A DNA stretch of 64,000 bases from Lachnospiraceae bacterium. GTDB taxonomy: Bacteria > Bacillota > Clostridia > Lachnospirales > Lachnospiraceae. The stretch lies in assembly GCA_017503735.1 (NCBI GenBank), contig JAFVSN010000005.1:71628-135627 (forward strand), given 5' to 3'. Numbering within the stretch: the first letter of the stretch is position 1; each line of letters starts with the position of its first letter. The notes under the pieces were generated by a model. It was not told the DNA's origin, ran no database searches, and saw nothing but the letters and a program-made list of their open reading frames with translations. Position numbers and translations under genes: made by a program. Shown here in pieces: positions 1 through 64,000 of the stretch.

Positions 1-228
1 TATTTGTATGACGGTGCCGGAATCTCGGTGTCGGTTGAGACAGTACACATGAAGGATGTGTTGCTTTTGGATGTTGCGGCGACTTATATGGAAGACGGAA
101 TGCAGAAGGTAAAGTTGAAAGAAGAAGACGGAATTCATGCGGTCAGCTTCTCTTTCGGACGCAGAAATTCATCTACATATTGGGTTGTGGACGGTTTAAG
201 CGAAGGAGCACAAATTTTGGTTCAATAA
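1..228 (+). CDS. C-terminal end of a MacA/HlyD-like efflux adaptor (partial)
   Basis: The reading frame is open from the window edge and ends with a stop at 226-228, so only about 75 C-terminal residues are visible. They run through short beta strands and end in WVVDGLSEGAQILVQ, which resembles the C-terminal membrane-proximal domain of periplasmic-adaptor-type efflux subunits, where a 'GLxxGxxVV' turn is usual. It lies 12 bp upstream of an FtsX-type permease followed by two MacB-like ATPases, so a role as adaptor of that exporter is the best reading. The family call rests on a short fragment plus context. Confidence 0.6.
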   Translation, partial: YLYDGAGISVSVETVHMKDVLLLDVAATYMEDGMQKVKLKEEDGIHAVSFSFGRRNSSTYWVVDGLSEGAQILVQ

Positions 229-240
229 TAGGAGGATTCC

Positions 241-3039
241 ATGTTTCGGTTTATGATACAAAAACTCAGACACAAGAAATGGTTGGCATTGTGTCTGTTA
301 ATCGGCAATATCTTATTGGTTGCGGTGGCAGCAGGATATCCAATGTATAAGGATGCTTCCCTGCAAAGGATGTTGGCGGATGAATTTAACGGATTTGAAG
401 AAAAGAGCGGAAGACATCCGGGATTGATTACCATGTCTTCAACGGCAAGAAAGGGAGAGTTTCAAGAGGATTTTTTGGCATTAGAGGAGTATTCAACCCG
501 TGTCAGCCGAGAACTCGGTGTGGAGCAGGACGAGTATGTGGCTTATATCAGCCTTGCCTATGCCAAAGGGGAATCTTTATCCGAACGTATGTCGGAAACA
601 AAGAGAAATATTAATATCGGAATGCTTTCCGGATTATCGGATCACAGTAAGGTGATTGACGGTAAAATGTGTTCCGATCAGTTGACTTCCGACGGTTATT
701 TGGAAGTAGTGATAACGGAAGCTGCTTTAATTGAGCAGAAATTTGTCATCGGAGAAGAAATGATTTTCGAGGCAGTGAAAGGAACGGACGGGACACCGTT
801 ACGGGTTCGTATTGTAGGAGTAATCAAAAACAGCGAGGAAAACGACCCGTATTGGGTTGCAGCTCCGGACAGCTATGATGATTGTGTATTCGCTTCCGAG
901 GAGTTGTTTTCGAAGATGTTTCTTGGAAATCGTATGGGCGCATACAATTTAAATGCCACTTGGTATGTGGTAAGTGATTGTATGTCACTTCGCCAGAAGG
1001 ATGCCGGCGAGGCAAAGGAGCGCGTGGAAAGCTTGTTGGGATTGCAAAGTGTCAGCAAGATGATCGAGTGTGACGGTTACGAACAGGTATTGGAGACGTT
1101 TGTAGGTAAGGAAAAGAAAATTAACGCGACGTTGTTGATTTTACAGGTACCGGTATTGGCATTGTTGGCAGCGTTCTTGTTTATGATTTCCGGACAAATG
1201 CTTTCCATGGAGCAAAGCGAGATTTCGCTTTTAAAGAGCCGTGGTGCCGGAAAGGGACAGATCATCCGGTTGTATTTTATGCAAAATCTCGTATTGGCCG
1301 CGTTAGCATTTGTGATCGGAATGCCGTTGGGCGTATACTTGTGTAAAATAATCGGTTCTTCTACCGCTTTCCTGGAGTTCGGTGCGAGAAGAGATTTGCC
1401 TGTGGTAATTACGGGAGAAGCATTTGTTTATGCAGGAATTGCCATCGGAGTATCGGTTATTCTTACATTGATACCGGTATTTAAGTACAGCGGAGTGTCC
1501 ATTGTACATGTAAAGCGGAAAAAAGCCCGTGCGGAGAAGAAGTTCTGGCAGAAGCTTTATCTGGACGTGATTGCAATCGGTGTGGCATTATATGGATTTT
1601 ATAATTTCTCCGGAAGATTGGATGAGTTGACGGAGAGCGTTATGGCGGGAGAACCGTTGGACCCGTTGCTGTATTTCAGTGCATCCTTGTTTATTCTCGG
1701 TGTAGGATTGTTGTTTTTACGAATCCAGCCGTTACTGATTAAAGTGTTGTTCCTGATTCGGAAAAAGAATCTGAGTCCGGCAGGATATGCTTCCTTCTTA
1801 CAGACAATCCGTACCGGCTCCAAGCAACAGTTTGTTATGTTATTTTTGATTTTGACGGTGGCCCTCGGTATCTTTAATGCTACGGTTGCTCGTACCATTA
1901 TTGCCAATGCGGAGGAGAATACAACCTATTTGACCGGTACAAATCTGGTGGTACAGGAGCAGTGGAAAAACAACGAGGCGTATGCAAAAACACATCCGGG
2001 AACCGAAGTGTTTTATGCAGAACCGGAGTTTGGAAAATACGAGGAGATTCCGGGAGTTGAGAGTGCTGCACGGGTATTCCGCCAGGATGTGCAGATAAAG
2101 GAAGGAAAAGAGACGGTTGCTATCGGTGAAGTGTTCGCAATCAATACAAAGGAGTACGGAGAAACTGTAGTAGGAAACAATGAATTGAACGATTATCACT
2201 TGAGAGAGTATTTGAATGTGTTGTCCACCAATTCGGATGCGGTACTGGTATCGGATAATTTCCGCGTAAAGTTAGGAAAGAAAATCGGTGATAAGATTAC
2301 CTATGAAAATGCGGAAGAGAAGCGCATCGAAGGTACAATATACGGATTTTTCGATTATTGGTCCGGGTATATACCGAGCGAACAGACAGTCTCCGATGAC
2401 GAAGTGGTGACACAGGACAATTATATGGTAGTGGCACACTTATCAAAGGTACAGCAGGTATTTGATGTTCGGCCGTATCAGGTATGGTTAAGGACGAATG
2501 AGGCGGATACTGAATTTTTCTATGAATGGGCGCAGGAGAATAATTATAAGTTCACATCCATGGAAAGTCTGCAGAGTAATCTGGCGGAGATTCGTACCGA
2601 TACATTGTTTCAGGGAACCAACGGTATTTTGACGTTAAGTTTTATCATTATTTTGCTGTTGTGCGGCGTAGGATACTTGATTTACTGGATTTTGTCCATT
2701 AGAGAACGAGAGCTGTTGTTCGGCGTATTCCGTGCAATGGGTATGCGTAAAAATGAGATTTTACATATGCTCATTAACGAGCAAATATTCTCGGGTATTC
2801 TGTCCATTTTGTTCGGTGCAGTAGTGGGTGTGGTTTCTTCTAAGATGTATGTGCCGATGATACAGATTACCTATGCGGCAGAGAACCAGGTGCTTCCGCA
2901 GACATTGATTACGGATAATGCGGATATGACGAAGCTGTTTGTTGTCATTGCGGTAATGCTGTGTATCTGTATTGCGGTATTGATCCGGAATATTGCGGCA
3001 ATGAAGATTACCAATGCATTAAAGCTTGGTGAAGACTAA
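241..3039 (+). CDS. FtsX/MacB-type ABC transporter permease
   Basis: A 932-residue membrane protein. One membrane helix near the N-terminus (about residues 17-38) is followed by a large extracytoplasmic domain, then groups of helices around residues 295-425 and 440-510, a second extracytoplasmic domain after about residue 550, and three C-terminal helices (about 800-925). The ending with 'RERELLFGVFRAMGM' before two final helices is typical of FtsX domains, and the layout suggests two FtsX modules in one chain. It belongs to the type VII ABC family used for export or mechanotransmission. The start ATG follows AGGAGG. The two ATPases directly downstream are its likely motors; the substrate is unknown. 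Confidence 0.85.
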   Translation: MFRFMIQKLRHKKWLALCLLIGNILLVAVAAGYPMYKDASLQRMLADEFNGFEEKSGRHPGLITMSSTARKGEFQEDFLALEEYSTRVSRELGVEQDEYVAYISLAYAKGESLSERMSETKRNINIGMLSGLSDHSKVIDGKMCSDQLTSDGYLEVVITEAALIEQKFVIGEEMIFEAVKGTDGTPLRVRIVGVIKNSEENDPYWVAAPDSYDDCVFASEELFSKMFLGNRMGAYNLNATWYVVSDCMSLRQKDAGEAKERVESLLGLQSVSKMIECDGYEQVLETFVGKEKKINATLLILQVPVLALLAAFLFMISGQMLSMEQSEISLLKSRGAGKGQIIRLYFMQNLVLAALAFVIGMPLGVYLCKIIGSSTAFLEFGARRDLPVVITGEAFVYAGIAIGVSVILTLIPVFKYSGVSIVHVKRKKARAEKKFWQKLYLDVIAIGVALYGFYNFSGRLDELTESVMAGEPLDPLLYFSASLFILGVGLLFLRIQPLLIKVLFLIRKKNLSPAGYASFLQTIRTGSKQQFVMLFLILTVALGIFNATVARTIIANAEENTTYLTGTNLVVQEQWKNNEAYAKTHPGTEVFYAEPEFGKYEEIPGVESAARVFRQDVQIKEGKETVAIGEVFAINTKEYGETVVGNNELNDYHLREYLNVLSTNSDAVLVSDNFRVKLGKKIGDKITYENAEEKRIEGTIYGFFDYWSGYIPSEQTVSDDEVVTQDNYMVVAHLSKVQQVFDVRPYQVWLRTNEADTEFFYEWAQENNYKFTSMESLQSNLAEIRTDTLFQGTNGILTLSFIIILLLCGVGYLIYWILSIRERELLFGVFRAMGMRKNEILHMLINEQIFSGILSILFGAVVGVVSSKMYVPMIQITYAAENQVLPQTLITDNADMTKLFVVIAVMLCICIAVLIRNIAAMKITNALKLGED

Positions 3040-3058
3040 AGGTGGAAAGGAGAATACT

Positions 3059-3745
3059 ATGGAGTACATGATTGAAACGAAAAACTTAAATCGTATTTTC
3101 CCGGTCACCGGCGGAGAGTTTCATGCATTAAAGGATATTACGATTCAAATCCCGAAGAAGTCCCTGACTATATTAAAGGGACGTTCCGGTTCGGGTAAAA
3201 CAACGCTTATGAATATTTTGGGGGCGTTGGACCGTCAGACCAGCGGCACATTATTATTCGAAGGACAGGACATTGGGGAACTCAGTGAGAAGAAGCGGGA
3301 GTCTCTTCGCAGAAAGGATATCGGATTTGTTTTTCAGTCCGTATCCCTGATTCCCATGATGACGGCTTTTGAAAATGTAGAGTTTTCCCTTCGTCTGGCA
3401 GGAATTAAGTCCGGAAGAAAAGAACGGGTGGAAGAGTGTTTAAAGCTGGTTGGCCTCGGAAACCGTATGGAACATATGCCGCAGGAGATGTCCGGCGGTG
3501 AGCAGCAACGTGTAGCGATTGCGAGAGCACTGGCCCATCGTCCGAAGGTAATATTTGCGGATGAGCCGACGGCAGAACTGGATACCGCAACGGCAGCGGC
3601 TGTCATGAAGTTGTTCCGTGATTTGGTAGAGAAGGAAGATGTTACCATTGTGATGACCACCCACGATGTGGGGCTTATGTCCGCAGGTACCCTTTCCTAT
3701 GAGTTGGAAGACGGCGCGGTAAAAACCGACGCGACGCAGGAATAA
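3059..3745 (+). CDS. ABC transporter ATP-binding protein (MacB/LolD-like)
   Basis: A 228-residue nucleotide-binding domain. Walker A is GRSGSGKTTLMN, the signature is MSGGEQQRVAIARAL, Walker B is VIFADEPTAELD and the H-loop is MTTHD. The Q-loop region reads FVFQSVSLIPMMTAFENVEF, the LolD/MacB pattern. I chose the ATG at 3059, preceded by GGAAAGGAG, rather than the in-frame GTG at 3026, which overlaps the permease gene and lacks a ribosome-binding site. It energises the permease upstream. Two adjacent ATPases for one large permease suggests they act as a pair or are alternates. Confidence 0.9.
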   Translation: MEYMIETKNLNRIFPVTGGEFHALKDITIQIPKKSLTILKGRSGSGKTTLMNILGALDRQTSGTLLFEGQDIGELSEKKRESLRRKDIGFVFQSVSLIPMMTAFENVEFSLRLAGIKSGRKERVEECLKLVGLGNRMEHMPQEMSGGEQQRVAIARALAHRPKVIFADEPTAELDTATAAAVMKLFRDLVEKEDVTIVMTTHDVGLMSAGTLSYELEDGAVKTDATQE

Positions 3746-3757
3746 GGGAGGGCGACT

Positions 3758-4645
3758 ATGGCAGAAGAAATTATGATTCAGGCGGATAACCTGGTAAAGA
3801 TTTATAAGACAAAGGACTTGGAAGTACTGGCACTGCAAGGGTTGGACCTGACGGTGGAAAAGGGAGAGCTGGTTGCCATCATCGGTAACAGCGGTAGCGG
3901 TAAGTCCACCTTCCTTAACATGATCGGCGGTTTGGATAAGCCGAGTGCGGGAAAGCTTTTCGTAGACGGAAAGAACCTGTTTACTTTAAACGAGAAGCAG
4001 TTGGTAGAGTACAAAAGAGATACGGTAGGCTTTGTATGGCAGAACAATGCAAGAAACCTGCTTCCGTATTTGACGGCATTAGAGAATGTTATGACGCCGA
4101 TGCAGCTTACCAATCGTAAAAACAAGAAGGAATGGGCCTTGGAGTTGCTTGATCTGGTAGGGATGTCCCACCGTAAGAATAACCGTTTGCAGCAGCTTTC
4201 CGGCGGTGAGCAACAGCGTATCGCCATTGCCATTGCACTGGCAAACGAGCCGAAGCTTTTACTTGCGGATGAGCCGACGGGTTCTGTAGACCGTAAGACC
4301 GCGGATTACATTTATGATTTGTTTGTACGCTTAAATCAGGAAAAGGGTCAGACCATCGTAATCGTTACCCACGATACCACTCTTGCAAAGAAGGTAAAGC
4401 GTGTGGTTGCCATCCGTGACGGTAAGATCAGTAGTGAGCGTATCTTAAAGGAAGAGTACAGCGATATGAAGAATGCATCTGCCGTAAACTGGCAGGAAAT
4501 CGCAGAGACCCAGGAGGAGTATGCCATCGTAGACCGTGCGGGTCGCGTACAGATTCCGAGGGATTTACTGGATAAGCTGGAGCTTCCCGGCAATAAAGTA
4601 AAGCTTTCCATGCAGGAGGAGAAAATCCAGTTGGAAAGACCGTAG
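3758..4645 (+). CDS. ABC transporter ATP-binding protein with C-terminal AbrB-like domain
   Basis: A 295-residue protein. Residues 1-225 form a LolD/MacB-type ATPase: Walker A GNSGSGKSTFLN, signature LSGGEQQRIAIAIAL, Walker B LLLADEPTGSVD, H-loop VTHD. The ABC signature is followed by AIA-IAL rather than ARAL. The last 50 or so residues (VDRAGRVQIPRDLLDKLELP onward) look like a swapped-hairpin AbrB/SpoVT fold, usually a DNA-binding or dimerisation module. Such a tail is not standard for LolD/MacB ATPases. It starts 12 bp after the previous gene with an AGGGAGG site and completes the exporter operon. The AbrB-like call is from sequence pattern only. Confidence 0.85.
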   Translation: MAEEIMIQADNLVKIYKTKDLEVLALQGLDLTVEKGELVAIIGNSGSGKSTFLNMIGGLDKPSAGKLFVDGKNLFTLNEKQLVEYKRDTVGFVWQNNARNLLPYLTALENVMTPMQLTNRKNKKEWALELLDLVGMSHRKNNRLQQLSGGEQQRIAIAIALANEPKLLLADEPTGSVDRKTADYIYDLFVRLNQEKGQTIVIVTHDTTLAKKVKRVVAIRDGKISSERILKEEYSDMKNASAVNWQEIAETQEEYAIVDRAGRVQIPRDLLDKLELPGNKVKLSMQEEKIQLERP

Positions 4646-4652
4646 TTATCCC

Positions 4653-4847
4653 ATTTTTACAAGCGTGGGGAGTTATCTAACACCACCTACAAAGGTCCCA
4701 ATTACATATGTTTGCAAGTCGCAACGCTCCGTCGAACTTCCTCTAAGAGCGACTTCGTCGCGAGGCGCGACCCTTCGGGAAAAGCAAACCTATGTAATTG
4801 GGGCCTTTCTTGGTGGTGAGGAAAAAGCCCCGAGCGCTTGTAAAAAT
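4653..4847. repeat. 195-bp nested inverted-repeat element
   Basis: The outer arms are perfect 13-mers, ATTTTTACAAGCG at 4653-4665 and its complement at 4835-4847. Inner 35-bp arms lie at 4681-4715 and 4784-4818 with only a few mismatches. The core holds GCAAGTCGC and a small hairpin GCGAC-TTC-GTCGC. There is no plausible coding frame. It sits in the 340-bp gap after the export operon. The GCAAGTCGC core is the reverse complement of the loop of the palindromes near 17.87 and 45.02 kb. Confidence 0.75.
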
Positions 4848-4985
4848 CCGCCACGCCCGAGCCACCGCGCGTAGAGAAGTTGCTTGAATGTCGCATGGAC
4901 TGAGAATGGCAAGTGAGTCATTCGGTAAATCGTTTGCGGTTGGTGTTTGAGGGCGCAAATATAATAGCGTTGGAGGTATATTACT

Positions 4986-6035
4986 ATGAATAAGATGAGA
5001 CTTGTCCGTGACAGGAAATGGTTTTTTCAATATTATCCGTATCATCAAATGCATATGGATAACGAGTTACTGAAAGGTTGGGTATCGCTTAATTATCTGA
5101 CGGATGGAGAGACGCGGTTTTGGGAATATGAGAAATCCGGTGCTGTGCCCGTTTGCGGGAAAGATATGATTTGGCTTACAATTATTCCGGATGATAAGTC
5201 GAGATGTATCGGTGCTTATTTTTTGCCGAATCGTCGTGTCAGTGTCTGGTATATTGATGTAATAGAAGAAGCAGGTATCGATGACGATGGGGTTGTATAT
5301 TACATAGACAAGTATCTGGATATCGTGCTTACGCCGCAGGGGGATGTATGTATTAAGGATAGGGATGAATTGGACGCGGCCTATGCTTCCGGAGAATTGA
5401 GTACTGCTCAATACGAGGATGCGTTACGCGAAGGAGAGCTTATTGTAAAAGAGCTGGGAACCGATATTGAAAAAACGGAGAAGTATTGCAGAGATATTCT
5501 TGAGAAAGCAGAAGAAATGATATCCGGGGACCGTTTTACAATTTTTCTGGATATTGACGGAGTACTGGATATTTTCAGCTCGAAACGGGCAATCCAGGAA
5601 CTGCTTCCGCAGGCTGTGCAGAATTTAAAAGAGCTGGTAGACAGAACAAAGGCAGAGGTTGTGATTATTTCGGATTGGCGATACGGTTCTTTGAAATTCA
5701 GAGAAAAGGCCTGTGAACGCGGATATGAAAAAATCATTCCGAATTGGGATAATCTTGTAGCGACCTTTGAAAAAGCAGAGATACAGATAAAGGATGTTAC
5801 TCCATGGGATGATGGTATTGCAAATAGAACCGGAGAGATTAAGCGGTATCTGGAAGAGCATCCTTGGATTAAACGATATGTTATTCTTGATGACTGTTTC
5901 AGTGATACCTATGAAAGTGATAAAGAGATCAGGAAGCACTTGGTGTTTATAGATGCATTGAAAGGTTTACAAAAAGAGAATTTAATATCGGCTTGCGGGA
6001 TTATGAATATGCAGAAGTCTGAAGAGAGACCGTAA
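4986..6035 (+). CDS. DUF402-HAD fusion protein
   Basis: A 349-residue protein of two parts. Residues about 30-165 match the DUF402 pattern (WVSLNYLTDGETRFWEYEKSG, PDDKSR, YIDKYLDIVLTPQGDV, DRDEL). Characterised DUF402 proteins such as Ntdp hydrolyse nucleoside tri- or diphosphates or act on the phosphates of RNA or nucleotides. Residues about 184-335 form a HAD-like domain with the catalytic DxD at D189/D191 (FLDIDGVLD) and a late VILDDC acidic motif, close to the HAD type seen in Swiss-army-knife RNA-repair proteins. A GGAGG site precedes the ATG. The combination suggests phosphate chemistry on nucleotides or RNA ends, but that is inference. Confidence 0.75.
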   Translation: MNKMRLVRDRKWFFQYYPYHQMHMDNELLKGWVSLNYLTDGETRFWEYEKSGAVPVCGKDMIWLTIIPDDKSRCIGAYFLPNRRVSVWYIDVIEEAGIDDDGVVYYIDKYLDIVLTPQGDVCIKDRDELDAAYASGELSTAQYEDALREGELIVKELGTDIEKTEKYCRDILEKAEEMISGDRFTIFLDIDGVLDIFSSKRAIQELLPQAVQNLKELVDRTKAEVVIISDWRYGSLKFREKACERGYEKIIPNWDNLVATFEKAEIQIKDVTPWDDGIANRTGEIKRYLEEHPWIKRYVILDDCFSDTYESDKEIRKHLVFIDALKGLQKENLISACGIMNMQKSEERP

Positions 6036-6088
6036 CCCGAGCGGTGTTCCCATTTTTACAAGAGTTGAAGTTTATGGAGGAGAAGATT

Positions 6089-6274
6089 ATGAATAAGTGT
6101 CCTTATTGTGGTAGTGATATGGAAGAAGGTGTATTGATTTCCCGCGTGGTGCCTGAATGGGTGAAGAAGGGCGAGAAAAAGGGAACGTTATTGAACTGCA
6201 ACAAGAAATTTACGCATAACGAATTACCGGCACAATGTTGTGTTAAGTGTAAAAAGATAGTTTTAGATGTCTAG
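6089..6274 (+). CDS. small zinc-ribbon protein (DUF6487-like)
   Basis: A 61-residue protein that opens with MNKCPYCGSDMEEGVL and has a second cysteine pair, QCCVKCKKI, near its end, giving a four-cysteine zinc ribbon. The N-terminal pattern is that of the DUF6487 family, whose function is unknown. I chose the ATG at 6089 because AGGAG sits just upstream; an in-frame ATG at 6074 overlaps that site. It follows the DUF402-HAD gene by about 50 bp and may be co-transcribed with it. Nothing here shows its partner or substrate. Confidence 0.65.
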   Translation: MNKCPYCGSDMEEGVLISRVVPEWVKKGEKKGTLLNCNKKFTHNELPAQCCVKCKKIVLDV

Positions 6275-6331
6275 AAATTTTGAATTAAACGGATAAGTAG
6301 ACAAATCAGAAATTTACAGGAGGACAATAAC

Positions 6332-6532
6332 ATGGCATTTCCACCGATTCCGCTTATCAGAAGAAATATGATAGTGAACAAACTGCGCAAGTGTGGAGCA
6401 GTATCTGCAGAAACAGCAAAAACATTTGAAGAAGCAGGTGTAATAAATCCCAATGGATTTAACCGTATTACAGAGGTGATGCTTAAAAAGGGAATTATAA
6501 AGAAAACTGCTGATGGGAAATATTATATTTAA
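6332..6532 (+). CDS. small helix-turn-helix-like protein
   Basis: A 66-residue protein with a clear AGGAGGACAATAAC ribosome-binding site. The predicted pattern is helix, helix, helix, then a short hairpin (GIIKKTADGKYYI), which looks like a minimal winged-helix fold. The basic residues (RRNMIVNKLRKC, MLKKGIIKK) would suit nucleic-acid binding. I do not recognise a named family. It sits alone between the zinc-ribbon gene and the Nudix gene in an accessory-looking region. A DNA-binding role is inference only. Confidence 0.55.
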   Translation: MAFPPIPLIRRNMIVNKLRKCGAVSAETAKTFEEAGVINPNGFNRITEVMLKKGIIKKTADGKYYI

Positions 6533-6561
6533 TTAGCAAAATCCGGTTCGTGGAGGAAAAA

Positions 6562-6999
6562 ATGCACAAAATTTTCGGAACGAAAGAAAATGTCGAATAT
6601 ACAGACCGGGAGGGAGCTTACCTTATTCCGTTCCGTGATAACCTGGTCGGTGTAATTCAAACGTCGCAAGGGTATTTTTTGTTGGGCGGAGGCTTGGAAA
6701 ACGGGGAGAGTCATTCGGCTTGTATAGAAAGAGAGTGCAGGGAAGAGGCGGGCTATTCGTCTCTTGTAAAAGAAAAGGTATGTTCCGCGGAAGCCTTTAC
6801 TACGCATCCTACTATTCGGTATTTTCATCCGATTCAAACTTATTATTGCGGAGAATTGCTGGAAAAAGTGGCGGAGCCCATAGAAGAGGATCATACACTT
6901 TGTTGGGTAGAGTATGATAAGTTAAAGGGAAAGTTGTTTGTGGAGATGCAGAATTGGGCATTGGAGCAGGTAGTGATGTTTGTGTTAGATAGCGACTGA
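6562..6999 (+). CDS. Nudix hydrolase
   Basis: A 145-residue protein with a complete Nudix box, GGGLENGESHSACIERECREEAGY, matching GX5EX7REUXEEXGU; the glutamates of REEAG bind the catalytic metal. Nudix enzymes cleave nucleoside diphosphates linked to another moiety, and substrates include oxidised nucleotides, NADH and sugar nucleotides; none can be assigned here. I start at the ATG at 6562, eight bases after GGAGG, because an upstream GTG at 6550 overlaps that site. The gene lies between small unknown genes and a repeat region and could be a standalone house-cleaning enzyme. Confidence 0.9.
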   Translation: MHKIFGTKENVEYTDREGAYLIPFRDNLVGVIQTSQGYFLLGGGLENGESHSACIERECREEAGYSSLVKEKVCSAEAFTTHPTIRYFHPIQTYYCGELLEKVAEPIEEDHTLCWVEYDKLKGKLFVEMQNWALEQVVMFVLDSD

Positions 7000-7105
7000 A
7001 GAAGTGAAAGAGTTTAGGACGAAAAAAGTTAAAATTGGTATTGCAAAATCAAATGATAAGGAGTATACTATAAATGAGAACAGATAGTTCTTCTTCATCA
7101 AAGAT

Positions 7106-7188
7106 GAGTCCTGTGACGGTTCTGACAGGACGGTAAACAAAAAAATACCGAGTGAAGAGTCTTGTGACGGTTCTGACAGGACGGTAAA
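7106..7188. repeat. two 32-bp direct repeats with hairpin potential
   Basis: Two near-identical 32-bp units at 7106-7137 and 7157-7188 share GTGACGGTTCTGACAGG and the following ACGGTAAA; they differ at one base. The first unit can fold as TCCTGT-N10-ACAGGA. They lie 51 bp apart in a non-coding stretch. They look like a dispersed intergenic repeat, not a coding feature. Confidence 0.7.
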
Positions 7189-7217
7189 ATAAAAATTGAC
7201 CGAATGATGAAGGGTTT

Positions 7218-7250
7218 AACGAGAGGCTGTTGCCTCTCGTTTTCAATTTT
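7218..7250 (+). terminator. Rho-independent terminator
   Basis: A ten-base-pair stem AACGAGAGGC-TGTT-GCCTCTCGTT is followed by TTCAATTTT. It lies downstream of the Nudix gene and the direct repeats and probably ends that transcription unit. Confidence 0.7.
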
Positions 7251-7292
7251 GTAGGTGTGGTGGACTTTGTTTGTAGAGTGGAAAGGAGAAAA

Positions 7293-7358
7293 ATGGTATT
7301 ACCCGAAAATGATTTTCAGATACTTAAATTAACGAACAAAGAACGCCGTTTTACATGA
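7293..7358 (+). CDS. possible 21-residue small ORF
   Basis: An ATG at 7293 with a well-placed AAAGGAG site opens a 21-codon frame (MVLPENDFQILKLTNKERRF...) whose stop lies inside the bidirectional terminator hairpin. The only support is the ribosome-binding site. It may be a remnant of a gene whose rest was lost, or a short translated leader. I do not recognise the peptide. Confidence 0.25.
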   Translation: MVLPENDFQILKLTNKERRFT

Positions 7359-7379
7359 GTTACTGTGAAAACGGCGTTC
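7341..7379. terminator. bidirectional terminator between convergent units
   Basis: The stem GAACGCCGTTTT pairs with AAAACGGCGTTC around a 15-base loop. T-rich sequence follows on the plus strand (CTCGTTTT), and TTTGTTCG follows on the minus strand. It lies 60 bp beyond the thrS stop and likely terminates thrS. Confidence 0.75.
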
Positions 7380-7438
7380 TCGTTTTGAGAATCAAAGTGA
7401 TAGAACAGATTCTTACTGTTCTGGGGGAAACAGAAGCT

Positions 7439-9202
7439 TTACGGAATCATAATTCCTTCTTCCTTCAACAGTTCTACAAACTTCTTCCGTTCCATACTTC
7501 CCAAATCCCCCTCGTCTCTCTTGCGGACTGCTACACAACCGCTTTCCGCTTCTTTTTCTCCTACTACAAGGATGTACGGGACGCGTTCTTCACGTGCAGC
7601 CCGGATTTTGTAACCGATTTTTTCGGCACGGGCATCCAACTCGCATCGCAGTCCTTCCTGCTTCAAGGAGGCTTCTACCTGCTTTGCATAGTCAAGGTAT
7701 TTGTCGGAAATCGGCAGGATTTTTACCTGCACCGGAGCCAGCCACAGCGGGAATTTTCCGGCGAAGTGTTCGATCAGTACTCCCATGAAACGTTCCAGGG
7801 AACCGAAGACGACCCGATGAATCATAATCGGGCGGTGTTTCTCGCCGTCGGCACCGATGTACTCCGCTTCGAAGCGTTGCGGAAGCTGGAAATCAAGCTG
7901 AATCGTACCGCATTGCCACGTTCTGCCGATGGAGTCCTCTAAATGGAAATCAATCTTCGGACCGTAGAAGGCACCGTCTCCCTCGTTAATTACATACGGA
8001 AGCTTTAAATCATCCAGTGCATTTTTAAGGCCGTTCGTTGCCAGTTCCCAATCCTCATCACTGCCGATGGAGTTTTCCGGACGCGTGGACAACTCCACAT
8101 GATAGGAAAAGCCAAACTGCGTATAGAACTCGTCAATGAGACGGGCAACCCCTTTGATTTCATCGGAAATCTGGTCCGGCGTCATGAAGATGTGAGCATC
8201 ATCCTGGGTTGCACAGCGTACCCGCATAAGACCGTGGAGCGTGCCGGATTTTTCGTTGCGGTGGATGATGCCAAGTTCCCCCATACGCATCGGTAAATCC
8301 CGGTAAGAACGAGGTTCCATTTTGTACACCAGCATACCGCCCGGACAGTTCATAGGCTTAATGGCAAAGTCTTTCTCGTCCACCACCGTCGTATACATGT
8401 TTTCCCGGTAATGTTCCCAGTGCCCCGACGTTTCCCAAAGGGAGCGGTGCAGCATAATCGGCGTGGAGATTTCAAGGTAATTTTCCCTGCGGTGAATCTT
8501 GCGCCAGTAGTCAATGAGAAGATTCTTTAAAATCATGCCCTTCGGGAGAAAGAACGGAAGCCCCGGACCTTCTTCCATGAGAGCAAACAGTCCAAGCTCC
8601 TTACCAAGCTTTCTGTGGTCACGTTTTCTGGCTTCTTCCATGCGAAGCAGATAAGCGTCTAAAAGTTCCTTGCTCGGAAATGCCGTTCCGTAGATACGCG
8701 TCAGCATTTTGTTTTTCTCGTCACCCCGCCAGTAAGCACCGGCAACGGACAACAATTTAATGGCTTTTACCGCGCTGGTATAACAGACATGAGGGCCGGC
8801 GCAAAGCTCCACATAATCACCCTGCTGATAAAACTGTAATACCGCATCCTCCGGCAGGTCGTGGATGAGTTCGATTTTGTACGGCTCTTGTTTCTCGCTC
8901 ATAAGCTTTAAAGCTTCTTCCCGGGAGAGAACAAAGTGACGTAACTGTAGGTTTTCTTTTGCAATTTTTTTCATCTCCGCTTCAATTTCCTCAAAATGTT
9001 GGTCGGAAAACTCAAAGTCGAATTCAAAATCGTAGTAGAAACCGTCGGCAATGGCCGGTCCGATGGCGCATTTTGCCTCCGGATACAGACGCTTTACCGC
9101 CTGGGCAAGGATATGGGCTGCCGTGTGACGCAGGGCCTGAGCACCGAGCTCGCTGTCAAAGTTCTGTTCTTGGATGTTACCGTTCTTGTCATAGATTTTC
9201 AT
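7439..9202 (-). CDS. thrS: threonyl-tRNA synthetase lacking the TGS domain
   Basis: Charges tRNA-Thr with threonine. The chain opens almost directly in the editing domain (HTAAHILAQAVKRLYP; second editing motif ELCAGPH). The class II catalytic core follows, with zinc cysteine in PMNCPGG, motif 2 region GIIHRNEKSGTLHGLMRVR, AQDDAHIF-type TQDDAHIF, motif 3 GSLERF, and a C-terminal anticodon-binding domain. At 587 residues it lacks the roughly 60-residue TGS domain of the usual 640-residue enzyme. RVRCATQDD replaces the common RVRGFTQDD. I start at 9202, since GGAAG is six bases upstream; the ATG at 9208 abuts it. A T-box leader precedes it. Confidence 0.95.
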   Translation of the reverse strand: MKIYDKNGNIQEQNFDSELGAQALRHTAAHILAQAVKRLYPEAKCAIGPAIADGFYYDFEFDFEFSDQHFEEIEAEMKKIAKENLQLRHFVLSREEALKLMSEKQEPYKIELIHDLPEDAVLQFYQQGDYVELCAGPHVCYTSAVKAIKLLSVAGAYWRGDEKNKMLTRIYGTAFPSKELLDAYLLRMEEARKRDHRKLGKELGLFALMEEGPGLPFFLPKGMILKNLLIDYWRKIHRRENYLEISTPIMLHRSLWETSGHWEHYRENMYTTVVDEKDFAIKPMNCPGGMLVYKMEPRSYRDLPMRMGELGIIHRNEKSGTLHGLMRVRCATQDDAHIFMTPDQISDEIKGVARLIDEFYTQFGFSYHVELSTRPENSIGSDEDWELATNGLKNALDDLKLPYVINEGDGAFYGPKIDFHLEDSIGRTWQCGTIQLDFQLPQRFEAEYIGADGEKHRPIMIHRVVFGSLERFMGVLIEHFAGKFPLWLAPVQVKILPISDKYLDYAKQVEASLKQEGLRCELDARAEKIGYKIRAAREERVPYILVVGEKEAESGCVAVRKRDEGDLGSMERKKFVELLKEEGIMIP

Positions 9203-9208
9203 ATGCAT

Positions 9209-9552
9209 CTTCCTTTCTGCATGATTGCCGCCCGGCGACCGGGTGATCTGCGAGTGTCATACTAAAAACTGGTTAATAGTTTCATTAACACAAGAAAAAG
9301 CACCTTTAAAGACACGACGAACGTATCTTTAAGGGTGCTCTATGCACGGTTCCACCTTAATTTTTCACTTCGGATTCCAACAAATCCTAACCTTTAACGC
9401 AGGTGTACGGCAACGCTTACTCTCCTTTCGGCATTGCAGCTCTAGAATGGTTTTCACGCGGGGTCTACATAAGCATCTTCCACCATACGATGCTCTCTCT
9501 GGATGCGGTGTCCGCGTTACTCTTTTCCGTTAACGCTTTTCCTATGTTAATT
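9209..9552 (-). ncRNA. T-box leader of thrS
   Basis: Reading the minus strand from about 9552, the leader contains a long stem I region, then the T-box sequence AAGGTGGAACCGTGCA (complement of 9343-9358). A terminator hairpin with stem AGCACCTTTAAAGA (9299-9339) and a run of T follows. Uncharged tRNA would pair with GGAAC and favour the antiterminator. An ACC threonine codon on the 3' side of stem I (in GTAGACCCCGCG, about 9459-9470) is the candidate specifier, agreeing with thrS downstream. The specifier position is inferred, not folded. Confidence 0.9.
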
Positions 9553-9558
9553 GGCCTC

Positions 9559-9587
9559 ATTGTAGCACGACTGTTTTGGTGTGTCAA
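9559..9587 (-). promoter_or_regulatory. sigma-A promoter of the thrS T-box
   Basis: On the minus strand TTGACA (complement of 9582-9587) and TACAAT (complement of 9559-9564) are separated by 17 bases. Transcription would begin near 9552 and run into the T-box leader. Confidence 0.85.
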
Positions 9588-9614
9588 GTTTTTTTAAAAA
9601 GTATATTCAAAAAG

Positions 9615-10457
9615 TCAATGTCTGTCCGTGAATTTTCCGTACCATTTCATGGCTTCCTGCCGGTATTGTTCCGCAACCTGCATCAGTTCATTGTATTGGG
9701 ATTTTGCCCGGTCCAAAAGGTTGGTTGTGTGTGCCAGTGTTTGCGCGGTTTGTTGCCGGTTCTGTTCGCATTCCGTAAGTTTTGCTTTTGTAAGCTGTAG
9801 CGTTTGCTCTTTCTCCGACAAAAGATTTTGTTGTTGTTCGGAGAGGCGGATTGCCTGCATAAGACCTTGTTCCAATTGCTTTTTTTCTGCTTCCCACGGA
9901 AGACGAAGGGTGGAAAGATGTTCTGCTTCGGTACAGATGGGTTCGAAATTTCCTTCCCTTGTGTAGCGATAGGAAATCGAGGATGTCCCGACGGTAAGAA
10001 AAAGGTATAAATAGTGTTCGGTTGCCTGAACGGAAAGATGAGGCGGCTCCGGGTAGGCGGTTTGGATTGACTCCGGAAGTCGGATTGTAGTATCGGAAAA
10101 AGGAAGTCGCAGCTTTATCCGGTAGGAGTTGGATTCTTCTTCCGAATAAAATAGAAAGAGTATGTTGTTAAAAACAATGAGTTGCGGTTCCCGGTAGATT
10201 ACGGTGGTATTGATCTCCGGGCGGAACAGTAGCACAGATTCGTGGAGACGGCGAAGTAAGAGAAGGTTTTCTCTGTTGATGTAGGCATAATAAAGGGAAT
10301 CGTTGTAGATGCATCCGGAGAACCCGGTTTTGTAGCCGGAACACAGAAGAAACGGATGTCCGAAGTGCTCGTTGCGGATCGGATGTAAAAACAGACCGTT
10401 TTCGGAAGCGGACAGAAGAATGGGAACTCCGGATAAGGAGAAAGAAAACAGCTCCAT
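9615..10457 (-). CDS. unknown protein with beta-rich N-terminus and C-terminal coiled coil
   Basis: About 280 residues. The first 180 are aromatic and beta-rich with repeated short motifs (YNDSLYYAYINREN, PQLIVFNNILFLFYSEEES, EHYLYLFLTVGTSS), suggesting propeller-like blades. The remaining 100 residues form a Gln/Glu-rich coiled coil (EAEKKQLEQGLMQAIRLSEQ onward) ending in KWYGKFTDRH. No signal peptide is evident. The ATG at 10457 has GGTGA upstream; a GTG at 10466 is an alternative. It is divergent from the next gene, with only about 85 bp between them. I do not recognise the family. Confidence 0.6.
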   Translation of the reverse strand: MELFSFSLSGVPILLSASENGLFLHPIRNEHFGHPFLLCSGYKTGFSGCIYNDSLYYAYINRENLLLLRRLHESVLLFRPEINTTVIYREPQLIVFNNILFLFYSEEESNSYRIKLRLPFSDTTIRLPESIQTAYPEPPHLSVQATEHYLYLFLTVGTSSISYRYTREGNFEPICTEAEHLSTLRLPWEAEKKQLEQGLMQAIRLSEQQQNLLSEKEQTLQLTKAKLTECEQNRQQTAQTLAHTTNLLDRAKSQYNELMQVAEQYRQEAMKWYGKFTDRH

Positions 10458-10482
10458 GAAAATCACCGTTTTTTATTATTGC

Positions 10483-10499
10483 TATGGTCACAAACCATA
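10483..10499. promoter_or_regulatory. dyad in a divergent intergenic region
   Basis: TATGGT-CACAA-ACCATA is a perfect six-base-pair dyad midway between two divergent genes, so it could be an operator for both. A TATGAT box at 10510-10515 could serve the plus-strand gene. Position and symmetry are seen; function is inferred. Confidence 0.35.
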
Positions 10500-10541
10500 A
10501 AATAGAACGTATGATATAGAAAAAAGAAAAGGATGTGCAGT

Positions 10542-11483
10542 ATGGCAAAATGTAAATGTTCAAATCGTTCGCGTATTATCAGCAATACCGTACAGCGGTT
10601 GTATGACGGCTGTGCGGATGTGTGTGCAAATCCGGTATGCGGCGACCCGTCGGTATTAAGTATTATGGCTCCTTTGATTTATGATGAGATCGGTATTAAT
10701 CTTTGTACCACCTTTGATTTGGGAGTGGATATTGCCACAACGTATCCGACGGTGACAAGCGCGTCGGTAAAGGTAATTGATGCAACCTACACCTACGGAC
10801 CGGAGGGAGTACAGATTGAGTCGTTGGCGGGCAGACCGAATTGCTACGTGGTAACCCTGTCCGGGATTACGGTGCAGTTTGCGGTAGAGTTGTATGATGC
10901 GGCAGGACGTCTGGTGACAACGATTTTCCCGACGGCGGTATATTTGCCGGCGTCTATCACGGCACCGACCTATGATGAGGACACCAATCCGGTTTCCGTG
11001 GAATTGGAAATTTTTGCGCCGTATGGATTTTCCTATGACACAACGGCAACCGTGCCGACACCGGTGATCAATTTCATCGGGTTTAGTCAGGACAGCAATT
11101 TTATCCGGCAAGGCTTGAATCTGTACGGCTTGGCGAAACTGTTGGATTTTGATATTGAGGACAGCACGGCGACCGTGGGTCTTACGTTGGTATTACAAAG
11201 TCTGTATTTTGCGGGCTATCGCGTGGAAAGTGCCGGGAAAATCGATGTGCCGAAGGGAAGCATCTTGGCTGCAGATAATACCGACTGTATGCGCTTTGTG
11301 GCAGGAGATTTGTTGAATCTGGCCATTAAGCCGCTTGATTTGGGAGAACTGCAAGGCGCGGAAGGGAACTGCGGTACCTGTGAGTGTGACTGTAACGGGC
11401 ACGGTGCGGTGTCAAACAATGACTGTACCGGAATTGTAAGCGATGATTCCTCGGTGTTTCCGACAGTATTTCCGGAAGTCTAA
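10542..11483 (+). CDS. unknown protein with cysteine-rich termini
   Basis: A 313-residue protein with no signal peptide. The N-terminus carries KCKC and CADVCANPVC, the C-terminus CGTCECDCNGHG and NNDC, and the middle 230 residues are beta-strand-rich and almost cysteine-free (TTYPTVTSASVKVIDATYTYG and similar). Cysteines clustered at both ends suggest metal binding or cross-linking, as in some structural or coat proteins, but I do not recognise the family. The ATG at 10542 has AGGATG upstream; a GTG at 10533 is possible. It is divergent from the coiled-coil gene and ends at a strong terminator. Confidence 0.65.
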   Translation: MAKCKCSNRSRIISNTVQRLYDGCADVCANPVCGDPSVLSIMAPLIYDEIGINLCTTFDLGVDIATTYPTVTSASVKVIDATYTYGPEGVQIESLAGRPNCYVVTLSGITVQFAVELYDAAGRLVTTIFPTAVYLPASITAPTYDEDTNPVSVELEIFAPYGFSYDTTATVPTPVINFIGFSQDSNFIRQGLNLYGLAKLLDFDIEDSTATVGLTLVLQSLYFAGYRVESAGKIDVPKGSILAADNTDCMRFVAGDLLNLAIKPLDLGELQGAEGNCGTCECDCNGHGAVSNNDCTGIVSDDSSVFPTVFPEV

Positions 11484-11495
11484 ATGCAGCATTTG

Positions 11496-11525
11496 GGGGG
11501 TGACGAATTGCGTCAGCCCCTTTTT
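11496..11525 (+). terminator. Rho-independent terminator
   Basis: GGGGTGACG-AATT-GCGTCAGCCCC, with one bulged base, is followed by TTTTT, 13 bp after the stop of the Cys-rich gene. Confidence 0.8.
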
Positions 11526-11731
11526 GCGTGCAGGTAAAGTGAGTAAGCGCGAAACCGAAACGTCAAAGAAGCATTTCCTTGAGTAAAGCAAAAGTCTGCG
11601 ATTCGGATGTTGTCTTGTAAAAAATAAAAGTTTTGAAACTTTTTTCCATGCTTACGTGTATTATAAGTGAAATGGGTTGTGGAGGAAGGAGATCGAATTC
11701 GATTAAAATGAGAGAAAAGAGAGAGGAAAGA

Positions 11732-13807
11732 ATGATGAAGAAAAAGGGATGGATGTTGCTCGGACTGGCAACAATGCTTGCATTTACGGGGTGCGGAAAG
11801 GACGGAGCAGATACACCGGGCCAGGAGACTGTGGCTCAGGTACAAGGGCAGGAGACCGTCATACAGGTACAAGGGCAGGAGGACTCTAAAACTGCAGAAG
11901 GAGATGCCGGGAGTTTAAAACCAACGGTAACACCGAAGCCTACCGCTACGCCGGTGCCGACTATGACACCGGAGCAGAAAATGCTTGCTACCGAGCTGAG
12001 AGATGTTTATAAAGATGAAGTGTCCGCACGAATGGTGGAGAAGGGTTATTTTTATGAAGTGAACCGGACTGCGGAGAATGAGGAATTTTTCATTGAGTTT
12101 AAGGCAGTGACCGGTGATATGAGGAACCCGAAGCTGGTGATGGACCTTACCGTGAATGACGAGGCATTGGCGGAAGGCTATGAGGAAATCAAGGTATTTG
12201 CCCATACGTTGAGTGAGTCTGCCTTTGCTGATGCTGAAAATGAATGGCCGTTTGACGGGTTTGGAAAAAGAGACGAGACAAAACGTAATTTATACCATGT
12301 AATCGTGACCGGGAACCCGTATTGGATGGCAGCGGGAGATGCTGTTGTGGTAGATATTTGCGGGATAAATTTTGAACATACGGAAGCGTATGATTTTGAA
12401 ATCGAGCAGAAGATCAATCTGCCGGAATTTCGTATTACGGTACCGCAGTACGAATATCATCCGGTGCCGGAGAAGGGATATGAGGAGCTTGTGTACGAGC
12501 ACAGGGGGACAGCGTATTTGCCGGAACAGGTAGTGTTCGGTCAGTATGTGACAGAGATCCGGTTCGCTTCTTATGTGGAGGAAGAAATCGTAAAGAAATA
12601 TGAGGGAGGGATTGGTCAATATGAGGCAGGAAAACAGCCGGAATGGAAGGAATTTTTTTCCGGACTGACCTTAGAGGTGGACGGAAGGGAGTACCGGGTA
12701 AAACAGGACGGATATTATTTGTCTTTCTCTGAAACGGACAGTGCAAAAGGAGACTTCAAGGGAACGGGATATGTGGAGTTTCCCGGGTTTGATATTTTGA
12801 GTGCGACCGAAGTGATTCTTTGGGCAGGAACCACCGGATACGATTTGAAATCCGGTAGCAGTGTCCCGATGACAAGAAAACTACCGACGGCTGCGGAGAC
12901 CGAGAAACCGTCTTTGGAACAAAAGGATTTGGCGGAACAGGTAAGAACCCTTTATAAGGATGAAATGTCCGCGTCCCTGATTGAGCAGGGTTATTATCAG
13001 ATGGTAAACGAAAGCTTTACGGACGCTATCTTCCGGTTTGATTTTAAGGCTGTGACGGGAGATAAGGATAACCGTATGATGCTGTTTGATGTTTATGTGG
13101 ATGATGCGGTGCTGGCCGCATCCTATGACAAGATTTGTCTGCGGGTAGGTTGTGTAAGAGAAGAAAACTATGATCCGGAGAGCAGTACGGGATGGAATTG
13201 TACGGGATACGGGTATCGGAACGAGGAGGTAGGCAATCTGTACCATGTGGTATTAAGAGGCTTTATTTTTGGATACGCGCCGACAATGGTGGATGTTTAC
13301 GGGGTTGGTTTTGATACAGATACAAATCAGGACAACGGCATTCGGTGGTATTCGGTAAATCCGGAAGGACGATTGGTAGAGACAGCGGATGAGGTGTATT
13401 GTCCGATTCCATACATACAATACGATGCCGGAAGTATGGTGTTTACCTACGCCGGGAAACAGTACGAGTTACAAGAGATCGTTTTTGGAAAATATAATAC
13501 GGAGTTTGCGTTCTATACCGATATTGATGCAAGCGGAGTGCCGACCGGTAGTACGGAACTGTGGAACTACCGGGAGGAAATACAGAAAGACTGGCTTGAT
13601 TTTTCAGCCACGCTCCGTATCGTGGCAGACGGGGTAGAATATCCGGTCATTGATGAAGAAGGAAGACGTGGTTACATATGGTTTGATGTGGCGGAAGGAC
13701 GGGAATCCTATCGCGGAAACGCGCATCCGTATTTTCCGGTAGTGGACTATACGGAAGTGACGGAGATACAGATAAAAGCAGGCGATACGGTTTACAGAAT
13801 AAAGTAA
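11732..13807 (+). CDS. lipoprotein with tandemly duplicated 300-residue domain
   Basis: A 691-residue lipoprotein. The signal sequence ends in the lipobox LAFTGC. A short repeat (QVQGQETV twice) and a Thr-Pro linker (TVTPKPTATPVPTMTP) follow. Residues about 83-385 and 397-691 are two copies of one domain: LRDVYKDEVSARMVEKGYF matches VRTLYKDEMSASLIEQGYY, both continue with F-x-FKAVTGD, and both finish with a TEV-x-x-I-x-AG strand. The function of the domain is unknown. The start is chosen at ATGATG after AGGAAAG; upstream in-frame codons lack a site. It is followed by its own terminator, so it is probably monocistronic. Confidence 0.8.
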   Translation: MMKKKGWMLLGLATMLAFTGCGKDGADTPGQETVAQVQGQETVIQVQGQEDSKTAEGDAGSLKPTVTPKPTATPVPTMTPEQKMLATELRDVYKDEVSARMVEKGYFYEVNRTAENEEFFIEFKAVTGDMRNPKLVMDLTVNDEALAEGYEEIKVFAHTLSESAFADAENEWPFDGFGKRDETKRNLYHVIVTGNPYWMAAGDAVVVDICGINFEHTEAYDFEIEQKINLPEFRITVPQYEYHPVPEKGYEELVYEHRGTAYLPEQVVFGQYVTEIRFASYVEEEIVKKYEGGIGQYEAGKQPEWKEFFSGLTLEVDGREYRVKQDGYYLSFSETDSAKGDFKGTGYVEFPGFDILSATEVILWAGTTGYDLKSGSSVPMTRKLPTAAETEKPSLEQKDLAEQVRTLYKDEMSASLIEQGYYQMVNESFTDAIFRFDFKAVTGDKDNRMMLFDVYVDDAVLAASYDKICLRVGCVREENYDPESSTGWNCTGYGYRNEEVGNLYHVVLRGFIFGYAPTMVDVYGVGFDTDTNQDNGIRWYSVNPEGRLVETADEVYCPIPYIQYDAGSMVFTYAGKQYELQEIVFGKYNTEFAFYTDIDASGVPTGSTELWNYREEIQKDWLDFSATLRIVADGVEYPVIDEEGRRGYIWFDVAEGRESYRGNAHPYFPVVDYTEVTEIQIKAGDTVYRIK

Positions 13808-13840
13808 GCCGGAGAAAGGTATTTGAGATGTTTGTTGTAA

Positions 13841-13875
13841 GAGGTCGTAACTTTTTGTTGCGACCTTCTCTTTTT
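13841..13875 (+). terminator. Rho-independent terminator
   Basis: GAGGTCGTAAC pairs with GTTGCGACCTTC around TTTTT and is followed by TCTTTTT. It ends the duplicated-domain lipoprotein gene. Confidence 0.75.
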
Positions 13876-13914
13876 GCCTTTTTTCGCGAAATCATGAAAT
13901 CTTTGTAAAGTACA

Positions 13915-13943
13915 TTGATTTTAAAAAATGAGTGTGATAAACT
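13915..13943 (+). promoter_or_regulatory. candidate sigma-A promoter of the ABC exporter operon
   Basis: TTGATT at 13915-13920 and TAAACT at 13938-13943 are 17 bases apart, 50 bp upstream of the first exporter gene. Confidence 0.5.
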
Positions 13944-13992
13944 TAATACTTGGTTTGCAAAACAGCAAACGAGAGTAGAAGGAGGCATAAAA

Positions 13993-15747
13993 ATGATCAG
14001 TATGCTGAAGAAATTAATGGGGTGCGTCAGGGAGTACAAAAAAGTCTCGATTTTAACCCCGATTCTAATGATTGGTGAAGTGGCGATGGAAAGTTTGCTT
14101 CCGTTTGTCATTGCGAAACTGGTGGGACAGATAGAAGCCGGATGTGAGTTTTCGGTAATTGTAAAACACGGATTGATTTTGTTTGCCATGGCCTGTGTTT
14201 CTATGTTTTTCGGCGGACTTGCCGGAATCACGGGGTCCAAGGCATCCTGCGGTTTTGCAAAGAATCTGCGACATGATTTGTATTATCGGATTCAGGAGTA
14301 TTCCTTTGAGAATATCGATAAGTTCTCGGCATCCTCTCTGGTGACCCGTCTGACCACGGATGTGGCCAATGTACAGATGTCCTATATGATGTTGATTCGT
14401 ATTGCAATCCGTAGCCCGCTGATGTTTATTTCTGCTATTTTGATGGCCTTTATTATGGGCGGTAAGATGGCACTGATGTTTGTGGTGGTAGTACCGATTC
14501 TGGGCTTTGGGTTGTTTACGGTGGCAAAGAAAGCAATGCCGTTGTTCCGAAGTGTGTTCCGTAAGTACGATAATCTAAATGCGTCTATTCAGGAAAACGT
14601 AAAAGGAATGCGTGTGGTAAAGTCCTTTGTGCGGGAAGAGTATGAGAAGAAAAAGTTTAACCGTGCGGCTGAGGATGTTTGTATGGATTTTACCAAGGCG
14701 GAGCGCATTGTGGCAATCAACGGCCCGCTCATGCAGTTTTGTTTGTATGCAAATATGATGCTTGTGTTGTCCTTCGGTTCTTATCTGGTTATTTCAAGCA
14801 AGGGAAGCAGCATGGGTGTGGGACAGCTGTCCGCTATGATTACCTACGGCTTTATGGTGCTCAGTTCCCTTATGATGCTTAGTATGATTTTTGTTATGTT
14901 GACCATTTCTGCAGAGTCTGCGGAGCGTATTGTGGAAGTGTTGGAGGAGAAGCCGTCTCTTACAAATCCGGAGAACCCGGTGTACGAAGTTAAGGATGGT
15001 TCCGTAGTATTCGAGAACGTGAACTTTAAATATGCGAAAACAGCAGATCGGTTTGCGCTGTCCGATATCGACCTTACCATTAAATCCGGGGAAACGGTAG
15101 GAATTTTAGGAGGTACCGGTTCGTCAAAGACGACACTCATCCAGTTGATTTCCCGTTTGTACGATGTGACGGACGGTTCCGTGAAAGTCGGCGGTGTGGA
15201 TGTAAGAGACTATGATTTGGAAGCACTTCGTAATCAGGTGGCGGTAGTGCTACAGAAAAACGTACTGTTCTCCGGTACCATTAAAGAAAATCTTCGTTGG
15301 GGTAACGCCGAGGCAACCGATGAGGAGATTATGGAGGCGTGTCGTCTTTCCCAAGCATCGGAATTTATTGAAAGCTTTCCGGAGAAATATGACACTTACA
15401 TAGAGCAGGGCGGTGCCAATGTATCCGGTGGCCAGAAGCAGCGTTTGTGTATTGCACGGGCGCTTCTTAAGAAACCGAAGATTTTGATTCTGGACGATTC
15501 CACCAGCGCGGTGGATACGAGAACGGATGCACTCATTCGTAAGTCGTTCCGCGAGTTTATTCCGGAGACCACAAAGATTATAATTGCGCAGCGTGTGTCT
15601 TCCGTACAGGATGCCGATAAGATTATCATTATGGATAAGGGGCGTATTATGGCGGTAGGTACTCATGAAGAATTGCTGGCTTCCAATGAGATTTACCAAG
15701 AGGTATACACCTCACAGAATAAGGGAGGTGACGACGATGCCGAATAA
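13993..15747 (+). CDS. heterodimeric ABC exporter subunit with degenerate ATPase site
   Basis: A 584-residue half-transporter: six-helix membrane domain (residues about 15-310) then an ATPase domain. Walker A reads GGTGSSKTTL, with Ser where the family has Gly. The signature VSGGQKQRL is intact. Walker B is ILDDSTSAVD, with Asp in place of the catalytic Glu, and the switch is AQR instead of AHR. Asp and Gln at these places mark the non-catalytic half of heterodimeric exporters such as BmrC/TM287. The ATG at 13993 follows GGAGG. It overlaps the next gene, which carries the complementary active site. Likely a multidrug or lipid exporter; the substrate is unknown. Confidence 0.9.
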   Translation: MISMLKKLMGCVREYKKVSILTPILMIGEVAMESLLPFVIAKLVGQIEAGCEFSVIVKHGLILFAMACVSMFFGGLAGITGSKASCGFAKNLRHDLYYRIQEYSFENIDKFSASSLVTRLTTDVANVQMSYMMLIRIAIRSPLMFISAILMAFIMGGKMALMFVVVVPILGFGLFTVAKKAMPLFRSVFRKYDNLNASIQENVKGMRVVKSFVREEYEKKKFNRAAEDVCMDFTKAERIVAINGPLMQFCLYANMMLVLSFGSYLVISSKGSSMGVGQLSAMITYGFMVLSSLMMLSMIFVMLTISAESAERIVEVLEEKPSLTNPENPVYEVKDGSVVFENVNFKYAKTADRFALSDIDLTIKSGETVGILGGTGSSKTTLIQLISRLYDVTDGSVKVGGVDVRDYDLEALRNQVAVVLQKNVLFSGTIKENLRWGNAEATDEEIMEACRLSQASEFIESFPEKYDTYIEQGGANVSGGQKQRLCIARALLKKPKILILDDSTSAVDTRTDALIRKSFREFIPETTKIIIAQRVSSVQDADKIIIMDKGRIMAVGTHEELLASNEIYQEVYTSQNKGGDDDAE

Positions 15748-17701
15748 GGATAGGTTAGAGAAAAAGGTTGCCGGAAAGGAAATGCCGATGGACGGAAAGA
15801 TGCCGGCCGGAAAGCCGAAAATGAAGAAGGGGATGTTAAAACGCCTGATTGTGATGCTGTTCCGCTTTTACCCTGTGTTGTTGCCGGTTATTGTGTTTTG
15901 TATTATTTTTTCTTCGATAATCAGTTCCGTGCCTGCTGTCTTTATGCAGAATATCATTGCTGTGATTGAAGAACATGTGAATACCGGTGATTGGAGTACG
16001 GCAAAGGGTGAGATTTTTACCTGGGTGTTGTATCTTGGCTTTTTCTATCTGTTATCGCTGGTTTCCGTGTTTGTTTCTTCCCAGCTGGGTGCGATTTTGA
16101 CCCAGGGCTTCTTAAAGAAGATACGAGGTAAAATGTTTGACGGAATGCAGAGTTTACCGATTAAATATTTTGACAGCCACGGACACGGGGATATTATGAG
16201 TTACTACACCAATGATGTGGATACATTGCGTCAGCTGGTGTCTCAGTCGTTGCCGAATTTGATTACGTCGGCGGTGTCCGTAACAACGGTGTTTACGATT
16301 ATGTTAAGCTTTAGTATCTGGATGGCGTTCATTGTTGTTGCGGGAGTTGTGGTTATGACTTTTGTAACAAAGACCATCGGCGGAAGTTCCGCAAAGTTTT
16401 TTGTTCGCCAGCAGAAGGCAGTGGGACGTACGGAAGGCTTTATTGAGGAAATGATGAACGGACAGAAAGTGGTAAAGGTTTTCTGTCACGAAAAGCAGAG
16501 CGGTGCGGATTTTGATGTCATTAATGATGCGCTTTACGAAGACGCGAAAAAAGCAAATCAGTATGCCAATATGTTGATGCCGATTTTAAACAACATCGGA
16601 AATGTGCTTTATGTGGTGGTGGCATTGGCCGGCGGATTGTTTTTACTTAGCGATGTGCCGAATGTCAGCTTATCCGGCGAGGCGTTTTCCATCAGCATTA
16701 TTGTACCGTTCTTAAACATGACCAAGCAGTTTACGGGAAATATCAGCCAGGTATCCCAACAAATTAACTCGATTATTATGGGTCTGGCGGGAGCTGAGCG
16801 TATTTTTGATTTGATTGATCAGCAGCCGGAGGTAGATGACGGCTATGTGACGTTAGTGAATGCGGTGGTGGCACCGGACGGAACCATTACGGAAAGTGAA
16901 AAGCGTACCGGTACCTGGGCGTGGAAGCATCCGCATCAGGCAGACGGAAGCGTAACTTACACCCTGCTTCGGGGAGATGTGCGATTAAATGAAGTGGATT
17001 TCGGGTACGAAGAGGATAAAATGGTGTTGCATAACGTATCCGTGTTTGCGGAACCGGGACAGAAAGTTGCCTTTGTAGGTGCGACCGGTGCGGGAAAGAC
17101 GACCATTACCAATTTGATTAACCGGTTCTATGATATTGCGGACGGAAAGATTCGTTACGACGGTATTAACATTAATAAGATTAAGAAAGCGGATTTGCGT
17201 CGTTCCCTCGGGATTGTGTTGCAGGAGACCAATTTGTTTACCGGAACGGTAATGGAGAATATCCGTTACGGGAAGCTGGATGCAACGGATGAAGAGTGTA
17301 TTGCGGCGGCAAAGCTTGCGGGGGCGGATGATTTTATTACCCGTCTGCCGAAGGGGTATGAGACGGAACTTTCCGGAAACGGAGCCAACCTGTCTCAGGG
17401 ACAGCGTCAGCTTCTTGCCATTGCAAGGGCAGCGGTGGCCGACCCGCCGGTGATGATTTTGGATGAGGCAACCTCTTCCATTGATACCCGTACCGAGGCG
17501 ATTGTACAAAAGGGTATGGATTCTTTAATGGAGGGGCGTACCGTATTTGTTATTGCCCACCGGTTATCTACGGTTAAGAACTCCGATGTGATTATGGTGC
17601 TGGATCACGGTCATATTATCGAACGGGGAAATCATGAGAAGCTCATTGCGGAAAAGGGTACCTATTACCGGTTGTATACAGGAGCCTTTGAACTGGAGTA
17701 A
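15737..17701 (+). CDS. heterodimeric ABC exporter subunit with catalytic ATPase site
   Basis: A 654-residue partner of the preceding gene, overlapping it by 11 bp with a GGGAGGTG site. A basic cytoplasmic N-terminal tail (about 40 residues) precedes six membrane helices. An insertion of roughly 50 residues (VTLVNAVVAPDGTITESEKR and on) lies between membrane and ATPase domains. Walker A is GATGAGKTTI, Walker B ILDEATSSID with catalytic Glu, and the switch is AHRLSTV. The signature is LSQGQRQLLAIARA, with Gln for the second residue of the usual LSGGQ. Together the two genes make one consensus and one degenerate nucleotide site. Confidence 0.9.
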   Translation: MPNKDRLEKKVAGKEMPMDGKMPAGKPKMKKGMLKRLIVMLFRFYPVLLPVIVFCIIFSSIISSVPAVFMQNIIAVIEEHVNTGDWSTAKGEIFTWVLYLGFFYLLSLVSVFVSSQLGAILTQGFLKKIRGKMFDGMQSLPIKYFDSHGHGDIMSYYTNDVDTLRQLVSQSLPNLITSAVSVTTVFTIMLSFSIWMAFIVVAGVVVMTFVTKTIGGSSAKFFVRQQKAVGRTEGFIEEMMNGQKVVKVFCHEKQSGADFDVINDALYEDAKKANQYANMLMPILNNIGNVLYVVVALAGGLFLLSDVPNVSLSGEAFSISIIVPFLNMTKQFTGNISQVSQQINSIIMGLAGAERIFDLIDQQPEVDDGYVTLVNAVVAPDGTITESEKRTGTWAWKHPHQADGSVTYTLLRGDVRLNEVDFGYEEDKMVLHNVSVFAEPGQKVAFVGATGAGKTTITNLINRFYDIADGKIRYDGININKIKKADLRRSLGIVLQETNLFTGTVMENIRYGKLDATDEECIAAAKLAGADDFITRLPKGYETELSGNGANLSQGQRQLLAIARAAVADPPVMILDEATSSIDTRTEAIVQKGMDSLMEGRTVFVIAHRLSTVKNSDVIMVLDHGHIIERGNHEKLIAEKGTYYRLYTGAFELE

Positions 17702-17773
17702 CTGTGTGGAACATAAATAGAGGAGTATTTATGGGGAGTTGTAAGTGCTCCACCTTAATATATCTGAGATTTC

Positions 17774-17816
17774 AGAGGCTGTCACGGTGTAAGTGAACCG
17801 TGCAGCCTCTTTTTTA
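17774..17816 (+). terminator. Rho-independent terminator of the exporter operon
   Basis: AGAGGCTGTCACGGT pairs with ACCGTGCAGCCTCT and is followed by TTTTTT. The AGAGGCTGTC stem recurs in other terminators of the window. Confidence 0.85.
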
Positions 17817-17842
17817 CGCTTAGCAAAGCTTATAAATTGTTG

Positions 17843-17901
17843 AGGCGGCCATTTTGAATCCCTTTTTGCGACTTGCAAAAAGGGATTCAAAATGGCCGCC
17901 T
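17843..17901. repeat. perfect 27-bp palindromic stem with GACTT loop
   Basis: Positions 17843-17869 and 17875-17901 are exact reverse complements separated by the five bases GACTT. The inner part reads TTTTTGCGACTTGCAAAAA. Outside it, weaker arms (CTCTTTTTTACGCTT and its near-complement at 17924-17938) extend the symmetry out to the two flanking terminators. It lies between convergent genes and has no coding potential. The loop and inner bases match the palindrome at 44985-45055, while the rest of the stem does not. Confidence 0.85.
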
Positions 17902-17926
17902 TAACGAGTTGATATTGACAAAGCGT

Positions 17927-17965
17927 AAAAAGAGGCTGCCACATTTGGTATGCGACAGCCTTTTA
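17927..17965 (-). terminator. Rho-independent terminator of the DUF1015 gene
   Basis: On the minus strand AAAAGGCTGTCGCAT pairs imperfectly with ATGTGGCAGCCTCTTTTT, giving a stem followed by TTTTT just beyond the stop at 17971. Confidence 0.75.
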
Positions 17966-17970
17966 ACATA

Positions 17971-19212
17971 CTAGCTTAATTTGTGAATGAACAGACCACT
18001 GCGAAGCTTCGGTTCGAACCAGGTGGACTTTGGAGGCATCAGGCGTCCGGCATCCGATACCGCAAACAGCTCCAAAATAGAGGTTGGATACATGGAGAAT
18101 GCCACCGTCATATCTTCCGCAACGCGGCGTTCCAATTCCTTCAGTCCGCGGATTCCGCCGATGAAGTCGATGCGTTTGTCGGTACGTGGGTCGCCGATCC
18201 CAAGAACCGGTGCCAAAAGGTAATCCTGCAATAAAGAAACGTCCAGAGATTCTACCGGGTCGGTAATCTGCTGTAAGGCGTCATTGGCAGTCAGACAGTA
18301 CCAGGTGTGATCCAGATACATACCGAAGGATGCCTTTTTGGTCGGCTGGAAGGCTTCTGTTCCCAAGGATTCTACAGTGAAATCCTGTGCGATACGGGAA
18401 AGAAACTCGTCTTTTGTCATACCGTTTAAATCCTTGACAACCCGGTTGTACGGTAAGATTTTCAGCTCATCTTCCGGGAACAAAACGGAAAGGAAGAAAT
18501 TGAATTCCTCCGTACCGTCATAGTCCGGATGCTCTTCGCGACGCTTTAAGCCTACTTTCACAGCGGAAGCTGCCCGGTGATGTCCGTCGGCAATGTAAAT
18601 GCTGTCAATGGAAGAAAACGCATCGGAAACAGCGGAAACGGCTGCCGGGTCGGAAATAACAAAAACACGGTGGGTAATGCCGTCCTCCGAAGTAAAGCTG
18701 TAAAGAGGAGTTCCCTTTTTGGTTTCTTCCACCACGGAGTAGATGGTTTCGTTTCTGCGGTAAGCCAGGAAAATCGGTCCGGTCTGGGCATTGCAGGTGT
18801 CCACGTGACGGATACGGTCTTCTTCTTTGTCCGCGCGGGTATTCTCATGTTTTTTAATTACATTGTTCAGATAATCATCAATGGAAGCACAGGCAACAAT
18901 ACCGGTCTGGGTGCGCCCTTCCATGGTAAGTTCGTAGATATAGTAGTTTCTTGTGGTGTCGGTAACAAAGGTGCCGTCGGCAATGCGGGCATTTAAAAGT
19001 TCGGCAGCCTTTGCGTATACGCAGTCCGCATAAGTATCCACATCATCCGGGAACTGGGTCTCTGCCCGGTCAATGTTTAAGAAAGAGAGAGGGTCCTGCC
19101 CTGCAACGACTTTTGCTTCACTGCGGTTGTAGACATCATAAGGTAATGCGGCAACGCGATGCGCAAGTTCGGCAGCGGGACGGATGCAAAAAAACGGTTT
19201 TACTGTAGCCAT
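17971..19212 (-). CDS. DUF1015 family protein
   Basis: A 413-residue soluble protein recognised as DUF1015 by PFFCIRPAAELAHRVAALPYDVYNRSEA near the start, the central HENTRADKEEDRIRHVDTCNAQTGPIFL motif, and YIADGHHRAASA, an ADGHHR motif shared with ParB-like nucleotide-dependent kinases. Members are widespread in bacteria and archaea; the ADGHHR motif hints at nucleotide or phosphate chemistry, but I know of no firm function and claim none. GGAAAGGA lies seven bases upstream of the ATG. It is convergent with the ABC exporter and appears to be a single-gene unit. Confidence 0.85.
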   Translation of the reverse strand: MATVKPFFCIRPAAELAHRVAALPYDVYNRSEAKVVAGQDPLSFLNIDRAETQFPDDVDTYADCVYAKAAELLNARIADGTFVTDTTRNYYIYELTMEGRTQTGIVACASIDDYLNNVIKKHENTRADKEEDRIRHVDTCNAQTGPIFLAYRRNETIYSVVEETKKGTPLYSFTSEDGITHRVFVISDPAAVSAVSDAFSSIDSIYIADGHHRAASAVKVGLKRREEHPDYDGTEEFNFFLSVLFPEDELKILPYNRVVKDLNGMTKDEFLSRIAQDFTVESLGTEAFQPTKKASFGMYLDHTWYCLTANDALQQITDPVESLDVSLLQDYLLAPVLGIGDPRTDKRIDFIGGIRGLKELERRVAEDMTVAFSMYPTSILELFAVSDAGRLMPPKSTWFEPKLRSGLFIHKLS

Positions 19213-19341
19213 AATAAAATCCTTTCCGGTATAATACCAATCCTATTTAAAATCCTTTTAAATGGAGTATACCTTTTTTTCAAAAAAAGCGCAAGACAGA
19301 GATGGAAAAAGCTAAAATTTTTATTTTATTTGTTTTTTATG

Positions 19342-19370
19342 TGGAAATTTAAGTAAAAACAGTGTATAAT
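19342..19370 (+). promoter_or_regulatory. sigma-A promoter of the CheX/CheY-like pair
   Basis: TGGAAA at 19342-19347, a 17-base spacer and TATAAT at 19365-19370 lie about 50 bp before the first start codon. Confidence 0.65.
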
Positions 19371-19418
19371 GGGGACAGGTGAAAGCAAAACCATGAAATT
19401 GTGCAAAGGGGGCATTTG

Positions 19419-20297
19419 ATGATCAGTTATTTATTGGGTAATTACTTGGTAGAAGAAGGAATCATGACTAAGGAACAGTTTTTACATGTGATTTCCCAGC
19501 AGGAAAAAATCAGAGTAAAGCTTGGATTGATTGCAGTATCGGAAGGGATGCTTACATTAGACCAGGCAGATGCGATCAACCGCATGCAGCAGGTATTGGA
19601 TAAACGTTTCGGTGATATTGCGGTGGAGAAGGGTTATCTGACGGAGATGCAGGTAAGCAGTCTCTTAAAAATGCAGGGGAATGAGTATTTGACCTTTGCA
19701 CAGACCTTGGTAGACGAAGGAATCGTTACCATGGATAAAATTCAGTTGGTGCTTAGAAGTTATCAGGTGGAAAACGGTTTCACCAACAGCGAATTAGAAG
19801 CGATTAAGAGCGGTGATATCGATAGAATTGTTCCGTTGTTCCTCCCGCAGGGTGCGGAAGCATATCAGGAGGTTGTCACGGTTGCATTAAAGACGGTGGT
19901 TCGTTGCATTGACCGTCATGCATATCCGTTAAGCGGCAGCATAGGTACGGTGGTTGATTTGGAAAAGCCGGTGTCTCAGGATTTAGTGGGCAACGAAGAC
20001 TGGAGAGTTTGTTTTTCCGACGCAGAAAACGGTTTGTGCGCGCTGGCTTCCGTGTTTGCAAAGGAAGAATATAAAGTAGTGGATGAGGATGTTCAGGATG
20101 CGGTAGGAGAGTTACTGAATTGTATCAGCGGATTATTTGCTACAGCACAGAGTAATAAGGGTGTTACTCTGGAATTGATGCCTCCGGTGCTGGGAGAAAG
20201 CGGTCCGGTGACGGGCAGTGAAATTCTTGTGATACCGTTTGGTGTTTGCAATACCACGGTAAACTTTGTTGTTACGAATAAGAAAGGCTGGAGGTAG
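19419..20297 (+). CDS. CheX/CheC-like phosphatase with N-terminal helical domain
   Basis: A 292-residue protein. Residues 1-120 contain repeated helical motifs of the type LGNYLVEEGIMTKEQFLHVI and FGDIAVEKGYLTEMQVSSLL, like the N-terminal domain of GspE-type ATPases. Residues about 145-290 resemble CheX/CheC: VGELLNCISG gives the D-x3-E-x2-N pattern followed by a proline about 20 residues later, the phosphatase signature acting on CheY-P. The response regulator gene starts four bases after its stop, so that is the probable substrate. The ATG at 19419 follows AGGGGG. No chemotaxis operon surrounds it. Confidence 0.75.
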   Translation: MISYLLGNYLVEEGIMTKEQFLHVISQQEKIRVKLGLIAVSEGMLTLDQADAINRMQQVLDKRFGDIAVEKGYLTEMQVSSLLKMQGNEYLTFAQTLVDEGIVTMDKIQLVLRSYQVENGFTNSELEAIKSGDIDRIVPLFLPQGAEAYQEVVTVALKTVVRCIDRHAYPLSGSIGTVVDLEKPVSQDLVGNEDWRVCFSDAENGLCALASVFAKEEYKVVDEDVQDAVGELLNCISGLFATAQSNKGVTLELMPPVLGESGPVTGSEILVIPFGVCNTTVNFVVTNKKGWR

Positions 20298-20301
20298 TGA
20301 A

Positions 20302-20676
20302 ATGGCAATTACGGCATTAGTAGTAGATGATTCCAAGACTTCAAGAAAGATATTGACCGATGTATTAACCAGAATGGGATTGGAAGTAATCGGAGAAGCG
20401 GTAAACGGTGAAGAAGGATTTTTAAAATATAAGGAGTTGCGTCCGGATATTGTAACCATGGATATTACCATGCCGGTAATGAACGGTTTGGAGTCCCTTT
20501 TGTTAATTAAGCATGAAGATGAAAATGCAAAGGTTGTAATGATTACTGCAGCCGGCCAGAAGAACAATCTGATGCAGGCGGTAAAGGCCGGAGCGGAAGA
20601 GTTTTTAACAAAACCGTTAGAGGAAGAAGAAATCCGTCGTGTCATCGGCGAGATTACCGCAAAGCTCGGAAAATAA
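20302..20676 (+). CDS. single-domain CheY-like response regulator
   Basis: A 124-residue receiver domain with no output domain. Acidic residues DD in VVDDSKTS, the phospho-acceptor Asp in VTMDITMPVMNG, the conserved Thr in MITAAG and the Lys in TKPLEE are all present. It resembles CheY and the CheY-like regulators paired with CheX. It starts directly after the CheX-like gene with GGAGGTAGTGAA upstream and ends at a strong terminator, making a two-gene unit. The output partner could be the flagellar switch or an unrelated process; nothing here decides. Confidence 0.9.
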   Translation: MAITALVVDDSKTSRKILTDVLTRMGLEVIGEAVNGEEGFLKYKELRPDIVTMDITMPVMNGLESLLLIKHEDENAKVVMITAAGQKNNLMQAVKAGAEEFLTKPLEEEEIRRVIGEITAKLGK

Positions 20677-20687
20677 ACGTATTTGAC

Positions 20688-20721
20688 AGAGGCTGTCGCA
20701 TATGCGACAGCCTCTTTTTTT
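20688..20721 (+). terminator. perfectly symmetrical Rho-independent terminator
   Basis: A 28-base perfect palindrome beginning AGAGGCTGTCGCAT is followed by seven T. It ends the response-regulator unit and shares its AGAGGCTGTC arm with terminators near 17.78 and 55.92 kb. Confidence 0.9.
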
Positions 20722-20758
20722 GGAACGGTGCCTGAAACTGAATCCGACCGATATTTGT

Positions 20759-22018
20759 TTATATCTCCGTAAAATAGGATACCAATTTTTCCGCATACTG
20801 CTTCCAGGTAAGATGTTTTTGTGCGTACGTTTGTGCCCGGTTCGCGATTTGTTGCATTTCTTCCGGGTGTTCCAAAAGGTCTGCGACGGTTTCCGGTAAT
20901 GCGGAAAGGTTCTTTAAATCATAGTAGCGAAGCATATCTCCGTCGGTAAAGTGTTCCGTTAAGTACCGGCTTTTGTCGGTAACGCAGACGGCTCCGTTTA
21001 TCATGGAGCTGTAAATGCGGTCATGGGCACCCCGTTTGAACCAGGGCATGACATTGAAGGAGATTTTTGCATCGGAGATTGCCTTTAAGCAGACTTCTGT
21101 ATCGGAGTATTCCGTGTGGGTGAGTCTGCTTTTGCTTTTTACGGATAAGGTTTCCCAACCGGCACCGATGCAGTGAACCGGAAGGCCGGCGTCTGCCAAG
21201 GTTTGAATTGCCTTGCCCCGGAAGGTAAAACGAATCCATAGGTCCAAAAAAATCATTTTATTCATGACATTTTTTAAATCTTCTGTGCCAAGTTCCGGTA
21301 ACTCTCTGTTCAAGTGACGTAAATATACGGTATGGATGCACTGGTCCGGATCGGCCAGTAAATCATCCAGAATTCCGTGATAAAAGGCATCATAGTCCGC
21401 ACCGTTGCGGCTCATGTAAGGAAGAAAGAAATCCGGTTGTGTATAACAGCCGGTAAAGACTACAGGAGTAGAACGATCTGCGACGGGAAGAAGGGAACGG
21501 GTGTTGCCTGTCAGGTTCGGAATCCAAAGCGCCGGGTCTGTAACATCCTCCCGCAAGGAAAGAGGGGTGCCGCCACCGAAAGAGGTACGATAATCGCATC
21601 CGGCTAAAGGCATGGTTTCGCCCAGCCGGATGTCCGGGTAGAATTGTTTCATATAATCCGTATGGTCGCCGTCGATACAAATCTGAAGATATCGCTTCGG
21701 CAAATACTTTAATTCCTCATAATAGTAAAACGGGTGGTCCACAATGATATTGATGCATGCCACATCGTACTTATCCCAAAGAAGTTCGCCCTCCGGCGTG
21801 TGGAAAATGGCTTCCCGCTGGATGCCGTGATAGTTAAAGGTAATCATTACGGTTTCGTGGGACTTAATAAAATCGATAATCTTTTCCGTGCCGAAAAAAG
21901 GCTCGTGAATGCGGATTAATCGCACTTCATAGCCCATCTTAATGTATTCTTCCGCCAAACGGTCGGAGAAAAAATGTAAGGTTTCCACGCTGGGTTGAAA
22001 AAGTAATAATCGTTTCAT
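20759..22018 (-). CDS. CgeB-like glycosyltransferase
   Basis: A 419-residue protein with a Rossmann-like N-terminus (MKRLLLFQPSVETLHFF). Its C-terminal part carries a GT-B nucleotide-sugar pattern: GLPVHCIGAGWE, ISFNVMPWFKRGAHDRIYSSMINGAVCVTD, and a final FTDGDMLRYYD..LPETVADLLEHPEE, the arrangement of CgeB/GT group 1 proteins that modify spore surfaces or flagellin. I start at the ATG at 22018, after GGGAGGTG; a GTG at 22024 overlaps that site. It is monocistronic and divergent from prfC. Acceptor and sugar are unknown; flagellar or cell-surface glycosylation is possible. Confidence 0.75.
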   Translation of the reverse strand: MKRLLLFQPSVETLHFFSDRLAEEYIKMGYEVRLIRIHEPFFGTEKIIDFIKSHETVMITFNYHGIQREAIFHTPEGELLWDKYDVACINIIVDHPFYYYEELKYLPKRYLQICIDGDHTDYMKQFYPDIRLGETMPLAGCDYRTSFGGGTPLSLREDVTDPALWIPNLTGNTRSLLPVADRSTPVVFTGCYTQPDFFLPYMSRNGADYDAFYHGILDDLLADPDQCIHTVYLRHLNRELPELGTEDLKNVMNKMIFLDLWIRFTFRGKAIQTLADAGLPVHCIGAGWETLSVKSKSRLTHTEYSDTEVCLKAISDAKISFNVMPWFKRGAHDRIYSSMINGAVCVTDKSRYLTEHFTDGDMLRYYDLKNLSALPETVADLLEHPEEMQQIANRAQTYAQKHLTWKQYAEKLVSYFTEI

Positions 22019-22088
22019 AAGCACCTCCCGAAAAACATAGTGGTAATTTCCGCGGGATGTATTATCCTAAGGGAAATTACTTGATTTC

Positions 22089-22117
22089 ATACTAGCATAC
22101 CGGAAAGGAAAAAACAA
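22089..22117 (-). promoter_or_regulatory. candidate promoter of the glycosyltransferase gene
   Basis: On the minus strand TTGTTT (complement of 22112-22117) and TAGTAT (complement of 22089-22094) are 17 bases apart. Confidence 0.5.
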
Positions 22118-22183
22118 GAACTCCGTCCGCAATGTCGGTGGAGGAAAGTGCCGGGAGATGAGGAAGTTTTTCGAAAGCGACCC

Positions 22184-22212
22184 TTGCATATCATAGGAAA
22201 ATCATGTAAAAT
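22184..22212 (+). promoter_or_regulatory. sigma-A promoter of prfC
   Basis: TTGCAT at 22184-22189 and TAAAAT at 22207-22212 are 17 bases apart, 85 bp upstream of the start codon. Confidence 0.6.
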
Positions 22213-22296
22213 AAGATGTCGTGTTATGCCCTGAAGGGAACAGAAGCATAGGGGCAAACAAGAATGGATTGAATTTTCAAAATGCAGGAGGCAGTT

Positions 22297-23883
22297 ATGA
22301 ACCACAGCAATGAAATAAATAAACGACGTACGTTTGCGATTATTTCCCACCCGGATGCCGGTAAGACAACGTTGACGGAGAAGCTTTTGTTATACGGAGG
22401 GGCAATTAATCTGGCGGGTTCCGTTAAGGCAAAGAAGACCGCGAAGCATGCGGTTTCCGACTGGATGGAAATCGAGAAGCAGAGAGGTATTTCCGTAACC
22501 TCTTCCGTCATGCAGTTTAATTATGACGGATATTGCATCAATATTCTGGATACCCCGGGACATCAGGACTTCTCCGAGGATACCTACCGTACTCTCATGG
22601 CGGCAGATTCTGCGGTCATGGTAATCGATGCGTCCAAGGGTGTTGAGGCGCAGACGAAGAAATTGTTTAAAGTTTGTGTGATGCGTCATATTCCGATTTT
22701 TACTTTTGTGAACAAGATGGACCGTGAGGCAAGAGATACCTTTGAGTTGTTAGATGAGATTGAAACTGTATTGGGGATCCGCACTTGCCCGATGAACTGG
22801 CCAATCGGCTCCGGTAAGAATTTTAAGGGTGTGTTCCACAGAGATACGGAGACCATTACCCGTTTTATCGCCGCGAATAACGGGCAGAGCGAAGTGGAAA
22901 AGATAGAGGCAAAGCTAGGGGATGCCAATCTGGATGAGATTATCGGAAGAGAGAATCATCAGAACCTGGTGGATGAGATAGAACTTTTGGACGGTGCCAG
23001 CAGTGAGTTTGATCTTGAGAAAGTCAGTGCAGGTGAACTGACTCCGGTGTTCTTCGGTTCCGCTCTTACCAATTTCGGCGTGGAGACCTTTTTGGAACAC
23101 TTCCTTTCCATGACCACTTCTCCGCTTCCGCGTAATGCAAAGGGCGGCGTGATTGAACCGTTGGACCATGAATTTTCTGCCTTTGTCTTTAAGATTCAGG
23201 CGAATATGAACAAGGCACATCGTGATCGTATTGCGTTTATGCGTATTTGCTCCGGAAAGTTTGAGGCGGGGATGGAAGTAAATCATGTACAGGGCGGCAA
23301 AAAAATTCGTCTGTCCCAGCCGCAGCAAATGATGGCACAAGACAGAAAGATTGTAGAGGAAGCTTATGCCGGCGATATTATCGGAGTGTTCGATCCGGGT
23401 ATTTTCTCCATCGGTGATACGGTTTGTGCGCCGGGAGAACAGATTGAATTCGAAGGAATCCCGACCTTTGCGCCGGAACATTTTGCAAAGATCCGTCAGG
23501 TGGATACCATGAAACGAAAGCAGTTTATCAAAGGGGTATCCCAGATTGCCCAGGAAGGTGCCATTCAGATTTTCCAAGAGTTTAATACGGGCATGGAGGA
23601 AATCATTGTAGGCGTGGTAGGTGTGTTGCAGTTTGATGTACTGCGCTTCCGTTTGGAGTCCGAATACGGTGTGGAAATCCGTATGGATCCGCTTCCGTAT
23701 GAATATATCCGCTGGATTGAAAACGACGGAATCGATGTGGCAAGGTTAAATATTACGACAGACTCAAAGAGAGTAAAGGATTTGAAGGACAGACCGTTGC
23801 TTCTTTTTACCCATGAATGGAGTATCCGCACGGTATTGGAACGAAACGAAGGCTTAAGACTGTTCGAATTTGCGAAGAACTAG
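22297..23883 (+). CDS. prfC: peptide chain release factor 3
   Basis: A 528-residue translational GTPase that recycles RF1/RF2 from the ribosome. G1 is ISHPDAGKTTLTEKLL, the switch region carries QRGISVTSSVMQF, G3 is DTPGHQDFSEDTYRTL, and G4 is NKMDREARD. The two segments unique to RF3, including the EQIEFEGIPTFAPEHFA region and the C-terminal RFRLESEYGVEI, distinguish it from EF-G. I start at the ATG at 22297, after GGAGG; an upstream frame start at 22282 overlaps that site. The length matches the family (about 525-530). It is a standalone gene. Confidence 0.95.
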   Translation: MNHSNEINKRRTFAIISHPDAGKTTLTEKLLLYGGAINLAGSVKAKKTAKHAVSDWMEIEKQRGISVTSSVMQFNYDGYCINILDTPGHQDFSEDTYRTLMAADSAVMVIDASKGVEAQTKKLFKVCVMRHIPIFTFVNKMDREARDTFELLDEIETVLGIRTCPMNWPIGSGKNFKGVFHRDTETITRFIAANNGQSEVEKIEAKLGDANLDEIIGRENHQNLVDEIELLDGASSEFDLEKVSAGELTPVFFGSALTNFGVETFLEHFLSMTTSPLPRNAKGGVIEPLDHEFSAFVFKIQANMNKAHRDRIAFMRICSGKFEAGMEVNHVQGGKKIRLSQPQQMMAQDRKIVEEAYAGDIIGVFDPGIFSIGDTVCAPGEQIEFEGIPTFAPEHFAKIRQVDTMKRKQFIKGVSQIAQEGAIQIFQEFNTGMEEIIVGVVGVLQFDVLRFRLESEYGVEIRMDPLPYEYIRWIENDGIDVARLNITTDSKRVKDLKDRPLLLFTHEWSIRTVLERNEGLRLFEFAKN

Positions 23884-23921
23884 GTGAGAAGAACACGTTT
23901 TATCAAATTTTTAGAAAAAGC

Positions 23922-23947
23922 GGAACCAAAAGGGATGGTGTTTCGTC
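23922..23947 (+). promoter_or_regulatory. ECF-type promoter upstream of the sigma factor
   Basis: GGAACC at 23922-23927, a 16-base spacer and CGTC at 23944-23947 match the general ECF sigma consensus. Its position 20 bp before an ECF sigma gene suggests autoregulation. Confidence 0.65.
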
Positions 23948-23967
23948 TTTCTGATAGGGGGTAACGT

Positions 23968-24525
23968 ATGAACAAAAAAGAAGAACCGGAAAACCGGCCG
24001 CTGCAGACCGAGGAAGAAAGCTTTGATCTGGAATCTTTGATGCGGACCTACGGCAATGATGTACTCCGTATGGCATACAGTTATGTGAAGGATTACGACA
24101 CCGCAGAAGATATTTTTCAGGAAGTGTTTATCAAGGTCAATGCTAATTTGGCGGCGTTTCGCGGCGAGAGTTCGATTAAGACATGGTTGTTGCGTATCAC
24201 GGTGAATGCATGTAAGGATTATTTGAAAAGTGCATATTCCCGTAGAGTAACGATGTTTTCCGAGGAGGAAGAAACTAATATTCCGGCGGCGGATACCATG
24301 GATGAAATCGAACGGAAACAGGACGGCGAACAGATACGAAACGCATTACTCCTGCTTCCGGAAAAGTACCGGGAAGTGTTGGTATGTCTTTATTATGAAG
24401 AACGGTCCGTGGCAGAAACGGCAAAAGTCCTGGGGCTTAGTGAAGGTACGGTAAAAAGCAGATTGTCCCGGGCACGTGAAAAGTTCCGCGTTATTCTCGA
24501 GAGAGAATGGAAAGGAGGTGCATAG
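23968..24525 (+). CDS. ECF-family RNA polymerase sigma factor
   Basis: A 185-residue sigma-70 family protein. Region 2 is visible as LMRTYGNDVLRMAYSYVKDY followed by DTAEDIFQEVFIKV. Region 4 is PEKYREVLVCLYYEERSVAETAKVLGLSEGTVKSRLSRAREKF with a helix-turn-helix. It has no region 1 or 3, as in ECF sigmas. The ATG follows AGGGGG. A GGAACC-N16-CGTC promoter lies just upstream and a membrane-anchored probable anti-sigma gene begins one base after the stop, the usual architecture of an autoregulated envelope-stress pair. Confidence 0.9.
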   Translation: MNKKEEPENRPLQTEEESFDLESLMRTYGNDVLRMAYSYVKDYDTAEDIFQEVFIKVNANLAAFRGESSIKTWLLRITVNACKDYLKSAYSRRVTMFSEEEETNIPAADTMDEIERKQDGEQIRNALLLLPEKYREVLVCLYYEERSVAETAKVLGLSEGTVKSRLSRAREKFRVILEREWKGGA

Positions 24526-24526
24526 G

Positions 24527-25357
24527 ATGAACAAGGCAATTGAAGAAAAAAAGGAAATGCAGGATGAAGAACTCTATGCACTTTTCGATAGGGCGTTTGA
24601 GACAGAGCGTCTTTGTGTCAGTGAAGATTTGATTCAGAAAACATTAAAACGTGTGGCTGCGGAATCCGACGGGAAGGTAGTTTCTTTCGAAAAGGCAGCA
24701 AAGAGAAGGCGCTCCGTGTCGGCATATGCAGGCATGGTAGCGGCGGCAGTATTTGTTTTGGTTCTCGGAGTAAGTGCCTTCGGCGACGGCTTATGGAACG
24801 GCGGAGTAAAGAAGGATGCTGTTTATGATAAGGCGCAACGGAATATTAAGACGGAAGCGACTACCGAGAGTGAGGAAAACGGTGTATCGATGACGGCGGA
24901 CGGGGAAGTTTATTATAGCAGTACCGCCGATTCCGTAAACGCAGAATCTGATGCGGTATCAGACCGGGCCGGTGTTCCCCTTGAACCGACGGCGTGTGAA
25001 GAAAAGGAAGAAAAGACCGTGGGCTTACAAAGCGTTGCAGTCATTTTGCCGGAACGGTTATCGACGGCGTTATCCGCGGAAGGATATGAAGCAACAGATT
25101 CCGTAGCAGAGGTTTGGGAATTTGTTGAAAGCCGGAAAGACTGGGATGACGAGATGGTATCTGTCTTGGAAACAAAAGGATTTACGGAATCTAAACTTTC
25201 GACGGAGGGAAGATATCGTTATAATCTTACACAGGCGGACGGTACGGAGAAGTTGATCGGTTCCGAGGTACCGTTGGAGTTGATTGTTCGGATAGAGACG
25301 AAGCAAGGAGTACTTTGGAGTTTATTCGGAGAGAACGTTTCTCTGTATCCGGAATAA
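24527..25357 (+). CDS. probable membrane-anchored anti-sigma factor
   Basis: A 276-residue protein with a cytoplasmic N-terminal segment of about 65 residues, a single membrane helix (YAGMVAAAVFVLVLGVSAFG), and an extracytoplasmic region rich in Glu, Ser and Thr followed by a small folded domain (RLSTALSAEGYEATDSVAEVW and on). It starts one base after the ECF sigma gene with AAAGGAGGTG, so the two are translated together. Position and topology support an anti-sigma role; I see no ZAS zinc motif, so it would be a non-zinc type. The terminator at 25372 follows. Confidence 0.7.
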   Translation: MNKAIEEKKEMQDEELYALFDRAFETERLCVSEDLIQKTLKRVAAESDGKVVSFEKAAKRRRSVSAYAGMVAAAVFVLVLGVSAFGDGLWNGGVKKDAVYDKAQRNIKTEATTESEENGVSMTADGEVYYSSTADSVNAESDAVSDRAGVPLEPTACEEKEEKTVGLQSVAVILPERLSTALSAEGYEATDSVAEVWEFVESRKDWDDEMVSVLETKGFTESKLSTEGRYRYNLTQADGTEKLIGSEVPLELIVRIETKQGVLWSLFGENVSLYPE

Positions 25358-25371
25358 AAGCATGGGAGAAG

Positions 25372-25410
25372 AAAAAGGTGGCTGTGCATAAATTGCGCAA
25401 CCACCTTTTT
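25372..25410. terminator. bidirectional terminator
   Basis: AAAAAGGTGG pairs with CCACCTTTTT, and an inner TGTGCA/TTGCGCA stem continues it. Runs of A and T on the two sides let it serve both the anti-sigma gene and the convergent short gene. Confidence 0.85.
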
Positions 25411-25412
25411 GA

Positions 25413-25655
25413 TTATTCGGCGTCTGTCTCTACGGATTCTTCACTCTCGTCGGAGTTTTCTTCTTCAGTTTCATCTGTGGTGATGTTAATGGAGACATAT
25501 TCACGGGAAGCCGAATCGTCCTCGTCATCAAAACTGTCATCGAAGTCGAAGTCGTCCTCTTCTTTTGCAAAGAAGTTTTTATACACGAGATATGCTCCGC
25601 CGGCAATTGCAGCGAGGGATGCTAATGTAGCAAAAAATTTAAAAACTTTTTTCAT
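25413..25655 (-). CDS. small single-pass membrane protein with acidic tail
   Basis: An 80-residue protein: a basic N-terminus (MKKVFKFF), one membrane segment (ATLASLAAIAGGAYLVY), then a strongly acidic tail of Asp/Glu and Ser (DDFDFDDSFDDEDDSASREY, ending in a run of Glu, Asp, Ser and Thr). The ATG at 25655 has GAAAGGAG upstream; a longer frame to 25718 lacks a site. Similar short 'YtxH-like' membrane proteins with acidic tails are common in Lachnospiraceae but have no known function. It is convergent with the anti-sigma gene. Confidence 0.7.
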   Translation of the reverse strand: MKKVFKFFATLASLAAIAGGAYLVYKNFFAKEEDDFDFDDSFDDEDDSASREYVSINITTDETEEENSDESEESVETDAE

Positions 25656-25787
25656 TGGAATACTCCTTTCTATGATGCTGATTCTATTATACGGTGTTTT
25701 TTCAAAAAAGAAAAGCACATTTTGAAAAAAGTTATTAATTTATCTTCATATTATCCTATTAATGAGAATAATAAACATTATTTCTGC

Positions 25788-25816
25788 TTGAAGTTTCAGA
25801 CAAAATAAGGTATAAT
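25788..25816 (+). promoter_or_regulatory. sigma-A promoter of the chemoreceptor gene
   Basis: TTGAAG at 25788-25793 and TATAAT at 25811-25816 are 17 bases apart, 75 bp before the start codon. Confidence 0.7.
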
Positions 25817-25890
25817 CTTAGTATGAATATATTAGGGAAATCGAATGAAAAAATAAATCGCATACCGAATGTAGCAAGGAGGTTACGACT

Positions 25891-28353
25891 ATGAAAAAAG
25901 ACCAGGATTTGCAAAACTTTTTGAAGGCGGAAGAACGTGCTGAGAAAGAAAAAGCAAAAAAAGAAAAAATGAAAAAAGAGAAAGCCCCGAAGGAGCCGAA
26001 GGTAAAGGAACCGAAAGCGCCGAAGGAGCCGAAGGTAAAGGAACCGAAGGTAAAGGAACCGAAAGCACCGAAGGAACCGAAGGTAAAGGAGCCGAAAGCC
26101 CCGAAGGAGCCGAAGGTAAAGGAACCGAAACTACCGAAGGAGCCGAAGGTAAAGGGGCCGAAATTACCGAAGGAGCCGAAGGCAAAGGTGCCGAAGACGC
26201 TGAAACAGCCGAAAAAGGCGAAGAAATTGAAGTTACCGAAGGTGCCGGAGTTTGCGAAAGCACTTCAGGGAAAACTACCGAAGAAAACGGGAAGCACGGC
26301 AAACGGTAAGGGCAAAAAGAAGATGAAGAGTATCCGCACACAGTTGATCGCAATGTTTTGTGTGCCGCTCTGCTTTATTGTTGTGCTTGGTGTTGTTTGT
26401 TCTTCCAGTGCTTCCAATGCATTACAATCGAATTACGAAGAGGCAGCCGGTTCTACGATGCATGCCAAGGCAGAACATCTGGCCCTTGTTCTTTCCACGG
26501 TAGAGTCAAAGGTAAGCCAGTTTAATTCAAACACGGATGTTTCTATGTATTATTCCGGAAACTATGGCGAAGGTTCCAGAGAAGAGAGAACGGCAAAGAT
26601 TGCCATTGAGACGGATGTAAAGAATTTGAGCGGTGACAACGATGCCATTATCGGAAATATGGCTGTAATCTCCTATTACGGAGAATCTTATTCCTCGAAG
26701 GGCGCATTCGGGGAACCGGAAAGAGCAAATGCGTTTGAAGAAAGCAGTGACGGTAAACGTTTCCTTGCCGGCAAAAATCAATTTCAATGGACCGCAAGTC
26801 ATGACTTTTTAGACAGTCAGGCCGGAATTTCGAAAGATGATTATTTTATGGCCGTCACAACAAACATGACCAATGCCATGGGCGAGAAAGTCGGTTATGT
26901 TTGTGCCGATATCAAGAGATCTCTTATTGTAGATACCTTGTCGGGAATTGAATTGGCGGAAGGAAGTATTTTCGGTATTGTTTCTTCCGAGGGAGTTGAA
27001 GTTACCAATCTCGGAAGTTCCGATAAGACATATTTTGCAGGTGCAGCCGAATATAATACGGCGGTAAGTACCGGTCAAATGGCAAGCGGTTATGAGAAGA
27101 TAGACGGAGATCGGTATTTGTTTATCTGTACTCCGATCGGAACCAGCGGAGCAATGCTTTGCGGTGCGATTCCGCGAAGTGAGATTATTGCCAGTGCCAA
27201 TGCGATTAAGGTGCTTGCGGTTGCGGTAGTGGTAATTTCCGCGGCTTGTTCCGTACTCTTAGGTGTATGGGTGGCAACCTCCTATGCAAAGGCTATGAAA
27301 CGTACCATGGCAGGTCTTGATAAGGTGGCAAGGGGTGACTTGACGGCGAAGATGAGAACGAAGCGTAAAGATGAGTTCGGCGCATTGGTTGCCTGTGCAA
27401 ATAAAACGGTTATTAACATGAAGGGAATGGTACAGCAGACCTCTGTGGCAGCCGATAATGTAGGAAGTTCTGCGGCAGGAGTGGAAGATACTTCCGAGAA
27501 GTTATTGACCGCAACGCAGAATATTACCACATCCATTACGGAAATTCGTAACGGTATTGTACAGCAGGCGGAAGATTCCGAGCGTTGTCTGGTACAGAGT
27601 GAAGAGTTGGGCGAGCGTATCAATGAGGTAAAGGCGGATGCCGATGCCATTGATGAACTTGCAAAGAGCGCAAAAGCGGCTGTTGAAAACGGTATGGAAG
27701 CAATCGGAGTCCTGGAGGCAAAGGGAGAAGAAACCGCTTCCATTACGAAGCGCATCACTGTAGATATGGATGCACTTGCGGAAGAATCCCATTCCATCGG
27801 TAAGATTATCGGTGTTATCAATGATATTGCGGAGCAGACCAATCTTCTTTCTCTGAATGCTTCCATAGAGGCGGCACGTGCGGGAGAAGCAGGACGCGGA
27901 TTTGCGGTAGTTGCGGATGAGATTCGAAGACTGGCAGAACAGTCTGTAGAAGCGGCAAACGAAATTGCCGGCATTGTAAACGGAATTAAGGCGCAGACGG
28001 AAGGCACCGCGCAGACCGTAGCACAGGCGGAAGAAATTGTTGCTTCTCAGAGTGTGGCATTAAAGAATGCAATTTCTCTGTTTAAGAATATCGGTGAGAA
28101 CGTAGAAGATATGACGGAACGTCTTGCGAATATCTCCAATGGAGTAGACCGTATCGGTGAAGCACAGTCCGTAACCGTAGATGCAATCAGCAGTATTTCC
28201 GCTGTATCGGAAGAAACTTCTGCGGCATCCGAGGAAGTGCAGAATATGGTAGACCTTCAGTTAAAGGCAGTAGAAGACTTGACGCAGGCTTCTACGGTAT
28301 TGAACGATGAAGCGAAAAAACTTCAGGAGGCATTACAGGCATTTCGCTACTAG
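25891..28353 (+). CDS. methyl-accepting chemotaxis protein with Lys-Pro repeat tail
   Basis: An 820-residue chemoreceptor. Residues about 15-140 are a basic, low-complexity stretch of tandem [11 protein letters not shown]-type units. Membrane helix 1 follows (about 149-172), then an extracytoplasmic sensor of roughly 260 residues (dCache-like), membrane helix 2 (about 438-462), a HAMP domain, and the cytoplasmic signalling domain with hairpin tip [20 protein letters not shown] near residue 648. Signals would pass to CheA/CheW, absent here. The Lys-Pro region lies before helix 1 and so on the cytoplasmic side, an unusual place for such an extension. AAGGAGG precedes the ATG. Confidence 0.9.
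25975..26200 (+). repeat. in-gene tandem repeats encoding KEPK units
   Basis: Within the chemoreceptor gene the units CCGAAGGAGCCGAAGGTAAA and shorter variants repeat many times in frame, encoding [11 protein letters not shown]-like peptides. The DNA repeats are near-identical, so the copy number may vary by slippage or recombination. Confidence 0.85.
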
Positions 28354-28372
28354 AAGTGATTGAAAATAATTC

Positions 28373-28407
28373 GGTGTCCCAAGAGCCCTGTGGGCTTTTG
28401 GGGCACT
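28373..28407 (+). terminator. probable Rho-independent terminator
   Basis: GTGTCCCAAGAGCCC pairs with GGGCTTTTGGGGCAC around TGT; the T-run after it is weak (TTCCTTA). It lies 20 bp after the chemoreceptor stop. Confidence 0.5.
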
Positions 28408-28471
28408 TCCTTATGTCAGAAAAACGTGCGTAATAGGATGGATACCAGGATGATTACGGTAGGAGGTAAGT

Positions 28472-29713
28472 ATGAGGCCATATTACAGAAAAAGTTTAGC
28501 GGTACTGTTTTTGACCGCATTATGTTTCACGGCAGGTTGTAAGAAGCCGGGAGGAGATTTGACAGGAACTCCCACGGGAGAAGTTACGGTATCCCCGGAA
28601 GTGGATAATCCGGAGGTACAGACACCGGGAGAATACGAAACTTATACAGAAGCACCGGAGCTACAGGCCCTGACGGGAATCGGAAGGCTTCCGGTTGTGG
28701 AGAAGCGTATTCCGGCGAAGGAAGAGATTTTAAAAGAGACCGAAATAACGGTAGGTTCCTATGGAGAAGATGCCCAGTTTGCGGCGGAAGTCGGAGATGA
28801 GCTGATCGGTGAGTTGATTTCCGAAGGATTGTTCCGTTACGGAGCTGACGGCAGCGTAGTACCGAATCTGGCAAAATCTTATACCGTAAATGCGGATTTT
28901 ACAAAGTACACGATTTATTTAAGAAAAGGGGTCCGTTGGTCTGACGGTGTATTGTTTACTGCAGATGACTGTATTTTTTACTATGATAAGTTGTGTCTGC
29001 CGGAGGCAACCGGAGAAACGCTGGATCAGTGTTTTCTTGTGTATGATGAGAAAGGAATGCCGGAAAAAGCATCTTTAGAAAAGCTGGATACTTATAGCTT
29101 TACAATTTCATTTCCGTTATCAAACCCGAATTTTCTACAGCAGTTTTTAAAAGACGGCGGGATTTGTTTTGCGCCGGAACACTATTATGTGAATCTTATG
29201 CCGGAATATATGGGGGAGGATGCCGCAAATGCCAAGGCAAAGGATATGGGATATGATTCGGTAGAAGATATGCTGCATTCGGTTGCGGTAAATCCGTGGA
29301 ATACACCGGGGGTTCCGACGTTGAATCCGTATTGCTTGTCGGAAGAGGAAGAATTGAAGGATACCACCGGAGAATATTATGAATTTGTACGCAATCCGTA
29401 TTACTGGAAGGTGGATGCGGAAGGAAAACAATTGCCGTATTTGGACCGGCTTGGTTTTACCAGAATTTCGGGACAATCGCAAAAGATGTTATTAACAACA
29501 GAGGGATTTTTAAGTGTCGGAGAGTTGTTAATCGGACAAAGAGCGGAGGCAACGGCAAATGCGGACCGTGGGGGATATCGGTTGGTAATATGGTCGGATG
29601 ATTCCTCTTTTGCGGTGAAAAAGAATTTGAAAAATTTCCCTGAAACTTGTCCGTTTGAAGAAAAAGTAAGGGGAATCGGTGCGGCACATGTAGAGTGCTG
29701 GTATATGGAATAA
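28472..29713 (+). CDS. family 5 solute-binding lipoprotein, C-terminally short
   Basis: A 413-residue lipoprotein with lipobox CFTAGC and a Thr/Pro/Glu linker. It then follows the family 5 (Opp/Dpp) binding-protein fold: LISEGLFRYGADGSVVPNLAKSYTV, YLRKGVRWSDGVLFTADDC, and YYEFVRNPYYWKVD..LPYLDRL. Family members run about 500-600 residues; here the sequence stops soon after the lobe II region (about residue 400) with a tail, ECWYME, that does not resemble the family end. It is probably truncated or has a changed C-terminus. No permease genes adjoin it. GGAGGTAAGT precedes the ATG. Confidence 0.7.
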   Translation: MRPYYRKSLAVLFLTALCFTAGCKKPGGDLTGTPTGEVTVSPEVDNPEVQTPGEYETYTEAPELQALTGIGRLPVVEKRIPAKEEILKETEITVGSYGEDAQFAAEVGDELIGELISEGLFRYGADGSVVPNLAKSYTVNADFTKYTIYLRKGVRWSDGVLFTADDCIFYYDKLCLPEATGETLDQCFLVYDEKGMPEKASLEKLDTYSFTISFPLSNPNFLQQFLKDGGICFAPEHYYVNLMPEYMGEDAANAKAKDMGYDSVEDMLHSVAVNPWNTPGVPTLNPYCLSEEEELKDTTGEYYEFVRNPYYWKVDAEGKQLPYLDRLGFTRISGQSQKMLLTTEGFLSVGELLIGQRAEATANADRGGYRLVIWSDDSSFAVKKNLKNFPETCPFEEKVRGIGAAHVECWYME

Positions 29714-29725
29714 GGGGGAAAGGCT

Positions 29726-30418
29726 TTGGAGGAATATATTCCTAGTGTATTAAAAGAACTAAATGCCATATCGGTAACGGTACGGTTAGTGCTGTCGCTT
29801 TTGTGTGGCGGAATTTTAGGTGTGGAACGGGGAAGGAAAAAACGTCCCGCCGGGTTTCGAACCTATATGCTGGTTTGCATGGGGGCTGCGTTGGTTATGA
29901 TTACTAACCAATATCTTACGGAAGTTTATGCCGGGACGGATCCGGCCCGAATGGGTGCACAGGTGGTTTCCGGAATCGGTTTCCTCGGAGCCGGTACGAT
30001 TATCGTAACGGGACGGAACCGGGTAAAGGGACTTACGACGGCGGCCGGTTTGTGGGCGGCGGCCTGTGTAGGGCTCTCCCTGGGAATCGGTTTTTATACC
30101 GGAGCGGTAGTGGGCTGCCTTTTGATTTTTGTTGTTATGGCACTGTTACAACGTCTGGACGATTGGGTAATGGCTTCTACGAAGGTAATTAATCTGTATG
30201 TGGAATTCGAACAAATGTCGGATGTGGGCTTGTTTATCCGCTATACAAAGGAACAAGGATTTCGTATCAGTGATTTGGAAATGACCCGTGCAAACGGTGT
30301 CGGCGATAACGGGACGGCAATTCTTTGTACACTCAGATTGCCGAAGAAAAAACCTCACGCGGAAATTTTACAAATGTTGAGTGAAGTAGAACGAGTGCGG
30401 TATGTGGAAGAATTATAA
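29726..30418 (+). CDS. MgtC/SapB family membrane protein
   Basis: A 230-residue protein with about five membrane helices and the MgtC signature GGILGVERGRKKRPAGFRTYML, then GAGTIIVTGRNRVKGLTTAAGLWAAA. A C-terminal cytoplasmic domain of about 80 residues has an ACT-like pattern. Family members act in magnesium limitation or modulate ATP synthase in pathogens; in commensals the role is unclear. The start is a TTG at 29726 with GGGGG seven bases before; no better start is visible. It lies 12 bp after the short binding protein, so it is probably co-transcribed with it. Confidence 0.85.
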   Translation: MEEYIPSVLKELNAISVTVRLVLSLLCGGILGVERGRKKRPAGFRTYMLVCMGAALVMITNQYLTEVYAGTDPARMGAQVVSGIGFLGAGTIIVTGRNRVKGLTTAAGLWAAACVGLSLGIGFYTGAVVGCLLIFVVMALLQRLDDWVMASTKVINLYVEFEQMSDVGLFIRYTKEQGFRISDLEMTRANGVGDNGTAILCTLRLPKKKPHAEILQMLSEVERVRYVEEL

Positions 30419-30423
30419 AAAGA

Positions 30424-30460
30424 GGAGCGTCGTGTGAATTACGACGCTCCTTGATTTTTA
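30424..30460 (+). terminator. Rho-independent terminator
   Basis: GGAGCGTCGT-GTGAATT-ACGACGCTCC is followed by TTGATTTTT; it ends the MgtC unit and, read on the other strand, lies 30 bp past the foldase stop. Confidence 0.8.
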
Positions 30461-30483
30461 TTGTAATATTTTGTGCGATCGAC

Positions 30484-31671
30484 TTAGTTCAGTACCGGAA
30501 TATTTCCCTTCGGATCGGAAATCACATAGCTTTCGGAAATGGAAGCAATGTATTCCGCAACAGCGGTATAAGTTAAGCTTTGCTGGATGGTTCCGATAAC
30601 ATCTTCACCCATATAACGCTTTTCGAACAAAACAACATAGTGGCTATAATTGTCTTCATCGGTATATAAGGTGGAATCACCGGCTTTACGCTCTGCTTCG
30701 AACAACCAATCCCCATACGGCTCATAGATGTAATAGGAAGTAGCATCGGTCACAAGAGAAAGATCCGTTTCGGAATCCGCATATTCGGTACGCTTATCTT
30801 CCGGAGCGTAAGTCGCACAGAGGGTTTCGAAATCTTCTCCGGCCTTTACCTTGTCTAACATTTCCTGTGCCTTCTTTTTTGCATCCGCCATAGCGGTTTC
30901 AATTTCCTCTTCGGTGGACTCGTCGGTCATACCGGTTGCAAACTCTAAAACACGGTAATCAACAGAATCGTAGTCATCTTTGTTTTCATCGTACTTTGCC
31001 TGTGCCTCTTCTTCGGTAGCGGCATTTAAAGTAGCAAGATGTTCCGTATACAAAAGAGCAGTCAGATTGTCTTCGATAATCTTTTTCAATTTCTTCTCAT
31101 CACCGCCATACATGGAAAGAAGGAAGGTCTCCACGCTCATGCCGGAAGAATCGGCCTGTGCTTTGATTTGCTCCATGTAGGATGCGTATTCCTTTTCTAA
31201 ATCACAAGTAAAATTGTTCTTCTTCGCGTCAGCAATAAGAGCTTTGTTTTCTTTGATAGAAGCAGCGGTACGCTCTGTAAAGAAATCATCCCAAGTTGCG
31301 CCGGTAGCTTCGTCGTAAACAGCGTAAGCAAGTTGGTCTCCCGAGGTAATTCCCATGTACTGCAACATGGTGGCATTTTGGTTAATCATATTGGTTTTAT
31401 GGAAGGTGAATTCCAAGTTGGAAACCGACTCGCCGTTTACCTGAAAAAATTCTTCCGTCGGCTTTTTGCTTTTCATAATCGCAGAGCTGACGATGAGAGC
31501 AATCAGTCCCAGTGTAATAACCACGCCTCCGATTGTAGTGAGAATACCTTTGGTTTTTGCACGCTTCTGCGCGGCTTCTTTTGCTAAAACCTTGCGGTCA
31601 TAGTTTGTCATTTTTTTTTCGTTGTTCTGATCCATTTCATTCTTATCGCAGAAAAAGCAATTCTGCGACAA
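30484..31671 (-). CDS. PrsA/SurA-like foldase with parvulin-type region
   Basis: A membrane-anchored protein of up to 395 residues: a cytoplasmic basic segment, one membrane helix (ILTTIGGVVITLGLIALIVSSAI), then an extracytoplasmic chain with long helices and a parvulin-like stretch (VDYRVLEFATGMTDESTEEE, AGEDFETLCATYAPED). It should assist folding of secreted proteins, like PrsA. The parvulin core is short and catalysis uncertain. The start is unclear: TTG at 31671 is almost against the AGGAGG, while ATG at 31635 is separated from it by an eight-base-pair hairpin. It is a monocistronic, minus-strand gene. Confidence 0.75.
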   Translation of the reverse strand: MSQNCFFCDKNEMDQNNEKKMTNYDRKVLAKEAAQKRAKTKGILTTIGGVVITLGLIALIVSSAIMKSKKPTEEFFQVNGESVSNLEFTFHKTNMINQNATMLQYMGITSGDQLAYAVYDEATGATWDDFFTERTAASIKENKALIADAKKNNFTCDLEKEYASYMEQIKAQADSSGMSVETFLLSMYGGDEKKLKKIIEDNLTALLYTEHLATLNAATEEEAQAKYDENKDDYDSVDYRVLEFATGMTDESTEEEIETAMADAKKKAQEMLDKVKAGEDFETLCATYAPEDKRTEYADSETDLSLVTDATSYYIYEPYGDWLFEAERKAGDSTLYTDEDNYSHYVVLFEKRYMGEDVIGTIQQSLTYTAVAEYIASISESYVISDPKGNIPVLN

Positions 31672-31768
31672 ACCTCCTTTAAAATTTGTCTGCCCCTATT
31701 TTACACTATTTTTGGACAAGAATAAAGAGGTTTTGCAGAATTTCATAAAAAACTCACAAATTTTTTTC

Positions 31769-31797
31769 TTGAAATTTCAAAGGAAATAGTTTATGAT
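31769..31797 (+). promoter_or_regulatory. sigma-A promoter of the peptide importer operon
   Basis: TTGAAA at 31769-31774 and TATGAT at 31792-31797 are 17 bases apart, about 57 bp before the start codon. Confidence 0.7.
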
Positions 31798-31853
31798 GGT
31801 AACGTAAAAAATTTAATAGAGCGGAGTAAGTATCCGCGAACGGAGGTAGTAAC

Positions 31854-33377
31854 ATGAAAAAGAAAGCAGTATTTCTTGCACTACTTGCTTCCCTCACCGC
31901 ACTTTGCGCATGCAACGGCGGCAGCTCGGGAAAGAAAGGTTCGGAGGATTTTGTTTCCGCGGTAGTAGGAATAACACAGGATTTGGACAGTCTTGACCCT
32001 CACATTGCAGTGGCGGCAGGAACCGATGAAGTCTTGTTTAACGTCTTTGAGGGTTTGGTAAAGCCTTCGGTAGACGGGACATTGGTTCCTGCGGTAGCAA
32101 AGGATTATACGATTGCACCGGACGGTATGTCGTATACCTTTACCTTGCGTGAAAATGTAAAGTTTCACAACGGCAAGGCAGTTACTGCGGATGATGTGGT
32201 ATATTCGATTGAGCGTTGCGCCGGTCTTCTTGACAATCAGGATCCTGAGGTTGTCGTGGAGTCGGCGCTTTCTGTTATTTCTGCCGTGGAAAAGGTGGGA
32301 GAGGATACGATTGTCATCACACTTTCCGAGCCGAATACGGAGCTGTTGGGATTTTTAACCTGTGCCGTAATCCCTATGGATTATACGTCACAGAAAAGTG
32401 CACCGGTAGGAACGGGCCCGTATAAGTTTGTTTCCTACACCCCGTTAACCGAGTTTGTGGTAGAACGGTTTGAGGAGTATTACGGTGAGAAGCCGTACCT
32501 TGAAAAAGTGACCTTTAAGATTTGTGCCAGCAATGATGCGGCATTTATGGAGTTGTTGGCGGGAAGCATTGATGTGTTCCCGTATTTGACGGATGAGCAG
32601 GCATCCCAGCTTCCGGCAGATTACAATTTGGAGGTAGGTTCCACTAACGTGGTGCAGGCTATGTTTTTAAACAACGATTTTGGGCCGTTTGCCGATCTGA
32701 AGGTACGGCAGGCACTTTGTTATGCAGTGGATAAGGAAGAATTGTTAACGATCGTGTCCGGCGGACGGGGTCACATCATCGGCAGTAACATGTTCCCGAA
32801 TTTCGGTGTATATTACGATGAAACCTTGGAAAACTATTACACTTATCAGCCGGAGAAAGCAAAGCAGTTGCTTGCGGAGGCCGGATATAATGAGAGCAAT
32901 CCGTTGACCTTTACGGTGAAGGTGCCGTCGAACTACGATATTCATGTGGCAACGGCACAGGTTCTGGTGGAACAATATAAGAAGATAGGCGTAAATGCGG
33001 AAATTCAGTTAATCGAATGGGCGGCATGGCTGGCGGATGTGTACAAGGGAAGAGAGTATGAAGCTACCATCGTCGGTTTGGATTCCGCGTTGGCACCGAG
33101 TGATGTTTTGAAGCGGTATACCTCTACCGCAAAGAATAATTTTGTCAACTACGAGAATCCGAAGTTTGACGAATTGTTTACGAAAGCATTGGCAAGCACG
33201 GAGGAAGCGGAGAAGATTTCTCTTTATAAAGAGATTCAGCAACTGTTAACCAAAGAAGCGGCCAGTGTCTATCTGCAGGACGGCGCAAAGCTGGTGGCAG
33301 TGAAGAAAGACTTTACGAATTTCCTGTTTTATCCGGTATATGTGCTGGATTTGGCGGCAATGAAACCGGCGCAGTAA
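31854..33377 (+). CDS. family 5 solute-binding lipoprotein of an Opp/Dpp-type importer
   Basis: A 507-residue lipoprotein with lipobox LTALCAC. It has the family pattern throughout: LDSLDPHIAVAAGTDEVLFNVFEGLVKP, VTADDVVYSIERCAG, VGTGPYKFVSYTPL, DLKVRQALCYAVDKEELL, and the final lobe ending in VYVLDLAAMKP. Its length is normal, unlike that of the short paralogue at 28.5 kb. It captures peptides, nickel or similar ligands outside the cell and hands them to the permeases that follow. GGAGGTAGTAAC precedes the ATG. It is the first gene of a four-gene operon. Confidence 0.9.
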   Translation: MKKKAVFLALLASLTALCACNGGSSGKKGSEDFVSAVVGITQDLDSLDPHIAVAAGTDEVLFNVFEGLVKPSVDGTLVPAVAKDYTIAPDGMSYTFTLRENVKFHNGKAVTADDVVYSIERCAGLLDNQDPEVVVESALSVISAVEKVGEDTIVITLSEPNTELLGFLTCAVIPMDYTSQKSAPVGTGPYKFVSYTPLTEFVVERFEEYYGEKPYLEKVTFKICASNDAAFMELLAGSIDVFPYLTDEQASQLPADYNLEVGSTNVVQAMFLNNDFGPFADLKVRQALCYAVDKEELLTIVSGGRGHIIGSNMFPNFGVYYDETLENYYTYQPEKAKQLLAEAGYNESNPLTFTVKVPSNYDIHVATAQVLVEQYKKIGVNAEIQLIEWAAWLADVYKGREYEATIVGLDSALAPSDVLKRYTSTAKNNFVNYENPKFDELFTKALASTEEAEKISLYKEIQQLLTKEAASVYLQDGAKLVAVKKDFTNFLFYPVYVLDLAAMKPAQ

Positions 33378-33438
33378 GAGGTAAGGTCTTTGTGATTTAA
33401 GATAGTGGAAAATAAAAAGGCGAAAGGAAGGTGAGAGG

Positions 33439-34380
33439 ATGCGGTATTTCTTAAAAAAGACGGTTGCGTTGGTTATAACGCTTTTGGTGGCTGCATTTCT
33501 CACCTTTCTTGCCTTTGAGGTGATTCCGTCCGATGCGGCTATGGCAAAACTTGGGATGGATGCCACGGAAGAGGAAATCGAGGCCTTAAGGGAAGCCATG
33601 GGCTTAAACCGTTCTCTTCCGGTGCGCTACGGTGACTTTTTACTCGGTGCCCTGCGGGGAGATTTCGGGGAGTCCACCCAGTACGGTCTTCCGGTAACGG
33701 AACTTTTGGCGGACCGGTTCGGTGTGACCATCGGTCTTGCCCTGCTTTCCTTTGTGTTGATTGTGGGGATTTCCGTACCCCTCGGAATTTTCGCCGCACG
33801 GACAAAATCAAAAGCCGGGGAAGGAATTATTGCGTTTTTGACCCAGACCATGATGGCGGTGCCGCCGTTTTTTCTGGGAATGTTAATTACACTGCTTTTC
33901 GGAATTGTGCTTCGGTGGTTTACACCGGGAGCTTATGTGCCGGCAGGAGAGAATTTCTTTGGTTTCTTAGGCTTTATGATTTTTCCGGCTATGGCGGTGG
34001 CAATTCCGAAGATAGGAATGTCGGTACGTTTTTTGCAGAGCTCTTTAAAGGAACAAATGCAGGCGGATTATGTGCGTACCGCAAAAAGTAAAGGGTGCGG
34101 CAGACGCCGTGTGTTATGGAGTCATGTATTGCGGAATGCATTGGTACCGGTAGTGACATTTCTGACCATGGTAATGGCAGAAATATTGGCGGGAAGTATC
34201 GTAATTGAACAGGTATTTAATTTGTCCGGAATCGGAAGACTGCTGGCAGTATCCATTTCGGGACGAGACTACCCGGTGGTTCGTGCCATTGTATTGTACA
34301 CAACGGCGGTGGTAGTGTTACTGAATTACGGGGCGGATCTGATCTGCAGATATCTTGACCCGCGTATTAAAGAAATATAA
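33439..34380 (+). CDS. DppB/OppB-type permease
   Basis: A 313-residue protein with six membrane helices and the binding-protein-dependent transport motif near the C-terminus (RTAKSKGCGRRRVLWSHVLRNALVPV, carrying the EAA-type loop that contacts the ATPase). The N-terminal MRYFLKKTVALVITLLVAAFLTF helix and the FGESTQYGLPVTELLADRF region match OppB/DppB/NikB. It lies 60 bp after the binding-protein gene with GAGAGG at the start, and forms the translocation pore with the next gene. Confidence 0.9.
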   Translation: MRYFLKKTVALVITLLVAAFLTFLAFEVIPSDAAMAKLGMDATEEEIEALREAMGLNRSLPVRYGDFLLGALRGDFGESTQYGLPVTELLADRFGVTIGLALLSFVLIVGISVPLGIFAARTKSKAGEGIIAFLTQTMMAVPPFFLGMLITLLFGIVLRWFTPGAYVPAGENFFGFLGFMIFPAMAVAIPKIGMSVRFLQSSLKEQMQADYVRTAKSKGCGRRRVLWSHVLRNALVPVVTFLTMVMAEILAGSIVIEQVFNLSGIGRLLAVSISGRDYPVVRAIVLYTTAVVVLLNYGADLICRYLDPRIKEI

Positions 34381-34416
34381 ATAGAAAAAAGGACACTTGC
34401 GGAAAGGAGGGACAGG

Positions 34417-35241
34417 ATGAACGTTACCGGTTGGTTAAAGAAGGATGGAAAATGGAAAGTGAACCGGATTATCGGTGTGGTATTGGTAGGATTGGCGGTA
34501 ATTGTTTCGTTGACGGGCTGTTTTTATACACCCTATGACCCGGATGCTATGGATGCGACACTGAAAAATGCGTCTCCTTCCCTTTCCCACTTGTTCGGTA
34601 CGGATAATTTCGGAAGGGATGTATTGTCCCGGGTAATGAAAGGAGCCGGCACCACCTTACTTGTAGGTCTGGCTGTGGTGTCCATCGGTGCGGTGGGCGG
34701 ATGTCTTATGGGGGCCTTTACCGGGTATTTCGGCGGAAAAGCGGATTTGATTCTGATGCGTGTCAATGATGCGGTGGCAGCGATTCCAAGTATTTTGCTG
34801 GCATTGGTGTTCGTGGGCGTATTCGGAAGCGGTACGGTACAGCTTGTGGCGGCCCTTGGCATTTTATTTATACCGAGCTTTGCCCGCGTGGTACGAAGCG
34901 GGTTTATTGTACAGAAGGAATTGGATTATGTGAAGAATGCAAGGCTTATGGGAGCAGGGCACTTGCGCATTATGTTTGTGCATATTTTACCGAATATTAA
35001 GAGCAGTTTATTGTCGGCACTTGCAATCGGTTTTAATAATGCGGTGTTATCGGAAGCGGCTATGAGTTATTTAAGCCTTGGGGTGCAACCGCCTCATGCC
35101 AGTCTGGGACGTATGTTGTCGGAGGCACAGCCCTATTTATTCCGGGCACCGTGGAATGCCGTTGCACCGGGACTTATGATTTTGTTCAGCGTCCTGGGTG
35201 TAGGCTTACTGAGTCTGGAAGGAGGAGAAAAGCATGAGTAA
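34417..35241 (+). CDS. DppC/OppC-type permease
   Basis: A 274-residue protein. Its cytoplasmic N-terminus and first helix precede the characteristic HLFGTDNFGRDVLSRVMKGA of OppC/DppC. The EAA loop reads YVKNARLMGAGHLRIMFVHILPNI, and SEAAMSYLSLGVQPPHASLGRML is the family C-terminal motif. It starts after AAAGGAGG and overlaps the ATPase gene by 8 bp, so translation of the two is coupled. It pairs with the preceding DppB-like subunit. Confidence 0.9.
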   Translation: MNVTGWLKKDGKWKVNRIIGVVLVGLAVIVSLTGCFYTPYDPDAMDATLKNASPSLSHLFGTDNFGRDVLSRVMKGAGTTLLVGLAVVSIGAVGGCLMGAFTGYFGGKADLILMRVNDAVAAIPSILLALVFVGVFGSGTVQLVAALGILFIPSFARVVRSGFIVQKELDYVKNARLMGAGHLRIMFVHILPNIKSSLLSALAIGFNNAVLSEAAMSYLSLGVQPPHASLGRMLSEAQPYLFRAPWNAVAPGLMILFSVLGVGLLSLEGGEKHE

Positions 35242-36856
35242 CGAAAACGGACATGCAAAAGAAGAAAAGAATCTCCTCCGGATAGAACGGCTTTGTGTGG
35301 CATTTCCGGGAAAAGACGGGAAAAAGAAAGAGGTAGTGAAGGGAGTTTCCTTTTCGTTACGGGAGGGAGAAATCCTCGGCATTGCGGGAGAATCCGGTTC
35401 CGGAAAAAGTATGACGGCACTGGCAATTATGGGGCTGTTGCCGGAAAACGCAACCCGCGACTGTGAGGGGATTTTTTTTGACGGGCAGACTCTTTGCGGT
35501 GGAAAAGAGAATAATAAGAAGTTTAGAGGAAACCGCACGGAAAAACAAAGAGAAGAAAAGGTACGACAGGAACTTTCCGGAAGTAAGATGACTATGATTT
35601 TTCAGGAGCCGCTGACTTCCTTAAATCCGGTACTGACTATAAAAAAACAGATGGAAGAGCCGCTTTTGCTTCATACGAAGCTTTCTTCCGAAGAACGGGA
35701 GCGGGCGGTGGTTTCCGCGTTGACCAAAGCGGAGTTAAAGAATGCCAAGCGATTACTGAATCAATATCCCCACCAGCTTTCCGGCGGAATGCGGCAGCGT
35801 GTCATGATTGCCATGGCCATGATAAATAAGCCCCGTCTGTTAATTTGTGACGAACCCACCACGGCACTGGATGCGGTGACGGAGCGGGAAATCGTGTCCC
35901 TGATTCACAAACTGGCAAAGGAGCAGAACACGGCGGTAATTTTTATTTCCCATGACCTTTCCGTGCTCCGCAACTTGTGTGACCGGGTGATGATTATGAA
36001 GGACGGGAAAACGGTGGAAGAAGGAACGGCGGAGCAGGTATTTGAACGGCCGGAACAGGATTACACAAAGAACCTGATGCAGGCCACCGTAAAAGGAGCA
36101 AAAGAAGCTACGGAACAGCCGGTTTCGGAAACGGAAGTGCTTTCGGCAACGAAGGTATCCGTTGTGTTCCGGCGTTCAAACGGATGGTTTCGTGTGCCGG
36201 AATTAAAGCAGGCGGTGTCCGAAGTGAGCTTATCGGTAAAGCAGGGTGAGATTTTCGGCATTGTGGGAGAGAGCGGCTGCGGAAAGTCAACCCTGTTAAA
36301 GGCATTGGCGGGCTTGCTTGTCCATTATGAAGGAACGATATGGAAAAAGGACAGCAAAATCGGGGTACAGATGGTGTTTCAGGACCCGTATACCAGTTTG
36401 AATCCGGCAAAAAAGGTGGGATGGATTTTAGAGGAACCCCTTCGCCTGAACACCGGACTTTCGAAGGAAGAACGAGAGCAGAGGGTACGAGAGATATTAA
36501 AGGAAACCGAATTGCCGGAGGAGGTTGCGGAGCGTCATGTGTCCGAACTTTCCGGAGGCCAGAGGCAACGGGTGGCCATTGCGGCGGCACTGATTACGAA
36601 GCCGGAGTTGGTCCTTTTGGATGAGCCGGTGTCGGCACTGGATGTTACGGTACAGGCACAGATATTGGAGCTTTTGCTCCGACTGCAACGGGAACACAAC
36701 TTGACGTATATATTTGTTTCCCATGATATGGCAGTGGTACGGAAAATCTGTGACAGGGTTATGGTCATGAAAGACGGACGTGTGGTAGAGTGCGGGGAAA
36801 CGGAAGATTTGTTTGTGAAACCGCAGGAGGAATATACGAAAAAGCTACTTGGTTGA
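35234..36856 (+). CDS. fused double ATPase of the Opp/Dpp importer
   Basis: A 540-residue protein with two ATPase domains in one chain, as in GsiA/YejF. Domain 1: Walker A GESGSGKSMTAL, signature LSGGMRQRVMIAMAM, Walker B LLICDEPTTALD. Domain 2, from about residue 300: Walker A GESGCGKSTLLKAL, signature LSGGQRQRVAIAAAL, Walker B LVLLDEPVSALD. Both have H-loops (FISHD, FVSHD). The family's C-terminal Fe-S-like cysteine extensions are shortened between and after the domains. GGAAGGAGG lies before the ATG, inside the previous gene. It powers the two permeases upstream. Confidence 0.92.
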   Translation: MSNENGHAKEEKNLLRIERLCVAFPGKDGKKKEVVKGVSFSLREGEILGIAGESGSGKSMTALAIMGLLPENATRDCEGIFFDGQTLCGGKENNKKFRGNRTEKQREEKVRQELSGSKMTMIFQEPLTSLNPVLTIKKQMEEPLLLHTKLSSEERERAVVSALTKAELKNAKRLLNQYPHQLSGGMRQRVMIAMAMINKPRLLICDEPTTALDAVTEREIVSLIHKLAKEQNTAVIFISHDLSVLRNLCDRVMIMKDGKTVEEGTAEQVFERPEQDYTKNLMQATVKGAKEATEQPVSETEVLSATKVSVVFRRSNGWFRVPELKQAVSEVSLSVKQGEIFGIVGESGCGKSTLLKALAGLLVHYEGTIWKKDSKIGVQMVFQDPYTSLNPAKKVGWILEEPLRLNTGLSKEEREQRVREILKETELPEEVAERHVSELSGGQRQRVAIAAALITKPELVLLDEPVSALDVTVQAQILELLLRLQREHNLTYIFVSHDMAVVRKICDRVMVMKDGRVVECGETEDLFVKPQEEYTKKLLG

Positions 36857-36902
36857 TGAGATGCTTTAAAATCTTAAGATTTCCTTAATGCCGTTAAATT
36901 CA

Positions 36903-36932
36903 TTGACAAAAGATAACTGAGTCTATTACAAT
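36903..36932 (+). promoter_or_regulatory. sigma-A promoter of the small secreted protein
   Basis: TTGACA at 36903-36908 and TACAAT at 36927-36932 are 18 bases apart, 60 bp before the start codon. Confidence 0.65.
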
Positions 36933-36991
36933 TAACCACAAGGGGCTCGCTATCTGTCGAAAAAAGAAAACGAAAGGGGAACATTTTAGGT

Positions 36992-37342
36992 ATGAAGAAA
37001 ATTTTAAAGAAATTGATGGCTGTGGCATTAGTCGTAGTTGCATTGTCCGGTGTAGTGACCGGTGCGGAAAAGGCAGAGGCTGCCACTGTCAATTGTAAAC
37101 ATGGAAATTATTATAATCATCTAATAGATGTAAGAGGAGGAGGATATACACATAAAGTACAGCTTTATTCTATCCGATACGATGAGTACGGGAATGAGTA
37201 TGCAGTGCCGGATGGATATACATACTGCACAGTTTCGTGTCAGACTGAATATTGGGAGATTAGGTGCGGATATTGTTGTCAGAGGATGGGTTCTTTTGCT
37301 TATAATCCACCGTCGAAGCATAGTATTTGTACGGATAAATGA
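36992..37342 (+). CDS. small secreted cysteine-rich protein
   Basis: A 116-residue preprotein with a classical signal peptide (MKKILKKLMAVALVVVALSG, cleavage expected after GAEKAEA). The mature part of about 85 residues has seven cysteines (VNCKHGN, YTYCTVSC, IRCGYCCQRMG, SICTDK) and many tyrosines. The spacing could give disulfides or a metal site. I do not recognise the family. It has its own promoter and lies between the peptide importer and the sugar-type cluster. AAAGGGG precedes the ATG. Confidence 0.65.
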   Translation: MKKILKKLMAVALVVVALSGVVTGAEKAEAATVNCKHGNYYNHLIDVRGGGYTHKVQLYSIRYDEYGNEYAVPDGYTYCTVSCQTEYWEIRCGYCCQRMGSFAYNPPSKHSICTDK

Positions 37343-37412
37343 TGTGAATAAGTAAAGAACACGGAATCAATGACAGATAGTGAGTGTCCATTTGACGAAG
37401 GAGATGTGAGGA

Positions 37413-38726
37413 ATGATGAAAAAAGTAAGCTTGCTTGTGGTGCTTGTATGTGTGCTTATGGGAGCAGGGGCTTGTAAACAGCCGGTGGATTCGGGAGCTC
37501 CGGCGGAGGGTGTAACTTCTGTGGAAAAAGAAGAAACGAAGAATACACCGGTGCCGTCGAAAGAGCTTGAAATAAAGAATATAGAGTATGGTTCGGAAGA
37601 AATTTCCTTGGAAGGGAACCGGTTGGAACGCCTTACCGTAACCGGAACGGATGATATGTATTATTGCAATCTGGAAGAAAATTTGAAAATGGAGCACAAT
37701 GCTGAAAAAGCACCGGTGCTGGTATGTAAGGACCCGGTGTATGATATTACCTACTATGTTAATTATGGAAGAGATTATTACATATATGCTTATCGGGAAG
37801 AAAAAGCAGAATTAGCAGTGGCGATACCGGCAAGTGATTTGTTTTGTAAAGAGGGGGAACTCTATTTTATAGCAGAGACTTATGGCCGCTATAAGTTTTC
37901 CGGGTTTTCCGGGGGGAATATTTTAAAATATAATCCAAAGGATGGAACCGTGACGGTTGTGGCGGATTGCGATGCGAAGCGGATGATCGTTTATCCGGAT
38001 GGGATTTGTTATGAACAAGAGGGAGAAACGATTCCATACGAGGAGAAACGCGTTTTCTTTTCCTTTGTCACCGGAGAAAGTAGTTTTCTTTCACCGAAAA
38101 TTTCGATTTTGAGAAGGTGGAAGGGAGATTGGCTATGGCTAGGGAGTAAACTTGTTGAGTTTACGGGGACGGTTCCGGAGTCACAACAGACGAATGGACA
38201 CGGAAAGTATATTGCCGCCGGTGTGGAAACAATTCGTCTGACGGATGTACAGGGGAACATAAAGGAAACCCTGCAGAATGTGGATATTCCTAATGAACAC
38301 TGGATTGGCGGAGATTTTGCCTATTATGTAGAAAGTCGAAAGGAAGAGGGAGAGACGGAAGACAGGAGTGTTTTAAGACGGTATGGGTTGAAGACGGGCA
38401 TACATGAGGATGTGGTTGTACTGAATTATGTTTACCCATCGGGGCTGGCTGATATGGATATGATTGTCTATAACGGAGTTGTTTACTTCGGAGATGGAAT
38501 TCGGGTGGAGATGGACAGCGGAGCACAGTGTTATATGCAGAACACGGAAGGCACAAGTCCGGAAATAGAGTATTTTTATACAGACGGTGATAATTTATTC
38601 TGCATGAAAAACGGAAAGCTTTGGCTATTCGAGGAATTGCAGGGAACTTTCGTGACTGAGATTGAAAATATTGCCGGAGTACCGCTTGAAATCGGCACCT
38701 ATGTTTATCAGTTGTGTGAGCCGTGA
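37413..38726 (+). CDS. propeller-like lipoprotein
   Basis: A 437-residue lipoprotein (lipobox MGAGAC) with a short linker, then a beta-rich body built of repeated blade-like strands (DMYYCNLEENLKMEHN, DLFCKEGELYFIAETYG, DNLFCMKNGKLWLFEEL), like DUF5050-type propellers. It is the first gene of a cluster that continues with a solute-binding lipoprotein and sugar-type permeases. The next frame overlaps its stop by four bases through a GTG at 38723, although a better start lies at 38762. It may bind or sense ligand at the surface; function unknown. Confidence 0.65.
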   Translation: MMKKVSLLVVLVCVLMGAGACKQPVDSGAPAEGVTSVEKEETKNTPVPSKELEIKNIEYGSEEISLEGNRLERLTVTGTDDMYYCNLEENLKMEHNAEKAPVLVCKDPVYDITYYVNYGRDYYIYAYREEKAELAVAIPASDLFCKEGELYFIAETYGRYKFSGFSGGNILKYNPKDGTVTVVADCDAKRMIVYPDGICYEQEGETIPYEEKRVFFSFVTGESSFLSPKISILRRWKGDWLWLGSKLVEFTGTVPESQQTNGHGKYIAAGVETIRLTDVQGNIKETLQNVDIPNEHWIGGDFAYYVESRKEEGETEDRSVLRRYGLKTGIHEDVVVLNYVYPSGLADMDMIVYNGVVYFGDGIRVEMDSGAQCYMQNTEGTSPEIEYFYTDGDNLFCMKNGKLWLFEELQGTFVTEIENIAGVPLEIGTYVYQLCEP

Positions 38727-38761
38727 AAAAGAGGAGTAAATATGCGATAGGAGAGACAACG

Positions 38762-40795
38762 ATGGGAAAAAAGATATGGTGGAGCGCACTTGTTTGTTTA
38801 CTGCTTTGTTTTGTGCCGGGGAGCTGTAAGAAAAAGGAAACAGTGCCGGAGGTACCCTTGCAGGAGGTGTGGACGGAGTATGAAACAGAGGAAACCATAC
38901 TGGCATATACCTTGGATGAAGAAGGGTGCCTGTATACGTTAGAGTATAATCTGAAGGCACATGCGGATTCCGGGCAACTGACACTGGAAGAGCTGGAGCA
39001 GATGACACCGGAGGAGCTGGAACGGGTGAACCGGGAAGAGGAAGACTGGTTTTTCTTAAGAAAGTGCAACGCAAAGGGAGAACCGGTGTATTCCAAGGCA
39101 TTGGACCGTTCGCTTTCGTCTAATGTAAAAGCAATGGCCGTTAAGGACGGGATGGTTTATTTTGTACCTTATACGGTACTGGAAGGGGATTTGTGTGCGG
39201 TACTCTATTCCTATTGTCCGAAAACAGAAGCGCTTACCGAGGTGAAGGCACTTCCGCATTTTACCCTTGTAAACAGGATAATACCCATGGAAGATTGTTT
39301 CTTTTTATTAGGGACAAGCGAAGAAAATTATTTTGGAGGAGTGTCTTCAAGCTACTATGAATATACCGGAGAGAAGCTGTTTTGTTATACCGTTTCGGAA
39401 GATAAGCTTGTAGAGGTGGGAATTGAGGAGCCCATGGATATATGTGCCATAGGGGAAGCGGAGCTTTGCATATATGCACACATGGGGGAAGAGTTCTGTT
39501 TGCTGTCTTATGATACAGAACGGGAAGCAGTGAAGGTGCTGGCGAAAACAAGCGAGTATAAGATGCACAATATGACGCTTGCAAACGACGGGGAGGATTT
39601 GATTTATCAGAGCTTCGAACGAGGTTTGGTAGTTTCTTCCTTATCTGATGTGGATGTGGAGAGTGAATTGTATCCGGACGGTTTTTTATGGGACAATAAC
39701 CTGTGCTGTGTGAATGGCAGAGTGGCATGTATGACCTTTGACGGAAGCATTGCACAGTTCAATCTCAAGGATGTGAAAAAGGAAAGTCAGGTACTTCGTT
39801 ATATCGCTACCGGATTATCCTCGGATGAGCCGTATGGGTGCGGTTATAAGATGCAGCGAACCAAGCTGGAGGAAGACAAATTTGCGATGAAAATTATGGC
39901 ATTGGATAAGGATTTCGATGTTTGTATGGTGGATACATCCTATTCCTTTAGCCATAATTTAAAGAAAAACGGTATGTTTTACCCGTTAAATGATGTGCCG
40001 GGCGTACAAGCATATCTGGATGCCTGTTTCCCATACGTGAGGGAAGCGGCTACGGATGAGGACGGAAACATCTGGATGCTGCCCATTGCAGTAGATATAC
40101 CGGGAATTGTGGTCAACGAGGATGTGGTTGCTGATGACCTGGTGATGACCGACAGTATGAGCTTAGAGGCTTATTTTGCTACCTATGCGGCACTGGAACA
40201 GACAGACAGGAAGAAAGTCGATATGCCATACATGGCCTTTTGGCAGACGGCATTGCGACAATATTTTGCACAAAACAACTCGGTAGATACGGAAGAGTTC
40301 CGGAAGCTGGCAGGCGTTTTTTCGAAGTATTGGACAGTTCTGCAAGACGTCGGAAGAGCAGAAAATGGTGAAATGTGGCATGAGTATGTAAGATACGGAA
40401 GTGATTATGATGATTACGCTATCACGCAGATGGGAGAAAACGCACGTGTTTACGAAGTTCCGAAGGTATCTCCGGACAGCAAAAATGTGGGCGCCTGTGT
40501 ATTCCTTGCAGTGAATCCGTATTCCGACAATCTTGACGCAACATTAGACTATATCTCTTCCTGGATTGCATATACGATGGCACGGGAGGATGTGCCGGTG
40601 TTTTTCAAAGACAGAGTGGTAGGAGAGTCGGTGTACGAAACCTCTTTGTATGAATTGTACCGGAACGGAGAGATTGGTTTTACCCTGGATGGGGATATTT
40701 GTGCGGGGTATGATAAGGTGATGGAAGATAGTTCGAAGTTAGAAGCGTATATCGGGGAAACGGAACGTAAGCTTAAGATTTATTTGAATGAGTGA
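38762..40795 (+). CDS. large solute-binding-like lipoprotein with N-terminal propeller-like region
   Basis: A 677-residue lipoprotein (lipobox FVPGSC). Residues about 30-370 are beta-rich and resemble the preceding propeller-like lipoprotein; the segment from about 370 looks like a family 1 sugar-binding lobe (KNGMFYPLNDVPGVQAYLD, DGNIWMLPIAVDIPGIVVNED, SLEAYFATYAALEQ). Such a fusion is larger than an ordinary sugar-binding protein (400-450). I place the start at 38762, after GGAGAG; an in-frame GTG at 38723 is possible. It probably supplies ligand to the two permeases downstream. Confidence 0.65.
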   Translation: MGKKIWWSALVCLLLCFVPGSCKKKETVPEVPLQEVWTEYETEETILAYTLDEEGCLYTLEYNLKAHADSGQLTLEELEQMTPEELERVNREEEDWFFLRKCNAKGEPVYSKALDRSLSSNVKAMAVKDGMVYFVPYTVLEGDLCAVLYSYCPKTEALTEVKALPHFTLVNRIIPMEDCFFLLGTSEENYFGGVSSSYYEYTGEKLFCYTVSEDKLVEVGIEEPMDICAIGEAELCIYAHMGEEFCLLSYDTEREAVKVLAKTSEYKMHNMTLANDGEDLIYQSFERGLVVSSLSDVDVESELYPDGFLWDNNLCCVNGRVACMTFDGSIAQFNLKDVKKESQVLRYIATGLSSDEPYGCGYKMQRTKLEEDKFAMKIMALDKDFDVCMVDTSYSFSHNLKKNGMFYPLNDVPGVQAYLDACFPYVREAATDEDGNIWMLPIAVDIPGIVVNEDVVADDLVMTDSMSLEAYFATYAALEQTDRKKVDMPYMAFWQTALRQYFAQNNSVDTEEFRKLAGVFSKYWTVLQDVGRAENGEMWHEYVRYGSDYDDYAITQMGENARVYEVPKVSPDSKNVGACVFLAVNPYSDNLDATLDYISSWIAYTMAREDVPVFFKDRVVGESVYETSLYELYRNGEIGFTLDGDICAGYDKVMEDSSKLEAYIGETERKLKIYLNE

Positions 40796-40809
40796 TGAGG
40801 AGGAAGGGT

Positions 40810-41223
40810 ATGCAAAAGAAGCGGGTGTTGGTTGCCGTGAGTGCGGTGTTTTATCTTGCATTGGCGCTTATGGCAGTGTTTGCAAAAAAAGTACATACAG
40901 CCGCCCTTCCTCATGTGCGGATTGGGTATTTGGAGCAAAGAAATATGAGAATAGACGAAAAACAACAATATCTTCCGGCTATGCCGGAAGATTTGTACGG
41001 GGAAGTCTTGTATCGTGTTTCGGAAGAAGAAAAAAACGGAGAGATAAGGTATGTGGCAAGGGAAATCCGGGTTACGGTAGCCGACGGGCCACAGGAGGGA
41101 TATTATGGGGTGCTGTCCGGTCTGAACAGCTACACTCCGCTTATTGTGGAAGGTGTTGAGCTGTTGGAAGAGGGAATGGAGGTGTTCGTGGAAAATGAAG
41201 AAGAAATTAAGTCATGGGACTAA
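40810..41223 (+). CDS. mini membrane-fusion-like single-pass protein
   Basis: A 137-residue protein: one N-terminal membrane helix (VLVAVSAVFYLALALMAVFA), then an extracytoplasmic beta-rich part ending GVLSGLNSYTPLIVEGVELLEEGMEVFVENEEEI. That ending resembles the terminal beta domain of HlyD/MacA adaptors ('VLSGL..G..V'), but the helical hairpin and lipoyl parts are missing. GGAGGAAGGGT precedes the ATG at 40810. It overlaps the permease gene that follows by 29 bp, so it is integral to this operon. Sugar importers do not normally have such a subunit. The resemblance is by eye. Confidence 0.5.
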   Translation: MQKKRVLVAVSAVFYLALALMAVFAKKVHTAALPHVRIGYLEQRNMRIDEKQQYLPAMPEDLYGEVLYRVSEEEKNGEIRYVAREIRVTVADGPQEGYYGVLSGLNSYTPLIVEGVELLEEGMEVFVENEEEIKSWD

Positions 41224-42001
41224 ATGGAATCTGCGTTGTACCTTGTGTCTGGTACCGAGTCTGCTGGGCATTGCGGTTTTCTTTTTCCTTCCCTACCTTC
41301 GTGTTTTGTACTATTCTTTGATTAACAATCAGTTTCAGAAAAAGTTCGTAGGGTTACGGAATTATGAAGAGGTTCTGGGGAATTCTTATTTTCAGCTTGC
41401 CATGAAGAATAGCTTACTGTTAATCGGAATCGGCGTTCCGATTCTTTTGCTGTGTTCTTTAGTGATTTCTTTTTTGCTGTCTTTTTCCATGCGACGTTTT
41501 TCGTTTTTGCGGGATTTTTTTATTTTTCCGATGGTAGTACCGACGGCGGCGGTGGTTATTGTATGGCAACAGTTTTTTGCGGAGGTGGATTCGGCACTGC
41601 CGATTTATGCGCTGTTTGTATGGAAGAATTTGGGGCTTTGTGTAATTCTTCTGACATCAGCACTGACCACGATTGACAATGCGGTATATGAAGCGGCGAG
41701 TATGGACGGCGCAAAGGCATTTCGGATGCACTTGCGGATTAGTATGCCGCTTATTACACCGACCATCTTTTTTACGTTATTGTTATCGATTGTAAATACC
41801 TTTAAGATATTTAAGGAGAGCTTTTTGTTCTACGGAAGCAAATATCCGCCGGATTACAGCTATACGTTGCAATACTACATGAACAATCATTTCCAGAAAT
41901 TTAATTACCAGTCGTTGGCAGCCGGTTCGGTGTTGACGTCGGTGCTGGTGTTGGTGATTGTGGCGGCGGGACTTCTTGTGCAAAGGAGGTTTCAGTCATG
42001 A
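41195..42001 (+). CDS. MalF/UgpA-type sugar ABC permease
   Basis: A 268-residue protein with six membrane helices. The CUT1 pattern is clear: LVPSLLGIAVFFFLPYLRVLYYSL at the start, FVGLRNYEEVLGN, and the EAA loop ALTTIDNAVYEAASMDGAKAFRMHLRISMPLITPT. I start at the ATG at 41195, inside the previous gene; an upstream frame to 41144 has no site. It overlaps the next permease by four bases (ATGA-type junction), so translation is coupled. It forms the pore with that subunit. The ATPase is not encoded here and may be a shared MsmK-type protein. Confidence 0.88.
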   Translation: MKKKLSHGTKWNLRCTLCLVPSLLGIAVFFFLPYLRVLYYSLINNQFQKKFVGLRNYEEVLGNSYFQLAMKNSLLLIGIGVPILLLCSLVISFLLSFSMRRFSFLRDFFIFPMVVPTAAVVIVWQQFFAEVDSALPIYALFVWKNLGLCVILLTSALTTIDNAVYEAASMDGAKAFRMHLRISMPLITPTIFFTLLLSIVNTFKIFKESFLFYGSKYPPDYSYTLQYYMNNHFQKFNYQSLAAGSVLTSVLVLVIVAAGLLVQRRFQS

Positions 42002-42765
42002 GGAAAAGAAAATGGGGTGCATTTCTTTTGTTTGCAGGGCTGTTGCTTGCCGGAATCGTATTTCTCGTGCCGGTAGTACTTACAGTAATCGGTTCTTTTT
42101 TGATAGAGCGAAACGTATCGGTTGCCGGATACCGGGAGTTGTTTTTAAATTGCTTTCCGTTTTATCGCATGTTTTGGAATTCCGTGTTATACGCGGTCAG
42201 CGTGACAGTGGTCTCTATACTGATTTCCGTGCCGGCGGCTTATGCCTTTAAGTTCGCAAGCTTTCCGGGAAAGAGAGTGCTGTATGTTTTGTATATGGTA
42301 CTTATGATGATGCCGCTACAAGTGATGCTGCTTCCGAACTATATCGGACTCCGGGATTTAAAGCTTTTGAATACGCCCTATGCGATTATCCTGCCGTTGT
42401 TGTTTTCTCCGCTCAGTGTGGTGATTTTGCACCAGTATATGCGGGAGTGCGATGTGCAGGTGGTGGAGGCGGCACGCCTGGAGACAAACTCCTGCATCAA
42501 AATCATTTGGCATTGTATTGTTCCGCAAATCCGTGTCTGCATTTTTGCGGTAGCACTTCTTGTGTTTGCGGAAACATGGAATCTGGTGGAACAGCCGCTT
42601 TTGTATCTGGATGAGGATAAGTGGCGGAATTTGTCTTTGCTGTTTAGCGAAGCGGAGCGGTATGAGGCAGAAGTATTGCTTCCGGCAGCGGTACTGTTTA
42701 TGGTGCCGGTTCTTTTGTGGTATTTGCTGTTTCATGATGAGTTGAAGAAGGGGTTGAAGCTCTAG
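41998..42765 (+). CDS. MalG/UgpE-type sugar ABC permease
   Basis: A 255-residue permease with six membrane helices. Typical features are the LFLNCFPFYRMFWNSVLYAVSVTVVS region after helix 1, PAAYAFKFASFPGKRVLYV, and the EAA loop MRECDVQVVEAARLETNSCIKIIWHCIVPQIR. In the usual EAAxxDGA motif the DG is replaced here by ET, a mild departure at the ATPase contact. AAAGGAGG lies inside the preceding gene. It closes the importer cluster; no terminator is evident before the next promoter at 42816. Confidence 0.85.
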   Translation: MRKRKWGAFLLFAGLLLAGIVFLVPVVLTVIGSFLIERNVSVAGYRELFLNCFPFYRMFWNSVLYAVSVTVVSILISVPAAYAFKFASFPGKRVLYVLYMVLMMMPLQVMLLPNYIGLRDLKLLNTPYAIILPLLFSPLSVVILHQYMRECDVQVVEAARLETNSCIKIIWHCIVPQIRVCIFAVALLVFAETWNLVEQPLLYLDEDKWRNLSLLFSEAERYEAEVLLPAAVLFMVPVLLWYLLFHDELKKGLKL

Positions 42766-42815
42766 GAGATTTTGTCTGTTGATAACGTTACGATTTTATA
42801 TTTTCTAAAAAGTAG

Positions 42816-42844
42816 TTGACAAGACAGACCTTCTGGTATATTCT
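42816..42844 (+). promoter_or_regulatory. sigma-A promoter of the dapA riboswitch
   Basis: TTGACA at 42816-42821 and TATTCT at 42839-42844 are 17 bases apart, just upstream of the lysine riboswitch. Confidence 0.7.
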
Positions 42845-42865
42845 ATGGATATACAATAAGTATTG

Positions 42866-43119
42866 TGATAGAGGCGCATTGATTATCAGTACACTGCGGG
42901 ATATGTCAGGACATAGGAGAACGTAGGGGAAAGGATGAGATGCCGAAGTGAGTAACGGCCTGGAAGTTACTTGCTGGGGCCGGGGTTAAAAGCCGCGGGA
43001 CTGTCATCATTCATTTGATGGAGGGCTATCGAAGATATTTCACACGGAATGTCTGTGTGGAGCTTTACCGAATAAGGGTATTCTTCGAGAACCGTCATCA
43101 ATTGACGGTTTTATCTTTT
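42866..43119 (+). ncRNA. lysine riboswitch (L-box) controlling dapA
   Basis: The leader carries the L-box sequence blocks in order: AGAGGCGC (42870-42877), GGGGAAAGGATGAGATGCCGAAG, GCTGGGGCCGGG, GGGACTGTCATC and TGGAGGGCTATCG (about 43019-43032). A terminator hairpin AACCGTCA-TCAAT-TGACGGTT at 43090-43110 followed by TTTATCTTTT lies 20 bp before dapA. Lysine binding would favour the terminator and shut off lysine/diaminopimelate synthesis. Confidence 0.92.
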
Positions 43120-43133
43120 ATAGGAGGTGCGAT

Positions 43134-44021
43134 ATGGCATTATTTACAGGTGCAGGTGTTGCGATTGTAACGCCGATGAAGGCAAACGGAGAGGTTAATT
43201 TTGAGAAGTTGGGGGAACTGTTGGAGTTCCAGATTGCAGGGGGGACGGATTCCATTATTATTTGCGGAACCACCGGTGAAGCTTCCACTTTAAGTCACGA
43301 GGAACATTTGGAATGTATCCGTTATACGGTGGATAAAGTGGCAAAGCGTATCCCTGTCATTGCAGGTACCGGTTCCAACTGTACGGAGACCGCCATTTAC
43401 TTGTCTAAGGAAGCGGAGAAGGCAGGAGCAGACGGTTTGTTACTTGTTTCCCCGTACTATAATAAGGCTACCCAGAAGGGACTCATTGCTCACTTTACGG
43501 AGACGGCAAAGGCAGTGAATATTCCGGCGATTCTTTATAATGTACCGAGCCGTACCGGTAGCAATATTATGCCGGAAACCGTGGCAGCTCTTGTGAAGAA
43601 CGTAGATAACATTGTAGGTATCAAGGATGCTACCGGCAATATCAGCCAGACTATGCAGACCATGTATCTGTGTCAGGGGGATGTAGATTTGTATTCCGGT
43701 AACGATGACCAGATTGTTCCGGTATTATCCGCAGGCGGTAAGGGTGTCATTTCCGTTCTTTCCAATGTGGTGCCGAAGGAAACCCATGACATCTGTGCGA
43801 AGTTCTTTGAAGGGGACGTAAAGGGAAGTCTTGAGCTTCAGTTAAAGTATTTACCGCTTGTTGACAATTTGTTCTCTGAGGTAAATCCGATTCCGGTAAA
43901 GGCAGCCCTGAACTTAATGGGTATGGAGGTGGGAACGCTTCGCCTGCCGCTTACGGAGATGGAAGATGCCCATAAGGAAAAGCTTGCGGCTGTGATGAAG
44001 AATCTCGGAATCATCGGATAA
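43134..44021 (+). CDS. dapA: 4-hydroxy-tetrahydrodipicolinate synthase
   Basis: A 295-residue aldolase that condenses pyruvate with aspartate semialdehyde, the first committed step to lysine and meso-diaminopimelate. GTTGEASTLSHEEH holds the catalytic threonines, YNVPSRTGSNI the tyrosine and arginine of the active site, and GIKDATGNISQ the Schiff-base lysine. Length is standard. AGGAGGTGCGAT precedes the ATG. It is controlled by the lysine riboswitch upstream and followed by dapB after 130 bp holding a hairpin. Confidence 0.97.
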   Translation: MALFTGAGVAIVTPMKANGEVNFEKLGELLEFQIAGGTDSIIICGTTGEASTLSHEEHLECIRYTVDKVAKRIPVIAGTGSNCTETAIYLSKEAEKAGADGLLLVSPYYNKATQKGLIAHFTETAKAVNIPAILYNVPSRTGSNIMPETVAALVKNVDNIVGIKDATGNISQTMQTMYLCQGDVDLYSGNDDQIVPVLSAGGKGVISVLSNVVPKETHDICAKFFEGDVKGSLELQLKYLPLVDNLFSEVNPIPVKAALNLMGMEVGTLRLPLTEMEDAHKEKLAAVMKNLGIIG

Positions 44022-44086
44022 TAGAGGGATTTGACAGGCTGTGACATCCGTAGAAAGGAAGAATTGATACGGAAATAGAATAAAAG

Positions 44087-44122
44087 CGTCCGGTTTGGCC
44101 GGTAAGTGCGGCAAACCGGACG
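44087..44122 (+). promoter_or_regulatory. hairpin between dapA and dapB
   Basis: CGTCCGGTTTG and its exact complement CAAACCGGACG are separated by 14 bases; TTTCC follows. It could be a partial terminator, an RNA-stability or processing site, or part of a second leader. No riboswitch consensus is seen in it. Confidence 0.55.
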
Positions 44123-44153
44123 TTTCCATTATATTACATACAGGAGGTATGCT

Positions 44154-44909
44154 ATGGTACGAATTATCATGTGCGGCTGTAACGGAAAGATGGGACGTGT
44201 GATTTCCGATTTGGCGAAGGAGGATGCACAGGCAAAGATTGTTGCCGGTGTGGATTTTGTTACGGACCGGAATTATGATTATCCGGTATATCCGAGTATT
44301 TTAGAGTGTAAGGAAGAGGCAGATGTAATTATCGATTTTTCATCCCCGGCAAAGCTGTCCGAGCGTCTGGCTTTTTCCGTGGAGAAGAAGCTTCCGATGG
44401 TGTTCTGTACCACGGGTCTTTCCGAGGAAGAGTTTGCACAGGTACATGAGACCTCTAAGAAGGTGGCGATTCTTCGCTCCGCAAACATGTCTCTGGGTGT
44501 AAACACCTTACTTAAGCTGGTGGCGGCGGCGGCACAGGTATTTGCGGCAGCGGATTTTGACATGGAAATTGTAGAAAAGCATCATAACCGTAAGGTGGAT
44601 GCTCCGTCCGGAACCGCACTTGCCATTGCGGATGCCATGAATGAAGTGTTGAATAACGAATACGCTTATAAATTTGATCGTTCACAGGAACGTAAGATGC
44701 GTGAGAAAAAGGAAATCGGAATTTCCGCAGTTCGCGGCGGTACCATTGTAGGCGAGCATGAGGTAATCTTTGCGGGAGCCGACGAAGTAATCGAGATCAA
44801 GCATACCGCATACTCCAAAGCAATCTTCGGAAACGGTGCCCTGCAGGCGGCAAAATTCTTGGCAGGCAAACCGGCGGGTATGTACAATATGAGTGATGTA
44901 ATCGGTTAG
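44154..44909 (+). CDS. dapB: 4-hydroxy-tetrahydrodipicolinate reductase
   Basis: A 251-residue NAD(P)H-dependent enzyme acting directly after DapA. The N-terminal nucleotide-binding loop is CGCNGKMGRVI. The active-site motif is EKHHNRKVDAPSGTA with the catalytic His and Lys, and RGGTIVGEHEVIFAGADE is the family's C-terminal strand. I use the ATG at 44154, after AGGAGGTATGCT; a frame upstream to 44106 overlaps the hairpin and has no site. It is the second gene of the lysine unit. Confidence 0.97.
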   Translation: MVRIIMCGCNGKMGRVISDLAKEDAQAKIVAGVDFVTDRNYDYPVYPSILECKEEADVIIDFSSPAKLSERLAFSVEKKLPMVFCTTGLSEEEFAQVHETSKKVAILRSANMSLGVNTLLKLVAAAAQVFAAADFDMEIVEKHHNRKVDAPSGTALAIADAMNEVLNNEYAYKFDRSQERKMREKKEIGISAVRGGTIVGEHEVIFAGADEVIEIKHTAYSKAIFGNGALQAAKFLAGKPAGMYNMSDVIG

Positions 44910-44933
44910 ATAACGGAATAATCTATATAAGTA

Positions 44934-44970
44934 AGAAGTGGTTTCGCGTACATGTGAGGCCACTTCTTTT
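44934..44970 (+). terminator. Rho-independent terminator of dapB
   Basis: AGAAGTGG at 44934-44941 pairs with CCACTTCT at 44960-44967 and TTTT follows. Confidence 0.75.
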
Positions 44971-44984
44971 GTTGGGACATGAAA

Positions 44985-45055
44985 GTGGGAAGTTGGGATT
45001 ATTGCTCCCCGTTTTGCGACTTGCAAAACGGGGAGCAATAATCCCAACTTCCCAC
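44985..45055. repeat. perfect 33-bp palindromic stem with GACTT loop
   Basis: Positions 44985-45017 and 45023-45055 are exact reverse complements around GACTT, and the stem ends in CCCCGTTTTGC. The loop and inner TTTTGC/GCAAAA equal those of the palindrome at 17843-17901; the remaining stem sequence is entirely different. Like that one it lies between two convergent genes, flanked on either side by their terminators. It has no coding potential. Confidence 0.88.
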
Positions 45056-45075
45056 AACAAGGGCCTACACGAAAG

Positions 45076-45109
45076 AAAGGGCCTCGCAGATAAACTGCGA
45101 AGCCCTTTT
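45076..45109 (-). terminator. Rho-independent terminator of the Ig-like protein gene
   Basis: On the minus strand AAAAGGGCTTCGCAG pairs with CTGCGAGGCCCTTT with few mismatches and a T-rich tail (CTTTCTTTC), 15 bp beyond the stop. Confidence 0.7.
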
Positions 45110-45124
45110 AGCTTGTGCCAAAGA

Positions 45125-45871
45125 TTATTGTGCTGTATCAGCACCCGTATTTTCGGAGGTATTATCACCGTTTGTAAATTTAGTGTTTAAATCAACCAGA
45201 AAATCCGCAAATTTGTTTTCCGTGGTTTCGTCCGGTTTGAAGATTTTTTCTTCTTCCGTTACTTCACCTTCTGCGGATACTGTAATACGACATGCACTGA
45301 AGTGACCGTTATCGATCTGGGCAAATATGTACGCAGTACCTTCGGATTTTGCGGTTACGATACCACCGGCACTAACGGAAGCAACTTCCGGTTTGGAACT
45401 GGAGAACTTCGGAAGCTCTGCTGTATTAAGCGGAGCAATCAACCAGTACATGACAGCACGCTGTCCAACAACCAGTTCGGCCTGTTGTCTGGATAACATA
45501 ACAAAAATTGCAGGAGGACCGACCGTGACTTTACACTGTAAGGTCACAGGCTCGGAGCCTTCGGAATCCTCGATCGTTACGGTAACAACGGTAGTACCGA
45601 TAGAAAGAGCGGATACCACACCTTTTTCATCTACCGAAGCAATCTTCGGAGATTCAGAGGAGAAAGTAACCGTCTGGGTTTCTGATAAATTATAAACTTT
45701 AAGGGCATAGTCCTTACCTTTTACAATAGCCTTAGACTTTACATTCAGCTTCGGCTCTCCGGTTGTGTTGTTTGCATATGCTTTGGCAGCAGGTGCAAAC
45801 AAGGAGAAGAAGCTGAGGGAAAGCAAAAAGACAAGGGTAATGATACCTTTTGAGAAACGATTTTGTTTCAT
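45125..45871 (-). CDS. secreted protein with bacterial Ig-like (BIG2) domains
   Basis: A 248-residue secreted protein. The signal peptide (KGIITLVFLLSLSFFSLFAPAAKA) is followed by two BIG2-type domains: TFSSESPKIASVDEKGVVSALSIGTTVVTV and KFSSSKPEVASVSAGGIVTAKSEGTAYIFA, the classic 'S..P.VA.V...G.V.A...G.A' pattern. An acidic, Thr/Asn-rich tail follows with no sorting signal. Such domains act in adhesion or wall display. GGAGG is eight bases before the ATG at 45871; a TTG at 45886 overlaps it. It is monocistronic and convergent with dapB. Confidence 0.85.
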   Translation of the reverse strand: MKQNRFSKGIITLVFLLSLSFFSLFAPAAKAYANNTTGEPKLNVKSKAIVKGKDYALKVYNLSETQTVTFSSESPKIASVDEKGVVSALSIGTTVVTVTIEDSEGSEPVTLQCKVTVGPPAIFVMLSRQQAELVVGQRAVMYWLIAPLNTAELPKFSSSKPEVASVSAGGIVTAKSEGTAYIFAQIDNGHFSACRITVSAEGEVTEEEKIFKPDETTENKFADFLVDLNTKFTNGDNTSENTGADTAQ

Positions 45872-46009
45872 GGCATTGCCCTCCAACTAATTACTACGGA
45901 AATCCTTGCGTCACATCCTGTGTTTTATTCTACCACCACTTTTTGTCAGAATGATGTCATTTATTAAGAATTTACTAAGATTTTTCCTGTAGATTCTTTG
46001 AAATTCGAC

Positions 46010-46038
46010 TTGTGCATCGGCGAGAAAAAAAGTATAAT
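46010..46038 (+). promoter_or_regulatory. sigma-A promoter of the two-component operon
   Basis: TTGTGC at 46010-46015 and TATAAT at 46033-46038 are 17 bases apart, 65 bp before the response regulator. Confidence 0.75.
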
Positions 46039-46102
46039 AAAGGAGAGGGAAACTTGTGAAACAAAGATATGATTGGGTTTTGATGCGTAAGGAGGAAGGT
46101 AC

Positions 46103-46810
46103 ATGCAGTACATTTTAATCGCAGATGATAACGCAGATATTACGGATGTGTTGGAAGCATATGTCAGAAAGGAAGGCTATGAGCCGCTTGTGGCGGCAGA
46201 CGGGGAGGAAGCACTCCGCTTATTCCGTCAGCATGAGCCGGCGGCAGTTTTGTTGGATGTTATGATGCCGAAGGAGGACGGCTATGAGGTTTGTCGTAAG
46301 ATTCGTGCGGTATCCGATACGCCGGTAATTCTGATAACCGCCAGAGGAGAAGATTTTGAAAGGGTCATGGGGCTGGATATCGGCGCGGATGATTATATCG
46401 TAAAGCCGTTTTCGCCGAATGAAGTCATGGCAAGATTGCGTGCCGTACTTCGTCGTATGTCCAGAGCGGACCGGGAGAAAATCAGCGAAAAGAATGAGAA
46501 TATACTTAAAATCGGAAATCTGGAAATTAATTTAGAGGAGTATACCTTGCACATCGGAGGACAGCGGATTGCGTTGACAAAGAAGGAAATCGAGACCATG
46601 TGGACGTTGGCCAGCAATCCGAAAAAGGTATTTACCAGAGATAACTTACTGGACAGTCTTTGGGGATACGATTATGTGGGAGATACCCGGACGGTGGATT
46701 CCCACGTGAAGCGTCTGAGAGCGAAATTGGATAAGGCGGAACATGCCGGTTGGGATATTGCTACGGTATGGGGCGTGGGCTATAAGTTTGAACTTACGGA
46801 TCATAAATAA
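46103..46810 (+). CDS. OmpR/PhoB-family response regulator
   Basis: A 235-residue regulator. The receiver domain (1-120) has the acidic pair in ADDNADITD, the phospho-acceptor Asp in VLLDVMMPKEDGYEV, TARGE and KPFSPNEV. The C-terminal winged helix (about 135-232) has KKEIETMWTLASNPKKVFTRDNLLDSLWGYDY and DSHVKRLRAKL. It binds DNA when phosphorylated by the kinase encoded 35 bp downstream. AAGGAGGAAGG precedes the ATG. The targets are unknown. Confidence 0.95.
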   Translation: MQYILIADDNADITDVLEAYVRKEGYEPLVAADGEEALRLFRQHEPAAVLLDVMMPKEDGYEVCRKIRAVSDTPVILITARGEDFERVMGLDIGADDYIVKPFSPNEVMARLRAVLRRMSRADREKISEKNENILKIGNLEINLEEYTLHIGGQRIALTKKEIETMWTLASNPKKVFTRDNLLDSLWGYDYVGDTRTVDSHVKRLRAKLDKAEHAGWDIATVWGVGYKFELTDHK

Positions 46811-46845
46811 TATGCGACATATGATATCGCAATAGGGGGAACCGG

Positions 46846-48333
46846 ATGGACAAGCAGGGAAAAAAGAAAAAATTTCATAAGTTGTTATTTGTAAAGACCT
46901 GTTTCTGGTTCTCGGTGATTATGCTCTTATTCGCTGTGGTTCTGGGCGTTATTTATATGCGCTTATACGAGAAAACCATTATGAATAATTACAGAGAACA
47001 GACCAGAGCAAAAGCGGAAAATGTCGCCAAGCGTTGTAACGGCTATTTTTTGGCGGGAGACCCGGTAGGGTGGAACGAGTACCTGATTATGTTGAGCGAA
47101 ATTGAGCAGACGGAAGTTTGGGCAATTTCCAATGATGAGGCTATGTGGCCGCTGCCGGAAACATATTCCATCAGCCGGGATTATTTTGCTACGTTAGAAA
47201 CGTATCAGAGCAGCTATCATGACATTTTAAGCAATGTATTTCACAATATTCCTACGGCACGTGCCGATTTCAGTGAAGTGCATGAGATGAACATGATTAC
47301 CATCGGTATGCCGGTACAGGGGGTAAACGGTGAGGTGGCCGGCGGCATTTTGATGAATGTCCGGGTGGAAGACCAGAAAGCGGTTGTAGACAGCAGTTGG
47401 CGTCTGATAATCATAAGCGGTGCCATTGCGCTTGCAGTGGCGATTGTTACGGCATTGTTTTATGTGCGTACATTATCCGATCCGATCTTAAAAATTCGTC
47501 GCACCGCACTGGAACTGGCAGACGGAAATTACGAAGTGACCACGGAAGTAAACCGGAGCGATGAAATCGGTGAGCTTGCTTATACCATGGATATTTTGTC
47601 GGAGAAGTTAAAGGAGAATGAAATCGAACGACAGAATCTGGAACAAATGCGGTTGGATTTCTTCGCAAACGTATCCCACGAGCTCCGGACACCGATTACG
47701 GTAATGCGAGCCTATACCGAAAGTCTGGTGGACGGCGTGGTAAGCGACCCGGAGAAGGTTCATCATTATCACGAGAGAATGCTGGGAGAGTGCCAGGGAA
47801 TGGAACGTCTCGTGGGCGATTTGTTATTGCTTTCTAAAATGCAGAATCCGGATTTCGCGGTAGAAAAAGAACCGGTCAATCTGGTGCAGATTTTCGAGGA
47901 TTTAAAAAAGAGTGCCTGGGCCATCGGAAAAGAAAAGAACATTACGGCAGATATTTATACGGAATTGCCGGTGATTATGATGTTGGGCGATTACGACCGG
48001 TTGCGACAGATGTTTTTGGTTATTTTAGACAATGCGGTGAAGTTTTCCCCGGAGAATTCCGTGGTGCATATCCGGATTTCCTGTGAGGAACAGATCATTA
48101 TTTCCATCCGGGATGAAGGAATCGGAATCAGTGAGGAAGAGCAGAAATATATTTTTGAGAAGTTTTATAAATCAAGACTTCGTCAGAATGCCAAAGGGTC
48201 CGGTCTGGGCCTGGCAATCGCAAAGCAGATTGCCATTAAGCACGGAGGAACCATTGATATTCAAAGTGAGGTCGGGAAGGGAACGGAGATTACCTTTACC
48301 TTTCCGGAGTTGGAAGAAAATTACGAGATGTAG
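46846..48333 (+). CDS. sensor histidine kinase
   Basis: A 495-residue membrane kinase: helix 1 at about residues 18-40, an extracytoplasmic sensor of 145 residues, helix 2 at about 188-208, then HAMP. The H-box is FFANVSHELRTPITVMRAY, the N-box LDNAVKFSPE, the G1 box RDEGIGISEEE, and the G2 box GSGLGLAIAKQIAIKHGG. It phosphorylates the regulator upstream. AGGGGG precedes the ATG. The pair forms a two-gene operon ending at a terminator inside an inverted-repeat element. The signal is unknown. Confidence 0.95.
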   Translation: MDKQGKKKKFHKLLFVKTCFWFSVIMLLFAVVLGVIYMRLYEKTIMNNYREQTRAKAENVAKRCNGYFLAGDPVGWNEYLIMLSEIEQTEVWAISNDEAMWPLPETYSISRDYFATLETYQSSYHDILSNVFHNIPTARADFSEVHEMNMITIGMPVQGVNGEVAGGILMNVRVEDQKAVVDSSWRLIIISGAIALAVAIVTALFYVRTLSDPILKIRRTALELADGNYEVTTEVNRSDEIGELAYTMDILSEKLKENEIERQNLEQMRLDFFANVSHELRTPITVMRAYTESLVDGVVSDPEKVHHYHERMLGECQGMERLVGDLLLLSKMQNPDFAVEKEPVNLVQIFEDLKKSAWAIGKEKNITADIYTELPVIMMLGDYDRLRQMFLVILDNAVKFSPENSVVHIRISCEEQIIISIRDEGIGISEEEQKYIFEKFYKSRLRQNAKGSGLGLAIAKQIAIKHGGTIDIQSEVGKGTEITFTFPELEENYEM

Positions 48334-48338
48334 ATGTC

Positions 48339-48369
48339 GGGGGCTGTGCCGGAGGGTACGGCCCCTTTT
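48339..48369 (+). terminator. terminator of the two-component operon
   Basis: GGGGGCTGTGCC pairs imperfectly with GGGTACGGCCCC and is followed by TTTT. It also forms the outer end of the long inverted-repeat element. Confidence 0.75.
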
Positions 48370-48662
48370 CGGTCCTAAGGTTACCGGAAAGGACACTGCC
48401 ATATTCTACAAGAACCCGCTCTCGCTCTTGCAGCAACGTAGCAGTACTAGGCTCGAAAGTACCTCGTTCGTTCAGAGTTTCGCATGCGAAACTCTGGCGC
48501 CGAGCGCGGTCGCTTGCGACATCTTACGCACGCGCGAGTGCGCAGCCTGCGGAGCATATTCATGGCACATTATGTGCCATGAATACTGACGTTGCTTTAA
48601 GGTTCTTTTTAGAATATGGCAGTGCCTTTCCGTAAAGGTAACTTTAAAACCGAAGAGGAGCC
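48360..48662. repeat. ~300-bp inverted-repeat element with structured core
   Basis: The arms at about 48360-48416 and 48601-48662 are imperfect reverse complements (shared blocks GGAAAGG, CACTGCCATATTCTA, AGAACC). The core from 48411 begins AGAACCCGCTCTCGCTC and ends TTGCTTTAAGGTTCT. It contains a perfect 24-base palindrome at 48473-48496, GTCGCTTGCGAC at 48509-48520 and a 13-bp hairpin at 48558-48584. There is no gene in this 520-bp gap. Both ends of the core match the element at 53117-53254 on the other strand, but the flanking arms do not. Confidence 0.8.
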
Positions 48663-48760
48663 TTACTTAACGGCTCCCCGACAGGTTTATATGAGAAATT
48701 TTCTTCCGGTTGAGAGCATTTATAGAGGGCAGATCTGAGGGCAAATTATTTTTGTTTTAG

Positions 48761-48791
48761 TGTAACATTTTCTAAACTACGGGGTGTTATA
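48761..48791 (+). promoter_or_regulatory. candidate ECF-type promoter of the second sigma gene
   Basis: TGTAACA at 48761-48767 and TGTTATA at 48785-48791 lie 65 bp before an ECF sigma gene. TGTAACATTTT resembles -35 elements of some ECF groups; the -10 assignment is uncertain. Confidence 0.35.
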
Positions 48792-48856
48792 GGTGAAAAC
48801 GGAAATAAAACCGTTTGGTTCGCGAACAGAAGATTCGTAGAGAGGAGGAAGGTCTT

Positions 48857-49396
48857 ATGACTCCGGAGAATGTAATACGCGCGTATTCCGATATGGTGTA
48901 CCGGATTGCTTTTGCGAGAGCCGGGACGAAGGCGGATGCGGATGATATTTATCAGGAAGTATTCTTTCGTTATATAAGGAAGAACCCGGAGTTTCGGGAC
49001 AGTGAGCATGCCAAGGCGTGGTTTATCAAAGTGGCGGTGAATTGTTCCCGAAAGTTTCTTGGAGGTGCGGCAAAGAAAAGAGAGGTATCGGGAGAGTGGC
49101 TTACGGAGAACGAACCGGACGGATCGGTAACCGGTGAGGGCAGTGCTTACAGCACACCGGAGGAGCGTATCTTGACGGATGAGAGCAAGGCAGAGCTGTA
49201 TCGGGAGCTACAGAAGCTTTCCCCGGATGCAAGGCTGTTGTTACATCTGTATTATTTCGAAGAGATGAAGATTGCGGAAATTGCAAAACTCATGCACCGG
49301 AAGGAATCTACGGTACGGGTACAGTTAACCAGAGCCAGAGAAAAGTTAAAGACACAGTTTGAAGAAGAGGTCGTGTTAGGGCTTCTTCGTGCGTGA
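48857..49396 (+). CDS. ECF-family RNA polymerase sigma factor
   Basis: A 179-residue sigma factor with region 2 (IRAYSDMVYRIAFARAGTKADADDIYQEVFFRYIRKNP) and region 4 (LSPDARLLLHLYYFEEMKIAEIAKLMHRKESTVRVQLTRAREKLK). There is no region 3, as in ECF sigmas. I start at the ATG at 48857 after GGAGGAAGG; an in-frame start at 48815 has no site. A membrane-anchored regulator begins 15 bp after its stop. It differs in sequence from the ECF sigma at 24 kb. Confidence 0.9.
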   Translation: MTPENVIRAYSDMVYRIAFARAGTKADADDIYQEVFFRYIRKNPEFRDSEHAKAWFIKVAVNCSRKFLGGAAKKREVSGEWLTENEPDGSVTGEGSAYSTPEERILTDESKAELYRELQKLSPDARLLLHLYYFEEMKIAEIAKLMHRKESTVRVQLTRAREKLKTQFEEEVVLGLLRA

Positions 49397-49411
49397 AAAG
49401 GAGGTAATGTT

Positions 49412-50326
49412 ATGTTAGAACAGGATTATAAAGAATTGATGAAAGAAGTGACACCGGGTGCGGCACTTGTGGAGAAAATGGTAGAAGCACAGAGTAAGAG
49501 AAGAAAGCATGTAGTGCTTCCGAAGGCCATGAAGGTGGCAGCGGCAGTGTTGTGCGGAATTGTGGTGCTTGCCGGTGGCGTTGTGGCAGTGGATGCTGCG
49601 GCGGACGGCGCGGTCAGAAAGTTATTCGGACTGGATGAGTCGGTCGTAATCGGTGCGGAAATGGTATCGGTATCGAAAAAGCACTTAGAGGAGGATGAGT
49701 GGAGTCAGGTAAATATAAGAAGAGACGAAAACGGCAAAATGATATGTGAAATCAGTTCCACGACGGATGCACCGATATTTGCCTGGTATTTTGAAATCGG
49801 TACCGCATCGTATAATCAATTTCAAAATACATTTAAACGATGCGATACGGAAGAAGACTATGCATGGAGCTTATACGAATGTCTGAGCAGGTGTTTCTCG
49901 GATCGTTTTCGGAAAGGGGAGTTCGGACACGAAGAATTTTTATCCGAACTGGAACGATGCGTGGAGCAGCTTGATACCGAGAATGCATTTCAAAGGGCTT
50001 GCGCGCAGGGAATTCAATGGTTTATGGATGACTTAAAGTCGGAGAAGAAGACGAAGGTTCTTACATTTCCGGTGATTGACTATTATGATACGGACGGGGA
50101 CGGCGATTTTTATGAATGGATCGGAGATTCTTATGTAGTCGTTTATCCGGAGGAATGGAAAAAGGAATATGAGGAGAATGGTACGACGGAATTTATAGTG
50201 GAAGCAGAGGGTGGTATGAAGAGAACGTATCAGATTACGGTAAAGGATTTCGGAAGTTGGAGTTTGGTTTATCGGGATATGAGCGTGGATTACAGCACAG
50301 TTGAGGAACTTGGGCTGGGAGAGTAA
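49412..50326 (+). CDS. membrane-anchored regulator partnered with the ECF sigma (DUF4179-like)
   Basis: A 304-residue protein: cytoplasmic N-terminus (about 37 residues), one membrane helix (MKVAAAVLCGIVVLAGGVVAV), then an extracytoplasmic region beginning DGAVRKLFGLDESVVIGA. This layout is common in ECF-linked DUF4179 anti-sigma proteins. The outer domain holds a Cys pair in CLSRCFSD and further Cys. AAGGAGGTAATGTT precedes the ATG. The proposed anti-sigma role comes from position and topology. A terminator follows at 50370. Confidence 0.7.
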   Translation: MLEQDYKELMKEVTPGAALVEKMVEAQSKRRKHVVLPKAMKVAAAVLCGIVVLAGGVVAVDAAADGAVRKLFGLDESVVIGAEMVSVSKKHLEEDEWSQVNIRRDENGKMICEISSTTDAPIFAWYFEIGTASYNQFQNTFKRCDTEEDYAWSLYECLSRCFSDRFRKGEFGHEEFLSELERCVEQLDTENAFQRACAQGIQWFMDDLKSEKKTKVLTFPVIDYYDTDGDGDFYEWIGDSYVVVYPEEWKKEYEENGTTEFIVEAEGGMKRTYQITVKDFGSWSLVYRDMSVDYSTVEELGLGE

Positions 50327-50369
50327 CCCGCTTTAAAGAATCTCCTTGCGACAGAAGAAAAATCATGAT

Positions 50370-50414
50370 ACACTGTGTGTAGGTATGTAAAAGCACCTAT
50401 GCACAGTGTTTTTT
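50370..50414 (+). terminator. Rho-independent terminator
   Basis: ACACTGTG-TG-TAGGT pairs with ACCTA-TG-CACAGTGT around a short loop, followed by TTTTTT. Confidence 0.85.
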
Positions 50415-50436
50415 GTGAAAGAGAGGGAGTGTACGT

Positions 50437-51189
50437 ATGATATGCAAGAATTGCGGAGCGGAAATTGATGATACGCTGTTGTTATGTCCTTATTGCAATA
50501 CCGAAAATGAAGAAGTGGCACATGAGGAGCATAAGGAAGAAATAAATGAGATTTTGGATAAGGCGGAGGAGCTGACCACCCGTCCGGAGCGGATTGCAGA
50601 AAAGGTGAGTCATAAAATCAGTCGTGTGGCTTGCTTTGTCGCTGCCGGTTTTGCTGTGCTGCTTTTGCTGGTATTTGTTATTTCGCGAATCTTGGGAGAC
50701 ACGTCCGGTAACAAGCAGGAGAAGAAGGTGGCAAAGTTAGAGAAGTTTTACGCCGCGGGAGATTATGCGGGGATGAGTGCTTGCCTGGATACAATGGAAG
50801 ATGCCTACGGTGCCCTTTTTCAGAAGTACAGAAGTGTGCAGAGAGCTTACCGCTATATGGATGATATAGAAAGTGACTATAAGAAAATAAAGGAGTATAG
50901 GGGGAAAGAGGTTAGCGAAAGTGTAATGGAATCCCGGGTGTTTTTGGTGGGGCTTTATTTGGGAAACAGCAGGGATGTTTTACATATGGTGGAACAAGCA
51001 GAAGCAGAGGAATTTTGTTACGGAGAATCGGAAGCGATGCTTTTCTTCCGGGAGGAAGTGTATCGTCTGTTAAAAGAGTATGCGGCTGTTACGGAGGACG
51101 AGATAGAACGCTATATGTTACATTTGCCTGATAACAGTGATGAGTGGCCGAGTATGAAGGAACTGGCAGAAAGTGTTTTGAAACGTTAG
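50437..51189 (+). CDS. zinc-ribbon membrane protein A
   Basis: A 250-residue protein. The N-terminus is a zinc ribbon (MICKNCGAEIDDTLLLCPYC), followed by a charged linker and one membrane helix at about 66-87 (VACFVAAGFAVLLLLVFVIS). An extracytoplasmic helical domain begins with KLEKFYAAGDYAGMSACLDT and resembles a TPR-like fold. Its neighbour shares the order ribbon, helix, 'LE.YYAAGDY', so they are paralogues. The function is unknown. GAGAGGGAG precedes the ATG. It opens a five-gene cluster of zinc-binding and small proteins. Confidence 0.7.
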   Translation: MICKNCGAEIDDTLLLCPYCNTENEEVAHEEHKEEINEILDKAEELTTRPERIAEKVSHKISRVACFVAAGFAVLLLLVFVISRILGDTSGNKQEKKVAKLEKFYAAGDYAGMSACLDTMEDAYGALFQKYRSVQRAYRYMDDIESDYKKIKEYRGKEVSESVMESRVFLVGLYLGNSRDVLHMVEQAEAEEFCYGESEAMLFFREEVYRLLKEYAAVTEDEIERYMLHLPDNSDEWPSMKELAESVLKR

Positions 51190-51199
51190 GAGGGAACCC

Positions 51200-51964
51200 A
51201 TGAAGTGTAAAAGCTGTGCGGGAAATTATAAAACGAAGGAACTGATTTGTCCTTACTGCGGACGGACAAATTTACTGGGAAAGCTTTGGTTTGCGGAAAA
51301 AAGTGAAGCAGAACAGGAATACGAAAGAGCAAGGGCGGAGTATGAGAATCGTGTGACACCCTATGTGGTGAATCGTTTTTTGAATCGTTCTCTGATGATT
51401 TGTCTCTTCCTGTTTTTAGCGATTGCGGCGACGTTTATTGTGTTTTTTTTCGTTTGGGGACTGAAACGGTCTGCCTATGAAAACGGACATGATTTTATAA
51501 CGAATCAGAAATTGGAATCCTATTATGCGGCTGGGGACTATTTGGGACTGCATGCCTATATGCGGGAGAAGGATTTGATTTGTCCGGAGCAGTATAAGTA
51601 TTCCCAGGCGGCGAATTTGGGACGGGAATATGCTTATTTCCAAGCGGCGAAGATGATCTTCTTAGCACAGAGCGAGGACGAAAAGGTAGAAAACAGCAAC
51701 TTATCGCTCCTGTTGGGTCATGCGGCATCGGTGTGCGGTCCGCAAATCGGTACTTATTCGGAGCCGGACCCGGCCAATGAAAAAATCGTTGAGGAGATGC
51801 GAACCGAAGTATATGCATTTTTGTACGGAACCCTCGGGATTACGGAGGAAGAATGGGAACCCTTTACCATAGCGGATGAGTATGGCGCGGTGAATACACA
51901 CGAGCTGGAAGATGTATTAATGGAACGTAAGGCCTGGCTTGCGGAAACGGAGGATGCGGAATGA
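51200..51964 (+). CDS. zinc-ribbon membrane protein B
   Basis: A 254-residue paralogue of the preceding protein: zinc ribbon MKCKSCAGNYKTKELICPYCGRTN, a charged segment, one membrane helix (SLMICLFLFLAIAATFIVFFFV), then a helical extracytoplasmic domain with LESYYAAGDYLGLHAYM matching the KFYAAGDYAGMSACL of protein A. GGAGGGAACCC precedes the ATG, 10 bp after the previous stop. It overlaps the next gene by four bases. A tandem duplication is the likely origin. Confidence 0.7.
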   Translation: MKCKSCAGNYKTKELICPYCGRTNLLGKLWFAEKSEAEQEYERARAEYENRVTPYVVNRFLNRSLMICLFLFLAIAATFIVFFFVWGLKRSAYENGHDFITNQKLESYYAAGDYLGLHAYMREKDLICPEQYKYSQAANLGREYAYFQAAKMIFLAQSEDEKVENSNLSLLLGHAASVCGPQIGTYSEPDPANEKIVEEMRTEVYAFLYGTLGITEEEWEPFTIADEYGAVNTHELEDVLMERKAWLAETEDAE

Positions 51965-52428
51965 GTGAAACGAAAAAGAAGTCCGGGGAAATTTCCCGGG
52001 GTGGAATGATTTTTAAGTCGATTCTTCTGGTGGCTATGCTTGTGGGACTTTTGTTTGCAGGTTCCGGACTGGTGAAGACCGTAACGTATAAGCCCAACCG
52101 GATCGGGTCGGTAGGCCGGCATTTGAATAATTCGGAACAAAATTATGTGGAGAAAGAATACGGAAGGTTATATGAACGGTTAAGTAGGTTCAGCCTGACG
52201 ATGGAAGCGTTTGACGTTTACTGGGAGATTGCGAATGCGGCGGTGGCGCTGGAGGATTTAAAACAGTGGTATCGTGCGGAGCAAAAGGGTCTTGCGGGTA
52301 GTACGGAGAAAAAAGAGTACTATTATAATGAAGTATTGTCTTATGCGGGAAATTGTAAGTTTGAACGGAACCGGGCGGAACTGGAACGGTTTGCGGAGGA
52401 AGCAAAGGAGTTATACGGTGCGGAATAA
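51961..52428 (+). CDS. small membrane protein of the zinc-ribbon cluster
   Basis: A 155-residue protein with one N-terminal membrane helix (IFKSILLVAMLVGLLFAGSGLV) after a basic start and a helical extracytoplasmic part (NYVEKEYGRLYERLSRFSLT and on). It resembles the outer parts of proteins A and B without the ribbon. Its ATG overlaps the previous stop (ATGA), so translation is coupled. I do not recognise a family; it probably acts with the two zinc-ribbon proteins. Confidence 0.6.
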   Translation: MSETKKKSGEISRGGMIFKSILLVAMLVGLLFAGSGLVKTVTYKPNRIGSVGRHLNNSEQNYVEKEYGRLYERLSRFSLTMEAFDVYWEIANAAVALEDLKQWYRAEQKGLAGSTEKKEYYYNEVLSYAGNCKFERNRAELERFAEEAKELYGAE

Positions 52429-52480
52429 CCGGCGAATTGTAAATCCGGTAGTGTAAGTTTGAAGGAAAAGGAGATTAACA

Positions 52481-52714
52481 ATGAACCTTTTGGTCGGAGA
52501 TATTATTAAAATGAAGAAACCTCATCCCTGCGGAAGCAAGGAATGGGAGTTGTTGCGTGTGGGTATGGATTTTCGGATGAAATGCATGGGTTGCGGACAT
52601 CAGGTGATGTTGCCGCGGATTCAGGCAGAGAAAAATATCCGTGGGATTGTACGGAACGGGGAAAGTCTGACGCCGGCACAGTTAAAGGGAGAAACTGCCG
52701 GAGGCGAGGTATAA
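52481..52714 (+). CDS. DUF951 family protein
   Basis: A 77-residue protein with the DUF951 pattern: GDIIKMKKPHPCGSKEWELLRVGMDFRMKCMGCGHQVMLPR. The conserved Cys in HPCG and in CMGCG suggest a metal site, and the fold is often compared to small RNA-binding proteins, but the function is unknown. In many Firmicutes it lies near mechanosensitive channel or ribosome-related genes; here it ends the zinc-ribbon cluster. AAAGGAG precedes the ATG. Confidence 0.85.
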   Translation: MNLLVGDIIKMKKPHPCGSKEWELLRVGMDFRMKCMGCGHQVMLPRIQAEKNIRGIVRNGESLTPAQLKGETAGGEV

Positions 52715-52715
52715 G

Positions 52716-53015
52716 ATGGAAGCGCCGAAGTTTTGCAGAAAGTGCTTTCTTACGGAAATGAAGCGGCAAGGGATTTCGGAAGAAACGTATAGGGCGATGC
52801 TGGAGCGCATCGAGAGCATGGATCCGGAATTGCGTTGTACGAAAGAAGTATACGAGGAACGCCTTGCTGTGTGTAAGAAATGTGAGTATTTTGCGGAGGC
52901 AATGTGCGGACTTTGCGGTTGCTTTGTGGAATCCCGTGCTGCAGTGAAGGCAAACGCCTGTCCTGCAGACCCGAAGCGCTGGGAAGCAGAAGCTATAGAA
53001 GCGGAAATAATATAG
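52716..53015 (+). CDS. small cysteine-rich protein (DUF6171-like)
   Basis: A 99-residue protein with ten cysteines, in KFCRKCFL, RCTKEVYEERLAVCKKCEYF, MCGLCGCFVE and ANACP, which could hold two metals. The pattern matches the DUF6171 family, whose function is unknown. The ATG follows GGAGGCGAGGT and comes one base after the DUF951 stop, so the two are translationally linked. About 100 bp later an inverted-repeat element starts. Confidence 0.75.
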   Translation: MEAPKFCRKCFLTEMKRQGISEETYRAMLERIESMDPELRCTKEVYEERLAVCKKCEYFAEAMCGLCGCFVESRAAVKANACPADPKRWEAEAIEAEII

Positions 53016-53116
53016 GAAGGAGCTGGAAGGCTTTTATTTATCGAATTGAAAGATTACTTTTTTTATTTGTTTTCGGTTGCCATTCGGACAACAAAAGCGT
53101 ATGGACTCTTGGGAAG

Positions 53117-53254
53117 AAAGGAAGGGCGTAAACAATTCCTAAGAGAACCATAAGCAAACGTCGGTACTTGGCGAAGTAATTTTGAGCCTAGTATCCGCTA
53201 CGTTTGTGCATGAGCGAGAGCGGGTTCTCGAGGAACTGTTTACGCCCTTCCTTT
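53117..53254. repeat. 138-bp inverted-repeat element
   Basis: Near-perfect 32-33 bp arms (53117-53149 and 53223-53254, starting AAAGGAAGGGCGTAAACA) flank a 73-bp core. On the minus strand the core runs from AGAACCCGCTCTCGCTC to TTATGGTTCT and matches the ends of the core at 48411-48606. The right arm ends in CCTTTT and may terminate transcription. The rest of the 420-bp gap, 53016-53116 and 53255-53319, shows nothing I can name. Confidence 0.8.
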
Positions 53255-53319
53255 TATAAAGCCCCTTGGACGCTTTTGTGTCCGAATTGAAGTCCGAATC
53301 AAAAAAATACAGAAAAAGC

Positions 53320-53349
53320 TTGACAGACTGCTTTCTCCTGTGCTATATT
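53320..53349 (+). promoter_or_regulatory. sigma-A promoter of the rpmG-secE-nusG-rplKA unit
   Basis: TTGACA at 53320-53325 and TATATT at 53344-53349 are 18 bases apart, 85 bp before rpmG. Confidence 0.8.
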
Positions 53350-53435
53350 AGACTGGCTATGGAAGCGGTCTTTTTTTTATGCCTAAAAACAGACTTAGCC
53401 ATTAGAGCTAAAAAAATTTACGGAGGTGGATTGTC

Positions 53436-53585
53436 GTGCGAGTAAAAATTACATTAGCGTGCACAGAGTGCAAACAGCGTAATTACAACACCATGAAGGA
53501 AAAGAAAAATCATCCTGACAGAATGGAAACCAAGAAGTACTGCAAATTCTGTAAGTCACACACGATGCACAAGGAAACCAAGTAA
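53436..53585 (+). CDS. rpmG: 50S ribosomal protein L33
   Basis: A 49-residue protein with the L33 pattern: a ribbon in [19 protein letters not shown] and [16 protein letters not shown] at the end. The two CxxC pairs show the zinc-binding form of L33. It starts with GTG at 53436; CGGAGGTGG lies eight bases upstream. It heads the secE-nusG operon, the usual place in clostridia. Confidence 0.97.
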
Positions 53586-53646
53586 TTCGGTCGGATTGCG
53601 GTCTTTGTAGTACAGAGACGGCGACAGACAGGAAGGAAAGTGAAAC

Positions 53647-53859
53647 ATGGGAGAAATTACTGCAAACACTACACAGGAAAAAGCTCCGAAGAAGAGCTGG
53701 TTTAAGGGCCTGAAGTCCGAGTTCAAGAAGATTACATGGCCTGACAAGGAAACCCTTGTAAAAGAGTCGGCAGCGGTTATCGTCATTACAATTATTCTCG
53801 GTATTGTTATCGCTTTGGTTGATATGGGCATTAACGCAGGCGTTGACTTAATACTCTAA
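53647..53859 (+). CDS. secE: preprotein translocase subunit SecE
   Basis: A 70-residue single-helix SecE. The amphipathic SWFKGLKSEFKKITWPDKETLVKES is the conserved cytoplasmic helix, followed by one membrane span (AAVIVITIILGIVIALVDMGI). It clamps SecY in the translocon. It lies between rpmG and nusG as usual, and GAAGGAAAG precedes the ATG. Confidence 0.95.
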   Translation: MGEITANTTQEKAPKKSWFKGLKSEFKKITWPDKETLVKESAAVIVITIILGIVIALVDMGINAGVDLIL

Positions 53860-53878
53860 TTAAGGACAGGGTGACGAT

Positions 53879-54400
53879 ATGGCAGAGGCAAGATGGTATG
53901 TTGTGCATACTTATTCCGGTTATGAGAATAAGGTAAAAGCAAACATCGAGAAAACAATCGAAAACAGAAAGCTTCAAGATCAGATTCTCGAAGTTTCCGT
54001 TCCGCTTGAGGAAGTAGTGGAAGTGAAGAACGGCAAAGAGAAGACGGTACAGAGAAAGATGTTCCCGGGTTATGTGTTGTTAAACATGTTCATGAATGAC
54101 GATACATGGTACGTGGTGCGTAATACCAGAGGCGTAACGGGCTTTGTAGGTCCGGGAAGCAAACCGGTTCCGCTCACGGAAGAAGAAATGTGGAACATGG
54201 GACTGAAACGTGAGCAAGAGGTTGTTTATGAGTTCGAGGTTGGCGACACGGTACAGGTTGTATCCGGCGTATGGGAAAATACGGAGGGTGTTGTACGTGT
54301 AATTAACCGTGAGAAGAAGAGTCTCACCATCAGTATCGACATGTTCGGTCGTGAAACGCCTGTTGAGATTGGATTTGAAGACGTAAGAGTCGACAAGTAA
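53879..54400 (+). CDS. nusG: transcription termination/antitermination factor NusG
   Basis: A 173-residue protein. The NGN domain opens with ARWYVVHTYSGYENKVKANI and has the FPGYVLLNMFMNDDTWYVVRNTRGVTGFVG core that binds the RNA polymerase clamp. The KOW domain is VGDTVQVVSGVWENTEGVVR. Length is typical. GGGTGAC lies upstream of the ATG. It sits between secE and the L11-L1 genes. Confidence 0.97.
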   Translation: MAEARWYVVHTYSGYENKVKANIEKTIENRKLQDQILEVSVPLEEVVEVKNGKEKTVQRKMFPGYVLLNMFMNDDTWYVVRNTRGVTGFVGPGSKPVPLTEEEMWNMGLKREQEVVYEFEVGDTVQVVSGVWENTEGVVRVINREKKSLTISIDMFGRETPVEIGFEDVRVDK

Positions 54401-54418
54401 GTACAAATTAAGTACACA

Positions 54419-54490
54419 GCGGAAAAGTTTCCGCGCAGTGGGAGGAATCAGCCAAAAGCCGAAGGCTGAAGGGCACTCACGAATGCACAG
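54419..54490 (+). promoter_or_regulatory. candidate L1-binding leader upstream of rplK
   Basis: A hairpin GCGGAAA-AG-TTTCCGC is followed by GTGGGAGGAAT, a TCAGCC/GGCTGA stem and GGGCACTCACGAATGC. The GTGGGAGGAAT block occurs again in the rplA leader. It may fold like the L1 site of 23S rRNA, letting L1 repress its own operon. The fold is inferred, not computed. Confidence 0.45.
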
Positions 54491-54547
54491 AGTTCAGATA
54501 AGAGATGCCTAACCCCGATAACACCACATTTTAGGAGGTATACAACA

Positions 54548-54976
54548 ATGGCAAAAAAGGTTACAGGTTACATTAAGTTACAGATTCCTGCCGGCAAGGC
54601 AACTCCGGCACCGCCGGTTGGACCGGCTCTCGGTCAGCACGGTGTAAATATCGTACAGTTTACGAAGGAATTCAACGCAAGAACCGCAGATCAGGGCGAC
54701 ATGATCATCCCGGTAGTTATTACCGTATATGCGGATAAGAGCTTCAGCTTCATCACGAAGACTCCGCCGGCTCCGGTTCTGTTAAAGAAGGCTTGCAATT
54801 TAAAGAGCGCATCCGCAACCCCGAACAAGACTAAGGTTGCTACCATTAAGAGAAGCGAAGTTCAGAAGATTGCAGAGCTTAAGATGCCTGACTTAAATGC
54901 GGCTAGTATCGATGCTGCTATCAGCATGATTTCCGGTACCGCAAGAAGCATGGGTATCACCGTAGTTGATGACTAA
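54548..54976 (+). CDS. rplK: 50S ribosomal protein L11
   Basis: A 142-residue protein that with 23S rRNA forms the GTPase-associated centre. The N-terminal [34 protein letters not shown] is unmistakable, with the proline-rich hinge PPVGPALGQ. The C-terminal RNA-binding domain ends in [22 protein letters not shown] precedes the ATG. It is followed by rplA after a 178-bp structured leader. Confidence 0.98.
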
Positions 54977-55004
54977 GTCCCGATAAAGGGTGCGGATATA
55001 AGTA

Positions 55005-55095
55005 TCCGCAGATTGTAAGATGATGTGGGAGGAATTTCTCATATGGGATGCAAGCGAGTTCGCATGGAGAGCTGACATAAAACCCATGCAAAAAC
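55005..55095 (+). promoter_or_regulatory. candidate L1-binding 23S mimic upstream of rplA
   Basis: The rplK-rplA gap contains GTGGGAGGAAT (55025-55035) and then GCATGGAGAGCTGAC about 35 bases later, framed by ATGGG and CCCAT. These blocks recall the 23S rRNA L1 stalk (GUGGGAGG...GCAUGGAGCCGACC in E. coli, as I remember it). A hairpin GCGGATA-TAAG-TATCCGC precedes it (54991-55009). A feedback site for L1 is likely. Confidence 0.6.
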
Positions 55096-55154
55096 AGGTT
55101 GTATCAAACTGTATGAGTACCTCATTCCGCAAATACCACTAGGAGGTTAATACA

Positions 55155-55847
55155 ATGAAAAGAGGAAAGAAGTATACCGATGCTGTGAAGGCCTTTGATA
55201 AGGCAGCACAGTACGATTCCAATGAAGCAATTGCTTTAGTTAAGAAGTCCGCTACCGCGAAGTTCGATGAGACCGTTGAGGCTCACATCAGACTCGGTGT
55301 AGACGGTCGTCACGCAGATCAGCAGGTACGTGGTGCAGTAGTTCTGCCGCACGGTACCGGTAAGACTGTTAGAGTATTAGTTTTCGCAAAGGGCGATAAG
55401 GCAAACGAGGCAGAGGCAGCAGGCGCTGATTACGTTGGTGCAGAAGATCTCATTCCGAAGATTCAGAATGACGGTTGGTTTGAGTTCGACGTAGTAGTAG
55501 CTACCCCGGACATGATGGGTGTTGTTGGTCGTCTCGGTCGTGTTCTCGGACCGAAGGGCTTAATGCCGAACCCGAAGGCTGGTACTGTTACCATGGATGT
55601 AACCAAGGCTGTTAACGATATCAAGGCTGGTAAGATTGAGTACCGTCTTGACAAGACCAACATTATTCACGTTCCGGTAGGTAAGGTTTCCTTCACCGAG
55701 GAACAGCTCGCAGACAACTTCCAGACGATTATGGGTGCAATCATTAAGGCAAAGCCGGCATCTGCGAAGGGTCAGTATTTAAAGAGTGTAACACTTGCGT
55801 CCACTATGGGCCCGGGTGTTAAGGTGAACACCGCAAAGTTAGGCTAA
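55155..55847 (+). CDS. rplA: 50S ribosomal protein L1
   Basis: A 230-residue protein of the L1 stalk. It has the expected [34 protein letters not shown] segment, [19 protein letters not shown] and the final [20 protein letters not shown]. In many bacteria L1 also represses its own mRNA, consistent with the leader motifs upstream. TAGGAGGTTAATAC precedes the ATG. It ends the first ribosomal transcription unit; a terminator lies at 55917. Confidence 0.98.
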
Positions 55848-55916
55848 CTTAGTTTTTTGATTAGGCATATCAAAAAAGTCCTTTAATGGTTGACACAAAG
55901 ATAAATGTGTTATGTC

Positions 55917-55966
55917 AGAGGCTGTCATGTTTGCACGGGAAGGTGCAAATGTGACAGCTTCTTTTC
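55917..55966 (+). terminator. Rho-independent terminator after rplA
   Basis: AGAGGCTGTCA-TG-TTTGCAC pairs with GTGCAAA-TG-TGACAGCTTCT and ends in TTTT. It shares the AGAGGCTGTC arm with the terminators near 17.78 and 20.69 kb. A weaker TTTTTTGAT/ATCAAAAAA hairpin lies at 55853-55877. Confidence 0.75.
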
Positions 55967-55989
55967 ATGTAAAAAGTGTCTATACAGAC

Positions 55990-56200
55990 AAAGTGAGCAT
56001 TGAGTCGCTGGCGCAAGCTTGCTTGCGTAAAGCGGCGAAATGCGAACGCGCCCACGACCGAGCAACGGAGTCGCGAGGGCCCACAACGTCCGGGGGACGT
56101 TGGTACCGGACGGACCGAAACGGAGTGTAGACGCATGGGTAAGCGCGAAGCGCGGGACCTGCATGGGAAAAGATAGCATGGAACGCGCCGCCGGTGGGGG
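55990..56200. repeat. GC-rich non-coding block
   Basis: About 210 bases clearly richer in GC than the surroundings, with local hairpins such as CAACGTCC-GGG-GGACGTTG and GCGC-GAA-GCGC. It contains GAGTCGCGAGGGCCC. I see no credible gene. It resembles dispersed intergenic repeat sequence, like the cores near 4.75 and 48.5 kb in style. Confidence 0.4.
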
Positions 56201-56205
56201 GGAAT

Positions 56206-56569
56206 TACCATGATGAATGGGATAAGAGGGTTTGTCATGGTACGATTATTTTGGCGATGTTGCTTTTTACCATGAGACAGAGAAAATTGAGTTGTCTCAT
56301 GGTACGGATTTAGAAAAAAATTATTTTTTTACCATGATATGAGAACGGTAGGAGAATTCTCATGGTATAAAAACGCAGATATCAGTAAAGTTGAGTCGCG
56401 AAATTGCTGTTTCGGAAAGAAAATGAGTGGATTTGTACCATGAGAATAGCGAAAAGGAAATACCGTCATGGTAAAGGAAAAAATAAAAGAGAAAATTGTA
56501 CCATGAAAGTTAAGAAATAGAATGTGTATCATGGTAAAAAGAAAAATAGATGTAGGTCGGATACCATGA
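56206..56569. repeat. array of 11 alternating TACCATGA / TCATGGTA octamers
   Basis: TACCATGA occurs at 56206, 56268, 56330, 56436, 56499 and 56562; its reverse complement TCATGGTA occurs at 56235, 56297, 56360, 56466 and 56529. Orientation alternates strictly. Same-orientation copies are 62-63 bp apart, with one 106-bp gap in the middle. The 21-22 and 25 bp spacers are AT/A-rich, fixed in length and unlike each other. Each forward/reverse pair can form a hairpin; one (56268-56304) extends to 12 perfect base pairs. There is no gene here. It lies immediately upstream of the rplJ promoter. Confidence 0.9.
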
Positions 56570-56606
56570 AGAAAAAAGAAAAATAATCTGCAAGTAAAAA
56601 AAGTTA

Positions 56607-56635
56607 TTGACATAAACGAAATTCCGTGGTATAGT
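56607..56635 (+). promoter_or_regulatory. sigma-A promoter of rplJ-rplL
   Basis: TTGACA at 56607-56612 and TATAGT at 56630-56635 are 17 bases apart, just upstream of the L10 leader. Confidence 0.85.
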
Positions 56636-56640
56636 ATCAA

Positions 56641-56780
56641 ATGGACTGTGGCAAAACCGCAGTTTGACCGAAGACAGCAGGTGCCGGATTGACCGGCGTA
56701 AGAGAAACCGCCTGCCGAGGAATCAAGCGATTATGATTAGTTTGACTCTTTGCGTCTTCGCAAGGAGTTTTTTTAATACA
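56641..56780 (+). ncRNA. ribosomal protein L10 leader
   Basis: The leader contains GACCGAAGACAGCAGGTGCC and, about 45 bases later, CCGCCTGCCGAGG, the paired kink-turn region bound by the L10(L12)4 complex. A terminator hairpin ACTCTTTGCG-TCTT-CGCAAGGAGT with a run of seven or more T follows (56745-56775). Excess L10-L12 would favour termination before rplJ. Confidence 0.88.
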
Positions 56781-56844
56781 TTTTCATCGCTTTACCTTGG
56801 TCTTTGGATTCCGGCGTAAGCCGTATTCTATAAGGAGGTAAAAA

Positions 56845-57339
56845 ATGGCAAAGGTTGAAATCAAAAAGCCGATCGTAGACGAGATTAAGGGCTACGTGGA
56901 GAAGGCCGGTGCAGCGGTATTAGTTGATTACCGTGGTCTTACCGTAGAGGAAGACACCGCACTTCGTAAGGCATTAAGAGAGGCCGGTGTTGTATACAAG
57001 GTATACAAGAACACATACCTCAACTTCGCATTCGAAGGCACCGAGTTCGCAGAGCTTGCTAAGCACCTTGAGGGACCGACCGCAGTTGCTTTCGGTATCG
57101 ATGATGCAGTAGCTCCGGCAAGAATTCTTGCTGAGTTCGCAAAGAAGGCTCCGAAGCTCGAGTTCAAGGGCGGTGTAGTAGAAGGCGTTTACTACGATGT
57201 AGCAGGTCTTCAGAAGGTTGCTACCATCCCGTCCAGAGAAGTACTTATTTCCAAGCTTCTCGGCAGCATGAAGTCCCCGATCTCCAACATGGCAAGAGTG
57301 CTCAAGCAGATTGCAGAGAAGAACGGCGAGGCAGCATAA
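56845..57339 (+). CDS. rplJ: 50S ribosomal protein L10
   Basis: A 164-residue protein that anchors the L7/L12 stalk. The family markers are AAVLVDYRGLTVEEDTALRKALREAGVVYKVYKNT and the C-terminal helix that binds L12 dimers (REVLISKLLGSMKSPISNMARVLKQIAEK). AAGGAGGT precedes the ATG. It is controlled by the L10 leader and followed by rplL. Confidence 0.98.
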   Translation: MAKVEIKKPIVDEIKGYVEKAGAAVLVDYRGLTVEEDTALRKALREAGVVYKVYKNTYLNFAFEGTEFAELAKHLEGPTAVAFGIDDAVAPARILAEFAKKAPKLEFKGGVVEGVYYDVAGLQKVATIPSREVLISKLLGSMKSPISNMARVLKQIAEKNGEAA

Positions 57340-57469
57340 TGCAGCATAAGGGTATCGCTCCGGTCACAGTGACAAACGCGATCGCACCTGCGGCGTAACG
57401 CAGACAAACGAAGCGGCATGACCGCAAGATACAAATAACTATTTATAATTTCAATGGAGGTAATGTAAA

Positions 57470-57835
57470 ATGACGACTCAGGAATTTATCGATGCTATTA
57501 AGAGCATGACCGTATTAGAGTTAAACGATTTAGTAAAGGCTTGCGAGGAAGAGTTTGGTGTTTCCGCAGCAGCAGGCGTAGCAGTTGTAGCAGCTGGTCC
57601 GGCTGCAGCAGCAGAGGAAGAGAAGACCGAGTTCAACGTAGAGCTTACTGAGGCTGGCGCTGAGAAGGTTAAGGTTATCAAGGTTGTTCGTGAGATCACC
57701 GGCCTTGGCTTAAAGGAAGCTAAGGATCTTGTAGAGGGCGCTCCGAAGGTAGTTAAGGAAGGCGCTTCCAAGGCAGAAGCTGAGGACATCAAGAAGAAGC
57801 TTGAAGAAGTTGGCGCAAAGGTTACCTTAAAGTAA
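57470..57835 (+). CDS. rplL: 50S ribosomal protein L7/L12
   Basis: A 121-residue stalk protein. The N-terminal dimerisation helix is [26 protein letters not shown], followed by an Ala-rich hinge and the C-terminal factor-binding domain [54 protein letters not shown] precedes the ATG. A terminator follows, so rpoB is transcribed separately. The 130-bp gap before it (57340-57469) has a GC-rich TGCGGCGTAACGCA hairpin and no gene. Confidence 0.98.
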
Positions 57836-57851
57836 GTCTAAGCGAAATCAG

Positions 57852-57877
57852 AACCCGTCGGGAAACCGGCGGGTTTT
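57852..57877 (+). terminator. Rho-independent terminator after rplL
   Basis: AACCCGTCG-GGAAAC-CGGCGGGTT, with a single mismatch, is followed by TTCTTT. Confidence 0.85.
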
Positions 57878-58010
57878 CTTTATGTGGTGGATTCAAGTCA
57901 AAAAGGGATTGGAAGGGCTTAACTTAGGCTGTTTAGTTTAGATGGAATTATCTAGTTAGTAAAATAGAAACGAATCCATAAATATAATACAAAAGAAAGG
58001 AAGGCGTGTA

Positions 58011-58634
58011 ATGGGAAATGTGATGTTAAAAAATATACAAAGTGTGATAGAAGCATTTTATGATCATTTTTTGTATTTTTCAGATATGTTGATGGTATAT
58101 AGTCATGTAGAGTTAGTGCTTGATAGAATGAATGATGAGGATGATGGAGTGAATTTTTTTAAAATTACAAAAGCGGCAACAGTTGATAGTATGATGATGT
58201 GTATAGCAAGATTGTTAGAAAACGGCGGAGATGTAAGAAGTATTTTTTGGTTGATAAAAAAGTGTAGGAGTAACAAACATCTGAGTAAGAATGGGGATGA
58301 GCTTGAAAAGAAGTTGAATGATTATGAATTGAAATTAAAAGAAGATAATGAACTGGAAGAGACAATTCAAATAATTAAATTGAGGAGGGATAAAATATTT
58401 GCACATAACGATGGAAAATTTTTTGTTGATCCGAAGAATGACACATCGTATTTGCCATCTTGCAAATTGTGGGCATTGCAAGGGTATATACAGGAGTTGT
58501 TGTGTATGCTCACAGAAGAGTTTGATTGCAATAATAACATGCAACCGATTTATGATGGGGATTTAAACAAATTGTTGCCGGAAGACACTAGATGTGGATA
58601 CTGGCGACCTAACATGCATAAGGGGTTAAAATAG
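58011..58634 (+). CDS. HEPN/AbiU2-like protein
   Basis: A 207-residue, all-helical, AT-rich gene product. Residues 125-134 read RRDKIFAHND, giving R126-x5-H132, the R-x(4-6)-H motif of HEPN ribonucleases. The preceding helices (AATVDSMMMCIARLLE) resemble the HEPN_AbiU2 group found in abortive-infection proteins. HEPN proteins often cleave RNA as toxins; the activity is untested here. GGAAGG precedes the ATG. It stands between terminators within the rplL-rpoB gap and 26 bp before a HicB-like antitoxin gene. Its base composition differs from its neighbours, suggesting acquisition. Confidence 0.7.
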   Translation: MGNVMLKNIQSVIEAFYDHFLYFSDMLMVYSHVELVLDRMNDEDDGVNFFKITKAATVDSMMMCIARLLENGGDVRSIFWLIKKCRSNKHLSKNGDELEKKLNDYELKLKEDNELEETIQIIKLRRDKIFAHNDGKFFVDPKNDTSYLPSCKLWALQGYIQELLCMLTEEFDCNNNMQPIYDGDLNKLLPEDTRCGYWRPNMHKGLK

Positions 58635-58660
58635 TATTGAGTGAAAGGAGACGGAAGTTT

Positions 58661-59038
58661 ATGATGTTTGTTTATCCGGCGGTATTTCATAAGGAGGAGG
58701 ATTCTTACTGGGTGGAGTTTCCGGATTTACCGGGGTGTCACAGTTACGGTTCTTCTGTGACAGAGACAATGGCATGTGCACAGGAAGCGATGGCAGGGTA
58801 TATTTTGACTTTGTTGGAACAGGAACGTCCGATTGCGACACCGTCCGATATAGGGGTTCTTTCCGTGGAGGATGGATTTACTTCTTTGGTGTCGTGTAAT
58901 ATCGACCAGTATAAGGAGACGAAAGCAGTAAAGAAGACCTTGACCATTCCGGCATGGCTCAACGAGCGGGCTATGGCAAAGGGCGTGATTTTTTCACAAG
59001 TATTGCAGGAGGCATTGCTTGCCAAGGTGCAGGGATAA
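58661..59038 (+). CDS. HicB-like antitoxin
   Basis: A 125-residue protein. The N-terminal HicB domain is YPAVFHKEEDSYWVEFPDLPGCHSYGSSVTETMACAQEAMAGYI. The C-terminal segment KKTLTIPAWLNERAMAKGVIFSQVLQEALLAKV is a ribbon-helix-helix-like DNA-binding tail. HicB normally neutralises HicA, an mRNA interferase of about 60 residues; no HicA frame exists on either side. Its neighbour is the HEPN/AbiU2-like gene, so a HEPN-HicB pair is possible. The ATG at 58661 follows AAAGGAG. It ends at its own terminator. Confidence 0.8.
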   Translation: MMFVYPAVFHKEEDSYWVEFPDLPGCHSYGSSVTETMACAQEAMAGYILTLLEQERPIATPSDIGVLSVEDGFTSLVSCNIDQYKETKAVKKTLTIPAWLNERAMAKGVIFSQVLQEALLAKVQG

Positions 59039-59047
59039 TTCCCCTCG

Positions 59048-59085
59048 AAGCCTGTCGCATTTTGCGGCAGGCTTTGTTTTATTTT
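59048..59085 (+). terminator. Rho-independent terminator after the HicB-like gene
   Basis: AAGCCTGTCGCA pairs with TGCGGCAGGCTT, followed by TGTTTTATTTT. Confidence 0.85.
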
Positions 59086-59150
59086 ATAGAAAGGAATAAT
59101 TTGTCTGAATAAACCTAATTTTTTGAAATAAAAAAAGTTGTCTCAATAAC

Positions 59151-59179
59151 TTGACAACTTGACATAATTATGTTATCAT
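59151..59179 (+). promoter_or_regulatory. sigma-A promoter of rpoB-rpoC
   Basis: TTGACA at 59151-59156 and TATCAT at 59174-59179 are 17 bases apart. The leader to rpoB is about 130 bases long and contains a run of nine T (59254 region), but no recognised regulatory RNA. Confidence 0.75.
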
Positions 59180-59319
59180 GAAAAATGCACTATTGTGGTG
59201 TGGTGTGCCCATACAAGAACATTATAGCACATCCTGACGGAAAAGAAAAGAGTTTTTTTTACTGATAGAAAATTCTTTCCGACCTCAGACTAAAAATAAT
59301 CCAAGGGGTGAAATCGTTC

Positions 59320-62300
59320 ATGGAAAAGAACAGAATTAAGCCGATGCAAGTAGGCAAAGGTGTCCGCATGAGCTTCTCCAAGCAGAAGGAAGTGCTTGAG
59401 ATGCCGAACCTCATTGAGGTACAGAAGGACTCTTATCGCTGGTTTTTGGAAGAAGGATTGGATGAAGTATTCAGAGATATTTCTCCGATTTCGGATTACA
59501 GTGACCATCTGAATCTTGAGTTTGTAAGTTTTCAGCTTTGCGAGGACGATGTGAAGTATAGCATCGAAGAGTGTAAAGAGCGTGACGCTACCTACGCAGC
59601 ACCGTTAAAGGTGAGAGTAAGACTCCATAACAAAGAAACGGACGATATCAAAGAGCATGACATCTTCATGGGTGATTTGCCGCTGATGACAGCGACCGGT
59701 ACGTTCGTAATTAATGGTGCGGAACGTGTTATCGTTAGCCAGTTGGTTCGTTCCCCTGGAATTTACTACGCAATCGGTCACGATAAAATCGGTAAGACCC
59801 TGTACTCCAGTACAGTAATTCCGAACCGTGGTGCATGGTTGGAGTATGAGACTGACTCCAATGATGTTTTTTACGTGCGCGTTGATAGAAATCGTAAGGT
59901 GCCGATTACGGTGCTGATTCGTGCGCTTGGTATCGGAACCAATCAGCAGATTATCGATTTGTTCGGTGAAGAGCCGAAGATTATGGCAAGTTTTGCAAAG
60001 GACCCGTCCGAGAACTATACGGATGGTTTGTTAGAGTTATATAAGAAGCTTCGTCCGGGCGAGCCGCTTTCCGTAGAGAGCGCAGAGCCGCTGATTAACG
60101 GCATGTTCTTCGATGCAAGACGTTACGATCTTGCAAAGGTAGGTCGTTATAAGTTTAATAAGAAGCTTGCATTCAAGAATCGTATCGTTGGTCTTACCCT
60201 TGCAAAGGATGTAGTGGATACTACCACCGGCGAGGTACTTGCGGAGACCGGTACGATGATTACCGAGGAGCTTGCGGTTAGCATGCAGAATGCGGCTGTT
60301 CCGTCCCTTTGGGTACAGACCGAAGAAAGAAACGTAAAGATTCTTTCCAACCTTATGGTTGATTTAAATGCATTTGTAGATTGCAACAAGGCAGAGCTCG
60401 GTATTACCGAAGAAGTTTATTATCCGGTTCTTAAGGAATTAATGGATACCTATACCGGTGAGGAGCTTCTTGAGGAGATTAAGCGTAATGTAAACGAACT
60501 CATCCCGAAGCATATTACCAAGGAAGATATTTTGGCTTCCATTAACTATAACATTCACTTAGAGTACGGCATCGGTAATTCCGACGATATCGACCATCTC
60601 GGTAACCGTCGTATCCGTGCGGTAGGTGAGCTTCTCCAGAACCAGTACCGTATCGGTCTTTCCCGTATGGAGCGTGTGGTTCGTGAGCGTATGTCTACCC
60701 AGGACTTAGAGAGCATCAGCCCGCAGTCCTTAATCAATATTAAGCCGGTGACCGCAGCTGTGAAGGAGTTCTTCGGAAGCTCCCAGTTGTCCCAGTTTAT
60801 GGACCAGCACAATCCGTTAGGTGAGCTTACGCATAAGCGTCGTCTCTCCGCATTAGGTCCGGGTGGTCTTTCCAGAGACCGTGCAGGTTTCGAAGTTCGA
60901 GACGTACACTATTCCCATTACGGAAGAATGTGTCCGATTGAGACCCCGGAAGGTCCGAACATCGGTCTTATTAACTCCTTAGCTTCTTATGCTCGTATTA
61001 ATGAGTACGGTTTTGTAGAAGCTCCGTATCGTAAGCTTGACAAGGCTGACCCGAAGAATCCGCGCGTAACGGATGAGGTTGTTTACCTGACCGCAGACGA
61101 GGAAGATAAGTTTGTTGTTGCGCAGGCAAATGAGCCGCTTGATGAGAACGGATACTTTGTAAATGCAAATGTTTCCGGTCGTTATAAAGAAGAAACCTCT
61201 CTCTTCGAGAAGAAGAAGATTGATTTGATGGACGTATCCCCGAAGATGGTATTCTCCGTTGCTACGGCCATGATTCCGTTCCTTGAGAACGACGATGCAA
61301 ACCGTGCACTCATGGGTTCCAACATGCAGCGTCAGGCAGTGCCGCTTCTTATGACCGAGGCTCCGGCTGTCGGTACCGGTATGGAAATGAAGACGGCGGT
61401 TGACTCCGGTGTTTGTGTGGTTGCAAAGAACGCAGGTATTGTAGAGCGTGCGGCAGCAGCCGAAATCGTAATTAAGACCGAAGACGGCGGAAAGGACACC
61501 TATAAGTTGTCCAAGTTCACCAGAAGTAACCAGGGTACCTGTATTAACCAGCGTCCGATTGTTTCCAAGGGCGAAAAAGTAGAGGCAGGTCAGGTAATTG
61601 CTGACGGCCCGTCCACCGCAGGCGGTGAGCTTGCTCTCGGTAAGAACCCGTTAATCGGTTTCATGACCTGGGAAGGTTACAACTACGAGGATGCGGTTTT
61701 ATTAAGTGAAAGATTGGTTCAGGAAGATGTTTACACTTCCGTTCATATTGAGGAGTACGAAATCGAGTCCCGTGACACGAAGCTGGGACCGGAAGAAATC
61801 ACCCGTGATGTTCCGGGCGTTGGTGAGGATAAGTTAAAAGATCTTGACGAGCGCGGTATTATCCGTGTGGGTGCAGAGGTTCGTGCTACCGATATTTTGG
61901 TTGGTAAGGTTACCCCGAAGGGTGAGACCGAGCTTACCGCAGAAGAAAGACTTCTCCGTGCAATCTTCGGTGAGAAGGCAAGAGAAGTAAGAGATACCTC
62001 CCTCCGTGTTCCGCACGGTGAGTACGGTATCATCGTAGACGCGAAGGTATTTACCAGAGAAAACGGCGACGAGCTTCCTCCGGGAGTTGAGCAGACCGTT
62101 CGCGTTTACATTGCGCAGAAGAGAAAGATTCAGGTCGGCGATAAGATGGCAGGTCGTCACGGTAACAAGGGTGTCGTTTCCCGCGTGCTTCCGGTAGAGG
62201 ATATGCCGTTCCTTCCGAACGGTCGTCCGCTTGACATCGTGCTGAATCCTCTGGGTGTACCGTCCCGAATGAACATCGGACAGGTGCTTGAGATTCACCT

Positions 62301-63156
62301 TTCTCTTGCGGCAAAGGTTCTTGGTTTTAACGTTGCAACGCCGGTATTCGACGGTGCAAACGAGCATGATATTATGGATACCCTTGAGATGGCAAATGAT
62401 TACGCTAACACCTCTTGGGAAGAGTTCCAGGCAAAGTACAAGGATATTTTGGATCCGGAGGTTATGGATTACCTCGGAAACAACTTAGAGTACAGAGAGC
62501 AGTGGAAGGGTGTTCCGATTAACCGCGACGGTAAGGTTCGCCTTCGTGACGGACGTACCGGTGAGTACTTTGACGGTGCGGTTACGGTAGGTTTCATGCA
62601 CTACTTAAAGCTCCATCACCTGGTAGACGATAAGATCCACGCTCGTGCAACCGGTCCTTACTCCTTAGTAACGCAGCAGCCGTTGGGTGGTAAAGCTCAG
62701 TTCGGTGGACAGCGTTTCGGTGAGATGGAAGTTTGGGCACTGGAGGCATACGGTGCGGCTCATATCTTACAGGAAATCCTTACTGTGAAGTCCGATGATG
62801 TTACCGGACGTGGTAAGACTTACGAAGCAATTATCAAGGGTGACAACATCCCTGAGCCGGGTATTCCGGAGTCCTTCAAGGTATTGTTGAAGGAGTTGCA
62901 GTCCTTAGCACTTGATGTAACCGTACTGGATGAGGACGGAAACGAAGTGGTAATGACCGAGGATATCGATTACGGCGATGCAGAAATCGAACCGTTAATG
63001 GAAGGTGACAACAACTTCCGTTACGACGAAGGTTATGAAGAAGCAGGTTTCAGTCGTGTTTCCGCAGACGAAGACGGTAACTTCACCTACGATGAGGAGA
63101 GTTACGAGGATGAGTCCGACGATTACGACATGGACGATGCAGACTATGATGAATAA
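59320..63156 (+). CDS. rpoB: RNA polymerase beta subunit
   Basis: A 1278-residue subunit. The rifampicin region reads [20 protein letters not shown] then [10 protein letters not shown], with wild-type residues at the usual resistance sites and His at one position where E. coli has Asn. Other landmarks: [63 protein letters not shown] and [20 protein letters not shown]. It ends in a long acidic tail of Asp, Glu and Tyr. I start at the ATG at 59320; an in-frame GTG at 59308 lies within the AAGGGGTG site. Confidence 0.98.
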
Positions 63157-63174
63157 TGAAGGGAGAGCAAAATA

Positions 63175-64000
63175 ATGCCGATGGACATGATGAATGACAG
63201 CATGAAGGATATTACCTATGATGCGATTAAGATAGGCTTAGCTTCCCCGGAAAAGATCAGAGAGTGGTCTCGCGGCGAGGTAAAGAAGCCGGAAACTATC
63301 AATTACAGAACCTTAAAGCCGGAAAAGGACGGTTTGTTCTGTGAGAAGATTTTCGGACCGAGCAAGGACTGGGAATGTCACTGTGGTAAGTACAAGAAGA
63401 TTCGTCATAAGGGTGTTGTATGTGACCGTTGTGGCGTTGAAGTTACCAAGTCCAGCGTACGTCGTGAACGTATGGGTCACATTGAGCTTGCAGCTCCGGT
63501 TTCCCACATTTGGTACTTTAAGGGTATCCCGAGCCGTATGGGTCTGATCCTTGATCTTTCCCCGAGAACATTGGAAAAGGTTCTTTACTTTGTATCTTAC
63601 ATTGTACTTGATGCGGGTAACACCGACCTTCAGTACAAGCAGGTTTTAAATGAAAAGGAATATCGCGAAGCATACGATAAGTACGGCGATTCCTTCCGTG
63701 TAGGAATGGGTGCCGAAGCTATTATGGAACTGTTGCAGGCAATCGACCTTGAGGCTGATTCCGCAGAGTTAAAGAAGGGCCTTCGCGAATCTACCGGCCA
63801 GAAGCGCGCAAGAATTATTAAGCGTCTTGAGGTAGTAGAAGCATTCCGCGAATCCGGAAATAAGCCGGAGTGGATGATTATGACTGTAATCCCGGTAATT
63901 CCGCCGGATTTACGTCCGATGGTACAGCTTGACGGTGGTCGTTTCGCAACCTCCGATATGAATGATTTGTACCGTAGAATTATTAACCGTAACAATCGTC
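63175..64000 (+). CDS. rpoC: RNA polymerase beta-prime subunit (N-terminal part)
   Basis: About 275 residues are visible before the window ends. The zinc finger is CHC at residues 68-70 with CDRC at 83-86, followed by [35 protein letters not shown]. Later [27 protein letters not shown] is the conserved beta-prime segment. The sequence [28 protein letters not shown] precedes it. GGGAGAGC lies upstream of the ATG, 18 bp after the rpoB stop. Confidence 0.97.

Follow-up and report, generated by a model that had tools for sequence, protein, structure and literature searches.

The rplA-rplJ locus and its array

The window, by which we mean the whole 64,000-nucleotide stretch of DNA analysed, comes from a gut bacterium of the Lachnospiraceae and contains two forward-strand reading frames that, from their proteins, we take to be rplA (L1; 55155..55847) and rplJ (L10; 56845..57339), the latter assignment agreeing with the L10 leader RNA upstream of it (RF00557; 56650..56783, forward strand, 69.4 bits in Rfam). 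Between these genes, at 56206..56569, lies an array of short half-sites in alternating orientation, placed between a terminator-like hairpin 3' of rplA (55917..55962, forward strand; two such found against 0.8 expected) and a promoter-like TTGACA-17-TATAGT 5' of rplJ (56607..56635, forward strand, 11 of 12 matches; four sites of that kind in the stretch against 2.0 expected), which begins 37 bp past the last half-site and is followed by the L10 leader.

The array comprises eleven exact octamers, forward TACCATGA and reverse TCATGGTA in strict alternation, as a preliminary description made from the sequence had reported and an octamer search bore out. Three pairs (56206..56213 forward and 56235..56242 reverse; 56268..56275 forward and 56297..56304 reverse; 56330..56337 forward and 56360..56367 reverse) are followed by a central 68-bp gap (56368..56435; 74 bp hexamer to hexamer, or about seven helical turns), by two further pairs (56436..56443 forward and 56466..56473 reverse; 56499..56506 forward and 56529..56536 reverse) and by an eleventh half-site (56562..56569, forward) that is partnerless in the window's genome (G000). 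Comparison within the genus reveals an exact reverse half-site at the vacant place in G003 and a one-base variant of it in G007. The octamer spacings were likewise correctly described, being 29, 29, 30, 30 and 30 bp from forward to reverse and 33 bp from reverse to forward, save for one reverse-to-forward gap of 76 bp (106 bp forward to forward). The whole window holds 13 octamers against 1.49 expected, a count reached in none of 100 shuffles.

Other sequences occupy the same intergenic gap here and in related genomes. The segment at 55983-56119 of the window is GC-rich, gives a sub-threshold match to the Clostridiales-1 RNA (26.1 bits, cut-off 48), and has similar sequences in the same gap of G006 and G007; it could represent a further repeat dispersed in the genus. 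A MITE-like insert with inverted ends (ATTCGGGTGTCAAAGC...) replaces the array in G004 (L041), and pieces similar to this insert adjoin the array in G003 and are also present in G006. The insert-free gaps of G001, G002 and G009 have a promoter-like TTGACA directly 3' of rplA; the window's genome has a similar TTGACA-type stretch near 55890, plus the second promoter-like site past the array. The rplJ array of G005 (L040, at the end of contig C8) consists of two TACCATGA units followed by unrelated DNA resembling the end of an insertion sequence.

Arrays across the genome and the genus

The pair pattern, which is palindromic, occurs 40 times (40 per strand) at nine loci of the window's genome, and its reversed control not once; allowing TRCCATGA raises the count to 43 pairs at ten loci, the gain being one unit on contig C10 and two in the C56 array, and the conserved core of the half-site is TRCCAT. 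Arrays of TACCAT, searched as triples, occur in six of the ten genomes of the genus and only once elsewhere, in G540, among 395 genomes searched, the backwards control of this search being uninformative because TACCAT reads the same backwards. A triple pattern of the full TACCATGA matched only the window's genome among 397 drawn genomes of the family, one genus-mate included. The preliminary description had allowed that its array would lose meaning if the octamer were scattered at random, or if strains sharing the locus had no such array; neither is the case, given the excess over shuffles in the window and over the control in the genome, and given arrays between rplA and rplJ in four of the ten genus genomes. 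Judged by equal positions, three of these ten genomes appear to be named Lachnospiraceae MAGs, G007 being RGIG4203, G003 RGIG7215 and G005 SIG307.

By frame calling the arrays are intergenic, save for short doubtful frames that overlap some of them. Those of the window's genome lie between convergent genes in four cases (L010, L011, L113, L115) and between co-directional genes in six (L005, L006, L008, L009, L012, L013), with L007 ambiguous; one TACCATT-type array of G009 lies between divergent genes. The flanking genes have no obvious common function, and because the arrays adjoin such unrelated genes, a regulatory role specific to rplJ is unsupported. A viral origin of the octamer pairs was also considered and set aside: the 14 matching viral contigs carry one pair each and none carries an array. 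Near-identical neighbouring units in the arrays on contigs C25 and C32 make it seem that arrays grow by tandem copying of units. In-register similarity of spacers at p<=0.05 was found in 15 of 58 comparisons of non-orthologous arrays against 2.9 expected, and as these comparisons are not independent, they do no more than suggest that arrays at different loci share an ancestor.

Geometry and nature of the half-sites

Distances between neighbouring half-sites were measured from hexamer to hexamer, dropping those of 200 bp or more, which left 264 distances from 27 arrays (orthologues included). As many as 244 of these are 30-32 bp, forward-reverse and reverse-forward alike, while the remaining 20 are 20, 43, 62-64, 73-75 or 84 bp, near two, four, six, seven and eight turns, with a vector strength of 0.91 at 10.46 bp. 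The step from one half-site to the next is thus about 31-32 bp, or three helical turns, and the orientation flips at each step. The 29-30 and 33 bp of the preliminary description are accurate as numbers, but do not amount to two distinct spacings, because the octamer had been measured off-centre and both steps become about 31-32 bp with the hexamer. Its proposal of selection on spacing is supported. Its view of the central gap as a decayed unit or an insertion fares less well: nine arrays, from six loci, have a gap of 67-69 bp (73-75 bp hexamer to hexamer, about seven turns) after their third pair, and the gap does not look like damage.

The strongly conserved part is some 6-8 bp per half-site. 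Bases beside the octamers follow the same preferences in both arms of a unit, and complementarity is absent outside the octamer: relative to randomly dealt arms, complementarity within units is significantly higher at none of 22 flanking positions (lowest p 0.09) and falls below random at several. Since the arms do not covary, protein half-sites are likelier than RNA hairpins, and protein half-sites are what the array elements look like from their sequence.

Conservation between sister species

At four loci (rplJ, ilvE, PadR and sigma-factor), orthologous arrays can be aligned between sister species. Identity in the half-site columns is 94-98% where neither species lacks a unit and 70-76% where one species has extra units, these being counted as mismatches, whereas spacers are 57-65% identical; gap columns number one in the G007-G003 comparison at rplJ and three in the sigma comparisons. 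Between G000 and G007, the linked gene described below has a dS of about 1.0 and a dN/dS of 0.09 and, judged by these rates, is under purifying selection. With spacers drifting and half-sites kept at a dS of about 1, the spacers therefore look near-neutral and the half-sites constrained. The spacers, initially described as unrelated, are so within the rplJ array but not between species, and with half-sites kept at such synonymous divergence of the linked gene, the suggestion of a decayed mobile array is unsupported at this locus. That of a multi-site array for a DNA-binding protein appears sound, in view of the kept half-sites and the lack of covariation between arms.

A linked nuclease-like gene

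The array at the ilvE locus ends directly upstream of a gene for a protein of 268 amino acids from an undescribed family, the only protein family examined as a partner of the arrays. In the window's genome the match lies outside the window, at G000:C56:86603-87361, within a 268-amino-acid frame that begins slightly upstream, and the array directly 5' of it has the same half-site as the rplJ array. No convincing match to a described family emerged. Pfam, searched with one and with 21 family members, reached a best E of 0.003, with no hit passing the cut-off in the member displayed; NCBIfam gave nothing over the cut-off for three members, and a PDB profile search reached a best E of 0.021. At E<=0.1, the Pfam hits of the 21 homologues included no transposase family.

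An alignment of 21 of the 30 homologues derived from loci, excluding broken, incomplete or close copies, displays C-terminal RSKSE, PDF and EH motifs that are invariant or nearly so, with E166, P196-D197-F198 and E212-H213 identical in all 21, the lysine of the third motif not being clear. The C-terminal part matches the end of PDC-S68 and, weakly, HEAT_CxxC_PDDEXK in PADLOC (6.7e-06), and weak PHROG matches name an endonuclease in four of the 21 members and a Holliday resolvase in two. On these motifs and matches, the C-terminus looks like a PD-(D/E)XK nuclease; a single-sequence structure prediction of the linked protein had a mean pLDDT of 35.

Among 195 relatives searched for homologues, 54 have a match, some solely through the C-terminal part of proteins longer than 1100 amino acids. 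Eight loci on viral contigs match the C-terminal part (one match reaching back to residue 108), and closer alignment of the viral contigs found no homologue; the three viral loci that were opened (L147, L149, L150) encode RecD-like helicases of 1110-1177 amino acids with this nuclease-like domain at their end. Plasmid matches, in seven records, were all partial, and a single full-length match is in an unverified 4.2-kb phage record, where the array test was negative. Several of the genes recur in set places among what look like housekeeping genes: at ilvE (five loci of the genus), rplM-rpsI (three), a comEC-like gene (four) and a holA-like gene (four).

Arrays beside homologues in other genera

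A scan for alternating arrays of any half-site, within 900 bp of a homologue, was positive at 46 of 71 places, 37 strongly and nine more weakly. The array is upstream of the homologue in 41 of the 46; its distance to the matched part runs from 24 to 641 bp and is in many cases within 130 bp. The same scan of 92 control tiles (4 kb each, known arrays masked, no distance limit) returned no strong and two weak arrays; the tiles were drawn from the window, loci of the genus (L012 and L013 among them hold homologues) and viral contigs rather than from other genera's genomes. The null for the scan was built from Markov samples, 10 per locus at k of 5-6 and three at k of 7-8. The 71 places, a part of the homologue matches among relatives, are the 30 relatives' loci, 40 further loci, the phage record and, in L012, a second homologue; L169 was discounted because it repeats L144, and only the ACCAA array was counted for L012. 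The test was negative at 25 places, several of them at contig ends and others not.

Unit periods of the 37 strong arrays, five of which are orthologous ones of the genus, are 52-54 bp (12 arrays), 61-64 bp (15), 73-75 bp (nine) and 86 bp (one), or about five, six, seven and eight turns. Their vector strength is 0.88 at 10.5 bp, reached in none of 20,000 draws of periods from 50-90, and it differs little when any other period between 10 and 11 bp is assumed. Some 40 half-site consensus strings stand beside homologues, some sharing a core and some coming from weak arrays; they differ so widely that no common recognition rule was seen among them. G106 alone contains seven homologues, each with a half-site of its own (one of the arrays is weak and one lies downstream), and its GCGAACAA half-site forms eight pairs beside the gene and solitary stretches of four and seven pairs on two other contigs, both at contig ends, so that they might be parts of one array. 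The window's genome also has a second homologue, on contig C46, with an array of its own (ACCAA, 53-bp unit). In G077 a linked array is present and a solitary one was not found. Overall, the pairing of gene and array is well supported. On contig C22 of G106 (L208), an array with another half-site lies one gene away from what are presumably rplJ-rplL, and in G136 (L184) arrays of CCCAA/CCCCAA type flank a homologue on both sides.

The N-terminal half and the half-site

At the ilvE locus of G005, G001 and G009, the array is in the same place as in the window's genome with the half-site TACCAT(T). Between G000 and G005, whose linked half-sites are TACCATGA and TACCATT, the protein shows 55% identity over its N-terminal 150 residues and 93% over the C-terminal part, and nucleotide identity rises at a breakpoint near codon 140-160; between G000 and G007, with the same linked half-site, the corresponding values are 79% and 89%. 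The G000-G005 pattern is such as recombinational replacement of the array along with the N-terminal half would leave. The N-terminal part is also the more divergent one in all 210 pairs of the 21 homologues. Because the mosaic gene changes where the linked half-site differs, we infer that the N-terminal half reads the half-site. The thought that this half might be an integrase-arm or AP2-like domain was a guess, and we do not put it forward.

Across the genus, the ilvE-locus gene is present in five of the six genomes with TACCAT arrays (split over two frames in G003); G001 is the sixth, and there the contig breaks off past the array. The four array-less genomes are without a close homologue, G002 and G006 having none, G004 a match of 31% and G008 a partial match of 41%. 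The pairing has two misfits. In G005 the linked half-site is TACCATT, yet two TACCATGA units persist at rplJ; and the window's genome, in which no TACCATT-type protein was found, contains a short array of that type at C9:18153. In G003, where the gene is split, the pairs number just 11 and half-sites depart slightly more often from the consensus (3 of 26 against 5 of 206, p=0.048), which hints weakly at a dependence of arrays on the gene; the frame break could be an assembly error, in a genome 86% complete.

Proposed role and alternatives

The arrays are probably clusters of binding sites for a sequence-specific, nuclease-like protein of an undescribed family. This protein would consist of a variable N-terminal reader of the half-site joined to a PD-(D/E)XK-like nuclease domain, presumably with one protein bound per half-site. 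Whole-turn distances between centres, combined with alternating orientation, would set the bound proteins on one face of the DNA, able to pair; it is from this geometry that an ordered multi-protein stretch is envisaged. The array linked to the gene would most likely control expression of that gene itself. At solitary arrays, such as that before rplJ, the protein might be docked with its cleavage restrained, the array serving this potentially harmful enzyme as a sink or base station; this docking role is a guess, and one that we hold tentatively, although it would account for the retention of half-sites in arrays that adjoin unrelated genes. Docking and restraint of the nuclease-like protein, together with autoregulation, is nevertheless the role that we favour.

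The main rival is a domesticated or still selfish satellite system, in which breaks by the nuclease and ensuing recombination copy, lengthen and spread the arrays, as with homing nucleases or REP/RAYT, and solitary arrays are non-autonomous offspring. Such an origin, possible if somewhat unlikely, would accommodate the near-identical neighbouring units of C25 and C32 with the tandem copying that they suggest, the in-register spacer similarity (15 of 58 against 2.9, in comparisons that are not independent) and the layout of three pairs, gap and three pairs common to nine arrays at six loci, although that layout could equally be a functional constraint. The 11 pairs and more frequent off-consensus half-sites of G003 with its split gene point the same way, subject to the possible assembly error in that incomplete genome. 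Against a selfish element stand the recurring places of several genes among apparent housekeeping genes and the matches in mobile DNA, those on viral contigs being to the C-terminal part, those on plasmids partial and the one full-length match in an unverified phage record. A purely autoregulatory operator, with the linked array repressing its gene and solitary arrays serving as operators of a regulon or surviving as relics of lost gene copies, is rather unlikely: it agrees with the upstream position of 41 of 46 arrays, many within 130 bp of the gene, but less well with arrays between convergent (four) or co-directional (six) genes of unrelated functions in the window's genome, and relics would not be expected to keep their half-sites over such divergence.

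The arrays could alternatively mark self to the nuclease, or keep it ready against invading DNA. The relation of the C-terminal part to PDC-S68, a candidate defence protein, the wide differences in half-site between homologues and the fast divergence of the N-terminal part would be in keeping with defence, but no obvious defence gene is among the neighbour families that recur in at least three loci, and we regard this reading as unlikely. A chain of RNA hairpins, which the preliminary description had entertained, or a CRISPR-like RNA is highly improbable. In its favour, each unit joins two complementary octamers, a G-T pair survives many of the position-2 changes when these are read in gene orientation, and three units are changed on both sides; the 22 flanking positions, however, lack covariation, the rplJ array has no match in Rfam, and whole-turn spacing is a property of DNA.

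Comparison with known systems

REP-associated tyrosine transposases (RAYTs) are encoded by nuclease-type genes flanked by their cognate REPs. In the accounts cited, REP/BIME elements are short repeats in regularly alternating orientation, dispersed between genes (PMC2817692), and REPs are palindromes of 20-40 bp (PMC3733652) whose definition includes a GTAG or CGTC tag. The arrays described here are likewise regular, alternating and located between genes, but are built of 5-8 bp half-sites with drifting spacers and whole-turn phasing instead of 20-40 bp palindromes, and by its motifs the linked protein is PD-(D/E)XK-like rather than a tyrosine (Y1/HUH) transposase. CRISPR arrays, with direct repeats of about 20-50 bp and unrelated spacers, share with them the regularity, the variable spacers and the proximity of a nuclease-type gene. 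As the preliminary description noted, the 8-bp half-sites, unlike CRISPR repeats, alternate in orientation; the spacers, moreover, are orthologous between species and drift; Cas relatives were absent among the matches of the linked protein, and the recurring neighbours of homologues are other genes.

The type III toxin-antitoxin system ToxIN has RNA repeats, conserved over the whole repeat, upstream of its toxin gene. It resembles the present system in having a repeat array directly upstream of a nuclease gene and differs from it in that here the half-sites alone are conserved, the spacers drift and there is no sign of RNA structure or covariation; with no Rfam family and no covarying stems over it, the array does not belong with the structured RNAs either. 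Plasmid centromeres and replication iterons are helically phased multi-site arrays on which an ordered protein-DNA stretch is built, a layout shared by the present arrays, which are nonetheless chromosomal, dispersed, alternating and provided with a nuclease-like partner. Finally, PDC-S68 and the RecD-like helicases have the same C-terminal nuclease-like domain (RSKSE...PDF...EHxG), the former in profiles of about 1200-1270 positions and the latter, where opened, in proteins of 1110-1177 amino acids, whereas here a protein of 265 amino acids has an N-terminal half of its own.

Implications

The dispersed copies of the array, the linked nuclease-like gene and the homologous modules with other half-sites all extend the preliminary description, and nuclease-linked alternating arrays point to an unrecognised DNA-recognition system. 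No description of such an array-nuclease system was found in the literature searched (for the octamer, alternating or intergenic repeats and nuclease-linked repeats), most subscription papers falling outside its scope. We see about an even chance that these are a previously undescribed class of single-gene modules, each with an exchangeable N-terminal reader and a matching phased array that change together, with dozens of apparent specificities in Lachnospiraceae and relatives and several modules per genome, and whose solitary cognate arrays organise or restrain the nuclease on the chromosome. If so, repeat arrays and a protein family would here be paired in a novel way, and the approximately 40 half-site consensus strings that nature supplies might allow a recognition code to be derived. 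The N-terminal half, apparently exchanged in nature, may serve as a modular DNA reader, the arrays offer a natural experiment in phase-locked protein-DNA assembly, and their number raises the testable question of why about ten stretches for docking a nuclease-like protein should be maintained on one chromosome.
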